NCBI RefSeq assembly: GCF_024218775.1
Contig: NZ_CP100405.1
Coordinates: 1-64,000, forward strand
DNA: 64,000 bases
From: Haloarcula marina
GTDB taxonomy: Archaea > Halobacteriota > Halobacteria > Halobacteriales > Haloarculaceae
Direction: 5' to 3'
Positions 1-64,000 of the stretch are shown here, one piece after another. Numbering within the stretch: the stretch's first letter is position 1; each line of letters opens with the position of its first letter. The notes beneath the pieces are model-generated. The model worked only from the letters and a program-made list of their open reading frames with translations, was not told the origin of the DNA and ran no database searches. The position numbers and the translations under genes were made by a program.

Positions 1-29
1 ATCTGGCTGTACTTATTGGCTATACTGTT

Positions 30-48
30 CAGCTATACTGTATAGCTG
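30..48. promoter_or_regulatory. inverted repeat ahead of parA
   Basis: A nearly perfect 19-base palindrome, agctata and tatagct around a short centre, ends 46 bases before the ParA start. The half-sequence gctatactg also occurs just upstream (from about position 20), giving a direct plus inverted repeat in AT-rich DNA. It may be an operator or a centromere-like partition site. This is inference from position and symmetry. Confidence 0.45.
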
Positions 49-94
49 GACCGTCTGACTGAGTTTTATAGTCCGTCGGTACAACGAGATTGAT

Positions 95-934
95 ATGCTG
101 GCCTTCACGACGTACTCTGAAGCAGGCGGCGTCGGAAAATCGACACTGGCGGCGAACCTCGCCGTCGCCGACGCCCGAGACGGACGAGACGTTCTGGTCA
201 TCGACCTCGACCCGCAGGAAGCGTCGCTTTCGTACCTGCTGGACGTCGACGACGACCGGGACGACAGTTCCGCCGACTCGCTGGTCCGACATCTAGTCGA
301 ACGTCCGCGCGGAGCGTTCGACGACCTGATCGAAACGAGCGAAGGCGTCGACGTCATCCCGGCGCACAACAGTCTCTCGATGCTCGGGAAGCACCTCCAG
401 CGCCGCGAGGAGGAGGCCAACGATTTCGGCGAGAACTGGAACCGGAACGTCCAACTACTGCGCGTTCTCCGCGAGAACGACGTGCAGGAGCGCTACGACA
501 CGCTCATCATCGACCCGCCTGCGACGGCCGACGTCAAACTGTACAACGCGATTCATGCGACCCGCTCGCTCGTGGTCCCCTTCGAACCCAGCGGGAAGGG
601 GTTCAAAAGCGTCGACGGCCTCGAAGATCTGGTCCCCGGCCTCGAAGAGAACCTCGGCATCAACGTCGGCGTCCTGGCCATCGTTCCGAACAACTTCTCG
701 GGGACGAACGACCAGCGAGATATGCTCCGAGAGATTCGGTCGAAGGGGTACGACGTGCCGGTAATACTGAATCAGCGTGGCTCGCTGTTCGAAGGCTGCT
801 GGCGACAACAGTGCTCGGCGTTCACCTACATCGAAGAGCACCGGGACCGAGAGCGCGAGTACGAACTCGAAACGCTCGAAAAACTCCAGACGCTCGCGAA
901 GGAACTCCGGACGACTGCGGAGGCGACGGCATGA
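95..934 (+). CDS. ParA/Soj-type partition ATPase
   Basis: A 279-residue P-loop ATPase of the ParA/MinD superfamily. The N-terminal Walker A reads EAGGVGKST, followed by a switch-type IDLDPQEASLSYLL segment at residues 37-50 and a Walker B-like LIIDPPA near residue 137. The deviant Walker A signature lysine that normally opens KGGVGK is Ala here. ParA proteins bind DNA non-specifically and move or segregate replicons with a DNA-binding partner. The last codons overlap the next gene by ATGA, so the pair is probably translationally coupled, and an inverted repeat lies just upstream. Whether it segregates a replicon or has another positioning role cannot be told from this window. Confidence 0.85.
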   Translation: MLAFTTYSEAGGVGKSTLAANLAVADARDGRDVLVIDLDPQEASLSYLLDVDDDRDDSSADSLVRHLVERPRGAFDDLIETSEGVDVIPAHNSLSMLGKHLQRREEEANDFGENWNRNVQLLRVLRENDVQERYDTLIIDPPATADVKLYNAIHATRSLVVPFEPSGKGFKSVDGLEDLVPGLEENLGINVGVLAIVPNNFSGTNDQRDMLREIRSKGYDVPVILNQRGSLFEGCWRQQCSAFTYIEEHRDREREYELETLEKLQTLAKELRTTAEATA

Positions 935-1323
935 AATCCGGAACGGGCGACGACCCCTTCGCCGACGACAGCGAGGACACTGCCGCAGACAACAACGCTC
1001 GTTCAAGCGATGGCGCGTCGGAGGCACTCCAGACGCCGACGGAGACGGCTAGCGAGGAACGTCGACGGCCCGACACCCAAATCTCGGAACTGCCGTATAA
1101 GTACCGCCGCGACAGTGTCAAAGAGGCGCGCACGCAGCAGCCGATGTTCCTGCAAGATTCCACGGAGGACCTCATCGAAGAGACGCTCGACGAGATGGAG
1201 GCCGAATTCGACGAGTCCGTCTACAAAACCGACGTGGTGGAAGCGATGCTCGTCGCCGGGGCCGAAGGAGCCTCGCCAGCCGCGGTGTTGCGCCGGTGGG
1301 GCTACGGGATGAAGAACCGGTAG
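931..1323 (+). CDS. small ParA-partner protein, hypothetical
   Basis: A 130-residue protein starting at the ATG that overlaps the parA stop codon (ATGA). The first 55 residues are acidic and low-complexity, likely disordered. The C-terminal half is more structured, with a basic stretch (KYRRDSVKEAR) followed by an acidic helix and an alanine-rich end. I recognise no named domain. Its position directly behind parA, size and basic patch fit the DNA-binding or adaptor partner usual in two-gene partition cassettes, but this is by context only. An upstream in-frame start at 811 would bury the gene inside parA and is not favoured. Confidence 0.6.
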   Translation: MKSGTGDDPFADDSEDTAADNNARSSDGASEALQTPTETASEERRRPDTQISELPYKYRRDSVKEARTQQPMFLQDSTEDLIEETLDEMEAEFDESVYKTDVVEAMLVAGAEGASPAAVLRRWGYGMKNR

Positions 1324-1798
1324 GCCGCCGTCCGTTTTGTAGCCCTATCGGTCTATCCACGGTTCCGAAATGGCGGTTTTTGCCGGTCGACGTGATAACT
1401 ATGCGCCAACGGAGAGTATCTGCGCACGAAATAGTCATCGAAGGGTAGGTTCGGAGTGAATTGAGCTTTTGAGGTACATGTGAGTTGAACCCGCAATTAT
1501 AGCGATGAAAATCCAATTTCGAATACAAAGATCGATGTGTGGTTACCAATACGATGGCGATAGCGAGGACCGACGTATCGCTTGTCAGCGCTCGGCGGCA
1601 GAGGTACTGACTGTCGTGCTGTCGCGGCGGTGCAGTCAATCCTTATGCAGGATCATCGACGGACTTCTCTCGTTCCCGTCGATTAGGACGGTGCCGTGCA
1701 GGAATTATTACGATTTTTTATGCATATATTGTCTACATAAACACCTGTAATTATCCCCCTCTGTCGCTTTGGTGATGGGGTCCCAACGTCAGAGTGAA
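1324..1798. other. gene-free stretch after the parA cassette
   Basis: About 475 bases, AT-richer than the flanks and rising in AT towards 1700-1760 (runs such as gattttttatgcatatatt). Open frames here lack haloarchaeal acidic composition or any recognisable motif. I see promoter-like AT blocks but no convincing gene or repeat. Confidence 0.4.
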
Positions 1799-1966
1799 AT
1801 GAGCATGAACGAATCGACAACCGAGACGCGCACCGAGACGACAGACATGAAGTTCTACCTCCCCGCAACAGCGCTGCCGCCGAACCTCGACCGCATCGAG
1901 GCAGTCGTCGAAGATCTCTTCGACTTCCACGGCGTCGTGCTGATTCCGGACAGTTACAACAAGTAG
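1799..1966 (+). CDS. small hypothetical protein (55 aa)
   Basis: A short acidic frame beginning MSMNES; a second ATG at 1805 is equally possible. The N-terminal 16 residues are Thr/Glu-rich. The rest reads MKFYLPATALPPNLDR then an acidic amphipathic segment ending in DSYNK. I recognise no family. It stands alone between the parA cassette and the convergent formate dehydrogenase operon. The codon use looks haloarchaeal, which is the main reason to keep it. Confidence 0.4.
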   Translation: MSMNESTTETRTETTDMKFYLPATALPPNLDRIEAVVEDLFDFHGVVLIPDSYNK

Positions 1967-2054
1967 ACTCCGTCCTACTCGTTCCGTTCTTGCGGTCGAG
2001 ACCTCTATTTTGACCCCGTCGGCGAAAATCTGCGCAGTTTGCGGCCAAACGGAG

Positions 2055-2792
2055 CTACCGATTCCTGACCCGGCGACCCTGTGCCTTCAGCAACGCGACG
2101 AGGTAGCCGAGTCCCGCCCGTGCGTTCTTGGTCCGTAACGCCGAGACAGCACCCAACAACCCCATCGGCTCGCTCTTCCGCTGTGCCTCGCCGAGCGCGC
2201 CGAGTACCGTATTCATACCCTCGACAGCGTCGTCGTCCAGTTCGAGCGCCGAGAGCGCCTGTGCGGTGTCGACGAGTGCCGCGAGGTCGCCACCCCGCTG
2301 GAGTTCCAGCACCACGTCCAGCGCGTCGACGAGGTCGCTCCCGTTGTCCTCCAACATCGTCGCCAGTTCCTCGACCTCCTCCGACGAGAGCGATTCGGTG
2401 AACGCCGTCGCCACCGTGGCGAGGTCGTCGACGTGGCCCTCGCGCTGGAGGTCGACCACGGTTTCGAGCGACGCCGAGAGGTCGTCCGCGTCCTCGCCAA
2501 GTTGGGTCGCGAGCGCCGCCGCTTCCGCCGTCGAGAGGCCGTCAGCGGCTTCGACGAGATTCGCCGCGGAGTCGGTGACGTGCTGTACCTCGGCCTCGTC
2601 GGCGCTGGCGGCGACGAGAATCGCCGTCGTGAGCGCGTCGTCCAGTTCGTCGCTGCTCTGGACCAGCGCCGCCAGTTCGTCGCCGCGTTCGGCGAGGGCC
2701 TGCTCCAGCGCGGCCCGGCCCTCGTGGTCGGTGGCGTCCTCGCGCTCGCCGTTGGTGGCCGTCGTCGGGTAGGACTGCTGTGGCTTCGCCAT
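2055..2792 (-). CDS. DUF1641 family protein of the formate dehydrogenase operon
   Basis: A 245-residue acidic, almost entirely helical protein. It has repeated Leu/Ala/Asp helices across residues 25-200 and a C-terminal segment (MGLLGAVSALRTKNARAGLGYL) typical of DUF1641 proteins, which are commonly encoded beside molybdopterin formate dehydrogenases. The biochemical role is unknown; a maturation or membrane-association role has been suggested for the family by context. It starts one base after the catalytic subunit stops, so it is the fourth and last gene of that operon. No cofactor ligands are visible. Confidence 0.8.
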   Translation of the reverse strand: MAKPQQSYPTTATNGEREDATDHEGRAALEQALAERGDELAALVQSSDELDDALTTAILVAASADEAEVQHVTDSAANLVEAADGLSTAEAAALATQLGEDADDLSASLETVVDLQREGHVDDLATVATAFTESLSSEEVEELATMLEDNGSDLVDALDVVLELQRGGDLAALVDTAQALSALELDDDAVEGMNTVLGALGEAQRKSEPMGLLGAVSALRTKNARAGLGYLVALLKAQGRRVRNR

Positions 2793-2793
2793 C

Positions 2794-5067
2794 TCAGTCG
2801 TCCCCCGTGGTCGTCTCGGCGGCGGGTGTGGTCGGTTCCGCTTCGGGTCCGGCCGCCCGCAATCGGACGGCGGAGACCTTGAACTCTGGCGTCGCCGCAG
2901 ACGGGTCGAGGCGTTCCTCGTCGGTGAGTCGGTTGACGGCGCTTTCGGCGAAGTGGATGGGGACGAAGACGTTATCGGGGCCGACGCGGTCGGTCACTTG
3001 GGCCGGGACGACCACTTCGCCCCGTCGGGATTCGACGGTGACGAGGTCACCGCTCTCGACGCCGAGCGACGCCGCAGTGTCGGGATGAATCTCGACGAAG
3101 TCGCTGGGCGTGTACTGCATGATACCCTCCTCGCGGTGCGTCATCGTCCCGGTGTGGTACTGATAGAGGACCCGTCCGGTGGTCAGGGTGAAGGGGAACT
3201 CGTCGTCGGGGGTCTCGGCGGGTTCGCTGTAGCCGATACCTTGGAGGTTGGCCTTCCCGTTATCGGTGTTGAACTCCTCAGCGTAGAGCCGTTCGGTCCC
3301 GGGATGCTCCTCGTCCCAGCAGGGCCACTGGAGGCCGCCGTTCGCCTCGACGCGGTCGTGGGAGACGCCGCCGTACAACGGCGTCAGCGAGTTCACCTCG
3401 TCCATTATCTCGGCCGTGTCGGCGTAGTTCCAGTCACGCCCCATCCGGTTGGCGAGGTCCTGCAGAATCTTCCAGTCCGGTCGGGAATCGCCTTTCGGCT
3501 CCATCACCTGCTTGACCATCTGGACGGTCCGGTCGGTGTTGGTGAACGTGCCCGTCTTCTCGACGAACGAGCAGGCCGGGAGCACCACGTCGGCGTACTG
3601 GGCCGTCTCGTTGACGAACAAGTCTTGCACGACGAGGAATTCGAGGTCTTCGAGCACGTCCTCGGCGTGGTTGACACCGGGTTCGGAGAGCGCGGCGTTC
3701 TCGCCGATGATGTACATCCCGCGGATGTCGTCGTCGTCGGCCGCGAGGAACATCTGGGTGGTGTAGTAGCCGTACTCGCCGGAGATGTCACAGTCCCACG
3801 CCTCCTCGAACTTCGCGCGAATCTCGTCGTCAGCGATATCCTGATACCCCGGGAAGTTGTCCGGGAGCGGTCCCATGTCGCCGCCCCCGCCCTGGACGTT
3901 GTTCTGGCCGCGGAACGGCGAGACGCCCGCGCCGGGCTTGCCGAGGTTGCCGGTGATGGCCGCGAGGTTCGCCATCGCCATGACGTTCTCCGTGCCGTGG
4001 GAGTGTTCGGTCAGGCCGAGCGTCCACCCGAAGACGCAGGCGTCGGCGTCGGCGATTGTCTCGGCGGCCGACGCGATTTCCTCGTGCGGGACGCCGGTGA
4101 CTTCCTCGACGCGTTCGGGGGTGAACTCCTGCACGGACGCCTTCACGTCCTCGAACCCGGTCGTGCGTTCCGCGACGAACTGCTCGTCGTGGAGGTCGTT
4201 CTCGATGATGTACCGGGTGATGCCGTTAATCCAGACGGCGTCGTAGCCGGGCTTGACCTGACTGTACTGGGTCGCGTACTCGGCTATCTGTATCTCCCGC
4301 GGGTCGAAGACGAGGAGGTCCCCGCCGTCGCGGACGTTCTGCTTGATGCGGGTCGCCAGCACCGGATGGGCCTCCGTGGTGTTGGACCCCGTCAGGAGGA
4401 TGCAGTCGGCGAGTTCGAGGTCCTCGGTACTGATGGACGCCGCGCCGTAGCCGTACGTTTGTGCGAGGCCCGCGACGGTCGAAGAGTGACAGAGGCGGTT
4501 GCAGTTGTCGACGCTGTTCGTGCCGAGTACCTGCCGGGCGAACTTGCCCATCAGGTAGTTCTCCTCGTTGGTCGCCTTCGAGGAGGCGATGAGCGAGAGC
4601 GCCTCGCCGCCGTACTCATCCTTGATGCTGCCCAAGCCCTCGGCCACGCGAGCGAGGGCCTCGTCCCACGTCGCCTCGCGGAACTCCCCGTTCTCGTCCC
4701 GCACCAGCGGCGACGTGAGGCGGTCGTCGGAGTTGACGAAATCGTAGCCGAACTTCCCCTTCACGCAGGTGGAGATGCCGTTGACCGGCGCGTCTTCCTC
4801 GGCGGTCGGGCGGGCGGCGAGAATCTCTTCGCCGTCCGAGTAGAGGTCGAACCGACACCCGACGGCGCAGTACCCGCAGGTCGTATCGGCGACGTTCAAC
4901 TCTTCGAGGCGCTTATCGCCGATGGACTGGGCGATTTCGAACAGTTTGCCCTCCGAGAGGGTGTCGGCGGCGACGCCCTCCGCGACGTGTTCGACGTTCT
5001 GTAAGGCCTGTTCCTTGGCCTGTTGCATGTAGCCAGCGACGCCGTCTAGCTCGTCGCTCACGGCCAC
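2794..5067 (-). CDS. fdhA: formate dehydrogenase catalytic (alpha) subunit
   Basis: A 757-residue molybdopterin oxidoreductase of the FdhF/FdhA type that oxidises formate to CO2. An N-terminal [4Fe-4S] motif CGYCAVGC with a fourth Cys in CVKGKFG lies at about residues 63-107. The active-site segment DNCNRLCHSSTVAGL near residue 190 carries Cys where bacterial FdhF has selenocysteine, and no in-frame UGA is needed. The molybdopterin dinucleotide domain (FPFTLTTGRVLYQYHTGTMT, then a DPSAATPEFK end) is intact. The start overlaps the preceding ferredoxin-type gene by 10 bases. No Tat signal is visible, so a cytoplasmic enzyme is likely. A broader molybdopterin oxidoreductase is possible, but partner genes favour formate. 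Confidence 0.9.
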   Translation of the reverse strand: MAVSDELDGVAGYMQQAKEQALQNVEHVAEGVAADTLSEGKLFEIAQSIGDKRLEELNVADTTCGYCAVGCRFDLYSDGEEILAARPTAEEDAPVNGISTCVKGKFGYDFVNSDDRLTSPLVRDENGEFREATWDEALARVAEGLGSIKDEYGGEALSLIASSKATNEENYLMGKFARQVLGTNSVDNCNRLCHSSTVAGLAQTYGYGAASISTEDLELADCILLTGSNTTEAHPVLATRIKQNVRDGGDLLVFDPREIQIAEYATQYSQVKPGYDAVWINGITRYIIENDLHDEQFVAERTTGFEDVKASVQEFTPERVEEVTGVPHEEIASAAETIADADACVFGWTLGLTEHSHGTENVMAMANLAAITGNLGKPGAGVSPFRGQNNVQGGGGDMGPLPDNFPGYQDIADDEIRAKFEEAWDCDISGEYGYYTTQMFLAADDDDIRGMYIIGENAALSEPGVNHAEDVLEDLEFLVVQDLFVNETAQYADVVLPACSFVEKTGTFTNTDRTVQMVKQVMEPKGDSRPDWKILQDLANRMGRDWNYADTAEIMDEVNSLTPLYGGVSHDRVEANGGLQWPCWDEEHPGTERLYAEEFNTDNGKANLQGIGYSEPAETPDDEFPFTLTTGRVLYQYHTGTMTHREEGIMQYTPSDFVEIHPDTAASLGVESGDLVTVESRRGEVVVPAQVTDRVGPDNVFVPIHFAESAVNRLTDEERLDPSAATPEFKVSAVRLRAAGPEAEPTTPAAETTTGDD

Positions 5068-6026
5068 TCACCTCCCTCGAATCCCGCCCACCCGTCGTCG
5101 GCTACGTCTTCGGCGGCGGGCGCGTTCGGCGTCGATCCGTTCGCGCTCGGGTCGCCGGATTCGCACCGGTCGGCGTCGCGTTTCTTCGGCGTCATCGGTC
5201 CCTTCGACCGACCGCTGCTCTCGACGGATTTCCCGATACTGTTCTTCTGGGTGAAGCCCGGCAGTGGAATCGTGGTCGCGTCCTCGATGCCCTTCTCGAC
5301 GAGCGACCCGGTCGGGCACACCGTCGCGCAGTGTCCGCACGAGACACAGGTCGAGTCCTCCATCGTCTCGGCGTCGCTCTGGAAGCCGATACGAGTGTCC
5401 TGTCCGGACCCCTCCATCCGGAGGACGCCCTCCACCTGCACGTCGTTGCAGGCATCGACGCAGCGGTTGCAGAGAATGCACTTGTTGCGGTCTATCTGAA
5501 TGAACGACGACGTGTCGTCCAGCGGTTCGTACTCCTCGCGGTCGTCGAGGACGCCGTATCGCGGTTCCTCCACCTCCTCGTCGATGGCGGCGTCCTGCAG
5601 TTCACACCGACCGTTCTTGCCGCAGGTCGTACACCGGAGGTTGTGGTTCGACAGCACCAAATCGAGATTCACGTCCCGGGCCTCGGCGGCCGCCTCCGCG
5701 TCGGTGCTGACGGCCATCCCGTCCTCGGCGGGATGGCTACAGGCCGGGACGATGCCGTCCGCCTCTGTCTCGACCATACAGGTCCGGCACTCGCTTCGCG
5801 GGCCGATTTCCTGTCTGTCGTAGCTACACAGCGCCGGGACGGAGTCGGCTGTGTCGACGGCCTCGACAGCGTCGAGCAGCGTCGACCCGGCCGCGACGGT
5901 CACCTCGACGCCGTCGACGGTCACGGTCGCCCGGTCCGGCCCGCCGACCGCGGGGTCGGCCGCGGTACCCGGTGCGATGTCCTCTGTCAGCGGCGGCGCG
6001 TCCTCGTGTGCGTGGTCTGAACTCAT
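5058..6026 (-). CDS. formate dehydrogenase iron-sulfur subunit (NuoG/HoxU-like)
   Basis: A 322-residue electron-transfer protein. Cluster motifs run in order: a [2Fe-2S] ferredoxin domain (LCSYDRQEIG, CRTC, then ACSHP) at about residues 67-97; a His-Cys3 motif (HNLRCTTCGKNGRC) near residue 130; and two [4Fe-4S] motifs, CILCNRCVDAC and CVSCGHCATVC, at about residues 180-240. This is the N-terminal layout of NuoG and of the alpha subunit of NAD-linked formate dehydrogenases, here as a separate polypeptide. The last 80 residues are low-complexity. It lies between the NuoF-like gene and the catalytic subunit, and should wire the molybdopterin site to the NuoF-like subunit. Confidence 0.88.
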   Translation of the reverse strand: MSSDHAHEDAPPLTEDIAPGTAADPAVGGPDRATVTVDGVEVTVAAGSTLLDAVEAVDTADSVPALCSYDRQEIGPRSECRTCMVETEADGIVPACSHPAEDGMAVSTDAEAAAEARDVNLDLVLSNHNLRCTTCGKNGRCELQDAAIDEEVEEPRYGVLDDREEYEPLDDTSSFIQIDRNKCILCNRCVDACNDVQVEGVLRMEGSGQDTRIGFQSDAETMEDSTCVSCGHCATVCPTGSLVEKGIEDATTIPLPGFTQKNSIGKSVESSGRSKGPMTPKKRDADRCESGDPSANGSTPNAPAAEDVADDGWAGFEGGEWP

Positions 6027-6027
6027 A

Positions 6028-7518
6028 TCATGTCACCTCGACTGTCTCCGGACAGCTATCGGTCGGACAGGTCCCGTCGGCGTGGGCCTGCAACTCCGCT
6101 TCGAACTCCGCGAGCGCGGTTCGGGCCGGTCGGCCCGCCTCGACGCCGAACGCGCAGATGCTCGATGTATCCATCACTCGGACCAGTTCCTCGATGTCCT
6201 CTGGGGCGTACGACCCGTCGTAGATGTCGCGCAGCAGTTCCGCGAGTTGGGTCGTCCCCTCCCGGCAGGGGACACAGCGACCGCAGTTCTCGTCGGCCGC
6301 GAACTGCGCGCGCTTCCCGACGAACTCCAGCACACAGCGGTCGGCGGCGAGAATCTGCACCGTCCCCTCCGTTCCGAGGTCTGCGTCGGTGAGCGGTTCC
6401 GGGGCGATGCTCACATCGAGGTCCCGCGTGAGACCGCCGAATCGGCCGCCGACACAGGCCGCTTTGAACTCGCCGTCGACAGCGACGGCGTCGACTGCGT
6501 CCGCCAGCGTGGCCGACGCCGCCAGTTCGACCGTCACTGGCGCGGCGACGTCGCCCTGTACGGTCACTGCGCGGGTCGCGTCGGCGTCGCCGTCCCGCAA
6601 CGACGCCGATAGCTGTGCCAGCGTGCGCGGCGTGTGTAACACCGTCGGCTGACCGTGCAGACCGACCGACTCCGGCCCCGGCGGGCGGATACGGGCCTCC
6701 AATCGGTGATTACCTTCGACGGCTTCGAGGGCCATCGTCGGCTCTGCGGCCCGGTATTCGGCCGGACCGGCGACCACATCGATTGCTGGCGACCCCTCTG
6801 GATGCTCGGCGGCGGCCTCGCGGACCGTCTCGACAGCCCGTTCGTCGGCCGTCGACGCGTAGACGATGACCGCCTCGGCCCCGACGCAGTCGGCGACGGC
6901 CGTCGCACCGTCGAGCACGTCGTAGGGTGCGCTGGCCAGTAACAGGGCGTCCGCCGGGTTTCCGTGGCCGTTGACGACAACGGCGGGGTCACCACCCGTA
7001 TCTCGGACAGTTTCCCACGTAGGTGTGAGTGGCGTGTCTTGACAGATATCTCCCCATCCGCGCCCGTGGATGGCCTCGCCCGCCGCCAGTACCGCGTCCG
7101 GGCCGGGGTCGCCGAATCCGCCCGCCGCCTCGTGGTCCGCGGGATTCGTGGGGCGTCGCCATCCGGCCCCGCCGAGCATTCGTCGTCTGTCACCGCCGAG
7201 TCCCGACAGGTCGACCGCCGGGAACCGCGCCGTGTCGGGGTCGTGTTCGGCGACGGCGTCAGGTTCGGCCGCTCGAACGTCGGACCCCGCCGCGACGCTG
7301 GCGACGATTGTGTCCATCTCGGCCGTCGAACACGCCGTGTGGAACGCCGTCTCGTCGCCGTCGGTCACCGTGACTAACGGTTCGAGCGCCGGGACACCGG
7401 TCGACCCGACCTCGACGGCCCGTACGTCGGCGTCAGCGGCCACCGACAGGAGGTCTGGGGACGACCCAGCGCCCGAGATTCGTATCGTCGGTCCCTCCGC
7501 TGCGATGATGGATGCCAT
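6028..7518 (-). CDS. NuoF-like subunit with eroded FMN/NAD site
   Basis: A 496-residue protein aligning by eye with the flavoprotein subunit of complex I and NAD-linked formate dehydrogenases. The C-terminal [4Fe-4S] region is intact (NCGRCVPCREGTT, then SSICAFG) at about residues 408-456. The usual nucleotide and flavin signatures are altered: the GRGGAGFPTG site reads MLGGAGWRRPTN, the CNADEGEPG site reads VVNGHGNPAD, and the CGEET region has no Cys (AEYRAAEPTM). It is the first gene of the operon, one base before the iron-sulfur subunit. No NuoE-type [2Fe-2S] gene is present nearby. It may pass electrons to ferredoxin or another carrier rather than NAD+, which is inference. Confidence 0.75.
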   Translation of the reverse strand: MASIIAAEGPTIRISGAGSSPDLLSVAADADVRAVEVGSTGVPALEPLVTVTDGDETAFHTACSTAEMDTIVASVAAGSDVRAAEPDAVAEHDPDTARFPAVDLSGLGGDRRRMLGGAGWRRPTNPADHEAAGGFGDPGPDAVLAAGEAIHGRGWGDICQDTPLTPTWETVRDTGGDPAVVVNGHGNPADALLLASAPYDVLDGATAVADCVGAEAVIVYASTADERAVETVREAAAEHPEGSPAIDVVAGPAEYRAAEPTMALEAVEGNHRLEARIRPPGPESVGLHGQPTVLHTPRTLAQLSASLRDGDADATRAVTVQGDVAAPVTVELAASATLADAVDAVAVDGEFKAACVGGRFGGLTRDLDVSIAPEPLTDADLGTEGTVQILAADRCVLEFVGKRAQFAADENCGRCVPCREGTTQLAELLRDIYDGSYAPEDIEELVRVMDTSSICAFGVEAGRPARTALAEFEAELQAHADGTCPTDSCPETVEVT

Positions 7519-8050
7519 TTGGTATCGTGTCTTTGAACGCGGTCTGTCAGCGGCTTAAATCATCGGGTCGTCCCCGTCTCGGCGGGTATCGAGCGGTTCC
7601 GAGTCGTCGTCGATGCGCCCGTTCGCTGTGGTGACTCGGAATCTCCCCACCTGGCTGTGCGACCACCGCCACAGCATGTCGGCGCAGTGAGTGGTTGTGT
7701 TCCGTTCCCGATGGTCGGCGGAGACGAGTCGGGGGCGCTGTCGTCGCTCGCGGCGACGGCGGCGCTGTCGAACACTGCTCGGTGACTGTGCCGTCGCGGT
7801 ACGCAAAAGGGTGCCGTGGAGACACCATAACAGACGGGCCCCGCGGTATGGGCTACGACGCTCACGGGGGTCCACTGGGACAGACGCGGGACCGATACAA
7901 AAGCCCTCGTCGGGAGATGTGAACCGGTTTATCCGTCCACCGACGGACCGACTGGGACCGACCGGCGAACCCCGTCGGCCGCCCTCACTTAACGACACGG
8001 ACCAACCCGCGCGACGTTTTATGATGGTCCGGCGAGTAGTTGTCAGCACG
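7519..8050. other. divergent intergenic region, no gene recognised
   Basis: About 530 bases between the formate dehydrogenase operon and a small zinc-ribbon gene. Open frames on both strands are Arg/Ser/Pro-rich, as expected from out-of-frame GC-rich DNA. A gatttaagc block near 7553-7562 on the minus strand may be the operon promoter. I see no RNA gene. Confidence 0.4.
8017..8024 (+). promoter_or_regulatory. TATA box for the 8051 zinc-ribbon gene
   Basis: The block ttttatga sits 27-34 bases before the ATG at 8051, the spacing of a leaderless haloarchaeal transcript. It supports the short reading over longer upstream in-frame starts. Confidence 0.55.
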
Positions 8051-8200
8051 ATGGAACGTTCAGGCCCCGCGAGCCATCAGTCTGTATCGACCGCACCACG
8101 ACCGACGCAGTGTCCCGCCTGCGGTGCCGCACTGGAACACCGGGCCGGGACCGGCATCTGTACCGCCTGCAACTGGGTCCGGCGGTTTCCCGCCGACTGA
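8051..8200 (+). CDS. small zinc-ribbon protein (49 aa)
   Basis: A 49-residue protein with two CxxC pairs (CPACGAALEHR and CTACNW), about 20 residues apart, forming a probable zinc ribbon. Such tiny two-CxxC proteins are abundant in haloarchaea and mostly uncharacterised; nucleic-acid binding or protein contact is the usual guess. The start is set by a TATA box about 30 bases upstream. It converges on the serine acetyltransferase gene. Confidence 0.65.
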   Translation: MERSGPASHQSVSTAPRPTQCPACGAALEHRAGTGICTACNWVRRFPAD

Positions 8201-8225
8201 GGCCCACACCGTCCGACGGTAACGC

Positions 8226-9089
8226 TCACCCGTTTCGCTTGCGCTCCTGGGTCGGGTGCTCGCTGACGTAGACCTGCGTGTCGTCCGGTACGTCGTCGGT
8301 GACCCACGAGTTCGCACCGATACTGACGTGGTCGCCGACGGAGATGGCCCCGAGGACCTTCGTCCCGGCCCCGATGACGACGTGGTCACCGATGTCGGGG
8401 TGGCGCTTGTACCCCTTCTTCAGCGCGTGTTCGTCGCCCTCGTCCTCCTCGAAGTGCAACGCCCCGAGAGTCACGTCCTGATAGATGCGGACCCAGTCGC
8501 CGACGGAAGTCGTCTCGCCGATGACGACGCCGGTGCCGTGGTCGACGAAGAAGTGGTCGCCGATTTCGGCCCCGGGGTGGATGTCGATGCCGGTCTGGGT
8601 CTTCGCGTACTCGGTCAGTTCGCGGGCGTACTCGCTCGCGTCGGCCTCGTAGAGCGCGTGCGCGACCCGCTGGACCAGAATCGCGAGGAAGCCGGGGTAC
8701 GAGCGGATGATCTCCATGTAGGTCTTGGCCGCGGGGTCGCCCTTGTAGGCGGCTTCCACGTCCTTCTTCAGGGCCGTCCGGATGGCGGGCAACTGGTCGA
8801 GGACGGCCGCGACGGTGTCGGCCGGGTCGCCGTCGGCGTACGGGCGCATCCCCGCGTAGAACAGGCCACCGAGGTCGTCGAGACACTCGAGCACCGCCAG
8901 TTCGTCACGAACGAGGTCGACCGCGTTCCAGCACGTCGGGAAGAACACCTGTTGGAGCAGGTCTATCTCCGTCCGCCTGTGCTCGCGCCGGGGGAATTCC
9001 GTGGGGGACTGGGAGGGGAACGGCTCCTCGTCGGCTTCGTAGGCCTGGAACAGCCGTCGGTGCGCGTCGCCCGTGTAGGTGTACTTCAT
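8226..9089 (-). CDS. cysE: serine O-acetyltransferase
   Basis: A 287-residue CysE/EpsC-type enzyme that acetylates L-serine with acetyl-CoA, the first committed step to cysteine. The N-terminal 150 residues are the helical SAT domain. The C-terminal half is a left-handed beta-helix with hexapeptide repeats, including the catalytic-region HPGAEIGDHFFVDHGTGVVI and later IGDHVVIGAGTKVLG. It continues to KRNG with no obvious truncation. It is a single gene flanked by small zinc-ribbon genes. Its use of serine connects it loosely to the serine/glycine/C1 genes in this window. Confidence 0.88.
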   Translation of the reverse strand: MKYTYTGDAHRRLFQAYEADEEPFPSQSPTEFPRREHRRTEIDLLQQVFFPTCWNAVDLVRDELAVLECLDDLGGLFYAGMRPYADGDPADTVAAVLDQLPAIRTALKKDVEAAYKGDPAAKTYMEIIRSYPGFLAILVQRVAHALYEADASEYARELTEYAKTQTGIDIHPGAEIGDHFFVDHGTGVVIGETTSVGDWVRIYQDVTLGALHFEEDEGDEHALKKGYKRHPDIGDHVVIGAGTKVLGAISVGDHVSIGANSWVTDDVPDDTQVYVSEHPTQERKRNG

Positions 9090-9184
9090 ACTGATACTAC
9101 CAGGCGAGCGGTCTTAGTTCGGCCGCCCGCCCCCGAGTGACACCGTGGCATAGTTATTTGTCGATCCGTGCCCACATTTCGGTC

Positions 9185-9385
9185 ATGAACGGCGAGTGCT
9201 ACTTCTGCCACGGGTTAGTCCTCGCTGGCGAGTCCGAGGACATCGTCCTCGACAGCCACGCCGACCACGACGTGTTCCTGCATCGACAGTGCGCGGTGGG
9301 CCACAACGTCGTCGAACAGCGGGCGGGTCCGTCCGGCGACCTCGAAATCCTCTGCCCGGAGTGCGGCGAGGTCGAAGTCCGCTAA
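9185..9385 (+). CDS. small zinc-ribbon protein (66 aa)
   Basis: A 66-residue acidic protein starting MNGECYFCHG, with an N-terminal CYFC pair, a central LHRQC, and a C-terminal CPEC, so four or five possible metal-binding Cys plus His. It is probably a zinc-finger-like haloarchaeal protein of unknown function. An in-frame ATG at 9137 is possible, but its added residues look non-coding. The gene ends in a 4-base convergent overlap with folD. Confidence 0.6.
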   Translation: MNGECYFCHGLVLAGESEDIVLDSHADHDVFLHRQCAVGHNVVEQRAGPSGDLEILCPECGEVEVR

Positions 9386-10275
9386 GCGAGGTCGACCCCG
9401 ACGCCCGACTGACGGCTCGCCGCCTTGACCGTGTTGTACAGCAACATCGCGATGGTGAGCGGCCCGACGCCGCCGGGGACCGGAGTAATGGCGCCCGCTT
9501 TCGCCTTGGCGCTCTCGAAGTCCACGTCGCCGACCAGTTCGTACCCTTTCTCCGTGTCGGCATCGACGCGGTTGATACCCACGTCGATGACCGTCGCGCC
9601 TTCTTTGACCATCTCGCCGTCGATCATCTCGGGGACGCCCGCGGCGGCGACGAGGATGTCGGCCTCCCGGGTCTTGGCCGCGAGGTCGTCGGTCCGGGAG
9701 TGACACACCGTCGTCGTGGCGTTCCCACCGTCGCCGTACTGGATGAACAAGTTCGCCATCGGCTTGCCGACGATGTCCGACCGACCGACCACGACGGCCT
9801 CTTTCCCCTCGGTCTCGATACCTTCGGCGGCCAGTATCTTCTGGACGCCATGGGGGGTGCAGGGCTTGTAGCGGGCGTTGCCCGCGACGAGACGGCCGAC
9901 GTTTTCTGGGTGGAACCCGTCCACGTCCTTCTCGGGGTCGATGCGCTCTAAGACGGCGCGCTTCTCGACGTGGTCCGGGACGGGCATTTGGACCAAGATG
10001 CCGTGGACGCTCTCGTCGGCGTTCAGGTCGTCGATACGGTCGAACAAGTCGTCCGCGGGCGCGTCCGCGTCGATTTCGTGGTGGCGGCCGTCGATGCCAA
10101 GGTCGTCGCAGGCCTGCTGTTTCATCGAGACGTACGTCTCGCTGGCCCCGTCGTCGCTCATCAGGACCGTCGCCAGTCCGGGCTGAACCCCCGCATCACG
10201 CAGTGTCTCGACCGACGCCTGTACGTCCGCTTCGATATCGCTCGCTATCGCGTTGCCGTCGATTATCCGAGTCAT
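9382..10275 (-). CDS. folD: methylene-THF dehydrogenase/cyclohydrolase FolD
   Basis: A 297-residue bifunctional enzyme converting 5,10-methylene-THF to 10-formyl-THF. The catalytic YVSMK (Tyr-x3-Lys) lies near residue 46, PCTPHGV near 145, the Rossmann motif VVGRSDIVGKP near 160, and PGGVGPLT near 265. The start at MTRIIDGNAI gives the usual family length; the frame stays open for 62 further codons upstream with no FolD-like sequence, so the longer start is rejected. It provides the central step between demethylation-derived methylene-THF and formate-THF ligase, encoded 7 kb away. Confidence 0.93.
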   Translation of the reverse strand: MTRIIDGNAIASDIEADVQASVETLRDAGVQPGLATVLMSDDGASETYVSMKQQACDDLGIDGRHHEIDADAPADDLFDRIDDLNADESVHGILVQMPVPDHVEKRAVLERIDPEKDVDGFHPENVGRLVAGNARYKPCTPHGVQKILAAEGIETEGKEAVVVGRSDIVGKPMANLFIQYGDGGNATTTVCHSRTDDLAAKTREADILVAAAGVPEMIDGEMVKEGATVIDVGINRVDADTEKGYELVGDVDFESAKAKAGAITPVPGGVGPLTIAMLLYNTVKAASRQSGVGVDLA

Positions 10276-10574
10276 TGTCTGGTGGGTCGGTGGCGCGAAC
10301 GGGTCGCTCGCGACGCTCGCGTGCCGAGGGTCACCGCTGGTCGCACCACCGGACTGGTGCCCACCAACACACCCGCCGGTCATAGGTGCCGACAGGGAAT
10401 AACAAACCCATTGAAGTGCCGGTGTGTGTTCGTCCCGGATTTCCGACTGTTCGTGCGACAATCACCGTCGTATCGGGCCATTTAGCAAACCTACGCAAGG
10501 TTTTTATCGATATCGACGCGAGAGTTTACACGACAGTTACCGGGACTTCTCGGTCCCGGGGGACACACCAACAG
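10276..10574. other. divergent promoter region folD/pabB
   Basis: About 300 bases separating divergent genes. It contains a small inverted repeat (gcacca and tggtgc, near 10344-10361) and the TATA block gtttttatcg at 10500-10509, which could serve pabB with a leader of roughly 40 bases. No gene is seen. Confidence 0.35.
10500..10509 (+). promoter_or_regulatory. TATA box for the pabB/pabA operon
   Basis: The block gtttttatcg is the clearest TATA-like element ahead of the ATG at 10575, about 66-75 bases away. It implies a short leader and argues against the in-frame start at 10386, which lies upstream of it. Confidence 0.45.
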
Positions 10575-12080
10575 ATGAACGACATCGCGGTCGTCACTGA
10601 GCGAGCATCGTTCGCCGACACGGCCGGGGCCGCCCCGCCCGACGCGCGGGTCCCCGTCGAAGTCCGCGTCACCGTCTCGGACCCGTTCGAGGCCTATCGC
10701 CGGGTCCGGAACCGCGAGGACGACGGCGTCTACTTCGAAACCACCGGCGGGCAGTCCGGGTGGGGGTACTTCGCCGTCGACCCCGTCGAGCGAGTGCGGG
10801 TCGGTCCGGACGCGACGGCGCGAGGCGACCACGGCCCCAGTATCGGTGAGATAGACGCCCTCCTCGACCGCGAGGAACTCGTCCGCGGCGACTGCGAGGT
10901 CCCCTACCCCTGCGGCGCGTTCGGCTGGCTCTCCTACGACGTGGCGCGGGAACTGGAGGACCTCCCCGACACGACGCGCTCTGACGGACTACCGCGCCTC
11001 CAACTCGGCGTCTTCGACTGCGTGGCCGCGTGGGAGGAACCACACGATGGCGACGTGACGCTCCGCGTCACCGCCTGTCCGGTCGTCGGGGAGGACCCCG
11101 AAGCGGCCTACGAGACAGGGGTGGAGCGGGCCACCGACCTCGCCGAGCGAGCGGTGGACGGCGACCGCGGCGTCCGCTGGGAGCCGACGGCGGCCCGACA
11201 GGCCACCTTCGAGAGCGAGTGCGGCGAAGCGGCCTACGCCGAGCGCGTCCGACGGGTCAAGGAGTACGTCCGAGACGGCGACACGTTCCAGACGAACATC
11301 TCTCATCGACTGGTCGCGCCAGCCTCGGTCCACCCGGTCGACACCTTCGCGGCGGTCCGTCGGGTCAACCCCGCGCCGTACTCCGCGCTGCTGGAGTTCC
11401 CGGGCGTCGACCTCGTCAGCGCCAGTCCGGAACTCCTGCTCGACGTGGACGGCGACCGCCTGCTCACCGAACCCATCGCTGGTACCCGCCCGCGCGGGGA
11501 CACGCCCGAAGAAGACGACGCCCTCGAACGCGACCTGACCACCGACGAGAAAGAGCGGGCCGAACACGCGATGCTCGTCGACCTCGAACGCAACGACCTC
11601 GGGAAGGTCAGCGAGTACGGCACCGTCGACGTGGCCGAGTACCGCCGCGTCGACCGCTACTCCGAGGTGATGCACCTCGTCTCGCTGGTCGAGGGCCAGC
11701 GCCGGGCCGACGCCAGCATCGCCGACGCCGTCGCCGCCGTCTTCCCCGGCGGGACCATCACCGGAGCACCCAAGCCACGGACGATGGAGATAATCGACGA
11801 GGTGGAACGGACCCGCCGCGGCCCGTATACCGGTTCCATCGGCGTCTTCGGCTTCGACGACCGGGCGACGCTGAACATGACTATCCGCACGCTGGTCCAC
11901 CACGACGGGGAGTACCGACTGCGGGTCGGCGGCGGCGTCGTCCACGACTCGACGCCGGAGCGCGAGTATCAGGAGACGCTGGATAAAGCCCGCGCCCTCG
12001 TCACCGCCGTCGACGAGGCGCTGGGAGAACAGGGCTCGTTCGCCGTCGAGCGTGCCGACTCCACGGAGGGCGTCCGATGA
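10575..12080 (+). CDS. pabB: chorismate-using synthase component I (PabB/TrpE family)
   Basis: A 501-residue chorismate-binding enzyme, either aminodeoxychorismate synthase (folate) or anthranilate synthase (tryptophan). Conserved C-terminal motifs are PIAGTRPRG near residue 300, [16 protein letters not shown] near 334, and [16 protein letters not shown] near 393. PIAGT, with Ala, is the anthranilate-synthase form; classical PabB has PIKGT with a catalytic Lys. No trp genes are nearby, whereas folD and other folate genes are, so PabB is favoured by context and TrpE by this motif. It overlaps its amidotransferase partner by four bases. Confidence 0.75.
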
Positions 12081-12649
12081 TACTCATTATCGACAACTAC
12101 GACTCGTTCGCGTACAACCTCGTCCAGTACGTGGGGACCATCGAAGACGTGGAAGTCCGCCGAAACGACGCCATCGACGTGGCGGGCATCCGCGAGATGG
12201 ACCCGGACGGCATCGTCGTCTCCCCGGGACCGGGGACGCCTGCCGACGCGGGCGTCTCTATCGACGTGTTCGCCGAGACGGACTACCCCACACTCGGCGT
12301 CTGTCTCGGCCATCAGGCACTCTGTGCGGCCTACGGGTCGCCGGTGGGCCACGCACCCGACGTGGTGCACGGGAAGCCATCCGAGGTCCGTCACGAGGGG
12401 ACACCGCTGTACGAGGGCGTCGACGACCCTTTCGAGGTCGGCCGCTACCACTCGCTGGCCGTCGAGCGCGCGGACCTGCCCGACGAACTCGTCGAGACGG
12501 CCCACACTAACGACGAGGCGGGCGTGGTCATGGGGGTCCGCCACGAGGACCGCCCGCAGTTCGGCGTCCAGTTCCACCCCGAGAGCATCCTCACCGACGC
12601 CGGGATGCGCATCGTCGAGAACTTCTGTCGGACCGCCGCCAGCGCGTAA
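12077..12649 (+). CDS. pabA: glutamine amidotransferase component II (PabA/TrpG)
   Basis: A 190-residue class I glutamine amidotransferase that supplies ammonia to the preceding synthase. The start overlaps its stop (ATGA). The nucleophile Cys lies in [10 protein letters not shown] near residue 80, the oxyanion strand is SPGPGTP near residue 54, and the His/Glu pair is in FHPESIL near residue 172. The length is normal. Whether the product is aminodeoxychorismate or anthranilate depends on component I. No PabC-type lyase follows; the next gene is a convergent BCCT carrier. Confidence 0.85.
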
Positions 12650-12655
12650 TCCCTT

Positions 12656-14512
12656 TCAGTCGTCCTTCTCGGGCGGGTCCACGTCGTGATGCGCCTGTAT
12701 GGTCGGCAAGCGGTCGACGACGCGGGCGATTACTGAGGTGTGACCCCGCTCGTTCCGGTACCACGAGCGCGTCAGCCCGGCGATACCCACGAGAGAAATA
12801 ATCGCGAACGGGCCGCCCGTGAGGACCGCGAGCGCCTGTAAGGTCTCCGCGCCGCCGACCAGCAGGACCGCGACGGCGACGCCGCCCTGAACGATTCCCC
12901 AGAAGACGATGCTCCCCGTGGAGGGTGCCAGCCCCCGTCGGGTCGCGAGGATGGCGACGACGAGCGTCGAGGTGTCGGCCGAGGTGGTCATGAACACGAC
13001 GATGAGCGCCAGAAAGAGGAAGACCAGCAACTCGCTGAGCGGAAGCGCGGCGAACAGCGGGAACCCCGCGACGGCCTCCGAGCCACCGGGGGCGGCGATG
13101 GCCGCAAGCACGTCGGCCTGCCCGGACTGCTGGACGAACAGCGCGGTCCCCCCAAGCAAGAGGAACCACACGACAGTCGCCGCCGACGTGGCGACGACGG
13201 TGGTGAACACGACCGTTCGAACCCGGCGGCCCCGCGAGAGCGCGGCGACGAACAGGCCTGCGAACGGTGCCCACGAGAACCACCACGACCAGTTCCACAC
13301 GGTCCACGAGGCCACCCACTCACCGCCGGTGTGTAGGCTCAGCGGGACGAAGTGAACGACGTACCGGCCCAGCGCCGCCGCGCCCCGGTCGACGGCGTAC
13401 GAGCGCGGCCCGAGCGCGACCAACAGGAGCGCGAACAGGCCGAACAAGACGATGTTCAGGCCAGCGATGCGACGGATGCCCCGGTGGATGCCCGTCGCGC
13501 TGGAGAGGACGAAGATGAGCGTCAGGCCGCCGACGAACACCAGCGGTCCGGCGGTCCCGACAGTCACGTCCCACTTGAACGCGACGCCCGCGAGGAACTG
13601 CTGGCTGACCAGCGCGACGGAGGTGGCGATGCCGCCGATGGTGGCGAAGACGGCGAGCGTATCCACGAGGCGTCCCCAAACCGAATCCAGCCCGTCGACG
13701 CCAAGAAACGGGGTCAGCAGCGTCGACACCCGGAGCGGCGCGCCGCGTCGGTAGACGAAGTACGCGATTGGGACGCCGATGACGGCGTAGGCGCTCCAGG
13801 CCGAGATACCCCAATGAAACAGCGAGTAGACGAGCGCGTCGCTGGCGGCCGCGGCCGAACGGGGTTCGGCCCCGAAGTACGGCGGCGGCGTCCCGTAGTG
13901 AAACAGCGCCTCGGCGGGTCCCCAGAACACCAGCCCCGCGGCGATGCCCGCAGTGAAGACGAGCGTGAAGTACGTCGGGTACGTGTAGGTCGGTTCCGTC
14001 TCGGGGCCGCCGAGTTTGATGTCCCCCCACGGACCGAGCAAGAGGACAGCGCAGTAACACACCGCGAGCAGCATCGCAACGAGGAACAACGGGCCACCAA
14101 CTCGAAGGATGGTCCCGGAGACAGCGGTGACCACGGCGCCGGTCCGGGTCGGGAACACCGCCTGCAACAGGAAGAAGGCGGCGAACACCGTCACCGGGAG
14201 GCCCATCGAGAGCGGGTCCTGACTGCGTGCGAACGCCCGGAGCGTCGTCGTCAGTCTCGTGTGCCGGACCCGCAGGAGGTAGTCTCCGCTCCCCTCGTCC
14301 TCGTCGCCGCCGTAGGGGAGGACGGCGAGGTAGCCCAACCCAGACCCGAAGAAGACCAGCGAGATGGCGACCCAGCCCTGCCCCGTCACCGCCTCGCCGA
14401 CGAAGTCTCGGAAGAAGAAGCCGACGAAGACGATGGCCCCCGACGCGGCGGCCACCGGGACCAGTAGCTTCGCGACTAGCGCGTCGAGACCGCCCGCTTC
14501 GGAGGCCGCCAT
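12656..14512 (-). CDS. BCCT-family betaine/choline/carnitine transporter
   Basis: A 618-residue secondary transporter with about 12 hydrophobic segments and a Trp-rich BCCT signature (WNWSWWFSWAPFAGLFVA) around residue 400. The N-terminus adds roughly two extra hydrophobic segments before the core. Family members take up glycine betaine, choline, carnitine or ectoine, often as osmoprotectants. It is one of two BCCT genes in the window; the methylamine-demethylating genes nearby suggest catabolic as well as osmotic use. The substrate cannot be assigned from sequence alone. Confidence 0.85.
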   Translation of the reverse strand: MAASEAGGLDALVAKLLVPVAAASGAIVFVGFFFRDFVGEAVTGQGWVAISLVFFGSGLGYLAVLPYGGDEDEGSGDYLLRVRHTRLTTTLRAFARSQDPLSMGLPVTVFAAFFLLQAVFPTRTGAVVTAVSGTILRVGGPLFLVAMLLAVCYCAVLLLGPWGDIKLGGPETEPTYTYPTYFTLVFTAGIAAGLVFWGPAEALFHYGTPPPYFGAEPRSAAAASDALVYSLFHWGISAWSAYAVIGVPIAYFVYRRGAPLRVSTLLTPFLGVDGLDSVWGRLVDTLAVFATIGGIATSVALVSQQFLAGVAFKWDVTVGTAGPLVFVGGLTLIFVLSSATGIHRGIRRIAGLNIVLFGLFALLLVALGPRSYAVDRGAAALGRYVVHFVPLSLHTGGEWVASWTVWNWSWWFSWAPFAGLFVAALSRGRRVRTVVFTTVVATSAATVVWFLLLGGTALFVQQSGQADVLAAIAAPGGSEAVAGFPLFAALPLSELLVFLFLALIVVFMTTSADTSTLVVAILATRRGLAPSTGSIVFWGIVQGGVAVAVLLVGGAETLQALAVLTGGPFAIISLVGIAGLTRSWYRNERGHTSVIARVVDRLPTIQAHHDVDPPEKDD

Positions 14513-14535
14513 ACTGTGTGGTACGGTAGCGTGTA

Positions 14536-14543
14536 CGTAAAGT
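14536..14543 (-). promoter_or_regulatory. TATA box for the BCCT gene at 14512
   Basis: On the minus strand this reads actttacg, 24-31 bases before the ATG at 14512, fitting a leaderless transcript. Confidence 0.45.
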
Positions 14544-14556
14544 AGTGTCGTGCGGG

Positions 14557-15801
14557 CTACTCGTCCCCGTCGGTTTCCCTGTCAAGGTCGGCGAGAGTAG
14601 TATCGGGCGGCGTTCCCTCCAAGACCGAACGGCCCAACAGCGTGCCCCCGATGCTGCGGGGGTTGATAACCTCGTCTGCCCCGACGGAGCGGAACTTGTC
14701 GACATGTTTCGCCTCCGTGGCGGCGGCGACCACCCGCACATCCGGGTCCACGGACTTGGCCGCGAGGATGGCGAGAACGTCCCGAGCGTCGTCGTCGCTC
14801 CCGACGACCACGCCCCGTGCCGTCCCGACGCGGGCGTCGACCAACACCGACTCGTCGGTCGGGTCCCCTGTCAGGACGTTCACCCCCGCGTCGTCCAGCG
14901 CCGAGGCGGCCTCGGCGTCGTCGGTCACGACGATGAGGTCGGTCTCGTCGCCCAGTTCCTCCAGCAGCGAGTCGGTCACGTCCCCGTAGCCGAGGACGAC
15001 GACATGGTCTTCGAGCAGTGTGAGTTCTGATGCAGTCATGATTCCGAATGCCGTTGCCATCCGCGATTCGATGACCGGGCCGACGAGCGCTCCCACCGCC
15101 ACCGTGAACGCGCCGGTCCCGAACAGGATGATGGAGAGGGCGAACCACCGCGCCCGCGCCGTTGTCGGCGTGAAGTCGCCGTAGCCGACAGTGGCGATGG
15201 TGACGATGACGAAGTACACCGCGTCGCTCCAGGTCAACGGGTCGCCCGTGAACTCGTTTCGCAGGGCATAGGCCCCGACGGTCCCGTAGAGGCCGACCCC
15301 GCCGATGGCCGACAGCGAGGCGATTTGGAGCGGCGAGAGGTCCACCGACTGGTCGAAGCGGCCCCGGTTTCGCACCAACAGGGGGTACGTGACCAAAATG
15401 GCCAGCAACAGCGGCACGTCCGTCGTCTGGAGCGTCGTCAGCGGTAACACCGCGAGTGCAGGCAACAGCGCAAGCGCGGCCCGGAACGCGATTTCCTTGC
15501 GCCGCTGAAGGCCGACGGTCACGATACCCAGCACGAACGCGAACAGGACGCCGCCGAACTGGACGGCCACGGGAGGCAAGGACAGGAACGCCGCCAGCGG
15601 GCCGTCCATCGTCGGCGTCGACTGACTCAAGTTCGAGAGGCCGGTCAGGAACGAGAGGATGGTGACCGCACCGACGAGGAGCACCGTCGACTTGCCCCCG
15701 GTGAACGCGCTCCACTCGACGAACGGAACCCGGTCCGCCGGATAGAAGACCTCCTCCAGGGCCGGTTCCGTCGCCTCGTCGGGTGCGTCAACCACTACCA
15801 C
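14557..15801 (-). CDS. TrkA-N domain potassium channel
   Basis: A 414-residue K+ channel with several hydrophobic segments, a pore loop with the selectivity filter TIATVGYGDF near residue 205, then a C-terminal RCK/TrkA-N domain (HVVVLGYGDV) that binds nucleotide or ions. I place the start at a GTG (15801) in a GTG-GTA-GTG run because a minus-strand TATA box lies about 20-27 bases upstream. A second GTG at 15795 is equally possible. Upstream in-frame Met codons extend across that TATA box into non-coding sequence. K+ handling suits a salt-in halophile. A perfect 14-base palindrome lies 40 bases upstream. Confidence 0.8.
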   Translation of the reverse strand: MVVVDAPDEATEPALEEVFYPADRVPFVEWSAFTGGKSTVLLVGAVTILSFLTGLSNLSQSTPTMDGPLAAFLSLPPVAVQFGGVLFAFVLGIVTVGLQRRKEIAFRAALALLPALAVLPLTTLQTTDVPLLLAILVTYPLLVRNRGRFDQSVDLSPLQIASLSAIGGVGLYGTVGAYALRNEFTGDPLTWSDAVYFVIVTIATVGYGDFTPTTARARWFALSIILFGTGAFTVAVGALVGPVIESRMATAFGIMTASELTLLEDHVVVLGYGDVTDSLLEELGDETDLIVVTDDAEAASALDDAGVNVLTGDPTDESVLVDARVGTARGVVVGSDDDARDVLAILAAKSVDPDVRVVAAATEAKHVDKFRSVGADEVINPRSIGGTLLGRSVLEGTPPDTTLADLDRETDGDE

Positions 15802-15818
15802 AGAATTGGCCGAGCGGA

Positions 15819-15828
15819 TATAAAAAAG
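15819..15828 (-). promoter_or_regulatory. TATA box setting the GTG start of the K+ channel
   Basis: The minus strand reads cttttttata here, about 20-27 bases before the GTG at 15801. It supports a leaderless transcript and rules out upstream starts. Confidence 0.6.
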
Positions 15829-15840
15829 CTCGCGGCCGGT

Positions 15841-15854
15841 AGTGTCGTGACACT
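15841..15854. promoter_or_regulatory. perfect 14-base palindrome between divergent genes
   Basis: agtgtc-gt-gacact is a perfect 6-base inverted repeat around two bases, just upstream of the K+ channel TATA box and about 100 bases before the EamA-like gene. The position fits a regulator-binding site; the regulator is unknown. Confidence 0.4.
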
Positions 15855-15956
15855 CAAGGCGAGAACCGGCGTAGACCCGGTCATGCCTGGGCTTCGAGTG
15901 ACTACGAACGAGACGCAGGTTACGCCGAATCGCCATCAAGTGCGAGCGGAGGAGCC

Positions 15957-16373
15957 ATGGTAAATACGACCACTATTCTGTTCGGACTGGGGACGATGGT
16001 CGCGTGGGGATTCTGGATTATCTTCGGCGACGTGGCCTCGAACACCATGGACCCGGAGACGGCGGCGTTCATCTCCTACGCCACCGCCGCCGTCGCCACG
16101 GGCCTCGTCGTCGTCGTCTCTGACGCTTCGCTTGCAGTCACGAACCGAGGCCTCGTGTTCGCCGGAGTCGCCGGCATCGCGGCCGCTCTCGGCGTCATCT
16201 CGACGTTCATCGGCGTTTCTGTCGGCTCTACGACCGTCGTCTCGACCATCGGCGGGATGTACTTCGTGACGGCGGCCCTCATCAGCATCGTCGCCTTCGA
16301 CGAACCGCTATCGATGACGAAGGTGGCCGGCATCGGACTGGCGATAGCCGCAATCGTCGTCCTCAATCAGTAA
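15957..16373 (+). CDS. EamA-like half-size membrane transporter
   Basis: A 138-residue, very hydrophobic protein with about four or five membrane segments and a DMT/EamA-type ending (STIGGMYFVTAALISIVAFD followed by GLAIAAIVVLNQ). Half-length EamA/EmrE proteins work as dimers to move small metabolites or drugs. Substrate unknown. It is divergent from the K+ channel and followed by ridA in the same direction. Confidence 0.7.
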   Translation: MVNTTTILFGLGTMVAWGFWIIFGDVASNTMDPETAAFISYATAAVATGLVVVVSDASLAVTNRGLVFAGVAGIAAALGVISTFIGVSVGSTTVVSTIGGMYFVTAALISIVAFDEPLSMTKVAGIGLAIAAIVVLNQ

Positions 16374-16440
16374 GAACCCGTTCCATGACCTGTCGGGATG
16401 GTTATCAGATGTGGGGCGTCTCACTTGCCAACTGGGATTT

Positions 16441-16848
16441 ATGTCGGGACCCGTCGAACGCCCGGACGTGAAGCGCACCATCAGCACCGACGACGCACCA
16501 GCGGCCGTGGGAGCGTACAGTCAGGCGACGACGAACGGGAGCATCCTCATCACGGCGGGACAGTTGCCCCTGACCGCCGACGGCGAACTACTCGACGACG
16601 AGTCCGTCGCCGAACAGACGCGCCAGTGCATGCGCAACGTCGAGGCCATCCTCGAATCCGAAGGCCAATCGCTCGACGATGTGCTGAAGACGACGGTGTT
16701 CCTCGACGACATCGACGACTTCGACGCGTTCAACGAGGCGTACAGCGAGTTCTTCGACGAGGCCCCACCGGCCCGTAGCGCCGTCGGTGCCGGTGCCGTC
16801 CCGAAGGGCGCCGCCGTCGAGATAGAGGCTATCGCCACCGTCGAGTAA
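16441..16848 (+). CDS. ridA: RidA/YjgF family enamine/imine deaminase
   Basis: A 135-residue RidA protein. The family hydrolyses reactive 2-aminoacrylate and related imines made by PLP dehydratases, forming a trimer. Visible features: AVGAYSQAT near residue 20, the conserved Arg in PPARSAVGAGAVPKGAAVEIEA and the acidic C-terminal end. The ATG at 16441 gives normal length; a start ten codons earlier adds unrelated residues. A threonine/serine dehydratase in this window would make its substrate. It converges on the formate-THF ligase gene. Confidence 0.88.
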   Translation: MSGPVERPDVKRTISTDDAPAAVGAYSQATTNGSILITAGQLPLTADGELLDDESVAEQTRQCMRNVEAILESEGQSLDDVLKTTVFLDDIDDFDAFNEAYSEFFDEAPPARSAVGAGAVPKGAAVEIEAIATVE

Positions 16849-16914
16849 CACCGGAGCGGGCGTCTACGGTCGCTACCGGTCGAACGCCACAAAAAACAGC
16901 GATTTCGGTTCGCC
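16849..16914. terminator. convergent intergenic gap with A/T run
   Basis: The 66 bases between ridA and fhs contain an aaaaaa run at about 16892, which is a T-run on the minus strand soon after fhs stops. That fits archaeal T-run termination; no strong hairpin is seen. Confidence 0.3.
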
Positions 16915-18642
16915 TCAGAACAGGCCGGTGATGTCGCCGTCTTCGTCGATGTCCATGTCGGCGGCCGCCGGGCGGGCCGGCAGGCCGGGCATGGTCAGGG
17001 CGTCAGCCGTGAGCGCGACGATGAACCCGGCACCGGCCGACGGATAGACTTCGCTTATCTCCAGTTCCCAACCCTCGGGTGCCCCCTTCTTGCTCGCGTC
17101 GTCGCTGAAGGAGTGGAAGGTCTTGGACATACACACCGGGAAGTCGCCGAACCCGAGATTCTCCATGCGCTCGATATCGTCGAGCGCACCGCCGGTGAAC
17201 TTCACGCCGTCGGCCCCGTAAATCTCGGTCGCGATGGTCTGTATCTTCTCCTTGATAGGGGCCTCGTCGTCGTAGAGGTGACGGAACTCGTCCTCGTCGC
17301 TCTCTGCGACGGCGTCGATGACGTGTTCGCCGAGGTCCTCGCCACCCTCGCTGCCCTTCTCGAACACTTCGGACTCGGCGACTCGCACGCCGAGGTCCTC
17401 GCGGCAGTGGTCCAGCACCGCCTGCACTTCTGCTTCGGTGTCGTCGGGGAAGCGGTTGAGCGCGACGACGACCGGGACGCCGAACTTCTGGAGGTTCCGG
17501 ACGTGTTTATCGAGGTTCGCGAAGCCAGCCTCGACGGCGTCGACACCCGACTCGTCTATCTCGTCGAAGTCGACCGGCCACTGGTCGAGGCCGTGGTACT
17601 GCAAAGCCCGCACCGACGACACCAGCACGACGGCGTTGGGTGTCATGTCGCCGAGGCGGCAGACGATGTTCATGAACTTCTCGGCCCCGAGGTCCGACCC
17701 GAAGCCAGCCTCCGTGACGAGGTAGTCGCCCATGCCGAAGGCCGCCTTGTCAGCGATGAGGGAGTTGGTCCCGTGTGCGATGTTCGCGAACGGACCGCCG
17801 TGGACGAACGCTGGCGTCCCCTCGATAGTCTGGACGATGTTGGGCTTCAGGGCGTCGCGAAGGAGCATCGTCGCCGGACCGGTCGCCTCGATATCGTCGA
17901 CGGTAATCGGCTCTCCATCGGTGTCGTAGGCGACGATGATTCGCGCGACGCGCTCCTTGAGGTCGCCGAGGTCCTCGGCGAGACAGAGGACCGCCATCAG
18001 TTCGGAGGCGGCGGTCAGTTTGAAGCCGTCCTCGCGGGGGGTGCCACCGGACTCGCCGCCGAGGCCGACGACGGTCTGTCGGAGCGCGCGGTCGTTCATG
18101 TCCAGCGACCGCTTCCACTCGACGTCGTTGATGTTGATGTCGAGGTCGTTGCCCTGTGAGAGGCGGGCGTCCAACATCGCGGCGATGAGGTTGTGCGCCG
18201 ACGTGAGCGCGTGCATGTCGCCGGTGAAGTGGAGATTGATGTCCTCCATCGGCAACACCTGCGACCGGCCGCCACCGGCCGCGCCGCCCTTCACGCCGAA
18301 CACCGGGCCGAGCGACGGTTCGCGGATGGCTATCATCGCGTCCTCGCCGAGGTGGTTGAGGGTCTGTCCGAGGCCGACGGTGGTCACCGTCTTGCCCTCG
18401 CCCTTCGGCGTCGGCGTCATCCCGGTCACGAGGACGAGGTTGTTCTCCTTGTCCTCGGCCTGCTCCCGGAGTCGGTCGATTGCGTGGTGCTTCACCTTCG
18501 CGGTGTACTCTCCGTGATACTGAAGGTCGTCTAAGCCCAGTCCCCACGGCTCTACGAGTTCCCAAATCGGCTCCATGTCCGTCGACTGCGCGATATCGTA
18601 GTCCGTTGGAATCGGCTCTTGGCTCTCGTCAGGTGAGGACAT
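16915..18642 (-). CDS. fhs: formate-tetrahydrofolate ligase
   Basis: A 575-residue enzyme catalysing formate + ATP + THF = 10-formyl-THF + ADP + Pi. The nucleotide-binding TPTPKGEGKTVTTVGL lies near residue 78, REPSLGPVFGVKGGAAGGG near 109, and HFTGDMHALTSAHN near 138. It is complete, ending in a flexible acidic tail. The direction is reversible: with formate dehydrogenase at 2-7.5 kb and demethylases at 28-41 kb, the ATP-yielding direction toward formate is plausible (inference). It is transcribed alone, away from alaX. Confidence 0.95.
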   Translation of the reverse strand: MSSPDESQEPIPTDYDIAQSTDMEPIWELVEPWGLGLDDLQYHGEYTAKVKHHAIDRLREQAEDKENNLVLVTGMTPTPKGEGKTVTTVGLGQTLNHLGEDAMIAIREPSLGPVFGVKGGAAGGGRSQVLPMEDINLHFTGDMHALTSAHNLIAAMLDARLSQGNDLDININDVEWKRSLDMNDRALRQTVVGLGGESGGTPREDGFKLTAASELMAVLCLAEDLGDLKERVARIIVAYDTDGEPITVDDIEATGPATMLLRDALKPNIVQTIEGTPAFVHGGPFANIAHGTNSLIADKAAFGMGDYLVTEAGFGSDLGAEKFMNIVCRLGDMTPNAVVLVSSVRALQYHGLDQWPVDFDEIDESGVDAVEAGFANLDKHVRNLQKFGVPVVVALNRFPDDTEAEVQAVLDHCREDLGVRVAESEVFEKGSEGGEDLGEHVIDAVAESDEDEFRHLYDDEAPIKEKIQTIATEIYGADGVKFTGGALDDIERMENLGFGDFPVCMSKTFHSFSDDASKKGAPEGWELEISEVYPSAGAGFIVALTADALTMPGLPARPAAADMDIDEDGDITGLF

Positions 18643-18775
18643 CTCACCCAGACGTTCCTAAGCTCGCCCCATGAAGGTTCGTGAATCTGACACCAGTCGA
18701 ATACGATAAGTTTGCCGTCGCTCTCGGCTGGCGTCCTCGCTCGTCGTGACAGTCTGAGGAGAGTTCGTGCGCGAT

Positions 18776-19975
18776 TCAGTCCGAGCGAAGGTAGTCGACG
18801 ACCGTCTCGGGTGCGGCACCGAGGCCGCCGCCCTGCGCGAGCGTCGGTTGGCCGCCGCCGCCACCCCCGAACTCGTCGGTCACCTCGCCGATGACCTCGT
18901 TCGCGTCCGTCTCGCCGTCAGTCCCGACGACGACGAACGTCGACCCGTCGCGACCCGTGAGGACGACCACGTCCGCGTCCGGGTCGCGGTCCCTGAGGTG
19001 GTCAGACACCGTGTTCGGGCCGAGGTTCTCCACGGTGCCGACGAGCCATTCGTCGCCGTCGCGGGTGACCGTCTCCGCTTCGAGGGTCGAGAGACGGGCG
19101 TCCAACAGTTCCTTGCGGAGTTCGGCCAGTTCCGCTTTCAGGTCCTTGTTCTCCGTCAGCAGAGCCTCTGCCCGCTCGGGCAGTCCCTCGACGCTGGTGT
19201 CCAGCGTCTCGGCGGCACGGGTCGACGCCCGCGTCTCGTCGACCTGTCGTTCGATAGCCGTCGGGCCGACGGCGTACTCGACCCGGACGAGGTCCGCGCC
19301 GGGGTTCGACACGTCGAGCACCTTGATGGGGCCTATCTCGCTCGTCCGCGCGACGTGCGTGCCGCCGCAGGCCGAGATGTCCCAGCCGTCTATCTCGACG
19401 ATTCGGACCGTCTCCGTGGGGTTGGCCCCCTCCCCGAGGTTGAACACGATATCGTCGTCGGCCTCGGCCGTCTCGATGTCCATCTCGTACCACTCGACCT
19501 CGCGGTCGTCCCAGACGGCCTCGTTGGCGAGGCGCTGGAAATCGAGCGCGTCCACCTCGTCGGCGTCCGCCTCAGTCGCGAAGTCGAGTCGGACGCGCTC
19601 CTCGCCGATGTCGAACCCGCCGTAGCCGTGGCCCCCGAACAGTTTCCGGCCAGCCCCGTAGACCACGTGGCTCGCGGTGTGGGCCCGCATACTGTAGGTC
19701 CGGTGCTCGTCGTCCACGTCGCCCGCGACGGTGTCGCCGGGCGCGAAGTCGGGTGCGTCGTCGAGCGTGTGGACCGTCACGCCGTCGCGCTTCTGCACGT
19801 CGACGACCTCATACCCGCCGAGCGTCCCGCGGTCCGCGGGTTGGCCGCCGCCCTCGGCGTAGAAGTACGTCTCGTCCAGCGTCACGTCCCGGTCGTCGAC
19901 CGACCGCACCGTCGCTTCGAACTCGGTCACGTACGGCTCCGCCGCCGAGCGGTTCGTCGGAGTCTCTTCGGTCAT
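18776..19975 (-). CDS. AlaX-type alanyl-tRNA editing protein with DHHA1 domain
   Basis: A 399-residue stand-alone relative of the alanyl-tRNA synthetase editing region. The N-terminal part resembles the tRNA-binding/editing start (ETYFYAEGGGQPADRG near residue 39), followed by zinc motifs HTASH near 98 and CGGTH near 203. A coiled-coil stretch (residues 255-300) leads to a Gly-rich DHHA1 domain (GGGGGGQPTLAQGGG). These proteins hydrolyse Ser or Gly mischarged on tRNA-Ala. It is much shorter than AlaRS and lacks the aminoacylation domain. Divergent from folCP. Confidence 0.85.
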   Translation of the reverse strand: MTEETPTNRSAAEPYVTEFEATVRSVDDRDVTLDETYFYAEGGGQPADRGTLGGYEVVDVQKRDGVTVHTLDDAPDFAPGDTVAGDVDDEHRTYSMRAHTASHVVYGAGRKLFGGHGYGGFDIGEERVRLDFATEADADEVDALDFQRLANEAVWDDREVEWYEMDIETAEADDDIVFNLGEGANPTETVRIVEIDGWDISACGGTHVARTSEIGPIKVLDVSNPGADLVRVEYAVGPTAIERQVDETRASTRAAETLDTSVEGLPERAEALLTENKDLKAELAELRKELLDARLSTLEAETVTRDGDEWLVGTVENLGPNTVSDHLRDRDPDADVVVLTGRDGSTFVVVGTDGETDANEVIGEVTDEFGGGGGGQPTLAQGGGLGAAPETVVDYLRSD

Positions 19976-20036
19976 GTGCGACGGGTGGCGGCGAGCCCCG
20001 ATAAACCCCGCGCCGCCCGCAACCCGGGCGAGCGGC

Positions 20037-20048
20037 GATAGCTTAATC
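20037..20048 (+). promoter_or_regulatory. TATA-like block before folCP
   Basis: gatagcttaatc lies 25-36 bases ahead of the ATG at 20073 and supports that start as near-leaderless. Confidence 0.45.
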
Positions 20049-20072
20049 AGGTGGCCGCCGTCGATATGTGGT

Positions 20073-22460
20073 ATGCAGTACCACGAGGCAGCCGACTATC
20101 TGGAGTCCCTACAGCGGCGTCGGCCCAAGTTGGGAACCGAGACGACGGCGCGGATGCTCGCGCACCTCGGCGACCCGCAGGCTGGCGTCGATTGCGTGCA
20201 GGTGGCCGGGTCGAACGGCAAGGGAAGTACCTCGCGGATGCTGGAACACGCGCTCCGGGCCGCCGGTCTCGACGTGGGCGTGTTCGTCTCGCCCGGTCTC
20301 ACGGACTTCCGCGAGCAGGTGCAGGTCAACGGTACCTCGGTCCCGAAGGCCCGCGTGGCCGACTTCGTCGAGCGCATCGACCCCTGCTTGGAGCGCCTCG
20401 CGGCCGACGACGACATGCCCACCCACTTCGAGGTGCTGACCGCCCTCGCAATCGACCACTTCGGACGCGAAGACGTCGACGTGGCCGTCTTGGAGGTGGG
20501 CATCGGCGGCCGCTACGACGCCACCAGCGCCGTCGACCCGGTGGCAAGCGCCGTCACGAGCGTCAGCCTCGAACACACGGACTTGCTGGGCGACACCGTC
20601 GAGGAAATCGCCCGCGACAAGGCACAAGTCGCGCCGACAGACGGCCCGCTGGTGACCGGAACGAGCGGGGACGCGCTGGATGCCATCCGAACGGAGACGG
20701 ATGTCGTTACCGTCGGCCCGGCCGACGCCGACGTGGTCGCCGTCGAGACGGGTATGCGGTGTGAAGTCGAGAGCGAAGTCGCAATCACCGGTCCCGACTG
20801 GGCGCTGGAGACGAATCTCCAGTTACTCGGCCAGCATCAGGCCACTAACGCCGGTGTTGCCGCGACGCTGGCCCGACAGGTCGCCGACGTGGACACCCGC
20901 GACATCGCGGCGGGCCTCCGACAGGCGACCCTTCCGGGGCGGTTCGAGATACTCGACAGCGACCCGACGACGGTGCTGGACGGGTCGCACAATCCCGGCG
21001 CGATGGCGACGCTCGGCACCACGCTGGAGCGCTTCGACTACGAGAACCTCCACGTCGTCTTCGGCGCGATGTCCGATAAGGACCACGCGGGGATGGTCGA
21101 ACACCTCCCCCCAGTCGCGACGGCGTTCGTCACCGAACCGGGACTGGACCGCGCCGAAGATTCAGAGGTGCTGGCTGCCGCGTTCGAGGGGCACGCCGAC
21201 GACATCGAGCGAATCGACTCCGTCCCCGAGGCGACCGAGCGAGCGCTTTCGAGGGCCGACGCCGACGACTTCGTGCTCGTCACGGGGTCGTTGTACGCCG
21301 TCAGCGAGGCCCGTGACCGCTGGACCCGCCTGCTGGTGCCGAAAGACCACGGCCGCGCACCCAGCGAACGGCGTGCGCTCGACGGGGCGGCCTTCCCCGA
21401 GGCGGGCGGCGACGACGTGGACGCGCACGTTCTGACCGGCTACCTCCGGCCCGAACAGGCCGACCGGGTCGCGGCCCGCCTCGACGCCATCGGCGGCGAC
21501 TGCCACCGGTCCACGACGGGCGCGCCCGGGAAGTTCGTCGCGACTGTCCTGTGCGGGACAGAAGCCCAACTGACCGCGCTCGCCGACGCTATCGAGGCGG
21601 ACGGCCTCGGTCTGTCACACGTCGCGGGCCGGATACGACGGACGCTCGACGGCCCGCCCGACCCCCTCGACACCGACGGCACGGCCGTGATGGGCATCCT
21701 GAACGTCACGCCCGACTCGTTCCACGACGGCGGCGAGTACGACGAGTTCGACGCCGCCCTCGACCGGGCCGAGGAGATGGTCGCGGCCGGTGCGGACGTG
21801 ATAGACGTGGGCGGCGAGAGCACGCGTCCGGGGGCCGACCCGGTCTCCGTCGAAGACGAAATCGACCGCGTCGTCCCCGTCGTCGAGGCACTCGCTGACC
21901 TCGACGTACCGATTTCGGTCGACACACGCAAGGCGGCCGTCGCCGACGCCGCCCTCGACGCCGGGGCCGACATCGTCAACGACGTGTCCGGTCTCTCGGA
22001 CCCCGAGATGCGCTTCGTCGTGGCCGACCACGACGCCGGACTCGTCCTCATGCACAGCCTCTCGGCCCCCGTCGACCCCGGCCGGACCCGGATCTACGAC
22101 GACGTTGTCGACGACGTGCTCCGAGAGCTCTCCGAGCAGGTGTTGCTCGCCCAGCGGGCCGGTATCAGCCGCGAGCAAATCCTCGTGGACCCTGGCTGTG
22201 GCTTCGGGAAGGACGCCGACGAGTCGTTCGAACTGGTCGACCGCCTCCGCGAGTTCGAGGCGCTGGGCTGTGGCGTGCTGGTCGGCCACTCCCGAAAGTC
22301 CATGTTCGCCGATGCGGCCGAGGCGACTGACGACAGACTCCCGCCGACGCTGGCCGTGACGGCGATGGCGGCCGAACGCGGTGCCGACGCCGTCCGGGTC
22401 CACGACGTGGCCGAAAATGACGCGGTCGTCAGAACCGTCGCGGCGGCCCGCGACCGCTGA
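20073..22460 (+). CDS. folCP: FolC-FolP fusion: folylglutamate/dihydrofolate synthase plus dihydropteroate synthase
   Basis: A 795-residue fusion. Residues 1-430 are FolC: ATP site GSNGKGSTSRML near residue 49 and DGSHNPGAM near 304. Residues 537-795 are FolP: MGILNVTPDSFHDGG near 540, DVGGESTRPG near 576, SVDTRK near 612, and GHSRKSMF near 740. A linker domain of about 100 residues with no assigned role sits between. The same fusion is established in Haloferax volcanii. FolP joins PABA to the pterin and FolC adds glutamate, so the protein makes folate from the PABA possibly supplied by the pabB/pabA pair. The start at MQYHEAADY is supported by a TATA block. Confidence 0.93.
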   Translation: MQYHEAADYLESLQRRRPKLGTETTARMLAHLGDPQAGVDCVQVAGSNGKGSTSRMLEHALRAAGLDVGVFVSPGLTDFREQVQVNGTSVPKARVADFVERIDPCLERLAADDDMPTHFEVLTALAIDHFGREDVDVAVLEVGIGGRYDATSAVDPVASAVTSVSLEHTDLLGDTVEEIARDKAQVAPTDGPLVTGTSGDALDAIRTETDVVTVGPADADVVAVETGMRCEVESEVAITGPDWALETNLQLLGQHQATNAGVAATLARQVADVDTRDIAAGLRQATLPGRFEILDSDPTTVLDGSHNPGAMATLGTTLERFDYENLHVVFGAMSDKDHAGMVEHLPPVATAFVTEPGLDRAEDSEVLAAAFEGHADDIERIDSVPEATERALSRADADDFVLVTGSLYAVSEARDRWTRLLVPKDHGRAPSERRALDGAAFPEAGGDDVDAHVLTGYLRPEQADRVAARLDAIGGDCHRSTTGAPGKFVATVLCGTEAQLTALADAIEADGLGLSHVAGRIRRTLDGPPDPLDTDGTAVMGILNVTPDSFHDGGEYDEFDAALDRAEEMVAAGADVIDVGGESTRPGADPVSVEDEIDRVVPVVEALADLDVPISVDTRKAAVADAALDAGADIVNDVSGLSDPEMRFVVADHDAGLVLMHSLSAPVDPGRTRIYDDVVDDVLRELSEQVLLAQRAGISREQILVDPGCGFGKDADESFELVDRLREFEALGCGVLVGHSRKSMFADAAEATDDRLPPTLAVTAMAAERGADAVRVHDVAENDAVVRTVAAARDR

Positions 22461-22495
22461 GACAACGATTTCCGTCCGGCCCCCGAAGGTGTGGT

Positions 22496-22720
22496 ATGGA
22501 CTCGCTTGCACTGCTCCAAATCGGCGGTCTCACCGAGGCGTTCTCACAGGTCGTCGTCGGTGCCGGTGCGGTCGTCCTGTTGCTCATGCTCGTCGCGCTC
22601 GGGGCCTTCGCATACAAGAGCCTGCGGGGCGGCGTCGATTGGCCCGACGAACGCGAGGACGAGGAGGACGCCGACGGCGTCAGGCGCGGCGGCAACGACG
22701 ACGAGTGGGAGTTCTACTGA
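22496..22720 (+). CDS. small single-span membrane protein (74 aa)
   Basis: A 74-residue protein with one hydrophobic segment (VVVGAGAVVLLLMLVALGAF, residues 19-38), a short basic turn, and a strongly acidic cytoplasm-like tail ending DDEWEFY. No family recognised. It starts 35 bases after folCP in the same direction and may be co-transcribed. It converges on the FchA-type gene with one base between stops. Confidence 0.65.
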   Translation: MDSLALLQIGGLTEAFSQVVVGAGAVVLLLMLVALGAFAYKSLRGGVDWPDEREDEEDADGVRRGGNDDEWEFY

Positions 22721-22721
22721 A

Positions 22722-23291
22722 TTAGCCGCCGGTGACGGCCGCGACGGCGTCGGCGGCGTCGGCCTCAGCAGCCTCCAGACGGTTCCGTGCGTCGCGGACG
22801 AACGCTTCGTCGTCGAAGAAATCGAGGTTAACGCGGACGATGGTCGCCGCCGCCGAGACGGCGGCCCGTGCCAGCGACGCCCCGACGACCGCGTCGATTC
22901 GGGCGTTCGGCGTCCCTTCCTCGGCGACGACGACCGCGCCCTCGGCCACGCGACCGGCCGCCTCGGCGATTCGGAGCGGTACCTCCGTTGCCGTCCGAAG
23001 CGCCGATTGCGCGTTGTCGGCGTCGCTCGACGCTTCGAAGGCCGTCCGCACCTCGTCGACCGCCGCCCCGTCCTCGTCGACGAGTGCGAGCAAGCGTTGG
23101 CGCTCCTCGGCCAACGCCTCGTGAGCGGCGGCGAGTCGCGTTGTCGGGTCGCTCGTGTGGATACAGACCATCTCGCAGAGCGCCGCGGCCAGCGCCCCGG
23201 TGAGGGCCGTCGCGGCCCCGGCGCTGGGTGCGACCCGCGACGACGCCACTTCCGAGAGGAACCGCTCGACGGACTGCTCGGCGTAGGTCAC
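22722..23291 (-). CDS. FchA/FTCD-C family methenyl-THF cyclohydrolase-like protein
   Basis: A 189-residue helical protein of the cyclodeaminase/cyclohydrolase family (C-terminal part of FTCD, and bacterial FchA). It has the N-terminal signature SRVAPSAGAATALTGALAAA near residue 18 and conserved NARIDAVVGASLARAA near 128. FchA interconverts methenyl-THF and 10-formyl-THF, a step FolD may also catalyse here. Start: GTG at 23291, overlapping the TGA of a 30-codon upstream frame (GTGA). The N-terminal formiminotransferase domain of FTCD is absent, so histidine catabolism is not implied. Confidence 0.78.
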   Translation of the reverse strand: MTYAEQSVERFLSEVASSRVAPSAGAATALTGALAAALCEMVCIHTSDPTTRLAAAHEALAEERQRLLALVDEDGAAVDEVRTAFEASSDADNAQSALRTATEVPLRIAEAAGRVAEGAVVVAEEGTPNARIDAVVGASLARAAVSAAATIVRVNLDFFDDEAFVRDARNRLEAAEADAADAVAAVTGG

Positions 23292-23380
23292 GCTCGGTCA
23301 CTCTCGCTCGCTCGTCGGCGCTCGGCGTCGTTGGGCAGGCCGCGACCTGTGGTCGGGCGGTCTGGTTCCGCGTCTCTCAT
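23288..23380 (-). CDS. 30-codon upstream ORF coupled to the cyclohydrolase gene
   Basis: An Arg/Asp/Glu-rich frame of 30 residues beginning MRDAEPDR. Its TGA overlaps the GTG start of the cyclohydrolase. A TATA-like block on the minus strand (ccgtttaac, about 23402-23410) sits 22-30 bases upstream, as for a leaderless message. It may be a leader peptide used for translational coupling, or a chance frame. No homology is apparent. Confidence 0.3.
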   Translation of the reverse strand: MRDAEPDRPTTGRGLPNDAERRRASESDRA

Positions 23381-23432
23381 GCGTGTCTCTCCCGGGGGCA
23401 CGGTGTTAAACGGTTCCCTCAGACCACCGTCG

Positions 23433-23603
23433 CTACGACCCGGACTGCTCGACGAACCGCGTCTCCCGGAAGTAAATGACGAGGCTCGCACACAGAAAGC
23501 AGAAGCCAGCGGCCCGTAACTCACCCACCGTCATGGCGACCAGCGCCGTCCCGATGAGCGCAGTGGCGAGGACGGCTAGCGCAGTCGGAATCAGTTCGGC
23601 CAT
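23433..23603 (-). CDS. small membrane protein (56 aa)
   Basis: A 56-residue protein starting MAELIPTALAVLATALIGTA with two hydrophobic segments (residues 5-24 and 29-44) and a polar tail. An upstream ATG adds 38 residues of non-haloarchaeal composition and is not favoured. Function unknown. Confidence 0.5.
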   Translation of the reverse strand: MAELIPTALAVLATALIGTALVAMTVGELRAAGFCFLCASLVIYFRETRFVEQSGS

Positions 23604-23656
23604 CGGTCGTCCGTGCGATTGTAGCCCACACCAAAGAATCTGTGCATCGCAGCGGC

Positions 23657-23971
23657 TCAGCCGTTGTACGAGTGGTCGAACTCCCAGTGGTACCGACACC
23701 GCTCGCAGGTGGCCCACTGCGGAACGTCGAACTGGTCCGGATGCCGTCGGCCTTGGACCATCCGCGTCCGGCAGACCGGACAGGTCATGTACAGTAGTTC
23801 GAGGTCACCGAACTCCTCGGAGTCGTACTCGGCGACACAGCGCGGGCAGTCGATGTCGTCGCGAGCGTTGTGCTGGAAGATTTCGCTGTCGCACCGCCGG
23901 CATTTCACCGTCGCTGGCGGCCGCTTCGCCCACCCAGTGTCCCCCTCGTAGGTGGTCGTGGCCGTGTCCAT
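23657..23971 (-). CDS. zinc-ribbon protein with four CxxC motifs (104 aa)
   Basis: A 104-residue protein with four CxxC pairs (CRRC near residue 23, CPRC near 38, CPVC near 65, CERC near 90), enough for two zinc ribbons. The spacing resembles many haloarchaeal zinc-finger proteins of unknown function. I start it at MDTATTTYEGD; longer in-frame starts add a basic, low-quality segment. Convergent with a small membrane-protein gene; divergent from the 24184 gene. Confidence 0.6.
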   Translation of the reverse strand: MDTATTTYEGDTGWAKRPPATVKCRRCDSEIFQHNARDDIDCPRCVAEYDSEEFGDLELLYMTCPVCRTRMVQGRRHPDQFDVPQWATCERCRYHWEFDHSYNG

Positions 23972-24183
23972 GCTCGACAACCGGAACTTGTTGGGTCCCT
24001 CGCCTCGCCTGAGCGGCGCTAAAACCTTCTCGCCCGCCCACTTGAGCTTCCCGATGAAGAATCCGAATCGCCCGGTCACGACCCGAGATACGGGCCGAAC
24101 CCGGATAAAATACTCGCGCGTCTGTTCGCCAGGCGCACGCGCTCGGCGATAGCTTTTCCGGGGGGCCTGCGCAACACCGTGGC

Positions 24184-24783
24184 ATGGCATCTCTCAGCAG
24201 ACTGGTCGCCGCGTTGTCCGTCGTCGCCGTCCTTCCGAGCGTGGCCGCGGCACAATCGCTCGACCCCTCGGTAGTCGGGGACGCCTCCGGCCCAGTCCGA
24301 GCAGTTGCGTCGTTCGCGCTCGTCCTCGCGTCCGGCGGGGTGGTCCTCCTTCGGTCGGAGGACCGCGTCCACCGGGCCCTCGACGCGCTACTGGCCCGTC
24401 CGTCCCGAGCCGTTCCGTACGGCCTGCTGGCCTACGTTCTCGTCCTCGCCGTGGGTCTCTACGGCCTCAGTCAACTGATCAGGGTCGGCGTCGTGTCGAC
24501 GGTGCTGGGCCGCGCCGCCGCCATCCTGTTGGTCGTCGCCGTCGTGTTCGTGACGGGATTCGGCTTCCTCGTCGTCGGGACGTTGCTCACCGACCTACAG
24601 GGTCGCCGTCGACCGCGATATGGTCTCCTGATAGGGGCCGCTCTGAGTGCCGCGTGCTGGGCGGTCCTGCCGCTGCTCGGCGGTGTGGTCGTCTCGGCCG
24701 TCGTCGCGTCGTTCGGTATCGGCGGGGCCACGCGGCGCTGGTTCCACGCCGAGCGGACGGTGGAACGCGAGCGCGCGAACTGA
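24184..24783 (+). CDS. membrane protein with cleavable-type N-terminus (199 aa)
   Basis: A 199-residue membrane protein with an N-terminal signal-like segment (residues 8-23, ending AAAQ), then about four more hydrophobic spans (residues 40-55, 77-96, 104-132, 147-170) and a basic C-terminal tail. No family I can name. It converges on the second BCCT gene. Confidence 0.65.
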   Translation: MASLSRLVAALSVVAVLPSVAAAQSLDPSVVGDASGPVRAVASFALVLASGGVVLLRSEDRVHRALDALLARPSRAVPYGLLAYVLVLAVGLYGLSQLIRVGVVSTVLGRAAAILLVVAVVFVTGFGFLVVGTLLTDLQGRRRPRYGLLIGAALSAACWAVLPLLGGVVVSAVVASFGIGGATRRWFHAERTVERERAN

Positions 24784-24822
24784 CCGCTCGTCGGGCGCTG
24801 TCGCTAACGCGTCGGCGAGCGG
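24784..24822. terminator. inverted repeat between convergent genes
   Basis: ccgctcg (24784-24790) and cgagcgg (24816-24822) form a 7-base stem between two convergent stop codons, followed by a short A-rich run. It may serve both genes. Hairpins are not required for archaeal termination, so this is tentative. Confidence 0.3.
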
Positions 24823-24837
24823 AGAAAAGAGAGGCGT

Positions 24838-26607
24838 TCAGTCGCTGCTGCTCGCGGACTCGTCTCTGTCTGTGACGTCGGTCACCATCTCGTCACCGCT
24901 GGTGACCACGTCCACGTCGCCGCGCTCGGAGAGGTCCTGGATGGTCTCCGCGAACTCTTCGGATTCGAGAATCTGGTACTCGTTGCTGAGCCCCAGATAG
25001 ACGGTGTAACACATCAACGTCAGGATGACCGCGAACGGCAATCCAGTGGTGATGGCCGCCGTCTGCAGGGCCGTCAGGCCACCGCCGAAGAGCAGGATGG
25101 ACGCGACCAGTCCCTCGGTGAGCGCCCAGAAGATGCGCTGGGTCTTCGGCACGTCGTGCTTGCCGCCCGAGGTCAGGTGATCGACGACCAGCGACCCCGA
25201 GTCAGAGGACGTGACGAAGAACGTGACGACCAGCAGCGTCGCCAGCAGGCCCGACACGACGCCGAGCGGGTACTGGTTCAGCGTGATGAACATCCCGAGC
25301 GTCTCGAAGGCTCCGTAGCCCAATTCCGTGTACTGCTGCTGGACCGCACCGCCGCCGAGCGCGCTGTTCAGCGCGCTGCCGCCGAAGGTGGCCAGCCAGA
25401 TGGTCGAGAACAGCGACGGGAGGAACAGCACACCGAGGACGAACTCTCGGATGGAGCGCCCCTTCGAGATGCGCGCGATGAACATCCCGACGAACGGCGA
25501 CCACGCGATCCACCAACCCCAGTAGAACACCGTCCACGCCGTCGGCGTTCCGTTGCCCGCAGGCGCGAGCGTCCCGGTGAAGAACCCGAGACCGAGGATG
25601 TTCTGGAAGTACGCGCCGAGTCCTTCGACCCACGCGCTGAGGATGAACACGGTCGGGCCCACCAGCAGGAGGAACCCGAGCAGCGCGAACATCAGGTAGA
25701 GGTTGATGGTGCTCAGTCGCTTGACCCCGTTATCGAGCCCGGCGGCGACCGACGCGGTCGCGATGAGGGTAATGCCCGCGATGAGTAACACCTGCGGAAT
25801 CGTCCCCGTGGGGATGTTGGCGACGCCCAGCATATTGCTACCGAGCACGTAGCTGAGGCCGCTGTTGACCTGTGCGACGCCCAGTCCGAGCGACGTCGAC
25901 AGACCGAACAGCGTCGCGAACACCGTTACGAGGTCGATGACGTGTCCCGGCCAACCGTAGATACGGTCACCCAGCAGCGGCCAGAAGATGGACCGGAACG
26001 TCAGCGGAAGCCCGCGGTTGAACGAGAAGAACGCCAACCCGAGGCCGACGAGACCGTAGACGGCCCACGGATGGAAACCCCAGTGGAAGAACGTCTGGGC
26101 CATCGCGGCCGCGGCCGCGCCGCCCGTCGTTGCTTCAGCGCCGAAGAACGCCGGGGGACTGTTGAAGTAGTAAATCGGTTCGGTGACGCTGAAGAACATG
26201 AGCCCGATACCCATGCCAGCGCTGAACAGCATTGCCATCCACGCGAAGTCACTGAACTCTTTCTCCGCCTCGACGCCACCGATTTTTATCTTCCCGTACT
26301 TGCTGAACGCGAAGAACAGCAGTACGACGATGAAGACGTTCACCGCCAGCAGGTAGAACCAACCGAACGTGCTGCCGATGGTGTTGAAAAGCCACGTGTA
26401 GGCTTGCGAAGCGGTATCACCGAGCAAGAGGGTGGCCGCGATGAACAGTCCGATGACCACCAATGCCACCGGGAACACGACGGGGTGGACGTCGAACCCG
26501 TACCCCTGCCAGTTCGTGTCGCCTGGCTCTCTGTCGGATTCCGGATGGAACAACTCCACTTGCAGTCCGTCGGACATCTCGCCGGTACTCTCTTCAGTGT
26601 CTGACAT
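24838..26607 (-). CDS. BCCT-family betaine/choline/carnitine transporter (second copy)
   Basis: A 589-residue BCCT carrier with 12 predicted spans and the core signature FYWGWWIAWSPFVGMFIA near residue 365. The N-terminal 40 residues are acidic and cytoplasmic; the C-terminal 50 residues are charged and may sense salt, as in other BCCT proteins. It lacks the extra N-terminal spans of the first copy, so the two are not recent duplicates. It lies upstream of the FAD-GcvT genes and is a candidate importer of their methylated substrates. Confidence 0.87.
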   Translation of the reverse strand: MSDTEESTGEMSDGLQVELFHPESDREPGDTNWQGYGFDVHPVVFPVALVVIGLFIAATLLLGDTASQAYTWLFNTIGSTFGWFYLLAVNVFIVVLLFFAFSKYGKIKIGGVEAEKEFSDFAWMAMLFSAGMGIGLMFFSVTEPIYYFNSPPAFFGAEATTGGAAAAAMAQTFFHWGFHPWAVYGLVGLGLAFFSFNRGLPLTFRSIFWPLLGDRIYGWPGHVIDLVTVFATLFGLSTSLGLGVAQVNSGLSYVLGSNMLGVANIPTGTIPQVLLIAGITLIATASVAAGLDNGVKRLSTINLYLMFALLGFLLLVGPTVFILSAWVEGLGAYFQNILGLGFFTGTLAPAGNGTPTAWTVFYWGWWIAWSPFVGMFIARISKGRSIREFVLGVLFLPSLFSTIWLATFGGSALNSALGGGAVQQQYTELGYGAFETLGMFITLNQYPLGVVSGLLATLLVVTFFVTSSDSGSLVVDHLTSGGKHDVPKTQRIFWALTEGLVASILLFGGGLTALQTAAITTGLPFAVILTLMCYTVYLGLSNEYQILESEEFAETIQDLSERGDVDVVTSGDEMVTDVTDRDESASSSD

Positions 26608-26947
26608 ACGGTGCCCCCATCATTTGGTAACGCTCTGTGTGTTCACGTCCGTTCATGGTCGTTGACGGCAATGCCATCGATTCGACCGACCCGTCTCGCG
26701 GGCCGTGGCGAACCGGTGTCGTTCGATAGCCTGTGCCTTTCAGTGACGAGGTTCCCCGTCAGTCTGTGTGGTCGGTACTTCGCCTCACTGGCGTGTTACA
26801 CAACCTCAACCATAGCCTACGGGTCGACTATATTAAAGTTTACTCGGAATTCCGGCTGTAACCCCGAAAACTGACCGTCTCTCTCTGCAGCGCTGGTATA
26901 GTCAAATTTCAGAAGGGTCGTGTTTCGGGGCTGGCCCGCGCTCGTCG
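26608..26947. other. intergenic region ahead of the second BCCT gene
   Basis: About 340 bases with no gene recognised. An AT-rich block tatattaaagtttac (about 26827-26842) may hold the BCCT promoter on the minus strand, which would leave a leader of nearly 200 bases. No riboswitch-like or RNA gene structure is evident by eye. Confidence 0.35.
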
Positions 26948-27391
26948 TCACTCGCCGTTGAGGTCCATGCGCTGGGAGATGACCGGCACCGGTGACGAGC
27001 GAACGACGCGGTCCGTGGTGCCGCCCAGCAGGTTCCCCAGTTTGCCGCGGTAGGCCGACCCCATCACGATGACGTCCATGTCCTCGTCCGTCGCGAAGTC
27101 GACGATTTCGTCGCTCGGCGACCCGGTTCGAATGTGCTGTTCGAACGCGACGCCCTTGCGCTCCGCGATTTCACCGAGGTTCGCTAACTCGCGCTCGCCG
27201 TACTCCCGGTACTCCTTGCGCACCGATTCCTCGTCGTCCCGCAGCGACATCGCCCGAGGGACACCGGGAAGGTCCATGATGTAGAGTCCGTGGACCGTCG
27301 ACCCCAATTCCGCGGCGAGTTCGATTCCGTGCTTCGCTCCTTTCTTTGCTTCCTTGCTCCCGTCGTACGGAAGTAGCATGTGCTCGTACAT
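26948..27391 (-). CDS. universal stress protein (UspA family)
   Basis: A 147-residue single-domain UspA protein. It starts MYEHMLLPYDGSKEA and has the ATP-binding C-terminal motif GSAYRGKLGNLLGGTTDRV near residue 113. It is probably a cytoplasmic nucleotide-binding stress protein. The start seven codons inside the longer frame matches the family N-terminus. It follows ilvA on the same strand after about 85 bases. Confidence 0.85.
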   Translation of the reverse strand: MYEHMLLPYDGSKEAKKGAKHGIELAAELGSTVHGLYIMDLPGVPRAMSLRDDEESVRKEYREYGERELANLGEIAERKGVAFEQHIRTGSPSDEIVDFATDEDMDVIVMGSAYRGKLGNLLGGTTDRVVRSSPVPVISQRMDLNGE

Positions 27392-27475
27392 GGCGAGACA
27401 CGCTGAATTCAACGACTGTCGGCAAATAATTTTCCCACAGAACGAGTGTAGAACGCGAATCCGGCGCCGACGGGG

Positions 27476-28726
27476 TCAGTAGACCGTCCGGGCGATGTCG
27501 TCGACGGGGTAGTCGGCGGCCCGGATGGCGTCGACGATAGCCTGTGCGTGTTCGGCCCCGCTGGTCTCGACGTTGAACACGAGGTAGGCCTCCCCGATTT
27601 CGAGGTCGTCGACCGAACGCTCGTGGCGAACGTCGTGGATGTTCGCCCCCTGGTCGGCGATGACGCCGGAGATGTCCTCCATCACGCCGGGGTGGTCGTC
27701 GATGCGCACCCGTAACTGCAGGAGTTGCTGACGCTCGGTCATCGCGTGGATGAGTACTTCTCGGAGTTGTGTCATGTCGAGGTTGCCGCCGCAGAGCAGC
27801 GGCATCACTACCTCGTCGGTCACGTCGAGGTCGTCACTGAGGATGGCGGCCACGGACGCCGCGCCCGCCCCCTCGACGACCTGCTTCGCTCGCTCCATCA
27901 AGAGGAGGATGGCCCGCGCTATCTCGGTGTCCGTGACGGTCACCACTTCGTCGACGTTCGCCTCCATGATGCGCAGCGTCGTCTCGGAGATGCCGCCGGT
28001 GGCGATGCCGTCGGCGATGGTGTTGACCTCGTCCAGTGTCACCGGCATCCCCTTATCGAGGCTCTCGTGGACGGTTTCCGCGCCCGTAGCCTGTACGCCG
28101 ACGATGCGAGTCTCCGGCGAGAGGTGCTTGATAGCGGTCGAGACGCCGCTCATCAGGCCGCCGCCGCCGATGGGGACGACGACGGTGTCCACGTCGGGGT
28201 TGTCGTGGTACATCTCCGTGCCGAGGGTCCCCTGTCCGGCGATGATGTCGAGGTCGTCGTACGCGTGAACGAACTCGGCGTCCGTGCCCTCGACCGCCTT
28301 CTTCGCGCGGGCCATCGTCTCCTGAAAGTCCTTGCCGACGAGTTCGACGGTCGCGCCGTAGCCACGGGTGGCCTCGACCTTCGCTTGGGGCGCGTTCTCC
28401 GGCATGAAGATGGTCGACTCCGCGCCGCATTTCGAGGCCGCCAGCGCGACGCCCTGCGCGTGGTTCCCGGCGCTCGCGGCGACGAACGCCTCGACGCCGC
28501 GGTCCACGTCCTGCCGTATCTTGTTGTACGCCCCTCTGGTCTTGAACGACCCCGTCCACTGGAGGTGTTCCATCTTGAGGTACACCTCGCCACCGACGAA
28601 CTCGTCGAGCGACGAACTCCGCTCGACGGGTGTCTGCTTGACGACTGTCTCGTCGTCCAATCGTTCGCGGGCGCGTTCGATGTCGGCGTACGTGACGGGG
28701 AGGTCGTCCGATTCGGTCGTTGTCAT
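27476..28726 (-). CDS. ilvA: threonine/serine ammonia-lyase with C-terminal ACT domain
   Basis: A 416-residue PLP-dependent dehydratase that deaminates threonine to 2-oxobutyrate or serine to pyruvate. The PLP lysine lies in TGSFKTRGAYNK near residue 60, the phosphate-binding loop in GGGGLMSGV near 190, and an ACT-like domain occupies residues 335-416 (LRVRIDDHPGVMEDISGVIA). It begins 42 bases after the stop of the first FAD-GcvT gene on the same strand, so the two are likely an operon. That suggests serine use in a glycine-to-serine-to-pyruvate route as well as or instead of isoleucine biosynthesis. Confidence 0.88.
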   Translation of the reverse strand: MTTTESDDLPVTYADIERARERLDDETVVKQTPVERSSSLDEFVGGEVYLKMEHLQWTGSFKTRGAYNKIRQDVDRGVEAFVAASAGNHAQGVALAASKCGAESTIFMPENAPQAKVEATRGYGATVELVGKDFQETMARAKKAVEGTDAEFVHAYDDLDIIAGQGTLGTEMYHDNPDVDTVVVPIGGGGLMSGVSTAIKHLSPETRIVGVQATGAETVHESLDKGMPVTLDEVNTIADGIATGGISETTLRIMEANVDEVVTVTDTEIARAILLLMERAKQVVEGAGAASVAAILSDDLDVTDEVVMPLLCGGNLDMTQLREVLIHAMTERQQLLQLRVRIDDHPGVMEDISGVIADQGANIHDVRHERSVDDLEIGEAYLVFNVETSGAEHAQAIVDAIRAADYPVDDIARTVY

Positions 28727-28768
28727 TGGTCTGGTGAAGTCGCCGCGATAGTCAGCCGCGCGGACGGC

Positions 28769-31321
28769 TCATCTGATGATCTTGTCTCGGCCGGGGTCGA
28801 ACAGCGGTTCGTCGCGAATCGTCGCGTCGTACGTCTCGCCCTCGCATTGGACCTGCACCGACGTTCCGGCCTCGGCGTACTCGCTGGGGACGTACGTGTA
28901 GGCGATGGACTCGCCGATGGAGTAGCCGAAGTCACCGGCCTGCACGTAGCCGATGGCCTCCCCGTCCTTGAGGACCGGACGGCCGCTCAGCATGATGTCC
29001 GTCGAGTCATCGAGCGTCAGCGGCGTGATGCGGTTGTCGATGCCGTCGGCCTTCGCCGATTCGAGCGCGTCCTTCCCGATGAAGTCGGTGTCCATGTCGA
29101 CGGCGAAGGGAAGCCCCGCTTCGAGGGGGTTCGAGTCCGTGTCGATGTCGGTCCCCCAGAGCCGATAGCCCTTCTCTAAGCGCATCGAACTCAGCGCGCC
29201 GCCGCCCATCGGCCGCACGTCGAGGTCCTGCCCTTCTTCCCAGAGGGTCTCCCAGAGCTTCTGTCCGTACTCGACGGGCGTCCATAGCTCCCAGCCGAGT
29301 TCGCCGACGTAGGAGACGCGCAGCGCGATGACGGGCACTTCGCCGACGTACATCTGCTTGGCCCGGAAGTACGGGAAGCCATCGTTGGTCACGTCGGCGT
29401 CCGTACACCGCTGGAGCAGGAGTCGGGACTTCGGTCCCCAGAGGCCGATGGTCGACTTCGCGCCCTCCTCGACGGTCACCGAGACGGTTTCGGGGGCGTG
29501 GTCCTTCAGCCAGTTCCCGTGAATCTGTGGGGAGTTGCCCCCGCCGGTAGTGACCATGTACTCGTCGTCGTCCAGTCGGACCACGGTCACGTCTGCGAGG
29601 ATGCCGCCGCCCTCGTTCAACAGCAGCGAGTAGCGCACCTGTCCCACGTCTATCTCCACGTCGTTGCTACACACCCGCTGGAGGAAGGATTCGGCGTCGC
29701 TCCCCTCGACCATGATAGAGGCGAAGGAGGTCATGTCGAACATCGACACGTGCTCGCGAGTGTGGAGGTGTTCGGCGGCCTCGATGGGCGAGCGGTTGAT
29801 GCCCTGCCAGCCGTCCTGCTCGGGAATCTGGTCCTCGTACCGCTCGACGAGGTCCGCGTTGGACTCGTAGTACTGCGGGGACTCCCACCCGCCGCTCTGG
29901 TAGAACTCCGCGCCGAGTTCCTTCTGCTGGTGGTAGAACGGACTCGTGCGGAGGCCGCGGTGGTCGTCGGGTTGCCAGCGCGGTTCGACGATGCTGTACA
30001 CTTGCTCGTAGCGTTTCGCGCCGCGGTCGACGAAGTAGTCTTTCTCGCCGGTGTGTGGCTCGAACCGTTGGACGTGGATACCGCCGGTGTCGACCGGCCC
30101 CGACGGAAGCCGCGGGACGCCGTTCTCCATCCACTCGGCGAGGATGCGACCGTAGCCGCCCGAGTGGGTCCACCAAATCGCCAGTCCGCTCCAGAGACCG
30201 TCGACGGCCGCCGTCGGCCCGACGGCGGGCATCCCGTCGGGCGTGAACACGAAGATGCCGTTCTCAGTGACGGCGTACTCGGCGTCCTCGGTGGCCGGGA
30301 GCAGTTCGTCGAAGGCCTGCTTGGCCGATTTGTCGCGGTTGCGGTGGGTCGGCGTCGTCCAGTGTTCCTCGGTGAACCCCCGGACGGAGGCCTGTCGCTC
30401 CTCGCTGTTCTCGCCCATGTCTTCGGGGTCGACAGACAGCGTCTCGTGGTTGTACGACCCCATGCCGAGGGCGTCGCCGTGGTTGCGGAAGTACAGGGAG
30501 TTGTCCTGGTCGCGGCCGACGGGGATGGTCGGTCCCTCACTCATGTACTCGGCGATGTCGCGGTCGCCGGGCACGTCCAGTCCGGTGGTGTTGTCGCCGA
30601 CGGAAGTCTCCTCGTCGGCCAGTTCGTCCATCGGTTCAGTGACGACGTACTGGTGTTCGACCGGCGCGATAGGGAGGTCTAACCCCGCGAGTTGGCCCGT
30701 CTGGTAGCCCCAGTTGTTCGTCGCCATCACGCAGCGGTCGCACTCGATGCGACCGCGGTTGGTGACGACGGCCTGAATCTCGCCGCCCTCGACCTCGATA
30801 TCCGAGACCTGTGTGTTGCCGTAGAAATCCGCCGACGATTCGGACATGTACCACTGGAGCGCCCCGATGCCGTCGACGCGGCCGTCGGTCGGCGAGTAGT
30901 AGCCGCCGAGAATCTCGTCCTCGTCGACCATCGGGAGGTGGTCGGTCACCTCCTCCGGCGAGAGCAACTGCGGCTCCGGCAGGCCGTAGGAGGTGGCCCA
31001 CTCGACCCGACGACGGAGGAAGTCCATCCGCTCCTCGCTCCGGGCGACTTCGATGCCACCCACCTCGTCGTAGACGCCAGCGTCCGAAAGCAGGCGACTC
31101 GTGTAGTAGGCCGTCTTCGCCTGTATCTTCGACGGCGAGGTCTGGAACATGATGCCCGGCGCGTGGACCGACGACCCGCCTGTGACCGGGAGCGGTCCCT
31201 GGTCGATGACGGTCACATCCTCGGCTCCGAGTTCCGTCAGGTGGTAGGCGACGCTGCACCCGACGGCTCCGGCCCCGATGACGACCGTCTCCGCCCGTGC
31301 TGGTGGCTCACTCGTGCTCAT
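28769..31321 (-). CDS. FAD-dependent oxidoreductase-GcvT fusion, dimethylglycine/sarcosine dehydrogenase-like (copy 1)
   Basis: An 850-residue two-part protein. Residues 1-400 are a DAO-type FAD domain (VVIGAGAVGCSVAYHL) with SSVHAPGI near residue 50, matching the region where eukaryotic dimethylglycine dehydrogenase binds FAD through His. Residues 480-850 are a GcvT-type THF domain (NEGGGILADVT, YVGELGWEL, RLEKGYRLWG). The family removes a methyl group from dimethylglycine or sarcosine and passes it to THF as methylene-THF. A TATA block about 33 bases upstream supports the start. Similar in layout to the next gene; the exact substrate is not determined by sequence. Confidence 0.85.
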   Translation of the reverse strand: MSTSEPPARAETVVIGAGAVGCSVAYHLTELGAEDVTVIDQGPLPVTGGSSVHAPGIMFQTSPSKIQAKTAYYTSRLLSDAGVYDEVGGIEVARSEERMDFLRRRVEWATSYGLPEPQLLSPEEVTDHLPMVDEDEILGGYYSPTDGRVDGIGALQWYMSESSADFYGNTQVSDIEVEGGEIQAVVTNRGRIECDRCVMATNNWGYQTGQLAGLDLPIAPVEHQYVVTEPMDELADEETSVGDNTTGLDVPGDRDIAEYMSEGPTIPVGRDQDNSLYFRNHGDALGMGSYNHETLSVDPEDMGENSEERQASVRGFTEEHWTTPTHRNRDKSAKQAFDELLPATEDAEYAVTENGIFVFTPDGMPAVGPTAAVDGLWSGLAIWWTHSGGYGRILAEWMENGVPRLPSGPVDTGGIHVQRFEPHTGEKDYFVDRGAKRYEQVYSIVEPRWQPDDHRGLRTSPFYHQQKELGAEFYQSGGWESPQYYESNADLVERYEDQIPEQDGWQGINRSPIEAAEHLHTREHVSMFDMTSFASIMVEGSDAESFLQRVCSNDVEIDVGQVRYSLLLNEGGGILADVTVVRLDDDEYMVTTGGGNSPQIHGNWLKDHAPETVSVTVEEGAKSTIGLWGPKSRLLLQRCTDADVTNDGFPYFRAKQMYVGEVPVIALRVSYVGELGWELWTPVEYGQKLWETLWEEGQDLDVRPMGGGALSSMRLEKGYRLWGTDIDTDSNPLEAGLPFAVDMDTDFIGKDALESAKADGIDNRITPLTLDDSTDIMLSGRPVLKDGEAIGYVQAGDFGYSIGESIAYTYVPSEYAEAGTSVQVQCEGETYDATIRDEPLFDPGRDKIIR

Positions 31322-31342
31322 ATCTCTCGTTTCGGAGTGCTT

Positions 31343-31353
31343 CTGTCACAATC
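31343..31353 (-). promoter_or_regulatory. gattgtgacag motif downstream of the copy-1 TATA box
   Basis: On the minus strand gattgtgacag lies between the TATA block and the start of the first FAD-GcvT gene. The same 11 bases occur at 34236-34246 near the second FAD-GcvT and GlcG genes. It may be a shared regulator site. Confidence 0.3.
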
Positions 31354-31360
31354 TTAAATA
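31354..31360 (-). promoter_or_regulatory. TATA box for FAD-GcvT copy 1
   Basis: tatttaa on the minus strand, 33-39 bases ahead of the ATG at 31321; consistent with a near-leaderless message. Confidence 0.5.
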
Positions 31361-31511
31361 CATCGGTGGGGTGAACGACCGTCGGTCGGAACGGCCACCT
31401 CAGCCCTTCTAAAGCAGTATTAGGGAGTGAGTCGCGTGTGAACCGCTCGGCGCGATGGCGGCCGCGCACGAACCTCAGAGTGACAGGAACGCTATACGAC
31501 AGGGCGGCGGC

Positions 31512-34088
31512 TCAGCGAAGCGGTTCCTCGCGGACAGTCGCCGCGTACCGCTCGCCCTCGAACAGCACTTCCACGTCGGTTCCCGGTTCGGCGTACTCCG
31601 GCGGGAGGTAGGTGTAGGCGACGCAGGCCCCGACCGAGTAGCCGTACTCCGCGCTGTGGACGTACCCCAGCGTCTCGTCTTCGCCCGGCGCGAACACCGG
31701 TCGGTCGTCGAGGATGGTGACATCCGGGTCGTCGAGCGTCAGGCAAGCGACCTCGTGGCGGATGTTGTCGCCGTTGGCCGCCGCCGCGACGGCCTCCTTG
31801 CCGATGAACTCCGTGTCGAGGTCGACGGCCCACCCCAGTCCGGCCTCGTAGGGGTTGTGCTCGGTGTGGAGGTCCACGCCCCACAGGCGGAACCCCTTCT
31901 CGATTCGCAGCGAGTCCAGCGCGCCGTTGCCGTACGGCCGGATGTCGTACTCCGCACCGGCTTCCATGACGTGTTCCCAGAGGCGTTCGCCGTATTCGGA
32001 GGGGGTGTACAGCTCCCAGCCGAGTTCGCCCGCGTAGGACACCCGCAGGGCCGTCACCGGGATGTTCTTCACGAAGAACTGCTGGCTCGTGAAGAACGGG
32101 AAGGCGTCGTCCGAGAGGTCAACGTCGGTCACTTTCGAGAGGACGTTCCGGGCGTCTGGACCGGTACACACCATCGCCGCGAGGCTGGAGGTCACGTCGT
32201 TGACGACGACGCCCTCGGGGGACTGGTGGCGGACCCACGCGACGTGGTTGTTCCCCACCTCCCGACCGGTCGTCAGCAGGAGGTACCGGTCCTCGCTAGT
32301 TCGCGTGACGGTGATGTCCGCGCGGACCCCGCCGCCCTCGTTGCACATCAGGGTGTAGCGCACGTCGCCCACGTCGAGGTCCATGTCGTTGGTACAGAGC
32401 CGTTGGACGAACTGGTCAGCCTCAGCACCCACGACCTCCATCTTGTTGAACGGGGTCATGTCGTGAAGGCCGACCTTGTTGCGGACGTGGAGCGCCTCCG
32501 CGCCTTCGAGGGGCGACCAGTAGACGCCCTCCCAGCCGTCGCGGTCGGGAATCTGGTCTTCGTACGCCGCCAAGAGGTCGGCGTTGGACTCGAACCACTG
32601 TGGGGCCTCCCAGCCAGCCTCCGCCCACATCTCGGCGTCGTACTCTTTGTGGGTGTGGTACATCGGCGTCCGCCGGATGTCCCGTTGTTTGTCTTCCCAC
32701 ACCCACTTGGGGTGCATGATGTTGTAGACGATGCGGTACTCCTCGGCACCGATGTCCCGCGCGAAGTCCCACGACCCCTCGTGTTCGTCGAAGCGGTTGA
32801 CGTTGCAGTGAGACACGTCCATGGGACCGTCGTCCAGTTTGGGGATGCCGTTCTCCATCCACTCGGCCATGGCCTTCATCGCGCCGCCAGCGTGCGTGAC
32901 CCAGATAGCCGCCGCCGTCCAGAGCCCCTCCAGGTCACGGACGGGACCCATGACCGGAAGGCCGTTGGGCGACTCGGCGAACATCCCGTTGTACTTGTGT
33001 TCGAGTTCCGCACCTTCTGTCGCCGGGACCAGTTCGTTACTGGCCTGCCGCGGGGCCTTGTGCGGACGGTCCGGGTGGGTCGCGTTGTCCATGTGGAAGT
33101 CCGTGAACTCGTGGACGGAGCCCTGCTCGCCGTCGGGGTCGTTCCCCCCGAGTTCCTGCGGGTCGGGGACGATTGGCTCGTGATTGTACGAGCCGATGCC
33201 GTAGGCGTCCCCGTGGGTCCGGTAGTACATCGCATTGTCTTGGTCCCGAAGAATCGGGCGGTCCGGCCCGACGAGCAGCCGTTTGGCCTTCTCTCCGGAG
33301 ACGTTCTCGTAGTTCTCGAACAGCGGGTGGTCGGTGATGTCCACGGCGCTGTCGGCCATCTCCGAGAGCGACTCGGTCATCGTGTACTGGTGCTCGACTG
33401 GCGTCACCGGGAGGTGGACGCCGAGTTTCTCGCCGAGTTGTCGCGCCCAGATGTTCGTCGCCACCACGACCTCCTCGCACTCGATGGTGCCGTTCTCGGT
33501 GACGACTGCCTGCACGGAATCGCCCTCGGTCTCGATGTCCTCCGTGCGCGTATGCGGGACGAACTCCGCGCCCCGTTCCATCGCTTCGCGGGCCAGCGCG
33601 TCGCAGGCGACGACCCCCGAAACCTGCCCGTCGGTCGGCGAGTAGTAGCCACCGAGAATCTGGCTCTCGTCGACCAACGGGAGGTGGTCGGTCACCTCCT
33701 CGGGCGAAAGTATCTGCGGGTCCTCGATACCCCACGCCTTGGCGTGTTCGACCCGCCGCTGGAGGAACGCCATCCGCTCTTCGCTCCGGGCGACTTCGAT
33801 GCCGCCCACCTCGTTGTACGCTTGCTGACCGTCTGCCCCCTCCAGTTCCGAGTAGAGCTTTCGACTGTAGTCCGCGAACTGGCTGAGTTCCTTCGGTTCG
33901 GCCGTCTGGAACATGATGCCCGGCGCGTGGGTCGAGGACCCGCCCGTTGTCGGCATCGGCCCTTGGTCGACGACCACCACGTCCTCGCGCCCGAGTTGGG
34001 TCAACTGGTACGCGAGGTTGCAGCCGACGATCCCTGCGCCGACGATGACTGTATCGGCCTGAGTCGGCACGCTATCGGTTGTCTCCAT
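31512..34088 (-). CDS. FAD-dependent oxidoreductase-GcvT fusion, dimethylglycine/sarcosine dehydrogenase-like (copy 2)
   Basis: An 858-residue paralogue of the preceding gene with the same order: FAD domain (VIVGAGIVGCNLAYQL), SSTHAPGI at the possible covalent flavin site, middle domain, then GcvT domain (NEGGGVRADIT, YAGELGWELY, RIEKGFRLWG). The start is set at METTDSV because a TATA block lies about 35 bases upstream; an in-frame ATG 26 codons earlier lies beyond that TATA block. Separate promoters suggest the copies are regulated and used separately, for example for sequential demethylation of dimethylglycine and sarcosine (inference). Confidence 0.85.
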   Translation of the reverse strand: METTDSVPTQADTVIVGAGIVGCNLAYQLTQLGREDVVVVDQGPMPTTGGSSTHAPGIMFQTAEPKELSQFADYSRKLYSELEGADGQQAYNEVGGIEVARSEERMAFLQRRVEHAKAWGIEDPQILSPEEVTDHLPLVDESQILGGYYSPTDGQVSGVVACDALAREAMERGAEFVPHTRTEDIETEGDSVQAVVTENGTIECEEVVVATNIWARQLGEKLGVHLPVTPVEHQYTMTESLSEMADSAVDITDHPLFENYENVSGEKAKRLLVGPDRPILRDQDNAMYYRTHGDAYGIGSYNHEPIVPDPQELGGNDPDGEQGSVHEFTDFHMDNATHPDRPHKAPRQASNELVPATEGAELEHKYNGMFAESPNGLPVMGPVRDLEGLWTAAAIWVTHAGGAMKAMAEWMENGIPKLDDGPMDVSHCNVNRFDEHEGSWDFARDIGAEEYRIVYNIMHPKWVWEDKQRDIRRTPMYHTHKEYDAEMWAEAGWEAPQWFESNADLLAAYEDQIPDRDGWEGVYWSPLEGAEALHVRNKVGLHDMTPFNKMEVVGAEADQFVQRLCTNDMDLDVGDVRYTLMCNEGGGVRADITVTRTSEDRYLLLTTGREVGNNHVAWVRHQSPEGVVVNDVTSSLAAMVCTGPDARNVLSKVTDVDLSDDAFPFFTSQQFFVKNIPVTALRVSYAGELGWELYTPSEYGERLWEHVMEAGAEYDIRPYGNGALDSLRIEKGFRLWGVDLHTEHNPYEAGLGWAVDLDTEFIGKEAVAAAANGDNIRHEVACLTLDDPDVTILDDRPVFAPGEDETLGYVHSAEYGYSVGACVAYTYLPPEYAEPGTDVEVLFEGERYAATVREEPLR

Positions 34089-34119
34089 GAGTATGAAACG
34101 AACTGGCTGTGGCGGCCGC

Positions 34120-34129
34120 ATATAGTTAT
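34120..34129 (-). promoter_or_regulatory. TATA box for FAD-GcvT copy 2
   Basis: ataactatat on the minus strand, 32-41 bases before the ATG at 34088. It favours this start over the ATG further upstream. Confidence 0.5.
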
Positions 34130-34235
34130 CCCCTGTGCCGACGTGACTCCACAACACATCTACCAAATGTCACGTAGAGGGATGAATAACAACGGTAGCG
34201 TTGTGAGAGAGTCCGATATTCGCCCGATTTATGGC

Positions 34236-34246
34236 GATTGTGACAG
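34236..34246 (+). promoter_or_regulatory. gattgtgacag motif between divergent genes
   Basis: A second exact copy of the 11-base motif found at 31343-31353, here about 35 bases before the GlcG-like gene's TATA-like block (catatg near 34282). Confidence 0.3.
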
Positions 34247-34313
34247 TTTCGGTAGTGTCTCGTGACTTGTTGGTAAGAAGTCATATGCGCCTGTCACGCA
34301 ACTTCCCGACCGC

Positions 34314-34733
34314 ATGGTTCAGTCAATCCAACTCGAAACAGCAACGGAACTCATCGCCGCCGCCGAGTCCAGAGCCGAAGAGATAGAGAACCCGATGGTC
34401 ATCGCCATCGCCAACAGCGAGGGGAACCTCGTCGCTCAGCACCGCATGGACGGGGCGTGGCTGGCGTCGGTCAGCATCTCGCGTAACAAGGCCTACACGG
34501 CCGCCGCGCTAGAGATGCCGACGCACGAACTCGCCGAACCGTCCGAACCCGGCAACTCCCTGTACGGTCTCCAGTCCACAGACGAGGGCCGTCTCGTCAT
34601 CTTCGGCGGGGGCTATCCCCTCGAACGCGACGGGGAAATCGTCGGCACCATCGGCGTCTCGGGCGGCGCGGTCGAACAGGACCGCGACGTGGCCGAGGCG
34701 GGCGTCGACCGCTGGGAGGAACTGACCAAGTAG
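34314..34733 (+). CDS. GlcG/HbpS family protein
   Basis: A 139-residue protein of the GlcG/HbpS (DUF336) family: N-terminal helix, then MVIAIANSEGNLVAQHRMDG near residue 28, and a Gly-rich C-terminal segment (IFGGGYPLERDGEIVGTIGV) near residue 95. HbpS binds haem degradatively; most members are of unknown function and are found beside catabolic genes. Divergent from FAD-GcvT copy 2 and likely co-regulated. The stop codon touches the convergent creatininase stop with no gap. Confidence 0.75.
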   Translation: MVQSIQLETATELIAAAESRAEEIENPMVIAIANSEGNLVAQHRMDGAWLASVSISRNKAYTAAALEMPTHELAEPSEPGNSLYGLQSTDEGRLVIFGGGYPLERDGEIVGTIGVSGGAVEQDRDVAEAGVDRWEELTK

Positions 34734-35465
34734 CTACGTCGCTCGGGGGCCGGGGTCACGCTCGGCGACGGCGTCCAGTAAATCGACCAGTGCGGCGGCC
34801 GCGTCGTCGAGCAGTTCCGCGCCCAGTTCGGCGCTCCCCTCGCGTGGGTCGCCGACGACGCCGTTCTCGGTGAACTCGTGGGAGTCGAACGCGAGGTTCA
34901 CTCGCCCCTGCCAGTCGCCCCAGCGGTCGCTCCCGCCCGCGGCGGCCTCCTCCAGTCGGTCCTCGCGAACCGTCTCGGGGTTGGCGTGCTGGAGGAGTGC
35001 GGTCTCTAGCGGGCCGCCGTGGCCCATGTTCACCTCGGCGTCGACCTCGTCGAACCACGTGAAGGGGACCGCGTAGGCGTCGTCGTGGCGGACGATGCGG
35101 CCGCAGACCTCGCCGAGTGCGGAGACGTTGCCGCCGTGGCCGTTCACGAGGACGACCCGGTCCCAACCGTGGGCCGCGAGGCTCCCGACGATGTCGCGCA
35201 CGTATGCTCGAAACGTCGACTCGGACGTCCACAGCGTCCCGGTGAACGCTCTGTGTTCCTCCGCGACCGCCACCGGGACTGCCGGGGCAACGACGACGGG
35301 GGCCTCGTAGCGCTCGGCGGCCGCGTCGGCGACGGCTTCGGCGTTGAGCGTATCGGTACCGAGCGGCGCATGCGGGCCGTGTTGCTCCGTGCTTCCGACC
35401 GGGAGCAGAGCGAGGTCGGTGTCGACCTCGTCCATCTCCGTCCACGTCGACCGTGTGAGGTGCAT
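34734..35465 (-). CDS. creatininase-family amidohydrolase
   Basis: A 243-residue metal-dependent hydrolase: metal ligands in LPVGSTEQHGPHAPLGTDT near residue 21, VLVNGHGGN near 105, and a conserved Glu in GPLETALL near 150. Family functions include creatinine hydrolysis to creatine (which leads to sarcosine) and the archaeal ArfB formamide hydrolase of riboflavin/F420 synthesis. Neighbouring methylamine genes favour the first reading; ArfB cannot be excluded. A TATA block 23-32 bases upstream supports a leaderless start, divergent from the M14 gene. Confidence 0.75.
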   Translation of the reverse strand: MHLTRSTWTEMDEVDTDLALLPVGSTEQHGPHAPLGTDTLNAEAVADAAAERYEAPVVVAPAVPVAVAEEHRAFTGTLWTSESTFRAYVRDIVGSLAAHGWDRVVLVNGHGGNVSALGEVCGRIVRHDDAYAVPFTWFDEVDAEVNMGHGGPLETALLQHANPETVREDRLEEAAAGGSDRWGDWQGRVNLAFDSHEFTENGVVGDPREGSAELGAELLDDAAAALVDLLDAVAERDPGPRAT

Positions 35466-35487
35466 GTCCGGTGGGTCGCCGTGGACC

Positions 35488-35517
35488 CCGATAAAGCTCC
35501 CTCCCGAGTTTTTTCAA
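35488..35517. promoter_or_regulatory. divergent TATA boxes for creatininase and M14 genes
   Basis: gctttatcgg on the minus strand at 35488-35497 lies 23-32 bases before the creatininase start. gttttttcaa on the plus strand at 35508-35517 lies 22-31 bases before the ATG at 35539. The two promoters are back to back, so one regulator could control both. Confidence 0.5.
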
Positions 35518-35538
35518 GGGCGCGCGCGGGGAGGGCGT

Positions 35539-36495
35539 ATGGAGTACGAACCGGTCACACACGCGACGACCGACCGCACGCTCGGCCGCCTGCCCTCGGG
35601 TGCCGAAGTGACGGTCACGGTTCACCGGTACACCGGCGGCCCGGGGCCGACCGTGTACGTGCAGGCCGCCCAGCACGGTATCGAACTGAACGGCCCGGCC
35701 GCGCTCCGACGCCTCCACGGTCGGCTTACCGAGGCCGTCCTCGCCGGAACCGTGGTCGTCGTTCCGGTGGTGAACCCGCTGGCTTTCGACCACCGCTCGT
35801 ACATGACCCCGTCAGAGTACGACGTTCTGAACCCGAACTTCAACCGGGTTTGGCCGGGCGACGACGACGGGAGTCTCCAGGAGCGACTGGCCGCTCGACT
35901 CTGGGACATCGTCAGCGAGGCCGACGCGGCCGTCGACCTTCACACGGGGACGGCGGACATGCTCGAGCACGTCCGGGTCTGCAGGGACCACCCCGAAGCC
36001 CGACGCCTCGGCGAGGCGTTCGGCACGGCGTACCTCCTGACCGACGAACTCGAAACGACCGGCGAGGACTCGTTCAGCGGGACGTTCCGGGCCGCGGCGG
36101 CGCACGAAGGCATCCCGGCGGTCACGGCGGAACTCGCCAACAGCCGTCGGGTCGCGCACGCGGCAGTCGAGACGGGTACCGACGGGGTCCAAAACGTGCT
36201 CCGGACGGTCGGCGTCCTCCCCGACGAACCCACGGATTCACCGGACCAGACACTGCTTCACGACGAACCGGACGCGACTCGGGCGTCGGCGTCGGGGCTG
36301 TTCGAGCCACGGCCCGAGGTGCGCGTCGGCGACCACGTCGAGGCCGGTGCGGAGTTGGGCGACATCTACTGCCCGGCGTCTTTCGAGCGGCTCCAGACCG
36401 TCACCGCAGAGTGCGGCGGCGTCGTCTACTCGCTCCCCCGCGGGGCGGCCGTTGTCGCGGGCGAACGCCTCGCGAGCGTCGCCCGTCCGGTCTGA
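35539..36495 (+). CDS. succinylglutamate desuccinylase/aspartoacylase (M14) family deacylase
   Basis: A 318-residue zinc-dependent amidohydrolase: AAQHGIELNGP near residue 37 supplies His and Glu ligands, NPLAFDHRSY near 78, and the third His is in AAVDLHTGTAD near 131. The C-terminal domain is beta-rich. The family includes AstE, aspartoacylase and DoeB, which deacetylates acetyl-diaminobutyrate from ectoine. The ATG at 35539 has a TATA box 22-31 bases upstream; earlier in-frame starts run into the neighbouring gene. The pairing with a creatininase suggests amide-containing nitrogen compounds or compatible solutes; the substrate is not fixed. Confidence 0.72.
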   Translation: MEYEPVTHATTDRTLGRLPSGAEVTVTVHRYTGGPGPTVYVQAAQHGIELNGPAALRRLHGRLTEAVLAGTVVVVPVVNPLAFDHRSYMTPSEYDVLNPNFNRVWPGDDDGSLQERLAARLWDIVSEADAAVDLHTGTADMLEHVRVCRDHPEARRLGEAFGTAYLLTDELETTGEDSFSGTFRAAAAHEGIPAVTAELANSRRVAHAAVETGTDGVQNVLRTVGVLPDEPTDSPDQTLLHDEPDATRASASGLFEPRPEVRVGDHVEAGAELGDIYCPASFERLQTVTAECGGVVYSLPRGAAVVAGERLASVARPV

Positions 36496-36552
36496 GTGTG
36501 TTTGTCCTGTATCCTCTCCGCTTTTGAATGGGTTGAGTATTCCGCATGTAAG

Positions 36553-36577
36553 TCTATGACACACAATGTGTCATAGA
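36553..36577. promoter_or_regulatory. perfect 11-base inverted repeat before the regulator-like gene
   Basis: tctatgacaca and tgtgtcataga flank three bases (caa), centred 24 bases before the ATG at 36589. The repeat contains tatga-type AT steps and sits where the promoter should be, so it is a strong candidate operator, perhaps autoregulatory. As RNA it would form a hairpin. Confidence 0.65.
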
Positions 36578-36588
36578 TAAACAACCTC

Positions 36589-37632
36589 ATGGGCCTCCAA
36601 GAATCGTTCGATGTCCTCACTCGCGTGGTCGAGCAGTTCGAATCCCGTGGCCGGTCAGTCCGAAACGTGGAGGTCACGACAGACACAGAACACGCCGGTG
36701 CGCTCGCCGTCGAGTTGACCGTCCCGGTGTCCCTCTGTGCGGCATCAAGCGGGACGCTCGATACGTCGCTCACACCGGAGCAGGCGTCGCTGACGGGGAA
36801 CGGCGGCCTCTCTATCACGTTTTCCGTGTCGGACTTCCTCCCGGAACCAACCGACCCCGACACGGTGGTCGCAACCGACGAGCGGGCGGTCCACGTCGAC
36901 GACGGCGAACTCATCATGACAGTCGGATTTCGTATCGAGTCCGTCGACGGGAGCGGGTCGGACGGCCCGACAGACGAGACGGCCACCCGGAGCGCGGACG
37001 GCGATGTGACCGCCGAGGAGGCACAGACGGAGACGACTGCGACCACCGAGAATGCGGACGGCGACGACCCGCTGGGTGCCCGACTCGCGGCGGCCCGCTC
37101 CGCGGACGTGCCCGCCTACGACGACACCGACTACCTCCGCGTCCTCTACGAGTCCTGCGAGACGTTCACCGAGATGAGCGACCGCATCGAGATGGACGTC
37201 GCGGCCGAGACAGTGCGACGGTACATGATCGAAGCGGACATCCACGACCCGACCACTTACGACACGACCGAGCACGCGTCCGACGACGAGGAGACGGAGT
37301 CGCCAGCCGTCGAAGACGCCGACACCGCGACGTCGGCGGTCGCGGTCGAACCCGTTCCGGACGAGCAGTTCGTCACCGACGGCATCGGTCTCCCGGAGGG
37401 CGTCACCGTCGAGGACATCGTCGACGCCGTGGTCAATTCGACGGCCGTCTACGAGGTCCAGCGAACCCTCGACGTCGACCACGACCGGACCCGGGACCTC
37501 CTCAGACAACTCAACGTCTTGGACCTCGTGGTCCACCGCATCGACGGTCCGGAGCGACCCGCCTCGAAGAACGAAGTGGTAAAACGCATCCGGCAGTGCG
37601 CTGTCAGCAAGCCTGCCTCACCCGGTACATAA
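36589..37632 (+). CDS. putative DNA-binding regulator with two HTH-like repeats (347 aa)
   Basis: A 347-residue acidic protein I cannot place in a named family. Residues 1-120 look like a beta-rich N-terminal domain; residues 125-165 are a low-complexity Thr/Asp/Glu linker. Two similar segments follow, one near residue 183 (YLRVLYESCETFTEMSDRIE, then VRRYMIEADI) and one near 266 (EDIVDAVVNSTAVYEVQRTL, then TRDLLRQLNV), each like a helix-turn-helix. A perfect palindrome precedes the start. metF follows 59 bases downstream in the same direction, so it may regulate or be co-transcribed with metF. Confidence 0.6.
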   Translation: MGLQESFDVLTRVVEQFESRGRSVRNVEVTTDTEHAGALAVELTVPVSLCAASSGTLDTSLTPEQASLTGNGGLSITFSVSDFLPEPTDPDTVVATDERAVHVDDGELIMTVGFRIESVDGSGSDGPTDETATRSADGDVTAEEAQTETTATTENADGDDPLGARLAAARSADVPAYDDTDYLRVLYESCETFTEMSDRIEMDVAAETVRRYMIEADIHDPTTYDTTEHASDDEETESPAVEDADTATSAVAVEPVPDEQFVTDGIGLPEGVTVEDIVDAVVNSTAVYEVQRTLDVDHDRTRDLLRQLNVLDLVVHRIDGPERPASKNEVVKRIRQCAVSKPASPGT

Positions 37633-37691
37633 ACGGGTTGGTAACAGCACCCACAAGCAAAAGTGACTCCACCGCTACTTTCAGACAAGAA

Positions 37692-38549
37692 ATGGCTCTG
37701 AAATCCCGCGTCTCCGGAACGCAGGAAGGTGTCGAGACGCTCCTCGCGAACGCGCGATTCGAACTGATGCCGTTCGAGAGTTTCGACGAGGAGATACAAC
37801 ACCTCCCATCGGGGGCCACTATCGCCATCACCACCTCGCCGCAGTTGGGCATCGACCGGACCATCGAGAAGACGGAACTGGCCGTCGAAAAGGGGTTCGA
37901 GGTTGTCCCGCACATCGCCGCCCGCTACGTCGAGGACCGTGACCACCTCGCGGACATCGCCCAGCGCCTCGTCGACGCTGGCGTCACGGATATCTTCGTC
38001 CCCGGCGGCGACCGGGAGGAACCCGCGGGCGACTTCGAGTCCGCCTACGACCTGCTATCGACGCTCGACGGGATGGACTACGAGTTCGACGAGGTCGGCA
38101 TCACGGGCTATCCCGAGGGCCACGATTTCCTCGACGACGAGACGCTCGCCGAGGCCATGCAGAAGAAAGAACCGTACGCCACCTACATCGTCACACAGCT
38201 CTGTTACGACCCCGACACCGTACTGGCGTGGATAGAGGACATCCGTGACCGCGGCGTCGAACTCCCCGTCGAAATCGGCATCCCCGGCGTGATGAAGTAC
38301 CAACGGCTGATGCAGATTTCCCAGAAGGTCGGTGTCGGCGACTCCATCAAGTTCCTCAAGAAGACGACCGGCATCCTCGGGTTCGTCAAGCAACTGGTCG
38401 GCTCGCGGGGGACGTACGAACCCGACGCCCTCGTCGACGGCCTGGGCCCGTACGTCGACGACGACGCGTACGGCATCCGCGGCATCCACATCTACACCTT
38501 CAACCAGACGCCCGACACCGAGGACTGGCGACACGGTCGGCTCTCGTAG
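37692..38549 (+). CDS. metF: methylenetetrahydrofolate reductase (MetF family)
   Basis: A 285-residue flavin-dependent reductase interconverting 5,10-methylene-THF and 5-methyl-THF. FELMPFESFDEE near residue 22 matches the catalytic Glu region, IFVPGGDREEP near 97 is the folate-site strand, GITGYPEGH near 126, and VTQLCYD near 158. It starts at MALKSRV; the longer frame upstream lies in intergenic sequence. The DmdA-like gene 1 kb away would produce 5-methyl-THF, so MetF may run in the oxidative direction as well as for methionine synthesis. Confidence 0.87.
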   Translation: MALKSRVSGTQEGVETLLANARFELMPFESFDEEIQHLPSGATIAITTSPQLGIDRTIEKTELAVEKGFEVVPHIAARYVEDRDHLADIAQRLVDAGVTDIFVPGGDREEPAGDFESAYDLLSTLDGMDYEFDEVGITGYPEGHDFLDDETLAEAMQKKEPYATYIVTQLCYDPDTVLAWIEDIRDRGVELPVEIGIPGVMKYQRLMQISQKVGVGDSIKFLKKTTGILGFVKQLVGSRGTYEPDALVDGLGPYVDDDAYGIRGIHIYTFNQTPDTEDWRHGRLS

Positions 38550-38719
38550 TCCCCGGCGAAACGCAACCCGTTTTTGAACGGTGGGGAACTCGCTACCGCA
38601 GTCGACGGCTCCGCGGGTGGAAGTCCGCCGAATGTCTGCTCTACGACCGAGCGTGGCCGTTAGACTTCCAAAACGAGCAAAGTCGCCTCGCAGAGTCGAT
38701 ACCCCCAAGTTGTAGGAGA

Positions 38720-38731
38720 GGTAATAATACC
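38720..38731 (+). promoter_or_regulatory. TATA-like block before the duplicated UspA gene
   Basis: gtaataatacca lies 25-36 bases before the ATG at 38756; a ggggag stretch directly before the ATG could also act as a ribosome-binding site. Confidence 0.4.
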
Positions 38732-38755
38732 ATTCGGGTTGAAGTTACTGGGGAG

Positions 38756-39574
38756 ATGTACCGAATACTGGTTCCAGTCGATAGAAACGCGGACCGAGCG
38801 ATGCAGCAGGCGAGATACGTTTCCGCCCTCGACGGAGACAGTGGAGCAGTCGAGGCAACGGTCCTATACGTGTTCCCGCCTGGTAGAGCCAGTCGAGCGG
38901 GCGAACTGAGGTTCGACGAGATCGATTCGGCCGTCGACGCGGCCGACTATCTCGAATCGAACGGCGTCGACGTGACCCGGCGTGTCGAGACCGGTGGTGC
39001 CGCTCAAGAGATTATCGATACCGTCGAGAAACGGGATAGCCACGAAATCGTCATGGGCGGTCGAAAACGCTCGGGTGTCGCGGCGGTGTTACTAGGGAGC
39101 GTCGTGCAGGACGTGTTCCTCTCTGCGGAGCGTCCGGTCACGATTACTGGGTCAGAGATGAGGTTCAGCAACGGACGGCGCAACGTGGTCGTGCCCGTCG
39201 ACCGTGACCGCGAACGCGCCCGGCGGCAGGCCGAATACGTCGCCGGGTTGCCGCTGGCGACCGAGAACGTTCACGCGACGGTGCTGTACGTGTTCCCACA
39301 TCAGGACTACACCGGCGCGCCGAAACACGAGTTCGGCGAGATTCGCGCCGCAGTCGACACGGCCGAGTTCCTCGAAGAACGAGGTGTCGCGGTCGAGCGG
39401 ACGGCTATCGGCGGCGAAGTCGAACGGAAGATACTCGCCGTCGCGAACGACCGAGACGCAGACAGCATCGTCATGGGCGGGCGAAAGCGGAGCGGCGTAC
39501 AAAAAGTAATCATGGGCAGCACCGCACAGGACATCCTCCTGTCGGCAAATCAACCCGTCACGATTACCGGGTAG
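38756..39574 (+). CDS. tandem-duplicated universal stress protein
   Basis: A 272-residue protein with two similar halves (1-133 and 139-272). Each starts like a UspA domain (YRILVPVDRN / NVVVPVDRDRE), contains a MGGRKRSGV motif and ends PVTITG. The repeat arose by internal duplication. The MGGRKRSG glycine-rich segment replaces the usual ATP-binding GSRG motif in both halves. It lies between metF and the convergent DmdA-like gene. Confidence 0.82.
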   Translation: MYRILVPVDRNADRAMQQARYVSALDGDSGAVEATVLYVFPPGRASRAGELRFDEIDSAVDAADYLESNGVDVTRRVETGGAAQEIIDTVEKRDSHEIVMGGRKRSGVAAVLLGSVVQDVFLSAERPVTITGSEMRFSNGRRNVVVPVDRDRERARRQAEYVAGLPLATENVHATVLYVFPHQDYTGAPKHEFGEIRAAVDTAEFLEERGVAVERTAIGGEVERKILAVANDRDADSIVMGGRKRSGVQKVIMGSTAQDILLSANQPVTITG

Positions 39575-39625
39575 GCCCGTCGCCGGAACAGTCCGGAGAA
39601 CGGGGTGCTGGGCCGACCGCCCGAA

Positions 39626-41005
39626 TCAGTCGTCGGTACTCTCGGCTTCCGCGCGGGCGTTGAGTTTCGCCTGCTCGCGCGCACTCGGGTTGACCGACTC
39701 TTTGAACGGCACTTTCGCCACCGTCGCGAACACCGGTTCGCCGGGTTCCTCGGCGTACTCGTCGGGGAGATGGACTTGGAACTCGAGGTTCAGGTCCTCC
39801 TCGTAAATCTCGTCGTTGAGCGGCGTGTCCGTGACTTCCTGCAGTTTGTCGGCGGGAACGAAGCCCATGCCGATGTTGGTCTCCAGGTCCGGGTTCCACC
39901 ACGGCGAGGTGAGGTAGCCACACTCTTCGCCGGTATCGGGGTCGGAGATAATCCAGAAGTCAGGCGCGTAGTCGCGGATGGGTTCGCCAGCCATCTTGAG
40001 GCCGATGAGTTTGTGTTCGAACGGGAACTCGCCGTTCTCGATGAGTTCCGCCTGGCGTTCGAGTTCCTCCTTGCCGATGTAGTCGGCCTCCTTGTCGTCG
40101 GGCACCTGATATCCGAGGTTGACCTGGAACGGGGAAGTCTCGTGGTCGAGGTCTTGGCCCCAGGACATGATACCGGCCGCGATGCGGCGGTGGTGCCCCG
40201 GCGCAATCTGGCGGCCGCCGTGGTCCTTGACGCTCGCCATGACTGGGTCCCAGACGCGCTCGGCGTACTTCGAGGCATCCTTCACGTAGACCTCGAAACC
40301 TTCCTCGCCGGAGAAGCCAGTCTGACTGATGAGGACGTCGACGCCGTCGATTTCGGCGTCCATGAGGCCGTAGTAGGGGATGTCTTTGACTTCCTCGCCG
40401 ACGACGTCGACCATCACGTCGAGGGCCTTCGGGCCCTGGATCTGCATCGGTGCGACGTCGATCTCGTCGATTTCGACGTCGAAGTCGTTGTCGACGTTGA
40501 CACCCTGGAGCCACTGCATCAGCGTCGAGTCGGAGATGGAGAACCAGAACTCGTCCTCCTCGGGGCGCAGCAGGACCGGGTCGTTGAGTACGCCGCCGTC
40601 CTCGTTACAGAGGATGACGTACTTCCCGTCCATCGCGTCCATGGTCGTCACGTCTCGGGTGACGACGTAGTTTGTCAGCGCTTCCGCGTCGGGCCCCTTC
40701 ACGCGAATCTGGCGCTCCACGGCGACGTCCCAGAGCGTAACGTCGTTGGTCAGCGCGTCGTACTCCTTCATCACACCGCCGTCCTCGTCCTCGATGAGAC
40801 CGCGGGGGTGATAGAGTCGGTTGTAGACGGTGGCACGCCACGCCCCCTCCTCGTTGAAGGACTTATGGAAGAACGGTGATTTCCGGACGCGAGTCGAGAC
40901 AAGCATCTCGATGCCGGGGTCGCCAGTCTGACGCAGGTTCCGTGGAACCGTCCGGTCGGACTGGTCGATACTCGGGTGGTTTGGGTGTTCCTCGTTACCG
41001 GACAT
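39626..41005 (-). CDS. GcvT-family THF-dependent demethylase, DmdA-like
   Basis: A 459-residue GcvT-fold protein. Residues about 75-260 read much like bacterial dimethylsulfoniopropionate demethylase (VTLWDVAVERQIRVKGPDAE, NEDGGVLNDPV, ISDSTLMQWLQGV, QTGFSGEEGFEVYV), a family that transfers a methyl group to THF as 5-methyl-THF. It could also act on betaine-like compounds. It starts at MSGNEEH; a start seven codons earlier is possible. It is followed in the same direction by folA and converges with the UspA/metF genes. The C-terminal extension from residue 370 is acidic. Confidence 0.72.
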   Translation of the reverse strand: MSGNEEHPNHPSIDQSDRTVPRNLRQTGDPGIEMLVSTRVRKSPFFHKSFNEEGAWRATVYNRLYHPRGLIEDEDGGVMKEYDALTNDVTLWDVAVERQIRVKGPDAEALTNYVVTRDVTTMDAMDGKYVILCNEDGGVLNDPVLLRPEEDEFWFSISDSTLMQWLQGVNVDNDFDVEIDEIDVAPMQIQGPKALDVMVDVVGEEVKDIPYYGLMDAEIDGVDVLISQTGFSGEEGFEVYVKDASKYAERVWDPVMASVKDHGGRQIAPGHHRRIAAGIMSWGQDLDHETSPFQVNLGYQVPDDKEADYIGKEELERQAELIENGEFPFEHKLIGLKMAGEPIRDYAPDFWIISDPDTGEECGYLTSPWWNPDLETNIGMGFVPADKLQEVTDTPLNDEIYEEDLNLEFQVHLPDEYAEEPGEPVFATVAKVPFKESVNPSAREQAKLNARAEAESTDD

Positions 41006-41115
41006 GCTTGTAGAACATATCTGCAATTGCTAATAAAAGATAGCCCGGATAACAACATCCATTTTTATACGCGGTACCGGCTGACCGACGGCCCAATCCA
41101 CCGCAACGAGATTGG

Positions 41116-41610
41116 CTACATCGACGAGCGAGCGTAGGTTACGATGTCGAACGACTCGTGCCGGTCACGGTCGACCGCCCGCCAGCGTTCCCAGTCGACA
41201 GACGGGAACGTCGTATCGCCCTCGTATGCATCGTCGAGTTCCGTCAGGACGAGTTCGTCGGCGACCGGGAGGAACTGTCGGTACACCGACCCGCCGCCGA
41301 CCACGTAGGCGGTGTCAGCGTGGTGACGCCGGACCGCATCGCGGGCGGCGGGAACGGACTCCACCGCAGTCACGCCGTCCGGCAGGCACTCCGGACGCGT
41401 CGTCAACACGACGTTGTCCCGGTCGGGAAGCGGTCCGCCAACGGCATCGACTATCGTCTCGAACGTCCGTCGACCCATGACCACCGGATGACCGATGGTC
41501 GTCTCCCGGAAGTGTGTCAGGTCTTCGGGGAAATGCCACGGAACGCCACCATCCGCACCGATGACACCGTTAGCGGCCACGGCGGCCACGAGCGATATTT
41601 TCATCGGCAT
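41116..41610 (-). CDS. folA: dihydrofolate reductase
   Basis: A 164-residue DHFR: N-terminal [20 protein letters not shown], then [20 protein letters not shown] with the substrate-binding acidic residue, MGRRTFETI near residue 45, and the NADPH-binding [12 protein letters not shown] near 100. It regenerates THF for the surrounding C1 enzymes and for thymidylate synthesis. The ATG at 41604 (MKISLV) is an equally good start. It lies about 110 bases upstream of the DmdA-like gene on the same strand. Confidence 0.93.
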
Positions 41611-41847
41611 GAACCTAGGGCTCCCTCCGAGTTAGTTTTTCGACCCGCGCTGGACGCCGCCTGGTCTCCGAACTGTCACCGTTCGGACTCATATATGACA
41701 GAACTAAGCGTATATCGGCCGGACTGTGTGAGTGTACCACGCAAATATGAACATAAGTATCCAGATATAACGATTAAATGAGAGTGAAGTGCGCGAAAGT
41801 AGCGGCGAATTCGGTCCACTTATCGCTATCCACGGCGTAATAGATGT

Positions 41848-42102
41848 ATGGAACCGACCCTCACGTCACCCGGGCCCGACGCCGCCCACGCCTTCAGCCT
41901 CGGGCTGAAAGCTGGCGCGATAGTCGGTCTCGTCACAATCGGGGCACTGTACTGGTTCGGCATCATCGAATTGCTGTTCGCGGGATACGCGCTCCTCTGT
42001 CTGTTTCCCGTCTACCTCATCTTCGTCGCCGCCGGGCTGAGCGTCTGGCTGGGGTACGACAAAGACGCGACGGCACTTCGCCCGGTGTATCGACAACAGT
42101 AG
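41848..42102 (+). CDS. small two-span membrane protein (84 aa)
   Basis: An 84-residue protein with two hydrophobic segments (about residues 20-38 and 43-67), the second ending in a GYDKDATALR tail. No family recognised. It converges on the HTH-10 gene with four bases between stops. The roughly 240 bases upstream are AT-rich with several TATA-like blocks. Confidence 0.55.
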   Translation: MEPTLTSPGPDAAHAFSLGLKAGAIVGLVTIGALYWFGIIELLFAGYALLCLFPVYLIFVAAGLSVWLGYDKDATALRPVYRQQ

Positions 42103-42105
42103 CCG

Positions 42106-42762
42106 TTACTCCTCTTCGACGTCGATGATAGTCGCGCCCACGAGATTGCGCATTCCCCGGCGGAGCCGCCCGCTCATCGCCGTCGAGGAGAGGTCCATCT
42201 CCGCCGCCACCTCGTCCAACGAAATCTCTCGTGGTTCGCCGAAATACCCCTTCCGGTAGGCCGTCTTCAGCGCCGCCATCTGCTCGTCGGTCAGGCCGTA
42301 GGAGGTATCGGTTCCGGCGTCATCGTTGCCGTAAATCTCGATTATCTCGAAGGACATGTCGTTGTCCGTGGCGAACTCCCAAATGGTGTTGAGCGCCGCC
42401 CTGTTCGGAAGCAATAGGCGCGCGAGCCACCCGTTGCCCTTCGTCTCCGTGTTGACCAGGAAGCCGTTGACTTCCGTAACGGGGGTACTGATGAGCAACG
42501 TCTCCGACGTGTGGGCGATGTAGTAGATACCGGTGTCGTCTGTCCAGTCGACGAGTTCGTACCCCTCGACGGTCGGGTCGTCGTCGAGATGTGATTCGAG
42601 TTCCGCCCGGTCGTGATACTCGATGAGGAACGGGAAATTGGTCGCCCCGGGTGCGGTGGTCCCTTCCGTGATGACCCGGATATTGACGTCGCTCAGCGTC
42701 CGTAACGTCGGGACCAGAGCGAGGTTTTCGTGCTCGATGTGTATCTTCGCTGTGACAGACAT
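42106..42762 (-). CDS. HTH-10 (Bat-like) transcriptional regulator
   Basis: A 218-residue haloarchaeal regulator of the bacterio-opsin activator type. The N-terminal 150 residues form a sensor-like domain of unknown ligand; the C-terminal HTH-10 domain is clear (LTDEQMAALKTAYRKGYFGE, then SLDEVAAEMDLSSTAMSGRL). The start is MSVTAKIHIE. It lies ahead of, and separate from, the beta-propeller lipoprotein cluster and may control it; no target is visible. Confidence 0.83.
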   Translation of the reverse strand: MSVTAKIHIEHENLALVPTLRTLSDVNIRVITEGTTAPGATNFPFLIEYHDRAELESHLDDDPTVEGYELVDWTDDTGIYYIAHTSETLLISTPVTEVNGFLVNTETKGNGWLARLLLPNRAALNTIWEFATDNDMSFEIIEIYGNDDAGTDTSYGLTDEQMAALKTAYRKGYFGEPREISLDEVAAEMDLSSTAMSGRLRRGMRNLVGATIIDVEEE

Positions 42763-42909
42763 AGCGGACTTCCGTGTTCGTGGCGGAGCACCCCGTCGCT
42801 GCCCCGCGATTCCTTACGAACGGTAGATGGTGGCCGTATAATAGTGTTTACCATTTGCTAGGCGTTGTCAAATCTGTGACAGCCGGTCCAGTCGAACACG
42901 CACCTCGAC

Positions 42910-44163
42910 CTATCGCCGCTCGTACTTGCTGAGCGTCTGTCCAGTCATGCAGAAGAACTCGGTCGCACCGACGGCGTCACCGGCCGCGACGGCGTCGGCG
43001 ACGCCGTGGGTGAACACCTGTTCACCGCTCTCGGCGTCCAACTGTCCGATGGTCGCGGCCTCAGTACCTGTCCAGAGGGCCTCTCCATCGCGAACCAACA
43101 CGTTGACCGCCCCGTCGAGTTGCGTGCGCCACCGTCGTGACCCGTCGGCGGTATCGACGGCGTACACGGCGTTGTCCTCTGCACCGACAAACAGGGTCCC
43201 GGGGGCATACTGGTACCGCGACGGGCTATCGAACGGTTCGAACCGCCAGCGCTTCGTCCCGTCGGGGGCGAGGGCGGTGATACCGTCGCGTGTCGGAGCG
43301 TACACGCCGTTCTCGTCGGCGAACATTCGCCTTGCGCGATACGGCGTGCGACTGATGTTTTCCCACTGAACGTCGTGCGGGCCGACGCGCCACGTCCGGG
43401 TTCCGTCCGATAGCGAGTGGGCTTCGATGCGGTTGTACGTCCGCAGATAGAGGCGGTCGTCGTGGACAGCGACGGCCGACACCGGGTCCCCGTTCGCCGT
43501 TTCGATTGACCAGACTTCGGTACCCGTCATATCCAGCGCGTACAGATACGTCGGATCGTACTCCGATTCGCCGACGGCCCCGACCGTCCTGCCGCCGGTC
43601 TCTCCAGCACCGACGATGAGGCGGTCGCGTTCCGTCACAGCGAGCGGAACCGTCGTCAGACCCGTCTCTGCTTCGAACGTCCATCGCGTCGACCCGTCCG
43701 ACTGCGAGAGGGCATAGAGCGTGCCGTCATCGCCGGGCGCATAGACCGTCGACGCGGTCACCGCGGGGAGCGTGAACAGCATTGAGGTGTCAGTCGTCCA
43801 CGCCACCGTGCCATCGGCCGCCGACACCGCACTGATGCCCTCTAGCCCGCCGACGATGACGGTGTCCCCGTCGGGTGCCACTCGAACGACGTTGGTCCGC
43901 CCCGACAGGTCCGTCGCCCACGCTTCCCCGAGTCCGCTGGGCGTGTCCGTGTCCGCGTTCGTCGCCGCGTTCTCGTCGATGGCTGTCGCCGCTGCAGCCT
44001 CCGTCGTTCCCGGCGGCGCGTCGGTTCCGCTCGCGGTCGGCGTCGCGTCGCCGGTCCCCGTGCGGAGACAGCCAGCGGAGACGGCACCTGCGAGCAGGCT
44101 GGCGAAACCGCGTCGCGTCCAGCGATGGGGTTCGGACCGAGCCTCTGATTCCTTCCCAGTCAT
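42910..44163 (-). CDS. Tat-exported lipoprotein with PQQ-like beta-propeller (copy 1)
   Basis: A 417-residue protein with an N-terminal RRGFASLLAGAVSAGC: twin-arginine signal and lipobox, so export and lipid anchoring outside the membrane are expected. A Thr/Ala/Asp-rich linker (40-100) is followed by PQQ-like repeats through the end (for example GTVAWTTDT, GSTRWTFE, GSRRWRTQ). The role is probably a protein-interaction or enzyme scaffold; no catalytic site is seen. It overlaps the next gene by four bases. Confidence 0.8.
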   Translation of the reverse strand: MTGKESEARSEPHRWTRRGFASLLAGAVSAGCLRTGTGDATPTASGTDAPPGTTEAAAATAIDENAATNADTDTPSGLGEAWATDLSGRTNVVRVAPDGDTVIVGGLEGISAVSAADGTVAWTTDTSMLFTLPAVTASTVYAPGDDGTLYALSQSDGSTRWTFEAETGLTTVPLAVTERDRLIVGAGETGGRTVGAVGESEYDPTYLYALDMTGTEVWSIETANGDPVSAVAVHDDRLYLRTYNRIEAHSLSDGTRTWRVGPHDVQWENISRTPYRARRMFADENGVYAPTRDGITALAPDGTKRWRFEPFDSPSRYQYAPGTLFVGAEDNAVYAVDTADGSRRWRTQLDGAVNVLVRDGEALWTGTEAATIGQLDAESGEQVFTHGVADAVAAGDAVGATEFFCMTGQTLSKYERR

Positions 44164-45371
44164 GGCAGTGAGAGTGCGTGGATGCGCGCGTCGCTAGTCG
44201 TCACGAACGCCGTCTCGCCGACGACAGCCAGTCCGCCGTCGCGGTCTCCGACTTGTGTCCCGTCGAGTGCAAGGTCGCCCACTGTCGCCGCCTCGCCGCT
44301 GTCGATGTCGAATCGGTAGAGGGTCGTCCCCGAGAGGAACCAGAACGTCCCGTCGCCGAGGTGCGTGGCGTCGGGGGTCCCCGGACCGACCGTGGTCCGT
44401 ACACGTGTCTTTCCCGTCTGGCCGTCGATAGCTTCGAATTTCCCACCGCGGCTGACGACGATATCGTCGTCCGTGCTACCGTAGAGCCGTCCGATTCGCG
44501 AATCCGTGACCTCCCGACGCACCTCGCCGGACCGTGCGTCGATGACCATGTGGTGTGACCCACCGTTGTACGCGAGACACGTCCCACCAGCGACGGCGAC
44601 GCTCGGGTTGGCGTTCGCGTCCTCGATATTGCGCTCGACGTACCACAGTTCCTCGCCCGTGGCGGCGTCGAAACCAGCGAAGGCCCACGGTGGTGCCCCG
44701 TGATGGCCGGTCGGGTGGAGCCCCACGCACACCGTGTCACCGTCGTGGTCGACCACGACGCGCGGTTCCTCGCTCGTCGCCAGCCACCGACGGTCACCGG
44801 TGACCGGGTCGAGGGACCTGAGGCCGCCCTGTATTCCACACTGATACACTGTGTCGGCTGCGGCGGCCTGTTCACGGGTCCCGTTCTCGAATCCGGACTT
44901 CCGGTACGTTACCGAACCATCGTTGATAGCGACCCCCAACTGTTCCTCGACTCCCGCCGCGACGGCGACGCCGTCGACGACAGTCAGGCCCTTGTCTAGT
45001 TCCGTCTCGCTGTTGGCGGACCACTGCTGTCGGCCGGTCGTCGCGTCGAATCCGTACACGTGCCGGTCGAGACTGGTCGCAACGACGGTCCCGTCAGCGA
45101 CGACTGGCCCGGCGACGAACGGTGCGTTCGCGCTCGCACGCCACGCCGCCCCAGACGACTGGTTCGCAGTCGAGGTGTTCGTTCGCGCCGCCTCGGTTTC
45201 TGTTGTCGTCTCGTCGCTGGCTCCGCCTGACTGCGCCGTCTCCCGTTGCTCGTCGGTGGCAGTCGTCGCCGGTTCGGTGAACTGTAGACAGCCACCCGTG
45301 CTGACCGCGGCCGCGAGCGCAGTGAGATAGCGGCGTCGACTCGTCGGCGGAGCGGAGTCGGTGCGTCGCAC
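44160..45371 (-). CDS. Tat-exported lipoprotein with PQQ-like beta-propeller (copy 2)
   Basis: A 403-residue relative of the previous gene. N-terminal SRRRYLTALAAAVSTGGC gives a twin-arginine signal with lipobox; a Thr/Glu-rich linker and PQQ-like repeats (GRQQWSANSE, GDRRWLATSE, GEELWYVER) follow. I choose the GTG at 45371 because an ATG at 45395 would overlap the upstream PH-domain gene by 20 bases; either is possible. The pair with copy 1 suggests tandem duplication and joint function at the cell surface. Confidence 0.75.
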   Translation of the reverse strand: MRRTDSAPPTSRRRYLTALAAAVSTGGCLQFTEPATTATDEQRETAQSGGASDETTTETEAARTNTSTANQSSGAAWRASANAPFVAGPVVADGTVVATSLDRHVYGFDATTGRQQWSANSETELDKGLTVVDGVAVAAGVEEQLGVAINDGSVTYRKSGFENGTREQAAAADTVYQCGIQGGLRSLDPVTGDRRWLATSEEPRVVVDHDGDTVCVGLHPTGHHGAPPWAFAGFDAATGEELWYVERNIEDANANPSVAVAGGTCLAYNGGSHHMVIDARSGEVRREVTDSRIGRLYGSTDDDIVVSRGGKFEAIDGQTGKTRVRTTVGPGTPDATHLGDGTFWFLSGTTLYRFDIDSGEAATVGDLALDGTQVGDRDGGLAVVGETAFVTTSDARIHALSLP

Positions 45372-45375
45372 GAAA

Positions 45376-45891
45376 TTAATCCGCCCGTTTGGCACCTGCC
45401 TGAACGGCCGCGTAGACGGTTTCTGGGTCGTTCACGCTTTCTAACCGGAGGGTACCCAACCCTCGGTTCATCGAAATCGTCCCGTAGCCCAGCACCGACT
45501 GGATTCGGTTTTGCGTCAGTTCGTGGCTCCGCAGTTTGTCGAATCTGACGCCCTTCGAGTGGGTCCGAAACAGGAGTTCGTACCGTTGTTCGACGTGATC
45601 ATCGGTGACAACGTACGTCGTTCGGACGAGGACGAGCGTCCGAATCAGGAACCGGACCGTCAGTATCAGCCCGAGGAGCAGGACGACGATCGCCCCCGTA
45701 TTCGTGATGTCCGGCGATCCGAGTGCTTCTGGGTTGAGTTGGAGGTAGCCGAACACCCCGAGAGTGAGCAAGAGGACGACGCCGAGGCGAATCAGGGTGG
45801 GTTTCGTCGTCGGGTTCGTTCTGAGCACCACGGTGTCTTCGGTGGTCGATTTGGCCGTTGCGTCCGGGGTCTGTGGGTCTTGTCGTGACAT
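45376..45891 (-). CDS. PH-domain (bPH2/DUF304) membrane protein
   Basis: A 171-residue protein with two hydrophobic segments (residues 30-50 and 61-84) followed by a bacterial PH-like domain (TTYVVTDDHVEQRYELLFRT, then SVLGYGTISMN). These proteins are membrane-linked and of unknown role. It starts one base before the YIP1-like stop and leads into the lipoprotein pair, so three or four genes may be one operon. Confidence 0.72.
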   Translation of the reverse strand: MSRQDPQTPDATAKSTTEDTVVLRTNPTTKPTLIRLGVVLLLTLGVFGYLQLNPEALGSPDITNTGAIVVLLLGLILTVRFLIRTLVLVRTTYVVTDDHVEQRYELLFRTHSKGVRFDKLRSHELTQNRIQSVLGYGTISMNRGLGTLRLESVNDPETVYAAVQAGAKRAD

Positions 45892-45892
45892 G

Positions 45893-46690
45893 TCAAGCGA
45901 ATCCGAATGTGTACGCGAGGATAGAGCCGGTGACGTAGACGAGCGGCGAGAGCGCGACGGCGACCACAGCGATAGCGGCGTTGCTCCGCGTCGCGCGGTG
46001 GTTTATTCGCGCGCCGAGGTACAGCGAGAACAGGTAGTACAAGAGCGTAATCACGAGTATCGCCAGTATCCACTCCCCTTCGGTCGAGAGCGTGTTCACG
46101 CCGAGCGACTCAGGTCGACCTGCGGGCAGTTCCAGTCCCGCCCCGACCGCGTCGATAATAGCGTAGACGAACGCGGCCTGCAGGTTCCGAACGAGTTCGC
46201 GAGCGCCGCTCACGCCCGCCTGATTCGTGAGGTACCACACTGCCGAAAACGTCGCAACGAGATACGCGCTCGTGGTGTAGACCACCGTGTGCATGCTCTG
46301 GACGATACCCTGCGAATCGCGGACGATGAGCACACCGGCGTGAAACGTGACTAGCGTGATGAGCGTCGCAATCGAGATGTACAGGCTGTTCTGAACGAAC
46401 GCCGACAGCACCCGCCAACTGGCCGTCGGGTCGATACCGTACGCGCTGACGAGGTTCCCGAAGTTGCTCGGCGCGGATTGCGTCGACTGGATACCGATAC
46501 CAGCCAGCGTCAGCGGAATGGCGTACGCGATTAAGTTGACGAAATACACGGCGAGGAGCGACCCCAACTGGCGAATCACGCCGAGTCGAGAGGCCCCGTA
46601 CGAGTCCGTCTGAAACTCGACGAATCGGTGTGGGCGGAACACCGCGTCAAACGCACCCCGCAATATCGCGCCGACCCCTCTAACAGCCAT
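45893..46690 (-). CDS. YIP1-family-like membrane protein
   Basis: A 265-residue membrane protein with about five hydrophobic spans: residues 45-70, 105-125, 137-158, 210-225 and 241-262. The opening (ILRGAFDAVFRPHRF) resembles haloarchaeal YIP1-domain proteins. Function unknown; it is the likely first gene of the PH/lipoprotein operon. It begins next to an AT-rich upstream region and is divergent from the 46785 gene. Confidence 0.65.
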   Translation of the reverse strand: MAVRGVGAILRGAFDAVFRPHRFVEFQTDSYGASRLGVIRQLGSLLAVYFVNLIAYAIPLTLAGIGIQSTQSAPSNFGNLVSAYGIDPTASWRVLSAFVQNSLYISIATLITLVTFHAGVLIVRDSQGIVQSMHTVVYTTSAYLVATFSAVWYLTNQAGVSGARELVRNLQAAFVYAIIDAVGAGLELPAGRPESLGVNTLSTEGEWILAILVITLLYYLFSLYLGARINHRATRSNAAIAVVAVALSPLVYVTGSILAYTFGFA

Positions 46691-46784
46691 ACGGTATCCA
46701 TTCTTATCGTAGGTGTATACCTTATGGTTTCGTTGTAAATTTTGAATGGTCTGTTTTTAGTATCGACAATTACACTGTTCGGAT

Positions 46785-47303
46785 ATGACTTCGCGCGCCG
46801 GGAAACTACCACTCCTCGTAACGGTGACTGTGTCGCTCTGGACCGCAGGCCTCGTTCTCGCGTTCCTGCTCGATATCGTGCCGCTACTCAATCTCGTCTG
46901 GGTCTGCTGGGGTGCTTCGCTGGTCCTGTTACCCATTATCGTCGTCGACGGGCGGCGCACGGGGGCGTTTTCCTGGCCAGTCGTCGTCGGCCTGCTTCTT
47001 CCGGGCCTCAACCTGCTGACCGGGACTGCCTACGCCCTCTCACAATTTCGTCGACGACACGGCCGGGCCGGTGACCGGCACGGACTGGTGTTCTTCGTCG
47101 GCGTCTTTTCGGCCGTTCTCGCCGTCGTCGTCGCACCGTACCTGTTCGGCATCGTCGCTCTCGCCTCTGGCTATCTGGTTCGCCAGCGCTACAGCGCCCG
47201 CGAAGGGGCCCTCTTGCTCACAGCCGCGGGCGTCACCACGTTAGTCGGCTTAGCGGTGAACGTGGTCGTGTTCTCGTTCCTGCGCCCCGGTCCGGTCCTC
47301 TAG
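46785..47303 (+). CDS. multispan membrane protein (172 aa), hypothetical
   Basis: A 172-residue protein with about five hydrophobic segments (residues 8-30, 34-53, 61-85, 100-128, 145-165) and a basic loop (QFRRRHGRAGDR). No family recognised. It is the last clearly intact gene before the decayed region. Confidence 0.6.
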   Translation: MTSRAGKLPLLVTVTVSLWTAGLVLAFLLDIVPLLNLVWVCWGASLVLLPIIVVDGRRTGAFSWPVVVGLLLPGLNLLTGTAYALSQFRRRHGRAGDRHGLVFFVGVFSAVLAVVVAPYLFGIVALASGYLVRQRYSAREGALLLTAAGVTTLVGLAVNVVVFSFLRPGPVL

Positions 47304-47364
47304 ACCGGCCCTCGCGAATCGTGCCAAGCACGACAACACCTGTCCAACCGTTTTGCGTGGTCCG

Positions 47365-47880
47365 ACCGTCGACCGTCTATAGAGGTCGGTAGCCGCGGTG
47401 TTCTCCGCGACGTGGTCAGGCGTCGTGGAGCCGGGGATGACGGTCGTCACAGCCTCGAAATCGAGGATCCACCGGAGGGTGAACTGCGCCATCGTAACGT
47501 CGTCGGCAAACGAGTCGCCGGAGGTCGGCAACGGCGTCCAGGCCAGCCTCGAACGGCACTCCAGCGACCGTCTCGCCACCTTCGCCCCCGACGCCAGCGG
47601 TCACACCTTCCTCAGCGGCCGTCCGCCGGTAGTCGTCGGGGTCGAAGTCTTCGACCCCGTCGAAGGCGTCGGTGGGCAGCCCCGATGCGAGAGGTACACG
47701 GACGATAATCCCGACGTCTTCGGCGACGGCCCGCTCGAAAAAGTGCTCGGCGGGACGCTGACGGAACGGATTGAAGATACTCTGGACCGATTCGATCACG
47801 TCGTATTCGATCGCCTTCATTGCCCACTCGACCTTTTCGACACTGAGGCCAGCGTGGGCTATCTCGCCCCATGGAAACGC
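47365..47880 (-). pseudogene. aldo/keto reductase pseudogene, frameshifted and truncated
   Basis: The middle of an AKR (AHAGLSVEKVEWAMKAIEYD, PLASGLPTDAFDGVEDFDPD) runs up to about 47514. Its C-terminal part continues in another frame (MAQFTLRWILDFEAVTTVIP, then GSTTPDHVAENTAA) from about 47504. The N-terminal catalytic portion is missing. The frame change near 47505-47515 and the missing start mark it as decayed; reading errors cannot be excluded for the frameshift alone. Confidence 0.75.
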
Positions 47881-47989
47881 GGTCTGTCTCGTCTGGGAAC
47901 AGACGCCAGCTAGCCACGGCAAGGAACCTCGCGCGGCCTGTCCGGTGCCAGTCATCGCGACCATCGTGGATACCACTCCACGAGATCGA

Positions 47990-48556
47990 CGGCCCAGCGC
48001 ACGTCCGGATCAGCCAGGCATGAATCTTCACCGCCTGCGCGCGCCACCAAGGCCAGTCGCACGCGGGCGGCGTAGGTCAGCACAAACTACGGCGAAGACG
48101 GAGGCTCGAATAGACTGCTAGATAACAACCCAAAGCGTCAGAGATGAACGTGGGACGGGACCATCCACGGGTCAGCGCTCCGTTCGAGTTCGAAGCCAAC
48201 CTTGTTTTCGAGGTGGTTCCCCACATATCGGGAGTTATGTTTAGATATTTAGTTACTTTCCGTTTATTCCCATCTATATTAGACCTGAATGTGGTCAATA
48301 GAGAAAGTCTGAATTTATAATTACCTGTATCTGGACAGTATTGGCCTATTTGGCTCTGTAATGAGTGGGTAGGTGCTTCCCTACGGCCGGGACGCGCCCT
48401 TCTGAGCTGACGGACCTAGGTCGAGCTCGTCCACGTGCTCGTCGTACTGGCTTTAGTGTATATTAAATCATAGTTCGAATGATCGGACGAGAAGGATGCA
48501 CTGGTGTCAGAATGAGACAGTGTTATCCGTCGCTTCTCGATGTATTGATAGGGGTC
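47990..48556. other. non-coding, partly AT-rich stretch in the decayed region
   Basis: About 570 bases with only short open frames. The part around 48190-48340 is AT-rich (for example gttatgtttagatatttagttac). I find no gene, transposase or clear terminal inverted repeat, so I record it as degraded DNA of unknown origin. Confidence 0.4.
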
Positions 48557-48739
48557 GGTATCACGCTCGGCGACATCAACCCGTTGGTCGAGACCACGAC
48601 TCAAGAGTACGATCGTATCGATCTCTTCGTGAACTACGCCGACTGCATACCTCTTACCCATATTGTAGAGGCAGGCCGATAGGTGTTCCAGACGACGATT
48701 GGTTTGAACCTCAGCGGCCTCATCAAACGGACCACATAA
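48557..48739 (+). pseudogene. short-chain dehydrogenase remnant with in-frame stop
   Basis: One frame contains LVETTTQEYDRIDLFVNYAD, matching the usual LVNNAG region of a short-chain dehydrogenase but eroded. After a TAG at 48680-48682 the same frame continues with VFQTTIGLNLSGLIKRTT, matching the NL-G region, then TAA at 48737. The N-terminal nucleotide motif and all downstream catalytic parts are absent. Confidence 0.6.
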
Positions 48740-48797
48740 CTGGACTTTCCAAATAGCGTTGAACTATAGTAGCTTTTGACCGTAGTCAGAACGGGCC

Positions 48798-49114
48798 ATG
48801 AACGTTACCAACATGCCATCCGCAGCGAGGAAAGAATCTGATCATCCAGTGCAGGTTGGGTCACCTTCCGACCGGGAGAGCGAACCAAGTTCCACGCCCA
48901 CGCCGAGATCCAAATCCTCTACGTCACCGAGGGCACCGGTATAGTCGGCAATCGCGATGAAGAGTTCGAGGTATCGGCGGGCAATCTGGTGGTCTTCGAA
49001 CCAGGCGAAGAGCACTGGCACGGCACCGCCGAAGGCGCAGACGACCACTTCAGTCATCTCTATTTCCTCGCCGAACCAGACGACAGCGAACTAGACATTC
49101 AGGAGGCCCCCTGA
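48798..49114 (+). pseudogene. cupin-domain gene with frameshift
   Basis: A cupin core (FHAHAEIQILYVTEGTG, then PGEEHWHGTAEG with metal-binding His residues) ends in TGA directly before the next ATG. No ATG or GTG lies in that frame after a TGA at 48839-48841. A start MNVTNMPSAARKESDHP lies in another frame at 48798, so a frameshift near 48850 appears to split the gene. If real, the protein would be about 105 residues. Confidence 0.6.
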
Positions 49115-49567
49115 ATGGAGTACACGACACTTGGCTCGACCGGCCTGGAGGTCTCGAAAATCTGTCTCGGGTGCATGAGCTTCGGTTCCTCGGAGTACCG
49201 TGACTGGCCACTCGACGAGGACGAGAGCACTGAGATTATCGAACGGGCAATCGACCTCGGTATCAATTTCTTCGGCATCGCCAACGTCTACTCGGAGGGC
49301 AACAGCGAACGCGTCCTCGGTAACGTCCTCTCGGAGTACGACCGCGACGAGCAAGTCGTCGCAACCAAGGTGTTCTTCTCGCCACTGTTTTTCGCGGACG
49401 ACGAGGAGTCCCATCCAAACGCGTCGGGACTCTCTCGGAAAACTATCGAGCAGGAACTCCAGAACTCGCTGAACAGGCTTGGAATGGACACAGTAGACCT
49501 ATACCAGTACTACTTTGTCTACCACGGCGTTCGACCCACACATGGGCGGAACCGAGAGTCAGGGTAA
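49115..49567 (+). pseudogene. 5' fragment of an aldo/keto reductase, truncated
   Basis: The first 130 residues match the intact AKR at 51308 (MEYTTLGSTGLEVSKICLGC, CMSFGSSEY, GMDTVDL). Similarity ends abruptly after VDLYQ near 49508; the tail YYFVYHGVRP and beyond is unrelated. The catalytic Asp of the FFDTAN motif is Gly here (FFGIAN), so even the fragment is unlikely to be active. It starts one base after the cupin remnant and its end overlaps the ABC permease. Confidence 0.7.
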
Positions 49568-50390
49568 AGCCAGGAGTTCGATTTGGGGTCGTTTCTCTGC
49601 GGTCGGCTTCCACTGTCTTATCTGGTCTCTCGTGTTCGTCGTGCTCCTGCCGATCAGTTGGCCATTGCTGTTATCTTTACACGCAGTCCCATCCACGACT
49701 ATCCTCGACCGTGGCGTCACGTGGTGGCTCCGGGGGATCCAGTTCGATGCCTTCGCAGTAACGGTGTTTCACACACCGTTCCTCCGACTGCTTTCCAACA
49801 GCGTAATTGTTTCCACCGCAGCAGCGTTCCTCAGCACTGCCCTCGCGGTGACCAGTGCCTACGGGATCAATCGCTTCGATTTCGCCGGGCGTCGATTCTT
49901 CGCAGGTTCGCTTCTGGTACAACTAATGGTCCCAAATATCGTGATCGCTATCCCGCTGTTACTCATTTTCAGGACTATCGGCTTGTTCAACAGCCATCTC
50001 GGCCTCGTGATCGCGTACGTCGCTTTCACACTCCCGTTCATGACGTGGCTGCTCCTCCCTATATTCTCGAATATCCCGACCTGGCTCGAAGACGCCGCAC
50101 GAATCGACGGTTGTTCGCGCCTCGGTGCGTTCCTCTGGGCGTTCCTCCCGGCTGCTAAACCCGCCCTCGCGGCCGCGTTTACGTTCGCCTGGGTTATCTC
50201 GTACAACGAACTGCTCTTTGCAGTGATCTTACTCAACGATCCCGCAAAGCGCACCCTTCCTGTCGGATACAGTTATGGCGTTGGCGATATCGGTGTTGCG
50301 TCGCTGCTCGCTTCATTCCCGGCCCTCCTGATCTTCGCGGTTCTGTGGCGCTACTTTTTACAGGGTGACCTAAGACGACTTGCCGGCTGA
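49542..50390 (+). CDS. orphan ABC sugar-transporter permease (MalG type)
   Basis: A 282-residue permease of the carbohydrate ABC family. Six hydrophobic segments are visible and the EAA loop reads EDAARIDGCSRLGAFLWAFL near residue 190. The length is normal for the MalG class. An upstream TTG at 49515 is possible, but the ATG at 49542 fits better. No MalF partner, binding protein or ATPase lies nearby, so it is an orphan or remnant, and it sits directly at the truncated AKR junction. Confidence 0.7.
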   Translation: MGGTESQGKARSSIWGRFSAVGFHCLIWSLVFVVLLPISWPLLLSLHAVPSTTILDRGVTWWLRGIQFDAFAVTVFHTPFLRLLSNSVIVSTAAAFLSTALAVTSAYGINRFDFAGRRFFAGSLLVQLMVPNIVIAIPLLLIFRTIGLFNSHLGLVIAYVAFTLPFMTWLLLPIFSNIPTWLEDAARIDGCSRLGAFLWAFLPAAKPALAAAFTFAWVISYNELLFAVILLNDPAKRTLPVGYSYGVGDIGVASLLASFPALLIFAVLWRYFLQGDLRRLAG

Positions 50391-50539
50391 AGGTCATGGA
50401 ATCCATCGATAAGGGCTGCTTTCGACAACTGGCATCCTTGCCGGAGTCACTCGACAGAGGTCTCTCTGCGTGTACAAGTAGTAGTCTCCGAGACACCCGA
50501 CCGAGAGACCAAAGCCCTCCGGGCGGCTGTCTCTATCCG

Positions 50540-50653
50540 ATGCCGCGAGACGGACTCCCACCACTCGGTCTGGGGACATACTCCGACGACAACCGAGAAC
50601 AGTGGCGTGACAACGTCCGGATCGCTCTCGATGTTGGCTTCTATCCTCGGTAA
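50540..50653 (+). pseudogene. N-terminal fragment of a second aldo/keto reductase
   Basis: MPRDGLPPLGLGTYSDDNRE then WRDNVRIALDVGF matches the N-terminus of a haloarchaeal aldo/keto reductase, then stops at TAA after about 37 residues. The following sequence shows no AKR continuation. The open frame before it (50396-50539) is not recognised. Confidence 0.6.
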
Positions 50654-51307
50654 CTCCTCATTGATGCCGCTTTTTCCGCTGCGAAGTTTCGAACTCGCTG
50701 TTTGATATTGTCGATATCGACGGGTGCATAATAATCTCCCGGCGGTCATCGCTACGGGTAACAGTCTGGCATGCTTCATTCGTTTCCAAAAAGGAGGCAA
50801 AGAGGTCTGCAACGTCGGGATTATCGAGATAGCTCTCGAGACTGAATGACACCTTCTACAGAGGAGACACAATTCAGGGTTCGGAACCGGCCGTAACTTT
50901 GTGGAGGCGGGGTATCGGTAGTCACGGCTCTTCTGGACGGTCGAGATCTCCCATTAAATGGTGGGAAGTGGGTGGTGGTCACGTCGGTGACTGAAGAGAT
51001 TGACAAGATCTCTCACCACGACTGACACGGTAGAACCAAGCAACCGATAGACTGTGTGTCGTTCGTGGTATGAGCACGGTTACATCGCCAGAGTTTAGCT
51101 GAGGGTTGGGCATGTCAGACAATCCACAGCGAAACGACTGCTTACTTCTACCAACTGAATCGTCATTTTGTTAGTTAAAATAAGTTCCGGTTCTGCTCGG
51201 AGACTAAGCGCGCATCTGTGACGTTGAATGCGACCGGTTTCCTCGAATTTTATCTCACAGACTAAACCACCAGTAGGCTTTTGTTGACGGCCAGCGGCCA
51301 ATTTATC
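50654..51307. other. gene-poor stretch between AKR fragment and intact AKR
   Basis: About 650 bases. A minus-strand frame (50658-50852) starting MSFSLESYLDNPDVAD is somewhat protein-like but unrecognised and small. Most of the stretch looks degraded and AT-richer than the first half of the window. The block gaattttatc (51244-51253) may be part of the promoter of the AKR at 51308. Confidence 0.35.
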
Positions 51308-52282
51308 ATGGAGTACACGACGTTAGGAGAGACTGGTACAGAAGTCAGTCGCATCTGCTTAGGATGTATGAGTTTCGGTAGCGAGGAACCGTGGATGCTT
51401 GATGAAGACGAGTCCCAGGAAATCATTGACCGCGCTGTGGAGCTGGGTATCAATTTCTTCGACACGGCCAACGCCTACTCGGCGGGGGAGAGCGAGGAGA
51501 CCCTTGGTCGTGCACTAGACGAGCGTGACCGAGCCGAACAGGTCGTCGCGACGAAGACGTTCTTCCCTGTCGACGAGGATGGCCCCAACCGGAGTGGGCT
51601 CTCGCGGAAAGCCATCGAACAGGAATTGGCGGCGTCGCTGGACCGACTCGGGATGGATACTGTCGATCTCCTGCAGATACACCGCTGGGACGACGAGACC
51701 CCTATCGAAGAGACGATGCGGACGCTTGACGACGCCGTCCGCCGTGGTGATGTGCGCTATCTTGGTGCCTCCTCGATGTTCGCTTACCAACTCGCCGCCG
51801 CGCAAGAGACTTCGCGGAGTCAGGGACTGGAGCATTTTGTCGCGATGCAGAACCACTACCATCTGGCGTACCGTGAAGAAGAACGTGAGGTACTGCCCCT
51901 CTGCCAGGAGGAAGGTATCGGCGTCATCCCGTGGGGTCCGCTGGGACAGGGCTTCCTCACCCGCCCACTCGAAGAATTGCAGGCGACCACCCGTGGCGAC
52001 CCGGAGAATCATCACAACCCAACACCAGAGTACGGGGCCGGTGGCGGCCAAGAGATCAACGAGCGCGTCCAAGAACTGGCCGCCGACTACGGTGTCTCGA
52101 TGGCGCAGTTGTCGCTGGCATGGCTACTGCACAAGGAGTGGGTGACCTCGCCTATCGTCGGGACGACGAGCATCGAGCATCTGGAGGAGGCTGTAGAGGC
52201 AGTGGAGATAGATCTCTCCGATGCTGATATCGACTATCTCGAAGAACCATACGAACCGCTGGCGATCATCGGCCATGAGTAA
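51308..52282 (+). CDS. aldo/keto reductase (intact)
   Basis: A 324-residue NADPH-dependent aldo/keto reductase with a full tetrad: Asp and Tyr in FFDTANAYSAG near residue 50, Lys in ATKTFF near 84 and His in LLQIHRWDDE near 125. The C-terminal NADP site is VTSPIVGTTSIEHLEEA. Likely substrates are sugars or small aldehydes. Start MEYTTLGETG. It is followed after 57 bases by an epimerase in the same direction. It is the intact relative of the fragment at 49115. Confidence 0.88.
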   Translation: MEYTTLGETGTEVSRICLGCMSFGSEEPWMLDEDESQEIIDRAVELGINFFDTANAYSAGESEETLGRALDERDRAEQVVATKTFFPVDEDGPNRSGLSRKAIEQELAASLDRLGMDTVDLLQIHRWDDETPIEETMRTLDDAVRRGDVRYLGASSMFAYQLAAAQETSRSQGLEHFVAMQNHYHLAYREEEREVLPLCQEEGIGVIPWGPLGQGFLTRPLEELQATTRGDPENHHNPTPEYGAGGGQEINERVQELAADYGVSMAQLSLAWLLHKEWVTSPIVGTTSIEHLEEAVEAVEIDLSDADIDYLEEPYEPLAIIGHE

Positions 52283-52339
52283 CGGGTACTCCGCACGAGG
52301 ACCTCACAACTATACTCTCGCAGTTCGAGAGAATCGCTA

Positions 52340-53347
52340 ATGCAGGTACTCATTATCGGCGGTACGGGCCTCATCAGCACGGGAATCACCCGACAAGCAG
52401 CCGCTGCCGGTCACGACGTTACAGTATTCACCCGCGGAGAGACCGAAGCGGTTCTCCCGGCGTCAGTCGAACATATCACCGGTGACCGGACCGACCGCGA
52501 CGCGCTGGAACGGGCCCGAGACGCAGTCCCGCTCGGCTGTGTGATAGACATGGTCGGCTTCGATCCAGCCGACATCGAGACGGCTATCGACGTATTCCGC
52601 GGACACATCGATCAGTACGTCTTCTGTAGCACGGTCGACGTGTACCACCGCCCGGTCGAGACGATGCCGATTCAGGAGCGTGCCGCCCGCGAACCACCAG
52701 TCAGCGAGTACGGTGGGAACAAGGCGACCTGTGAGGACCGCCTGTTCGAAGCTTACCGGAAAGACGGGTTCCCGGCGACAGTCATCCGACCATGGCACAC
52801 CTACGGGGGTGATCGCGGCCTCCTCGATACGCTATCGAGCGACGCGTATGTCGACCGTCTCCGACGAGGAAAGCCCATCGTCGTTCACGGGGACGGGACC
52901 TCCGTGTGGGCACCGTGTCACCGCGACGACGTGGCCGCCGCGTTCGTCACTGCAATCGGAAATCACGAGACGATCGGCGAGGCCTACCACACGACTGCAA
53001 CCGAGCCGATGACGTGGAATCAGTACCACCAGCGGGCGGCGGCAGCGCTGGACGCTCCGGAGCCGGAACTGGTTCACGTGCCAACTGACGCGCTTTGTGA
53101 GGGGGCTCCCGACCGGGTGGCACCGCTGCTGAATCACTATCAGTTCTCGACAGTGTTCGACATGAGCAAAGCCGAACGGGACCTCGGATTCCAGCAGACC
53201 GTCTCGTGGGAAGACGGTGTCGAGCGAACAGTCACCCGCCTCGCGGAGGACGACGCTATCGACGACTGGGACAGCGACCCTGAGTACGACGCTATCGTTT
53301 CGGCGTGGCGTGATGCGACTGATTCGTTCGCCGCCTCGCTCCACTAG
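52340..53347 (+). CDS. NAD-dependent epimerase/dehydratase (extended SDR)
   Basis: A 335-residue extended SDR with the Rossmann motif IIGGTGLISTGITRQ near residue 5, a YxxxK pair in EYGGNKATCE near 122, and IRPWHTYGG near 150. It may be a sugar epimerase, dehydratase or dehydrogenase; the substrate is unknown. It is paired with the AKR upstream and is a paralogue of the gene at 55447 on the opposite strand. Confidence 0.82.
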   Translation: MQVLIIGGTGLISTGITRQAAAAGHDVTVFTRGETEAVLPASVEHITGDRTDRDALERARDAVPLGCVIDMVGFDPADIETAIDVFRGHIDQYVFCSTVDVYHRPVETMPIQERAAREPPVSEYGGNKATCEDRLFEAYRKDGFPATVIRPWHTYGGDRGLLDTLSSDAYVDRLRRGKPIVVHGDGTSVWAPCHRDDVAAAFVTAIGNHETIGEAYHTTATEPMTWNQYHQRAAAALDAPEPELVHVPTDALCEGAPDRVAPLLNHYQFSTVFDMSKAERDLGFQQTVSWEDGVERTVTRLAEDDAIDDWDSDPEYDAIVSAWRDATDSFAASLH

Positions 53348-53467
53348 CTCGGCTGCTGGCCGGACACAGAGCCCAGTGGGCGGACCATGCGACCACGCTA
53401 CAGAGTCTTGCCAATCAGAGCGCTCATTCCCGGTGGTTCTGAGCTGGAATATTCGTCTCGATGTGGC

Positions 53468-53683
53468 TTAGAATGCGTTATCTGAGAATCTGCCGTCAAC
53501 GGTCACGGTCTCACCGGTGACGTAGGAACTCGCGTCGCTGGCCAGATAGATCGCTGCACCGACGATCTCTTCGCGCTCGGCCACGCGACCCAGCGTCGTG
53601 CGTTCGTCGATGCGCCGTCGCTCCTCGGTTCCCTCGGCATAGGTGTCTGCGTTCTGCAGCGTGATGACGAACTCAGTTGACAC
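53468..53683 (-). pseudogene. C-terminal fragment of a short-chain dehydrogenase
   Basis: Residues [20 protein letters not shown] then [18 protein letters not shown] match the C-terminal end of classical SDR enzymes. The N-terminal two thirds, including the nucleotide-binding and YxxxK regions, are absent; the frame opens with an unrelated short segment. It ends with SDNAF. The start of this fragment faces 53.7 kb, with no SDR sequence beyond it. Confidence 0.75.
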
Positions 53684-53974
53684 ACCGATTGTTCATTGAT
53701 TCTCGTTCATTACAGGGCCACTGGGCACTACGTTCACCAATACTGAAACTATTGTAATCTTCATTTCAAGGTTATCGGCCGAGATAGGACAAACTATCGA
53801 AAGTACATCTGTTATTGGTCGTTTCAGTAATAGTGTGTGTTTTCCCACTTCAGGAGAATTCTGTCCAGAGTATCCGAACAATTTATCCAGCCACGTTGGC
53901 ACGCTAATGAGCCTCATCGCTGTACCTTCCAAGTGCACGGGCAATCCCACTAACCAACAACGACGACGGCCGCC
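53684..53974. other. short gene-free region beside the SDR fragment
   Basis: About 290 AT-richer bases with short open frames only; no gene, promoter or repeat identified with confidence. Confidence 0.35.
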
Positions 53975-55249
53975 TCAGTCTAAGGGGATCGGTTCCAAGT
54001 CGGAGATCGCGTCGATTCGAAGGGCTATCATGACTGTGACGGCGGTCGCAATCGCTGCCACTGCCCCTACAGCAAAGAACGCTGCCTGAACGCCGAACTG
54101 GTCGATGAGATACCCGAACACTGGCGGTGCAATCGTGCTCCCCAGCATGATTCCGATGGTGACGACGGCAAAGCTCTTTCCGACCGTTCCGTCTCCTGAA
54201 AGTCGCTCTGTGAGGGTGTCTCTGGCGGGACCTTCGAGGCTCCGAACCGCACCGACGGCGAGGAATAGGCCGATGGCGACGATTGCGGGAGCGAGACTCG
54301 ACGCGATGACGCCGACGAGTACGGTGAGTCCGACGAAACTCACCAACATGACCGGAGCGGGAGAGAACCGGTCAGTCAATGACCCACTTGCGAGCACGCC
54401 GACGGAGCCGGTTAAAAAGAGACCAGTCAGGGTGAGGTTCGCTTGTTCGAGGGGAATCTCGTAGGTCTCGGTGAGGAACACGACGGTGTATGACGAAAGC
54501 GCCCAGTTGGCTGTCGCGGCGACGAGGGCGAGGACTGCGACGATGAGGATCTCGGAATCGGCAACGAGTGACCGAAGTTCCGCTCGAACGCGGTCGAGGA
54601 TGCCATCTGCCTGGTCCGTGTCAGTGACGTTCGGGCCGGTGATTTCTCGACCGAGTGAACGGGCGAAGACTGCTGTGACCACTACTGCGTACACAATCCC
54701 GACGATGCCTACTGTCCCGATTGCGTGGCGCCACGTCAGATCAGGGAATGTGATAATCGCAGTGATGATGACCGGTGGTGCGGCGAAGCCGAGCATCCCG
54801 CCGAAGTTGTAAACCGAGAACGCACGACCGCGGATCGAATCAGGAGTCGCATCCGTCAACAGCGGATAGTGTGCGGGGTGATGTCCCGCGACGCCGATTC
54901 CGATGATCGCTTGTCCGACGACCAACCAGCCGAACGAGGGCGAGATAGCGACGACCAGTACGCCGATTGCCCCCAAGAAGGACGAGACTGCGAGGGCGAT
55001 CGTGCGATCGTAGTGGTCTGCGAGATACCCGAACGGGAGCTGGAAGACGGTATTGGTCAACGCTTGCACGCCCAGGGCGATGCCCAAGAGTGCGAGCGAT
55101 ACCTCGAACTCGTCAGAGAGAATCGTCAGTATCGGCGGCAACAAGACGAGATACATGTGATTGACGAACTGCGACCCGCTGATCAGCCCGACTACTATGG
55201 CGACCTCCCTGGGCAGGCGACGGACGTCGCCAAGCGTAGTACCGACCAT
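53975..55249 (-). CDS. major facilitator superfamily transporter
   Basis: A 424-residue MFS protein with 12 hydrophobic segments in two halves separated by a charged loop (SLGREITGPNVTDTDQADGI). A first-half motif GYLADHYDRTIA fits the MFS loop 2-3 signature. The start is taken at MVGTTLGDV, 21 bases inside the longest frame. The substrate is unknown; nearby sugar genes suggest a carbohydrate or sugar-acid carrier (inference). Confidence 0.82.
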   Translation of the reverse strand: MVGTTLGDVRRLPREVAIVVGLISGSQFVNHMYLVLLPPILTILSDEFEVSLALLGIALGVQALTNTVFQLPFGYLADHYDRTIALAVSSFLGAIGVLVVAISPSFGWLVVGQAIIGIGVAGHHPAHYPLLTDATPDSIRGRAFSVYNFGGMLGFAAPPVIITAIITFPDLTWRHAIGTVGIVGIVYAVVVTAVFARSLGREITGPNVTDTDQADGILDRVRAELRSLVADSEILIVAVLALVAATANWALSSYTVVFLTETYEIPLEQANLTLTGLFLTGSVGVLASGSLTDRFSPAPVMLVSFVGLTVLVGVIASSLAPAIVAIGLFLAVGAVRSLEGPARDTLTERLSGDGTVGKSFAVVTIGIMLGSTIAPPVFGYLIDQFGVQAAFFAVGAVAAIATAVTVMIALRIDAISDLEPIPLD

Positions 55250-55446
55250 TACCAGTACTTCCCGAAGCAACGACTAAAATTGTATCTTTCTGGCACCAGT
55301 CTTTCCCCTCTCCGCATCAACCGAGCTGTCGGTTTCACCACACAGCAGCCAGCGGGAGAGGCCTCAGCCTGCCACACCAAGTCCGTCAGCTCGCTGTCTC
55401 ACTCGATTCGAACGGCACCGACAAGCATTGTCGACCCGCCATCCAC

Positions 55447-56463
55447 CTACTCGATGAACGCGGAGAGCCCAGTCTCGAGCGCTTGCTCCCACGCGACGAT
55501 GAGTTCGTCGTCGTGAGAGGATTCCGCGGGGTCGATCTCGTCCTGTTCATCGAGCCACGAGACGGTTCTACGGAACCCATCTGCCCATGATATCTCCGGT
55601 TGGAAGCCCAGCGCCTCACGTGCCTTGCTCGAATCGTACGCCAAACTGTACTTCAGGTCACGGGTGAGGAGCTCGGACTGGTCGGGTAGTGCCGCGGCGA
55701 TGAACTCGGTCGGGACGTGGACCAGTTCCGGTTCTGGAGCGTCGATCGCTCGCGCGGCCCTCCTGAGGTAGTTGTCCCATGCATGGGAGGTCTCAGTCGC
55801 GACCTGGTAATGCTCGCCCGTTTCACCATTGTCGAGTGCGGCGACGAACGCGGCGGCCACGTCGTCGCGGTGGCACGATGCCCACAGCGATGTGCCACTG
55901 TCGTGGACGACAATCGGTAGTCCACGTCGGAGCCGGTCGATGAACGCAGTTTGTTCCCAACCCAGGGAATAACAGAGGCCGCCGCGGTTGCCGCCCTCTC
56001 CGTAGGTGTGGCCCGGCCTGAGCGTGACGACGGGGAACCCTGTCTCCTCGTGAGCTCTGTCGAAGATTCGCTCGCATTCGGCCTTTGCTTCGCCGTAGTT
56101 CTCGCCAGCGCGCTTTCGTTCGGCGGTTTCGGTAATCGGGTACGAGTCGACAGGATGATCGTAGGCCGCGACGGTGCTACAGAACACGTAGCGTTCGACC
56201 TCGGGGAAGGCTCGAATGGCGCTTCGGGCCTCAGCGGGAGTGAAACAGCGCATATCGACCACTGCTGTCGGGGCGAGCGCTTCCATGTCGAGTTCGAACT
56301 GATCGAGTGCCTCGCGGTCACCTCGCACCAGTTCGACCTTGCTCGGGACTGCAACGTCCGTTTTCCCCCGGTTGTACAAGGTGACGTCGTGGTCGGCGTC
56401 CACCAACTGTTCGGTGATACCGGTGCTGATGATGCCGGTCCCACCGATAACGAGTACGTCCAT
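55447..56463 (-). CDS. NAD-dependent epimerase/dehydratase (extended SDR)
   Basis: A 338-residue paralogue of the gene at 52340: VIGGTGIISTGITEQ near residue 5, NYGEAKAECE near 131 (YxxxK) and LRPGHTYGEGG near 158. Start MDVLVIGGTG; the longer frame upstream is not protein-like. The two paralogues face each other across the MFS gene and SDR fragment. Function unassigned. Confidence 0.82.
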   Translation of the reverse strand: MDVLVIGGTGIISTGITEQLVDADHDVTLYNRGKTDVAVPSKVELVRGDREALDQFELDMEALAPTAVVDMRCFTPAEARSAIRAFPEVERYVFCSTVAAYDHPVDSYPITETAERKRAGENYGEAKAECERIFDRAHEETGFPVVTLRPGHTYGEGGNRGGLCYSLGWEQTAFIDRLRRGLPIVVHDSGTSLWASCHRDDVAAAFVAALDNGETGEHYQVATETSHAWDNYLRRAARAIDAPEPELVHVPTEFIAAALPDQSELLTRDLKYSLAYDSSKAREALGFQPEISWADGFRRTVSWLDEQDEIDPAESSHDDELIVAWEQALETGLSAFIE

Positions 56464-57088
56464 ACGGGTACAACGTATGCTGGTCGTATAACTCCCGACG
56501 GTTCGGTCGACGACCCAGTGAGAACTCGCACTCTGTTCACCACCTCCCCACTCCATCAGTCGCCGCCCGTGGTCGGATATCGGCTGTCGTACTTCCAACG
56601 GGCTATCGAGACCTGTTCAACGTTGACGCAGAGTTCGTGCGCGTGTTGGCCCGAGACAGATTTGACGTCTACTCACGATGAAAGTGGTGAGCGTTCTCCG
56701 TGAGCGCTGTACTATCGAGGTCAGTACGTCAATCGACCCTCGACTGTGGATTACCAGAACGTACGATTCTCTCAGCGATGACACCTACACTGCGGGTGAA
56801 AATAGCACTGCAACGACGAGGGCGTTGTCTGCTGGCTCGAACAGTCACGCTAGTGCGATTGCGGCAACGGTCGACGCACCTAGTTCCACAGCCAGGGTGT
56901 TATCAGACTCACCGGTTGATTCGACTGTCGCTTCGGTAGGTATACCTCCGGAGTCGGCTTCGACAGAAGGTCAGTACAATACAGCGGTTCGAGGGAGGGC
57001 ATGCTGTCTCGAGCCCACCTCGATGGCGACCGTGTCAGACGAACTCTCCGCCCAGAGCATTTATTTGCTTGCCTTCGGAGACTATCGT
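56464..57088. other. divergent intergenic region, 625 bases
   Basis: The AKR reading frame stays open upstream of its start to 56678, but the added residues are Ser/Thr-rich without AKR similarity and lie beyond a TATA box. I recognise no gene on the other strand. It may contain regulatory sites for both flanking genes or degraded sequence. Confidence 0.4.
57058..57067 (+). promoter_or_regulatory. TATA box for the AKR at 57089
   Basis: catttatttg lies 22-31 bases before the ATG at 57089 and rules against the 137-codon upstream extension of that frame. Confidence 0.55.
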
Positions 57089-58045
57089 ATGGATTCGATC
57101 CCACTCGGAACAACTGGTGAGACGGTCAGTCCGATCTGTCTTGGTGCGATGTATTTCGGGAGTAAGACCGATCCTGAGACGTCTCGGGAGATACTCGACC
57201 GGTACTACGATGCCGGGGGCCGGTTCATCGATACTGCCAACATCTATGCGACCTGGGTTGACGGCTTTGCTGAGCCGAAAAGTGAGCCGTTTCTCGGAGA
57301 ATGGATGGCTGACCGTGGAAATCGAGATGACCTCTTCGTAGCGACGAAGGTAGGATTTGAGTACGGCGACGTTCCCAAGTCACTCGACCCGGGTGTTATT
57401 GAGCAGGAGGTCGACAAGAGTCTCGACAGGCTAGACACCGACTATATTGACCTCTTGTATGCGCACGTTGACGACAGGGACACGGCACTCGAGGAGACCA
57501 TGGAGGCGTTCGACCGGCTCATTGAATCCGGCAAAGTCCGTCACATCGGTGCGAGCAACTACTACGGATGGCGGCTCGCACAAGCAAACACCATAGCGGA
57601 AGAACGAGGCCTCACGCAGTTCAGTTGTGTCCAGCCGCGTTTTTCGTATCTCATTCCGCATCGCAACTCTGATTTCGTGCGCCAGCGCCCGGCGACTGAC
57701 GAATCTGTCACGTACTGTGACGACCACGATTTGACGATGCTTCCATATTCCCCACTGTTGAGGGGGTGCTACGGCCGTGAAGACCGCCCCATTCCGGACC
57801 GGTACGTCACCACGGAGAACCGACTGAAGATGGAGACAGTTCGGGATATCGCCGAACGACGGGATGTATCGGGTAACCAGGTCGTCCTTGCATGGCTCAC
57901 TCAACGCGACCCGCCGACAATCCCGGTCATCGGGTGTAGTACCGTCGACCAACTCGAACAGAATCTCGCGTCGCTTGACCTCTCGCTATCCGAGCATGAA
58001 CGTGAACGGCTCGACAGCATCGAAACGCTGGGCGGCCTTCACTGA
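57089..58045 (+). CDS. aldo/keto reductase
   Basis: A 318-residue AKR starting MDSIPLGTTG with the full tetrad: Asp and Tyr in FIDTANIYATW near residue 46, Lys in ATKVGFEYG near 83, His in LLYAHVDDRD near 122. The C-terminal segment IPVIGCSTVDQLEQN supplies NADP contacts. It is only distantly like the AKR at 51308. It converges on an extended SDR gene of the pentose cluster and may act as a sugar dehydrogenase or reductase. Confidence 0.87.
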   Translation: MDSIPLGTTGETVSPICLGAMYFGSKTDPETSREILDRYYDAGGRFIDTANIYATWVDGFAEPKSEPFLGEWMADRGNRDDLFVATKVGFEYGDVPKSLDPGVIEQEVDKSLDRLDTDYIDLLYAHVDDRDTALEETMEAFDRLIESGKVRHIGASNYYGWRLAQANTIAEERGLTQFSCVQPRFSYLIPHRNSDFVRQRPATDESVTYCDDHDLTMLPYSPLLRGCYGREDRPIPDRYVTTENRLKMETVRDIAERRDVSGNQVVLAWLTQRDPPTIPVIGCSTVDQLEQNLASLDLSLSEHERERLDSIETLGGLH

Positions 58046-58070
58046 GGTTCTGGTTCAGTAGCAGATCGGC

Positions 58071-58958
58071 TCAGACGAAAGTCGGGCCTTCGACGGACTC
58101 CTCTTCGCCCGCCTTCCACGAATGGCGTGGTTTCCAGCCGAGCATCGTCTCGGCCTTCTCGTTTGAGAAGGCAGATGCATCGCCGGAGATGCCGCATTCG
58201 TCCGGGAGTTCGCCGTAACCTGCTTCAATCGCGTCCGTGGTGTCGACCCCGAGGAAGTTATCGGCAGCGAAGCCGTTGAACACTTCGTGGCCGTCGAAGT
58301 CGCTCTCCAACGCCGCTCTTACGAGCGACACGAGGTCGCGAACGTCTATATACGACCAGAAGTTGCCGAATCGGCCCGCGCTCTCGAAGTCGAACTGTTT
58401 CCGGAGTGGTGTGGTCTCGTATCGTCCAGGGTACTGGACCCACGAGGGTCGAATCGAAGCGACCGACACGTCGAAGGCGTTTGTCACACGTTCAGCGGCC
58501 GCTTCACCCGCCAGCTTCGACGTCTCGTAGCCGTTCCACGGAGCTGGAGGCTGTTTCTCCGTCACTGGCAAGGAATTGGGCAGTTCCGGCTCGGGCCAGT
58601 GGGTCCCGTACACCGTTTCGCTGGACGCCCAGATTACGTCGGCGGTGGCCCTACCCGCAGCTTCCAGGGTGTGGAATGTGCTCAGCGCGTTGTTCTCGTA
58701 GACATCACCGCCGGCGTGGTTCTCTTCGTGAGGGATGTTTCCGAAGTGGACCACTGCAGTCGGCTCCGCGTCCAGCACTGTCTCCCATATCGGACCCTGT
58801 TCGGTCAGGTCCACCGCTTGAAAGCTCACTCCGTCTACGTCGATAGACTCCGGTAGTGTCATATCGACTGCCACGACCTCGTAGTCGTCACGGAGGTCTT
58901 CTACGATCCAACTTCCTGCCCCACCGAGTGCGCCGGTAACGACGACTGTATCAACCAT
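58071..58958 (-). CDS. extended SDR, candidate pentose 1-dehydrogenase
   Basis: A 295-residue extended short-chain dehydrogenase: VTGALGGAGSWIVEDL near residue 7, WASSETVYG near 104, YxxxK in NGYETSKLAGE near 136, and FWSYIDVRDLVS near 202. In Haloferax volcanii the L-arabinose dehydrogenase of the oxidative pentose pathway is reported to be of this class, and here the gene lies 165 bases downstream of a xylonate dehydratase-like gene. That makes a pentose dehydrogenase role plausible but unproven; a sugar epimerase is the alternative. Start MVDTVVVTG. Confidence 0.7.
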   Translation of the reverse strand: MVDTVVVTGALGGAGSWIVEDLRDDYEVVAVDMTLPESIDVDGVSFQAVDLTEQGPIWETVLDAEPTAVVHFGNIPHEENHAGGDVYENNALSTFHTLEAAGRATADVIWASSETVYGTHWPEPELPNSLPVTEKQPPAPWNGYETSKLAGEAAAERVTNAFDVSVASIRPSWVQYPGRYETTPLRKQFDFESAGRFGNFWSYIDVRDLVSLVRAALESDFDGHEVFNGFAADNFLGVDTTDAIEAGYGELPDECGISGDASAFSNEKAETMLGWKPRHSWKAGEEESVEGPTFV

Positions 58959-59123
58959 ACGGAACTGTGAATCCAATCGCTGATAAGCGTTGGTTTTGCG
59001 AAGTCTTGACCTGTCTCTCTCCGTCGAGAGGGGGTCACCAATCCAGCCAGCTAGGGGTCGCTTCTTCTTCCACACTTAGCCAGTGGCCCGCCGGGAATGT
59101 CCAAGTGACCACCTATCGCTTCG

Positions 59124-60356
59124 TCACTCCTCGTCAAACAGTTCTTGGCCGTCGGCGAGATGTTCTTCAACGGCGTCGAAGTCAAGCGTCAGGCCGAGTC
59201 CTGGTTCTTCGGTGACCGCCATCCGACCGTTTTCGATGAGGTTGTCCTCTTCGACCAGATCTTCCCACCAGCCGAGTTCGTAGCTGTGGTATTCGAGTGC
59301 AAGCGCGTTCGGGATTGCCGCACCGACGTGGGCCGAGGCCATCGTTCCGACCGGCGAAGAGACGTTGTGCATCGCCAGCGGGACGTAGTAGATGTCCGCC
59401 AGCGTTGCGATCTTCGTCGATTCCCGCATGCCGCCTACCTTGGGTACGTCAGGGGCGACGATGTCGACGGCCTGTTCTTCGAGCAGGCGGCGCTGGCCGT
59501 GGGTGCGATAGACGTTCTCACCGGTCGCGATCGGCGTGGACGTTCCCTGAGTGATCTCTCGCTGCACGTCGTGGTTTTCCGGCGGGATCGGGTCTTCGAG
59601 CCACCACACGTTGTACGGTTCGAGTGCGCGAGCGAGTCGGCGGGCACTGCCCGCACTAAATGCCCAGTGGCAATCGAAGGCTGCGAGTGCCCGGTCGCCG
59701 ACGCGTTCGGTGACTTGTTTGACGATCTCGGCCTTGTGGTCGATCTCGGGTTTGCTGAGGAAGCGATTCGCGCGGTCCTGCTCGTAGCCGCTCGGCACGT
59801 CGAGGTCGAATTTCAGGGCGTCGTAGCCGAGTTCCTCAACGACACGCTCCGCTTCGTCAGCACAGGCTTCTGGGTCGGCCTCATCCTCAGTGTGACAGTC
59901 ACAGTAGACACGGACTTCGTCCCGGTACTTACCACCGAGCAACTGATAGGCTGGCACGTCAAGGATTTTACCCGCTACGTCGTTGAGCGCGATTTCGATG
60001 CCGGAGATGGCGGCGATATCCTTGCCGGCGATCGACCCCTCTCCGCTCATCTTCTGCACAAGGTGCTCGTAGATCCGGTCGACGTCCAACGGGTTCTCGC
60101 CGACGATAAACGGCTTCATCCGTTCGATGATCTCCGGGATTGCACCGCCCCAGTAGGATTCTCCGATCCCACTGACGCCTGCATCCGTGTACACTCGGAC
60201 GAGTGTCCATGGGTAATTGCCGTCGACGATAACGGTCTGCACATCAGTGATTTCGATGTCGCGCGACGAACTGTCTCGAGACAAGCCCATCGACTTGCCC
60301 GATAAATCACGCATGGTATACTCTGCGTTCGGATCGCTGAGAGTTTCGTAGCTCAT
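59124..60356 (-). CDS. xacD: sugar acid dehydratase of the enolase superfamily (xylonate/arabinonate type)
   Basis: A 410-residue mandelate-racemase/enolase-superfamily protein. Metal and catalytic residues appear in AAFDCHWAFSAG, WWLEDPIPPENHD, ATGENVYRTHG and PLAMHNVSSPVG; the N-terminal capping part carries ITDVQTVIVDGNYPWTLVRV. It closely recalls the haloarchaeal D-xylonate dehydratase, which removes water from xylonate or arabinonate to give 2-keto-3-deoxy sugar acids. A TATA box about 30 bases upstream supports ATG 60356. An archaeal gluconate dehydratase is the main alternative. Confidence 0.8.
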   Translation of the reverse strand: MSYETLSDPNAEYTMRDLSGKSMGLSRDSSSRDIEITDVQTVIVDGNYPWTLVRVYTDAGVSGIGESYWGGAIPEIIERMKPFIVGENPLDVDRIYEHLVQKMSGEGSIAGKDIAAISGIEIALNDVAGKILDVPAYQLLGGKYRDEVRVYCDCHTEDEADPEACADEAERVVEELGYDALKFDLDVPSGYEQDRANRFLSKPEIDHKAEIVKQVTERVGDRALAAFDCHWAFSAGSARRLARALEPYNVWWLEDPIPPENHDVQREITQGTSTPIATGENVYRTHGQRRLLEEQAVDIVAPDVPKVGGMRESTKIATLADIYYVPLAMHNVSSPVGTMASAHVGAAIPNALALEYHSYELGWWEDLVEEDNLIENGRMAVTEEPGLGLTLDFDAVEEHLADGQELFDEE

Positions 60357-60384
60357 TCGACGCTTAAGTGGTTTGATCAAGACC

Positions 60385-60392
60385 TAAATAAA
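60385..60392 (-). promoter_or_regulatory. TATA box for xacD
   Basis: tttattta on the minus strand, 29-36 bases before the ATG at 60356. Confidence 0.5.
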
Positions 60393-60452
60393 GATTCCGG
60401 GGTCACATCTTTGTTATCGCTGTTATTCCCGCAAACCGAACAAGAGTCGTGC

Positions 60453-61208
60453 TTACGAGTGTGTGATGTTGAGCTCAATTACGTTCATTGCTTCAAGCAG
60501 TTTCGTAGGCAGTTCCTCATAGTACCGGTCGCCCCTGAGCCGGTTCGTTGGCCCCGAGATACTGATCGCCCCGAGGACACGATCACTGTTGCTGTGGATG
60601 GGAGCGGCGACACAGCGTAACCCCTTCAACCGCTCTTCGTCGTCGAACGCGAATCCATTTTCGCGAATCTCTTCGAGTTCCTCCAGCAACTCGTCCCTGT
60701 CAGTTATCGTCCGCGGGGTCCGTTCCGGCAGTCCCTGTCGATCTAGAATCTCGTCACGCTGCTTGGCAGGGAGGTATGCAAGGATTGCTTTACCAAGACC
60801 GGTGCTATGGAGGGACACACGCGTGCCAACATGGGCTTCCACTTGCACGGCGTCCTCCCCCTGCGCTCGATGGAGATAGCTTCCAAGGCCATGCTCTTCA
60901 ACGAGAAGATTTGCGAGTTCCCCGGTTTCTGATGCGAGTTTGTCAATTTCGGGCTTGGCTGTCTCATAGATCTTCATCCGATTGCGAGCGTATGCGCCGT
61001 GTTCCAGGAACCTGATTCCGACGCGGTACGTTCCATCATCATTGATCAGATACTCTGCCTCCTCGAGCGATTTAAGATAGTTGTGTGTCGTACTTTGTGG
61101 CATCCCCATCTGCTGTGAGACCGTCGTCAACGACGCACCGTCGAGATCTTGCACCATATTGATGATGTCAAAAGTCTTTTTGACTGACTTTACTTTGTTG
61201 TCTGCCAT
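60453..61208 (-). CDS. xacR: IclR-family transcription regulator (XacR-like)
   Basis: A 251-residue IclR regulator: N-terminal winged helix (DGASLTTVSQQMGMPQSTTH near residue 23), then the effector domain (ELANLLVEEHGLG, RVSLHSTGLGKAILAYLPAK, RCVAAPIHSNSDRVLGAISI). In Haloferax volcanii the related XacR activates xylose/arabinose degradation genes. It lies between the dehydratase genes on the same strand, and its own promoter has a TATA box at 61233-61240, making the ATG at 61208 leaderless rather than a GTG at 61214. Confidence 0.85.
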   Translation of the reverse strand: MADNKVKSVKKTFDIINMVQDLDGASLTTVSQQMGMPQSTTHNYLKSLEEAEYLINDDGTYRVGIRFLEHGAYARNRMKIYETAKPEIDKLASETGELANLLVEEHGLGSYLHRAQGEDAVQVEAHVGTRVSLHSTGLGKAILAYLPAKQRDEILDRQGLPERTPRTITDRDELLEELEEIRENGFAFDDEERLKGLRCVAAPIHSNSDRVLGAISISGPTNRLRGDRYYEELPTKLLEAMNVIELNITHS

Positions 61209-61232
61209 AACCACACAATCGCGACCATACTG

Positions 61233-61240
61233 TATAAATC
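61233..61240 (-). promoter_or_regulatory. TATA box for the IclR regulator
   Basis: gatttata on the minus strand, 25-32 bases before the ATG at 61208. It sets that start. Confidence 0.55.
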
Positions 61241-61267
61241 TTCAGTTATGCTGGAGTTGGCTTCCGT

Positions 61268-61290
61268 ATTGTCGATGTTGAGTTGACAAT
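61268..61290. promoter_or_regulatory. inverted repeat upstream of the IclR promoter
   Basis: attgtc and gacaat, perfect 6-base arms 11 bases apart, lie about 30 bases upstream of the regulator's TATA box and just after the next gene's stop. This position would suit autoregulation, but arms this short can occur by chance. Confidence 0.3.
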
Positions 61291-61317
61291 CCCCCTATCC
61301 GGTGGCAATTGCGGTCC

Positions 61318-62181
61318 TCAGACGGGGATGACTTCGTTCTCGAGTGTCCCGATTCCTTCGATGTCGATATGGATCTGGTCGCCCTTTTCGAGAGTGAAAT
61401 TCTCCTCTGGGACGAGTGAGGTACCGGTGAGAAGCACCGAGAATTCCGGGACGTTGTTGTGGCGAGTGTAGTACGAAACTAATTCTTCGCACGAGCGGAC
61501 CATCTCGGAAGTAGACGTGCCATCGTTGTAGAGAACCTCCCCATCACGCGTAATCGACATGTTCATGTCTAAATCGTGTGGGTCTTCGATCGTCCCCACA
61601 GTCGCGACACATGGGCCGATAGAGCAGCATCGATCGTATACCTTTGCTTGCGGGAGATACAGCGGATTTTCTCCTTCGATTGAGCGACTGCTCATATCGT
61701 TTCCGATGGTATACCCAACGATATCTCCCTGATAGAGGACGATCCCGAGCTCGGGTTCGGGAACATCCCACTCCGAGTCCGAGCGAATCCCAACGGCGTC
61801 GTTCGGGCCGACGGTGCGACTCGGGGTCGACTTGAAGAAGATTTCAGGTCGCTCTGCATCGTAGACGTTCATATATATATCGGGACTCTCGCTTTCGGCT
61901 TCACGCGCTTCCTCACTGATTCGATAGGTGACCCCTGCTGCCCATATCTCGTCGGCAACGATAGGTACAGACAGTGTCCCTGGCACCGCCTCAACGGCAT
62001 TTGCCTCTTCCAGCGATTCTTCGACATATGTGTCCGGCGTTACGCCTTCGTCATCCGCTGCTCGTAGAAGAGTGCCGAACGAATCGATGTCATCGTTCCA
62101 GTTGGTGAGGTCGTACGTAGCGTTCTCTGTCTTTGCTAAAAGGTGTCTTTCGTTCTCGAGAGTAGACTGGTAGTAACGCAT
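61318..62181 (-). CDS. xacE: fumarylacetoacetase-fold 2-keto-3-deoxy-pentonate dehydratase
   Basis: A 287-residue protein of the FAH superfamily: IFFKSTPSRTVGPND near residue 114, the metal-binding EPELGIVLY near 145 and YTIGNDMSSRSIEGENP near 157. In haloarchaea such a protein dehydrates 2-keto-3-deoxyxylonate to 2-oxoglutarate semialdehyde. Its setting beside the xylonate dehydratase, IclR regulator and aldehyde dehydrogenase fits that role. A TATA box 23-30 bases upstream supports the start. Confidence 0.8.
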   Translation of the reverse strand: MRYYQSTLENERHLLAKTENATYDLTNWNDDIDSFGTLLRAADDEGVTPDTYVEESLEEANAVEAVPGTLSVPIVADEIWAAGVTYRISEEAREAESESPDIYMNVYDAERPEIFFKSTPSRTVGPNDAVGIRSDSEWDVPEPELGIVLYQGDIVGYTIGNDMSSRSIEGENPLYLPQAKVYDRCCSIGPCVATVGTIEDPHDLDMNMSITRDGEVLYNDGTSTSEMVRSCEELVSYYTRHNNVPEFSVLLTGTSLVPEENFTLEKGDQIHIDIEGIGTLENEVIPV

Positions 62182-62203
62182 AGTACTCCCTCTATCACAG
62201 CCA

Positions 62204-62211
62204 TATAAAAG
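62204..62211 (-). promoter_or_regulatory. TATA box for xacE
   Basis: cttttata on the minus strand, 23-30 bases before the ATG at 62181. Confidence 0.55.
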
Positions 62212-62392
62212 CGCTTCCCGAAAGTATTTAATAAAACCTTAGATTTCTGCTTGGTTACCCAATTTTGTGTCGTGTAATCACATTGTCGCTCCTTCACACT
62301 CTGGGGAGAGTTGCGTTCTCACTAAAGTACTCTCCAATCCGAAATGCCATCTCCGTCAGTTCGAGGCGAGTGTCTACAACAATGCCAAACGA

Positions 62393-62400
62393 TTATACCA
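62393..62400 (+). promoter_or_regulatory. TATA-like block before xacF
   Basis: The attatacc region lies 25-32 bases before the ATG at 62425 and supports a leaderless start at MEYLNLIGG rather than the ATG at 62344. Confidence 0.45.
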
Positions 62401-62424
62401 GTCGGAAGAGAACATTTAAATTGT

Positions 62425-63870
62425 ATGGAATATCTAAATCTTATCGGTGGCGAGTGGGTCGCCTCCGGCAGTGGAAACACGACGGCAACGCGAAATCCGG
62501 CCGACAACCGCGAAACGCTGGGTACCGTGCAGGAATCGACGAGCGAAGATGCAATCCAAGCGGTTGAAGCTGCCGTTGCTGCCCAGCAAGACTGGCGAGC
62601 GACGCCTGGCCCTTCCCGAGGGGCTGTCCTGCGTGAAGTGGCGCAGTTGCTTGAAGCGCGAAAACCGGACCTCACGGAGACGCTCGTACGTGAAGAAGGG
62701 AAGACGAGGGCCGAAGCTGCCGGTGAAGTCCAACGTGCCATAGATATTTTCTACTACTACGCCTCGAAGGCCGCCGATCTCAATGGCGAAGTCAAGGCGA
62801 GCAGTAGCCGAGATGCGACGCTGAGGACTAAAGTGGAACCTCTCGGCGTCGTGACGGCGATCACACCGTGGAACTATCCGATCGCAATTCCAGCATGGAA
62901 AGTCGCCCCAGCACTCGCGGCCGGTAACGTGGTCGTCCTCAAACCTGCATCGATGGCTGGTGCGATCGCCCACGACTTTGCCCGCTGTCTCGACGATGCA
63001 GGGGTCCCAGATGGCGTCTTCAACGTTGTTACCGGGTCCGGAAGCACTGTCGGTGACGCACTTGTGACCGACAAGCGTGTCGACGCCGTGTCTTTTACCG
63101 GAAGCGAACACGTCGGCAATATTGTCTATCAGAACGCCGCACCGGATCAGAAACGCGTGCAATTGGAGATGGGGGGCAAGAATCCAACGGTTATCTCTGA
63201 CAGTGCAGATATCGACGAAGCGGCCACCATTGTCGGCACCGGCGCCTTCGGGACGACCGGCCAATCGTGTACTGCTTGTTCACGCGCAATCGTCCATGAA
63301 GATGTCTTCGACGAATTCGTCGCTACGATAACCAACTATGCCGAAACGCTTGCCGTCGGTCCCGGTGTAGACGACCCAGATATGGGTCCTCAGGCCAGTG
63401 AAACCGAACTGGAGAGTACCTTGAACTACATCGAGATAGGGAAAAGAGAGGGGGCGACTCTCGAAACAGGCGGTGAGCGGCTTACAGAGGGCGATTACGC
63501 AGAGGGGTACTTCGTCGAACCGACCGTCTTCTCGGATGTCGAACCGGATATGCGCATCGCACAGGAAGAGATATTCGGCCCGGTTCTCGCCGTGATTCCT
63601 GTCGCCGATTTCGACGAAGCACTCGACGTCGCCAACGGTGTCGAACAGGGACTTTCGGCCAGCGTGGTCACAGACGACCTGACCGAAGCCCATCGATTCG
63701 TCGACGAGATCGAAGCTGGTGTCGCCAAAGTCAACGAGAAAACGACTGGGCTCGAACTGCACGTGCCCTTCGGCGGCATGAAAGCGTCCTCCAGCGAGAC
63801 CTACCGCGAGCAGGGTGACGCCGGCCTCAACTTCTACACCATCACCAAGACCGTCTACCTGAACTACTGA
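62425..63870 (+). CDS. xacF: aldehyde dehydrogenase, candidate 2-oxoglutarate semialdehyde dehydrogenase
   Basis: A 481-residue NAD(P)-dependent aldehyde dehydrogenase: Rossmann loop in SFTGSEHVGN near residue 225, general-base Glu in LEMGGKNP near 248 and the nucleophile Cys in GQSCTACSRA near 282. The last residues (KASSSETYREQGDAGLNFYT) are typical of semialdehyde dehydrogenases. Divergent from xacE, it would oxidise 2-oxoglutarate semialdehyde to 2-oxoglutarate. Family-level assignment is firm; the substrate is by context. Confidence 0.85.
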   Translation: MEYLNLIGGEWVASGSGNTTATRNPADNRETLGTVQESTSEDAIQAVEAAVAAQQDWRATPGPSRGAVLREVAQLLEARKPDLTETLVREEGKTRAEAAGEVQRAIDIFYYYASKAADLNGEVKASSSRDATLRTKVEPLGVVTAITPWNYPIAIPAWKVAPALAAGNVVVLKPASMAGAIAHDFARCLDDAGVPDGVFNVVTGSGSTVGDALVTDKRVDAVSFTGSEHVGNIVYQNAAPDQKRVQLEMGGKNPTVISDSADIDEAATIVGTGAFGTTGQSCTACSRAIVHEDVFDEFVATITNYAETLAVGPGVDDPDMGPQASETELESTLNYIEIGKREGATLETGGERLTEGDYAEGYFVEPTVFSDVEPDMRIAQEEIFGPVLAVIPVADFDEALDVANGVEQGLSASVVTDDLTEAHRFVDEIEAGVAKVNEKTTGLELHVPFGGMKASSSETYREQGDAGLNFYTITKTVYLNY

Positions 63871-64000
63871 TAGGAGCGTTGTTGATAACAGGACTCCACT
63901 GTCAAGTCTGGTTGGTGCACTACAGTGTGGGTCCCCAATCCCGGCATTCTATCCCGAAATAGTGAATTTGAATTCATTAATTCGGAAAAAGTCTCTGCCT
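63871..64000. other. end of window, no gene seen
   Basis: About 130 AT-rich bases after xacF; contains only gene-end DNA and probably the start of a further intergenic region. Confidence 0.3.

Follow-up and report, generated by a model that had tools for sequence, protein, structure and literature searches.

ForCE1 and ForCE2 of Bacillus subtilis (YjgCD and YrhED; PDB 8rqz) are formate dehydrogenases in which ForE, a protein of the DUF1641 family, is indispensable and couples the oxidation of formate to menaquinone (PMC8808070; reviewed in PMC13397495) and also supports the integrity of the catalytic subunit, ForC (PMC8808070). ForC is a single chain with an N-terminal Fe-S domain and a CQ/RGH active site, and it has no NuoF-like subunit. 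The NAD+-dependent formate dehydrogenases of the FdsABG type, from R. capsulatus and C. necator, contain FdsB, whose N-terminal thioredoxin-like domain lacks [2Fe-2S] ligands (PMC7171172), and FdsG. A similar fold occurs in the HydB, NfnB, and NuoF diaphorases of NAD-linked hydrogenases, Nfn-ABC, and complex I, and a cryo-EM study names six residues of NiFe-HydB that contact FMN or NAD (PMC8880783). Our literature search, which was thin on subscription journals, returned nothing on a haloarchaeal formate dehydrogenase with a NuoF-like subunit.

The haloarchaeal operon analyzed here resembles all of these systems in part. It combines a catalytic subunit of the line shared with ForC, a DUF1641-family partner encoded beside it, and a NuoF-like subunit with the whole-chain fold and N3 ligands of the diaphorases but without their FMN/NAD signature. 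NuoF homologues of this kind, which have lost their FMN and NAD residues, their N-terminal [2Fe-2S] residues, and in part of the lineages N3 ligands as well, are maintained under selection in many haloarchaeal genera; they constitute a natural experiment on the functions of NuoF besides NADH chemistry.

Gene content of the operon

The window, i.e., the whole 64,000-nt stretch of DNA that was analyzed, comprises bases 1 to 64000 of the 310-kb plasmid NZ_CP100408.1 of Haloarcula marina YSSS71. It contains a compact minus-strand operon of four genes, encoding a NuoF-like protein, a NuoG-N-like Fe-S protein (G), FdhA (fdhF; A), and a DUF1641 protein. The features are as follows.

6028..7518, minus strand: NuoF-like subunit, 496 aa, WP_254280515.1, without a recognizable FMN/NAD(H) site, N3 ligands present
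7003..7077, minus strand: former FMN loop 1, NuoF-like residues 148-172; GRGGAGF to GRGWGDIC, TGLKW to TPTW
6901..6984, minus strand: former FMN loop 2, NuoF-like residues 179-206; CNADEGEPG to VNGHG, without EPG
6619..6768, minus strand: former FMN/NAD loop 3, NuoF-like residues 251-300; CGEET to AAEPT, NNVET to HTPRT
6154..6285, minus strand: N3 [4Fe-4S] ligand region of the NuoF-like subunit; Cys412, 415, 418, and 455 all present
5058..6026, minus strand: NuoG-N-like Fe-S subunit (G), with [2Fe-2S], His/Cys [4Fe-4S], and two more [4Fe-4S] clusters
2794..5067, minus strand: FdhA, Mo/W formate dehydrogenase alpha subunit, active site CH/RGQ; RefSeq start at 5028
2055..2792, minus strand: DUF1641 (ForE-family) protein, 245 aa

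The open reading frame at 6028-7518 matches the coordinates of RefSeq WP_254280515.1 exactly. A second copy of the operon lies on the largest contig of the same genome, and its NuoF-like protein is 61% identical to that of the window. Sequencing error was rejected as a source of the altered motifs, given that the RefSeq record and this second copy agree. The DUF1641 gene, the fourth of the operon, went unmentioned in the initial annotation.

Loss of FMN and NAD(H) residues in the NuoF-like subunit

The signatures of flavin and nucleotide binding are altered throughout the NuoF-like protein. GRGGAGF aligns with HGRGWGDIC, CNADEGEPG with VVNGHG-NPAD (the EPG part being deleted), and CGEET with AAEPT; the Lys of TGLKW is replaced by Thr167, the two Asn residues of NNVET by His295 and Thr296, and its Glu by Arg298. 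Among the FMN-binding motifs (GRGGAGF, TGLK, NADEGEPG, and NNVET), only GRG, Asn183, and Thr299 remain. In our own alignment, five of the six FMN/NAD contacts of NiFe-HydB are changed and the Asn alone is retained: Lys, Glu, Phe, Phe, and Glu correspond to Thr167, Gly186, Thr170, Gly281, and Pro260, among which Thr170, Gly281, and Pro260 replace the NAD(H) contacts Phe180, Phe307, and Glu287. The N-terminal domain also lacks the [2Fe-2S] cysteines of HydB, as does that of FdsB.

Of the near-invariant columns in an alignment with ten canonical sequences (six haloarchaeal hydrogenase-type HydB/HoxF proteins, a clostridial HydB, two FdsB-type proteins, and E. coli NuoF), the protein retains 28 of the 78 that precede residue 300 and 16 of the 20 in the C-terminal region, with columns missing from the window protein scored as lost. 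This alignment to NuoF families, which the initial annotation had proposed as a check, bears out its observation that GRGGAGF, CNADEGEPG, and the Cys of CGEET are altered. Its wording that no FMN/NAD motif is recognizable holds for the binding residues but not for the domain, which Pfam still detects (Complex1_51K, 39 bits against a cutoff of 31; NADH_4Fe-4S, 77 bits). Because domain recognition persists, it is the cofactor-binding residues that have gone, and the fold has been kept.

Structure prediction agrees with retention of the fold. An AlphaFold2 model built with 52 homologues has a pLDDT of 91.6 and a pTM of 0.91, and in comparisons with Foldseek and VIA-align it resembles NfnB, HydB, and FdsB over its entire length (Z of 46.2 and rmsd of 2.7 over 472 residues against 9bp5_B; Z of 43.6 and rmsd of 2.0 over 379 residues against 7t2r_B, a flavin-free apo HydB). 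The fold of NuoF and FdsB is therefore predicted to be retained, and such a prediction carries no ligand information in itself.

A [2Fe-2S] NuoE-type partner was not detected either. The initial annotation had noted that no NuoE-like gene lies in the operon, and a search with PF01257 extends this to the whole, 99.9% complete genome; the same search was positive in seven named genomes, including that of Haloferax volcanii. Judged from sequence, this subunit is very unlikely to be able to bind FMN or NAD(H) as NuoF does, and NuoF-type flavin chemistry has very likely been lost from it. That the protein binds FMN and NAD(H) in an unrecognized way and serves an NAD-linked enzyme is very improbable: the predicted fold, the GRG core, Asn183, Glu259, and a classical formate dehydrogenase gene neighborhood are in place, but the Lys, acidic, and aromatic contacts and the EPG loop are missing, and neither NuoE nor FdsG was detected genome-wide. 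Relative to FdsABG, then, the operon shares the FdsB-like fold, the FdsA-like wire, and N3, and differs in the changed FMN/NADH residues, the undetected FdsG/NuoE, and the presence of a DUF1641 partner instead.

Distribution among Halobacteria

NuoF-like matches were found in 112 of the 292 sampled Halobacteria genomes and fall into three tiers. Tier A proteins are 50 to 66% identical to the window protein and come from loci with separate G and A genes and a DUF1641 gene. Tier B proteins are mostly 40 to 51% identical; in their loci G and A usually form a single fused gene, and DUF1641 gave no match. Tier C proteins, at about 30% identity, have canonical FMN/NAD motifs and no FdhA, and provide a positive control from the same archaeal class; one such locus (L073:5035-11451) has a NuoE-HydB-HydA-hydrogenase-like gene set and canonical FMN/NAD motifs. 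Since only 11 of the 112 matched genomes contain tier C alone, tier A or B is present in about 100. This implies that an NAD-linked label for these enzymes would be a mistake in about 100 of the 292 genomes sampled.

The motifs are altered in all 52 of the tier A and B proteins that were aligned (20 tier A and 32 tier B), whereas the six hydrogenase-type sequences from haloarchaea included in that alignment are canonical, which argues that the change is not due to chance. A long branch with full support separates tiers A and B from the rest of the tree, and tier A forms a clade (100/99). The simplest reading is that the flavin site changed once, on the branch leading to tiers A and B, and that this predates the association with DUF1641. 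DUF1641 alone does not explain the loss of flavin, because tier B has the altered NuoF without DUF1641 in the locus.

Other NuoF-like genes fall outside this pattern. Stand-alone genes, about 36% identical, occur at L079:3006-4496 and L080:6882-8360, with no FdhA or G in the fetched locus. Copies that appear broken (L131:6001-7416, L081, and H27 [NZ_CP095006.1]) show an in-frame stop, a split frame, or a two-piece match with a transposase annotated under it. A Rhodococcus plasmid gene (L173:4773-6253) has largely canonical motifs and adjoins ferredoxin and Rieske dioxygenase genes.

Conservation of the former pocket and of cluster N3

The former FMN/NAD region does not look decayed. Within the tier A proteins, conservation peaks at residues 251-300, the former CGEET/NNVET segment, with a mean column identity of 0.88 as opposed to 0.76 for the N3 domain. 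Five residues that are new to this group (D157, E265, E274, R298, and R316) are invariant in all 52 tier A and B proteins, and two more are nearly so (H295 in 51 and T296 in 48). Across nine close pairs of relatives, the dN/dS of the NuoF-like gene is 0.15 to 0.34, indicating purifying selection, and it exceeds that of G and A in eight pairs. The old pocket thus combines the highest conservation, new invariant residues, and purifying selection, and it looks to have been rebuilt and maintained, i.e., remodeled rather than decaying. A damaged gene or pseudogene was considered and rejected on the same dN/dS values and on the recurrence of the altered motifs in every aligned homologue.

Rebuilding could have served a new ligand, such as a quinone head group or a regulatory nucleotide, turning a diaphorase into a new electron exit or a sensor in formate dehydrogenases that occur throughout an archaeal class; we regard this as rather unlikely. 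Set against the menaquinone-linked model presented below, a pocket rebuilt for a different cofactor or regulatory ligand, in a subunit that is still catalytic or sensory, is a decidedly doubtful account of the locus: the conservation of residues 251-300 in tier A and the five invariant residues favor it, but such conservation may also stem from packing or from an interface between subunits.

All four N3 cysteines (412, 415, 418, and 455) are present in the window protein, in agreement with the earlier description of an intact C-terminal [4Fe-4S] region, and the N3 ligands are intact in all 20 tier A proteins. Among the tier B proteins, 13 of 32 have lost one or two of these cysteines, 10 reading SCGC (L056, L057, L059, L065, and L084-L089) and three reading CCGC (L058, L061, and L069), through at least two separate events on the tree. 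The dN/dS of these genes shows no relaxation relative to that of N3-intact pairs. In the G subunit, by contrast, the 15 Cys and one His that are the expected ligands of four clusters are invariant in all 52 proteins. With the N3 ligands lost in part of tier B while those of G and FdhA are invariant, selection preserves the electron path between the Mo/W site and G, but the step that follows not in every lineage.

Lineages that have lost N3 ligands can hardly use the NuoF-like subunit as their principal electron exit by way of a normal N3 cluster; in the window, where N3 is intact, relay through it would still be feasible. The suggestion of the initial annotation that the subunit is now structural is plausible, because these tier B genes remain under purifying selection without a full set of N3 ligands.

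DUF1641 and the electron acceptor

The DUF1641 protein of the window matches PF07849 at 32 bits (cutoff, 21). A DUF1641 gene lies directly downstream of that for FdhA in each of the 24 named loci of tier A, and in no tier B locus. Similarity to ForE itself is weak: a search of the sequence against the PDB gave no significant match, ForE1 scored an E value of 0.15 by profile and ranked under chance-like ribosomal matches, and the AlphaFold model of the protein has a pLDDT of 42, too low to be of use.

Outside formate dehydrogenase loci, all 10 of the sampled haloarchaeal DUF1641 genes adjoin a type III sulfide:quinone reductase-like gene. These loci resemble the operon in having DUF1641 directly beside a predicted quinone reductase, and differ in that the partner is an FAD enzyme rather than a formate dehydrogenase and that their DUF1641 proteins share about 30% identity with that of the window. 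TusA-family genes also stand beside DUF1641 in four annotated loci of this set (L177-L187 and L189). Because DUF1641 partners two unlike enzymes, both quinone reductases by family, menaquinone is favored, by association, as the acceptor; MK-8 and its variants have been reported in a haloarchaeon (PMC5437934). DUF1641 may therefore be a more general adaptor between soluble dehydrogenases and menaquinone. In tier B, we found no conserved partner that replaces DUF1641; MobA-like and AOR genes recur there, and no electron carrier does.

The initial annotation had proposed ferredoxin or another carrier as the acceptor. The second term would cover menaquinone, which it left unnamed, and the first has become less well supported. 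A soluble ferredoxin could take the formate electrons from N3 or from the [2Fe-2S] cluster of G, with DUF1641 merely stabilizing the complex, much as ForE also supports ForC integrity (PMC8808070); the N3 ligands present throughout tier A would suit such an exit, and the haloarchaeal complex I, which lacks the NADH module, has been proposed to use reduced ferredoxin (PMC5437934). However, no ferredoxin gene occurs in the operon or is annotated in the region read, N3 ligands are missing in 13 of 32 tier B proteins, and DUF1641 is linked to quinone enzymes, leaving this route unlikely but appreciable. The absence of NuoEFG from haloarchaeal complex I (PMC5437934) also raises the prospect that the module, with its NuoG-N and NuoF folds, serves that complex as another arm for electron input. 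This is the least likely of the readings: no nuo genes occur in the annotated loci read, the module is missing from most sampled genomes, and part of the family has lost N3 ligands.

We consider it reasonably probable that the operon encodes a menaquinone-linked formate dehydrogenase with a flavin-free NuoF-like subunit and DUF1641. The enzyme would be cytoplasmic and belong to the FdsA/ForC line of Mo/W formate dehydrogenases, with FdhA and a NuoG-N-like Fe-S subunit as separate chains, and electrons would pass from the Mo/W site to the [4Fe-4S] cluster of FdhA, through the clusters of G (5058-6026), and to menaquinone instead of NAD+, at an exit site formed or stabilized by the DUF1641 protein. 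The NuoF-like subunit, with its fold and N3 cluster retained here and with neither FMN nor NAD(H), would most likely cap the Fe-S arm structurally, perhaps also acting as a one-electron side relay through N3, and its old FMN/NAD pocket would be closed or reused. The assembly of this complex and the structural role of the subunit are inferred, as is menaquinone as the acceptor. Against the model stand the intact N3 in the window and all of tier A, the altered NuoF of tier B loci that have no DUF1641, the CQ/RGH site of ForCE and its lack of NuoF, the slightly better match of G to FdsA than to ForC, the failure to detect FdhD (see below), and the weak similarity of DUF1641 to ForE1.

By analogy, the haloarchaeal complex probably works like ForCE, with which it shares the N-terminal Fe-S domain, the DUF1641-family gene beside the catalytic gene, and the lack of a detected NuoE. 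It differs in the split of FdhA from G, in its CH/RGQ site, and in the presence of an altered NuoF, and it lacks the two-subunit organization of ForCE. Since ForC has a CQ/RGH site and no NuoF, we do not file the haloarchaeal complex as a member of ForCE.

Catalytic subunit and gene neighborhood

FdhA passes the TIGR01591 equivalog model (825 bits; cutoff, 666). The active-site Cys-His and the CxxCxxxC [4Fe-4S] ligands are present in all 52 proteins, and the active site reads CH/RGQ in all 20 of tier A. The closest solved structure is ForC1 (644 bits, as opposed to 532 for FdsA); taken by itself, however, G is marginally closer in score to FdsA. Family membership and gene context point to formate as the substrate.

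No match to FdhD (PF02634) was found in the H. marina genome or in any of the 292 Halobacteria, though many carry FdhA and eight control genomes were positive. FdhD is an accessory for formate dehydrogenase activity in E. coli and not a feature of the FdhA protein itself. It is a sulfurtransferase described as crucial for the activity of formate dehydrogenases (PMC8808070). That it went undetected in all 292 genomes implies either that a substitute protein does its job or that the reaction differs.

On the plasmid, window positions 9383-41605 hold a C1/folate and betaine-type demethylation island. Its genes encode FolD, formate-THF ligase, dihydropteroate synthase (FolP), MTHFR, DHFR, two DAO-GCV_T flavoproteins, and two BCCT transporters; a cyclohydrolase-family protein and an aminomethyltransferase-family protein are also encoded in this plasmid region. 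On pNG700 of H. marismortui, a tier B locus lies near a formaldehyde dehydrogenase gene and the same BCCT and anthranilate-synthase genes, and in Halomicrococcus a tier A operon lies near ETF, folP, and a trimethylamine methyltransferase-family gene. From these neighborhoods we infer that the operon likely serves the betaine/folate C1 island by oxidizing formate derived from the methyl groups of betaine-like solutes.

A second FdhA-like molybdoprotein, of about 650 aa, with a CH/RGL site and a score below the formate dehydrogenase cutoff, does not follow the operon in the window but does so in 17 of 19 tier A loci and in three tier B loci (examples of this protein are L044:1592-3547, L038:11882-13858, and L048:986-2905).
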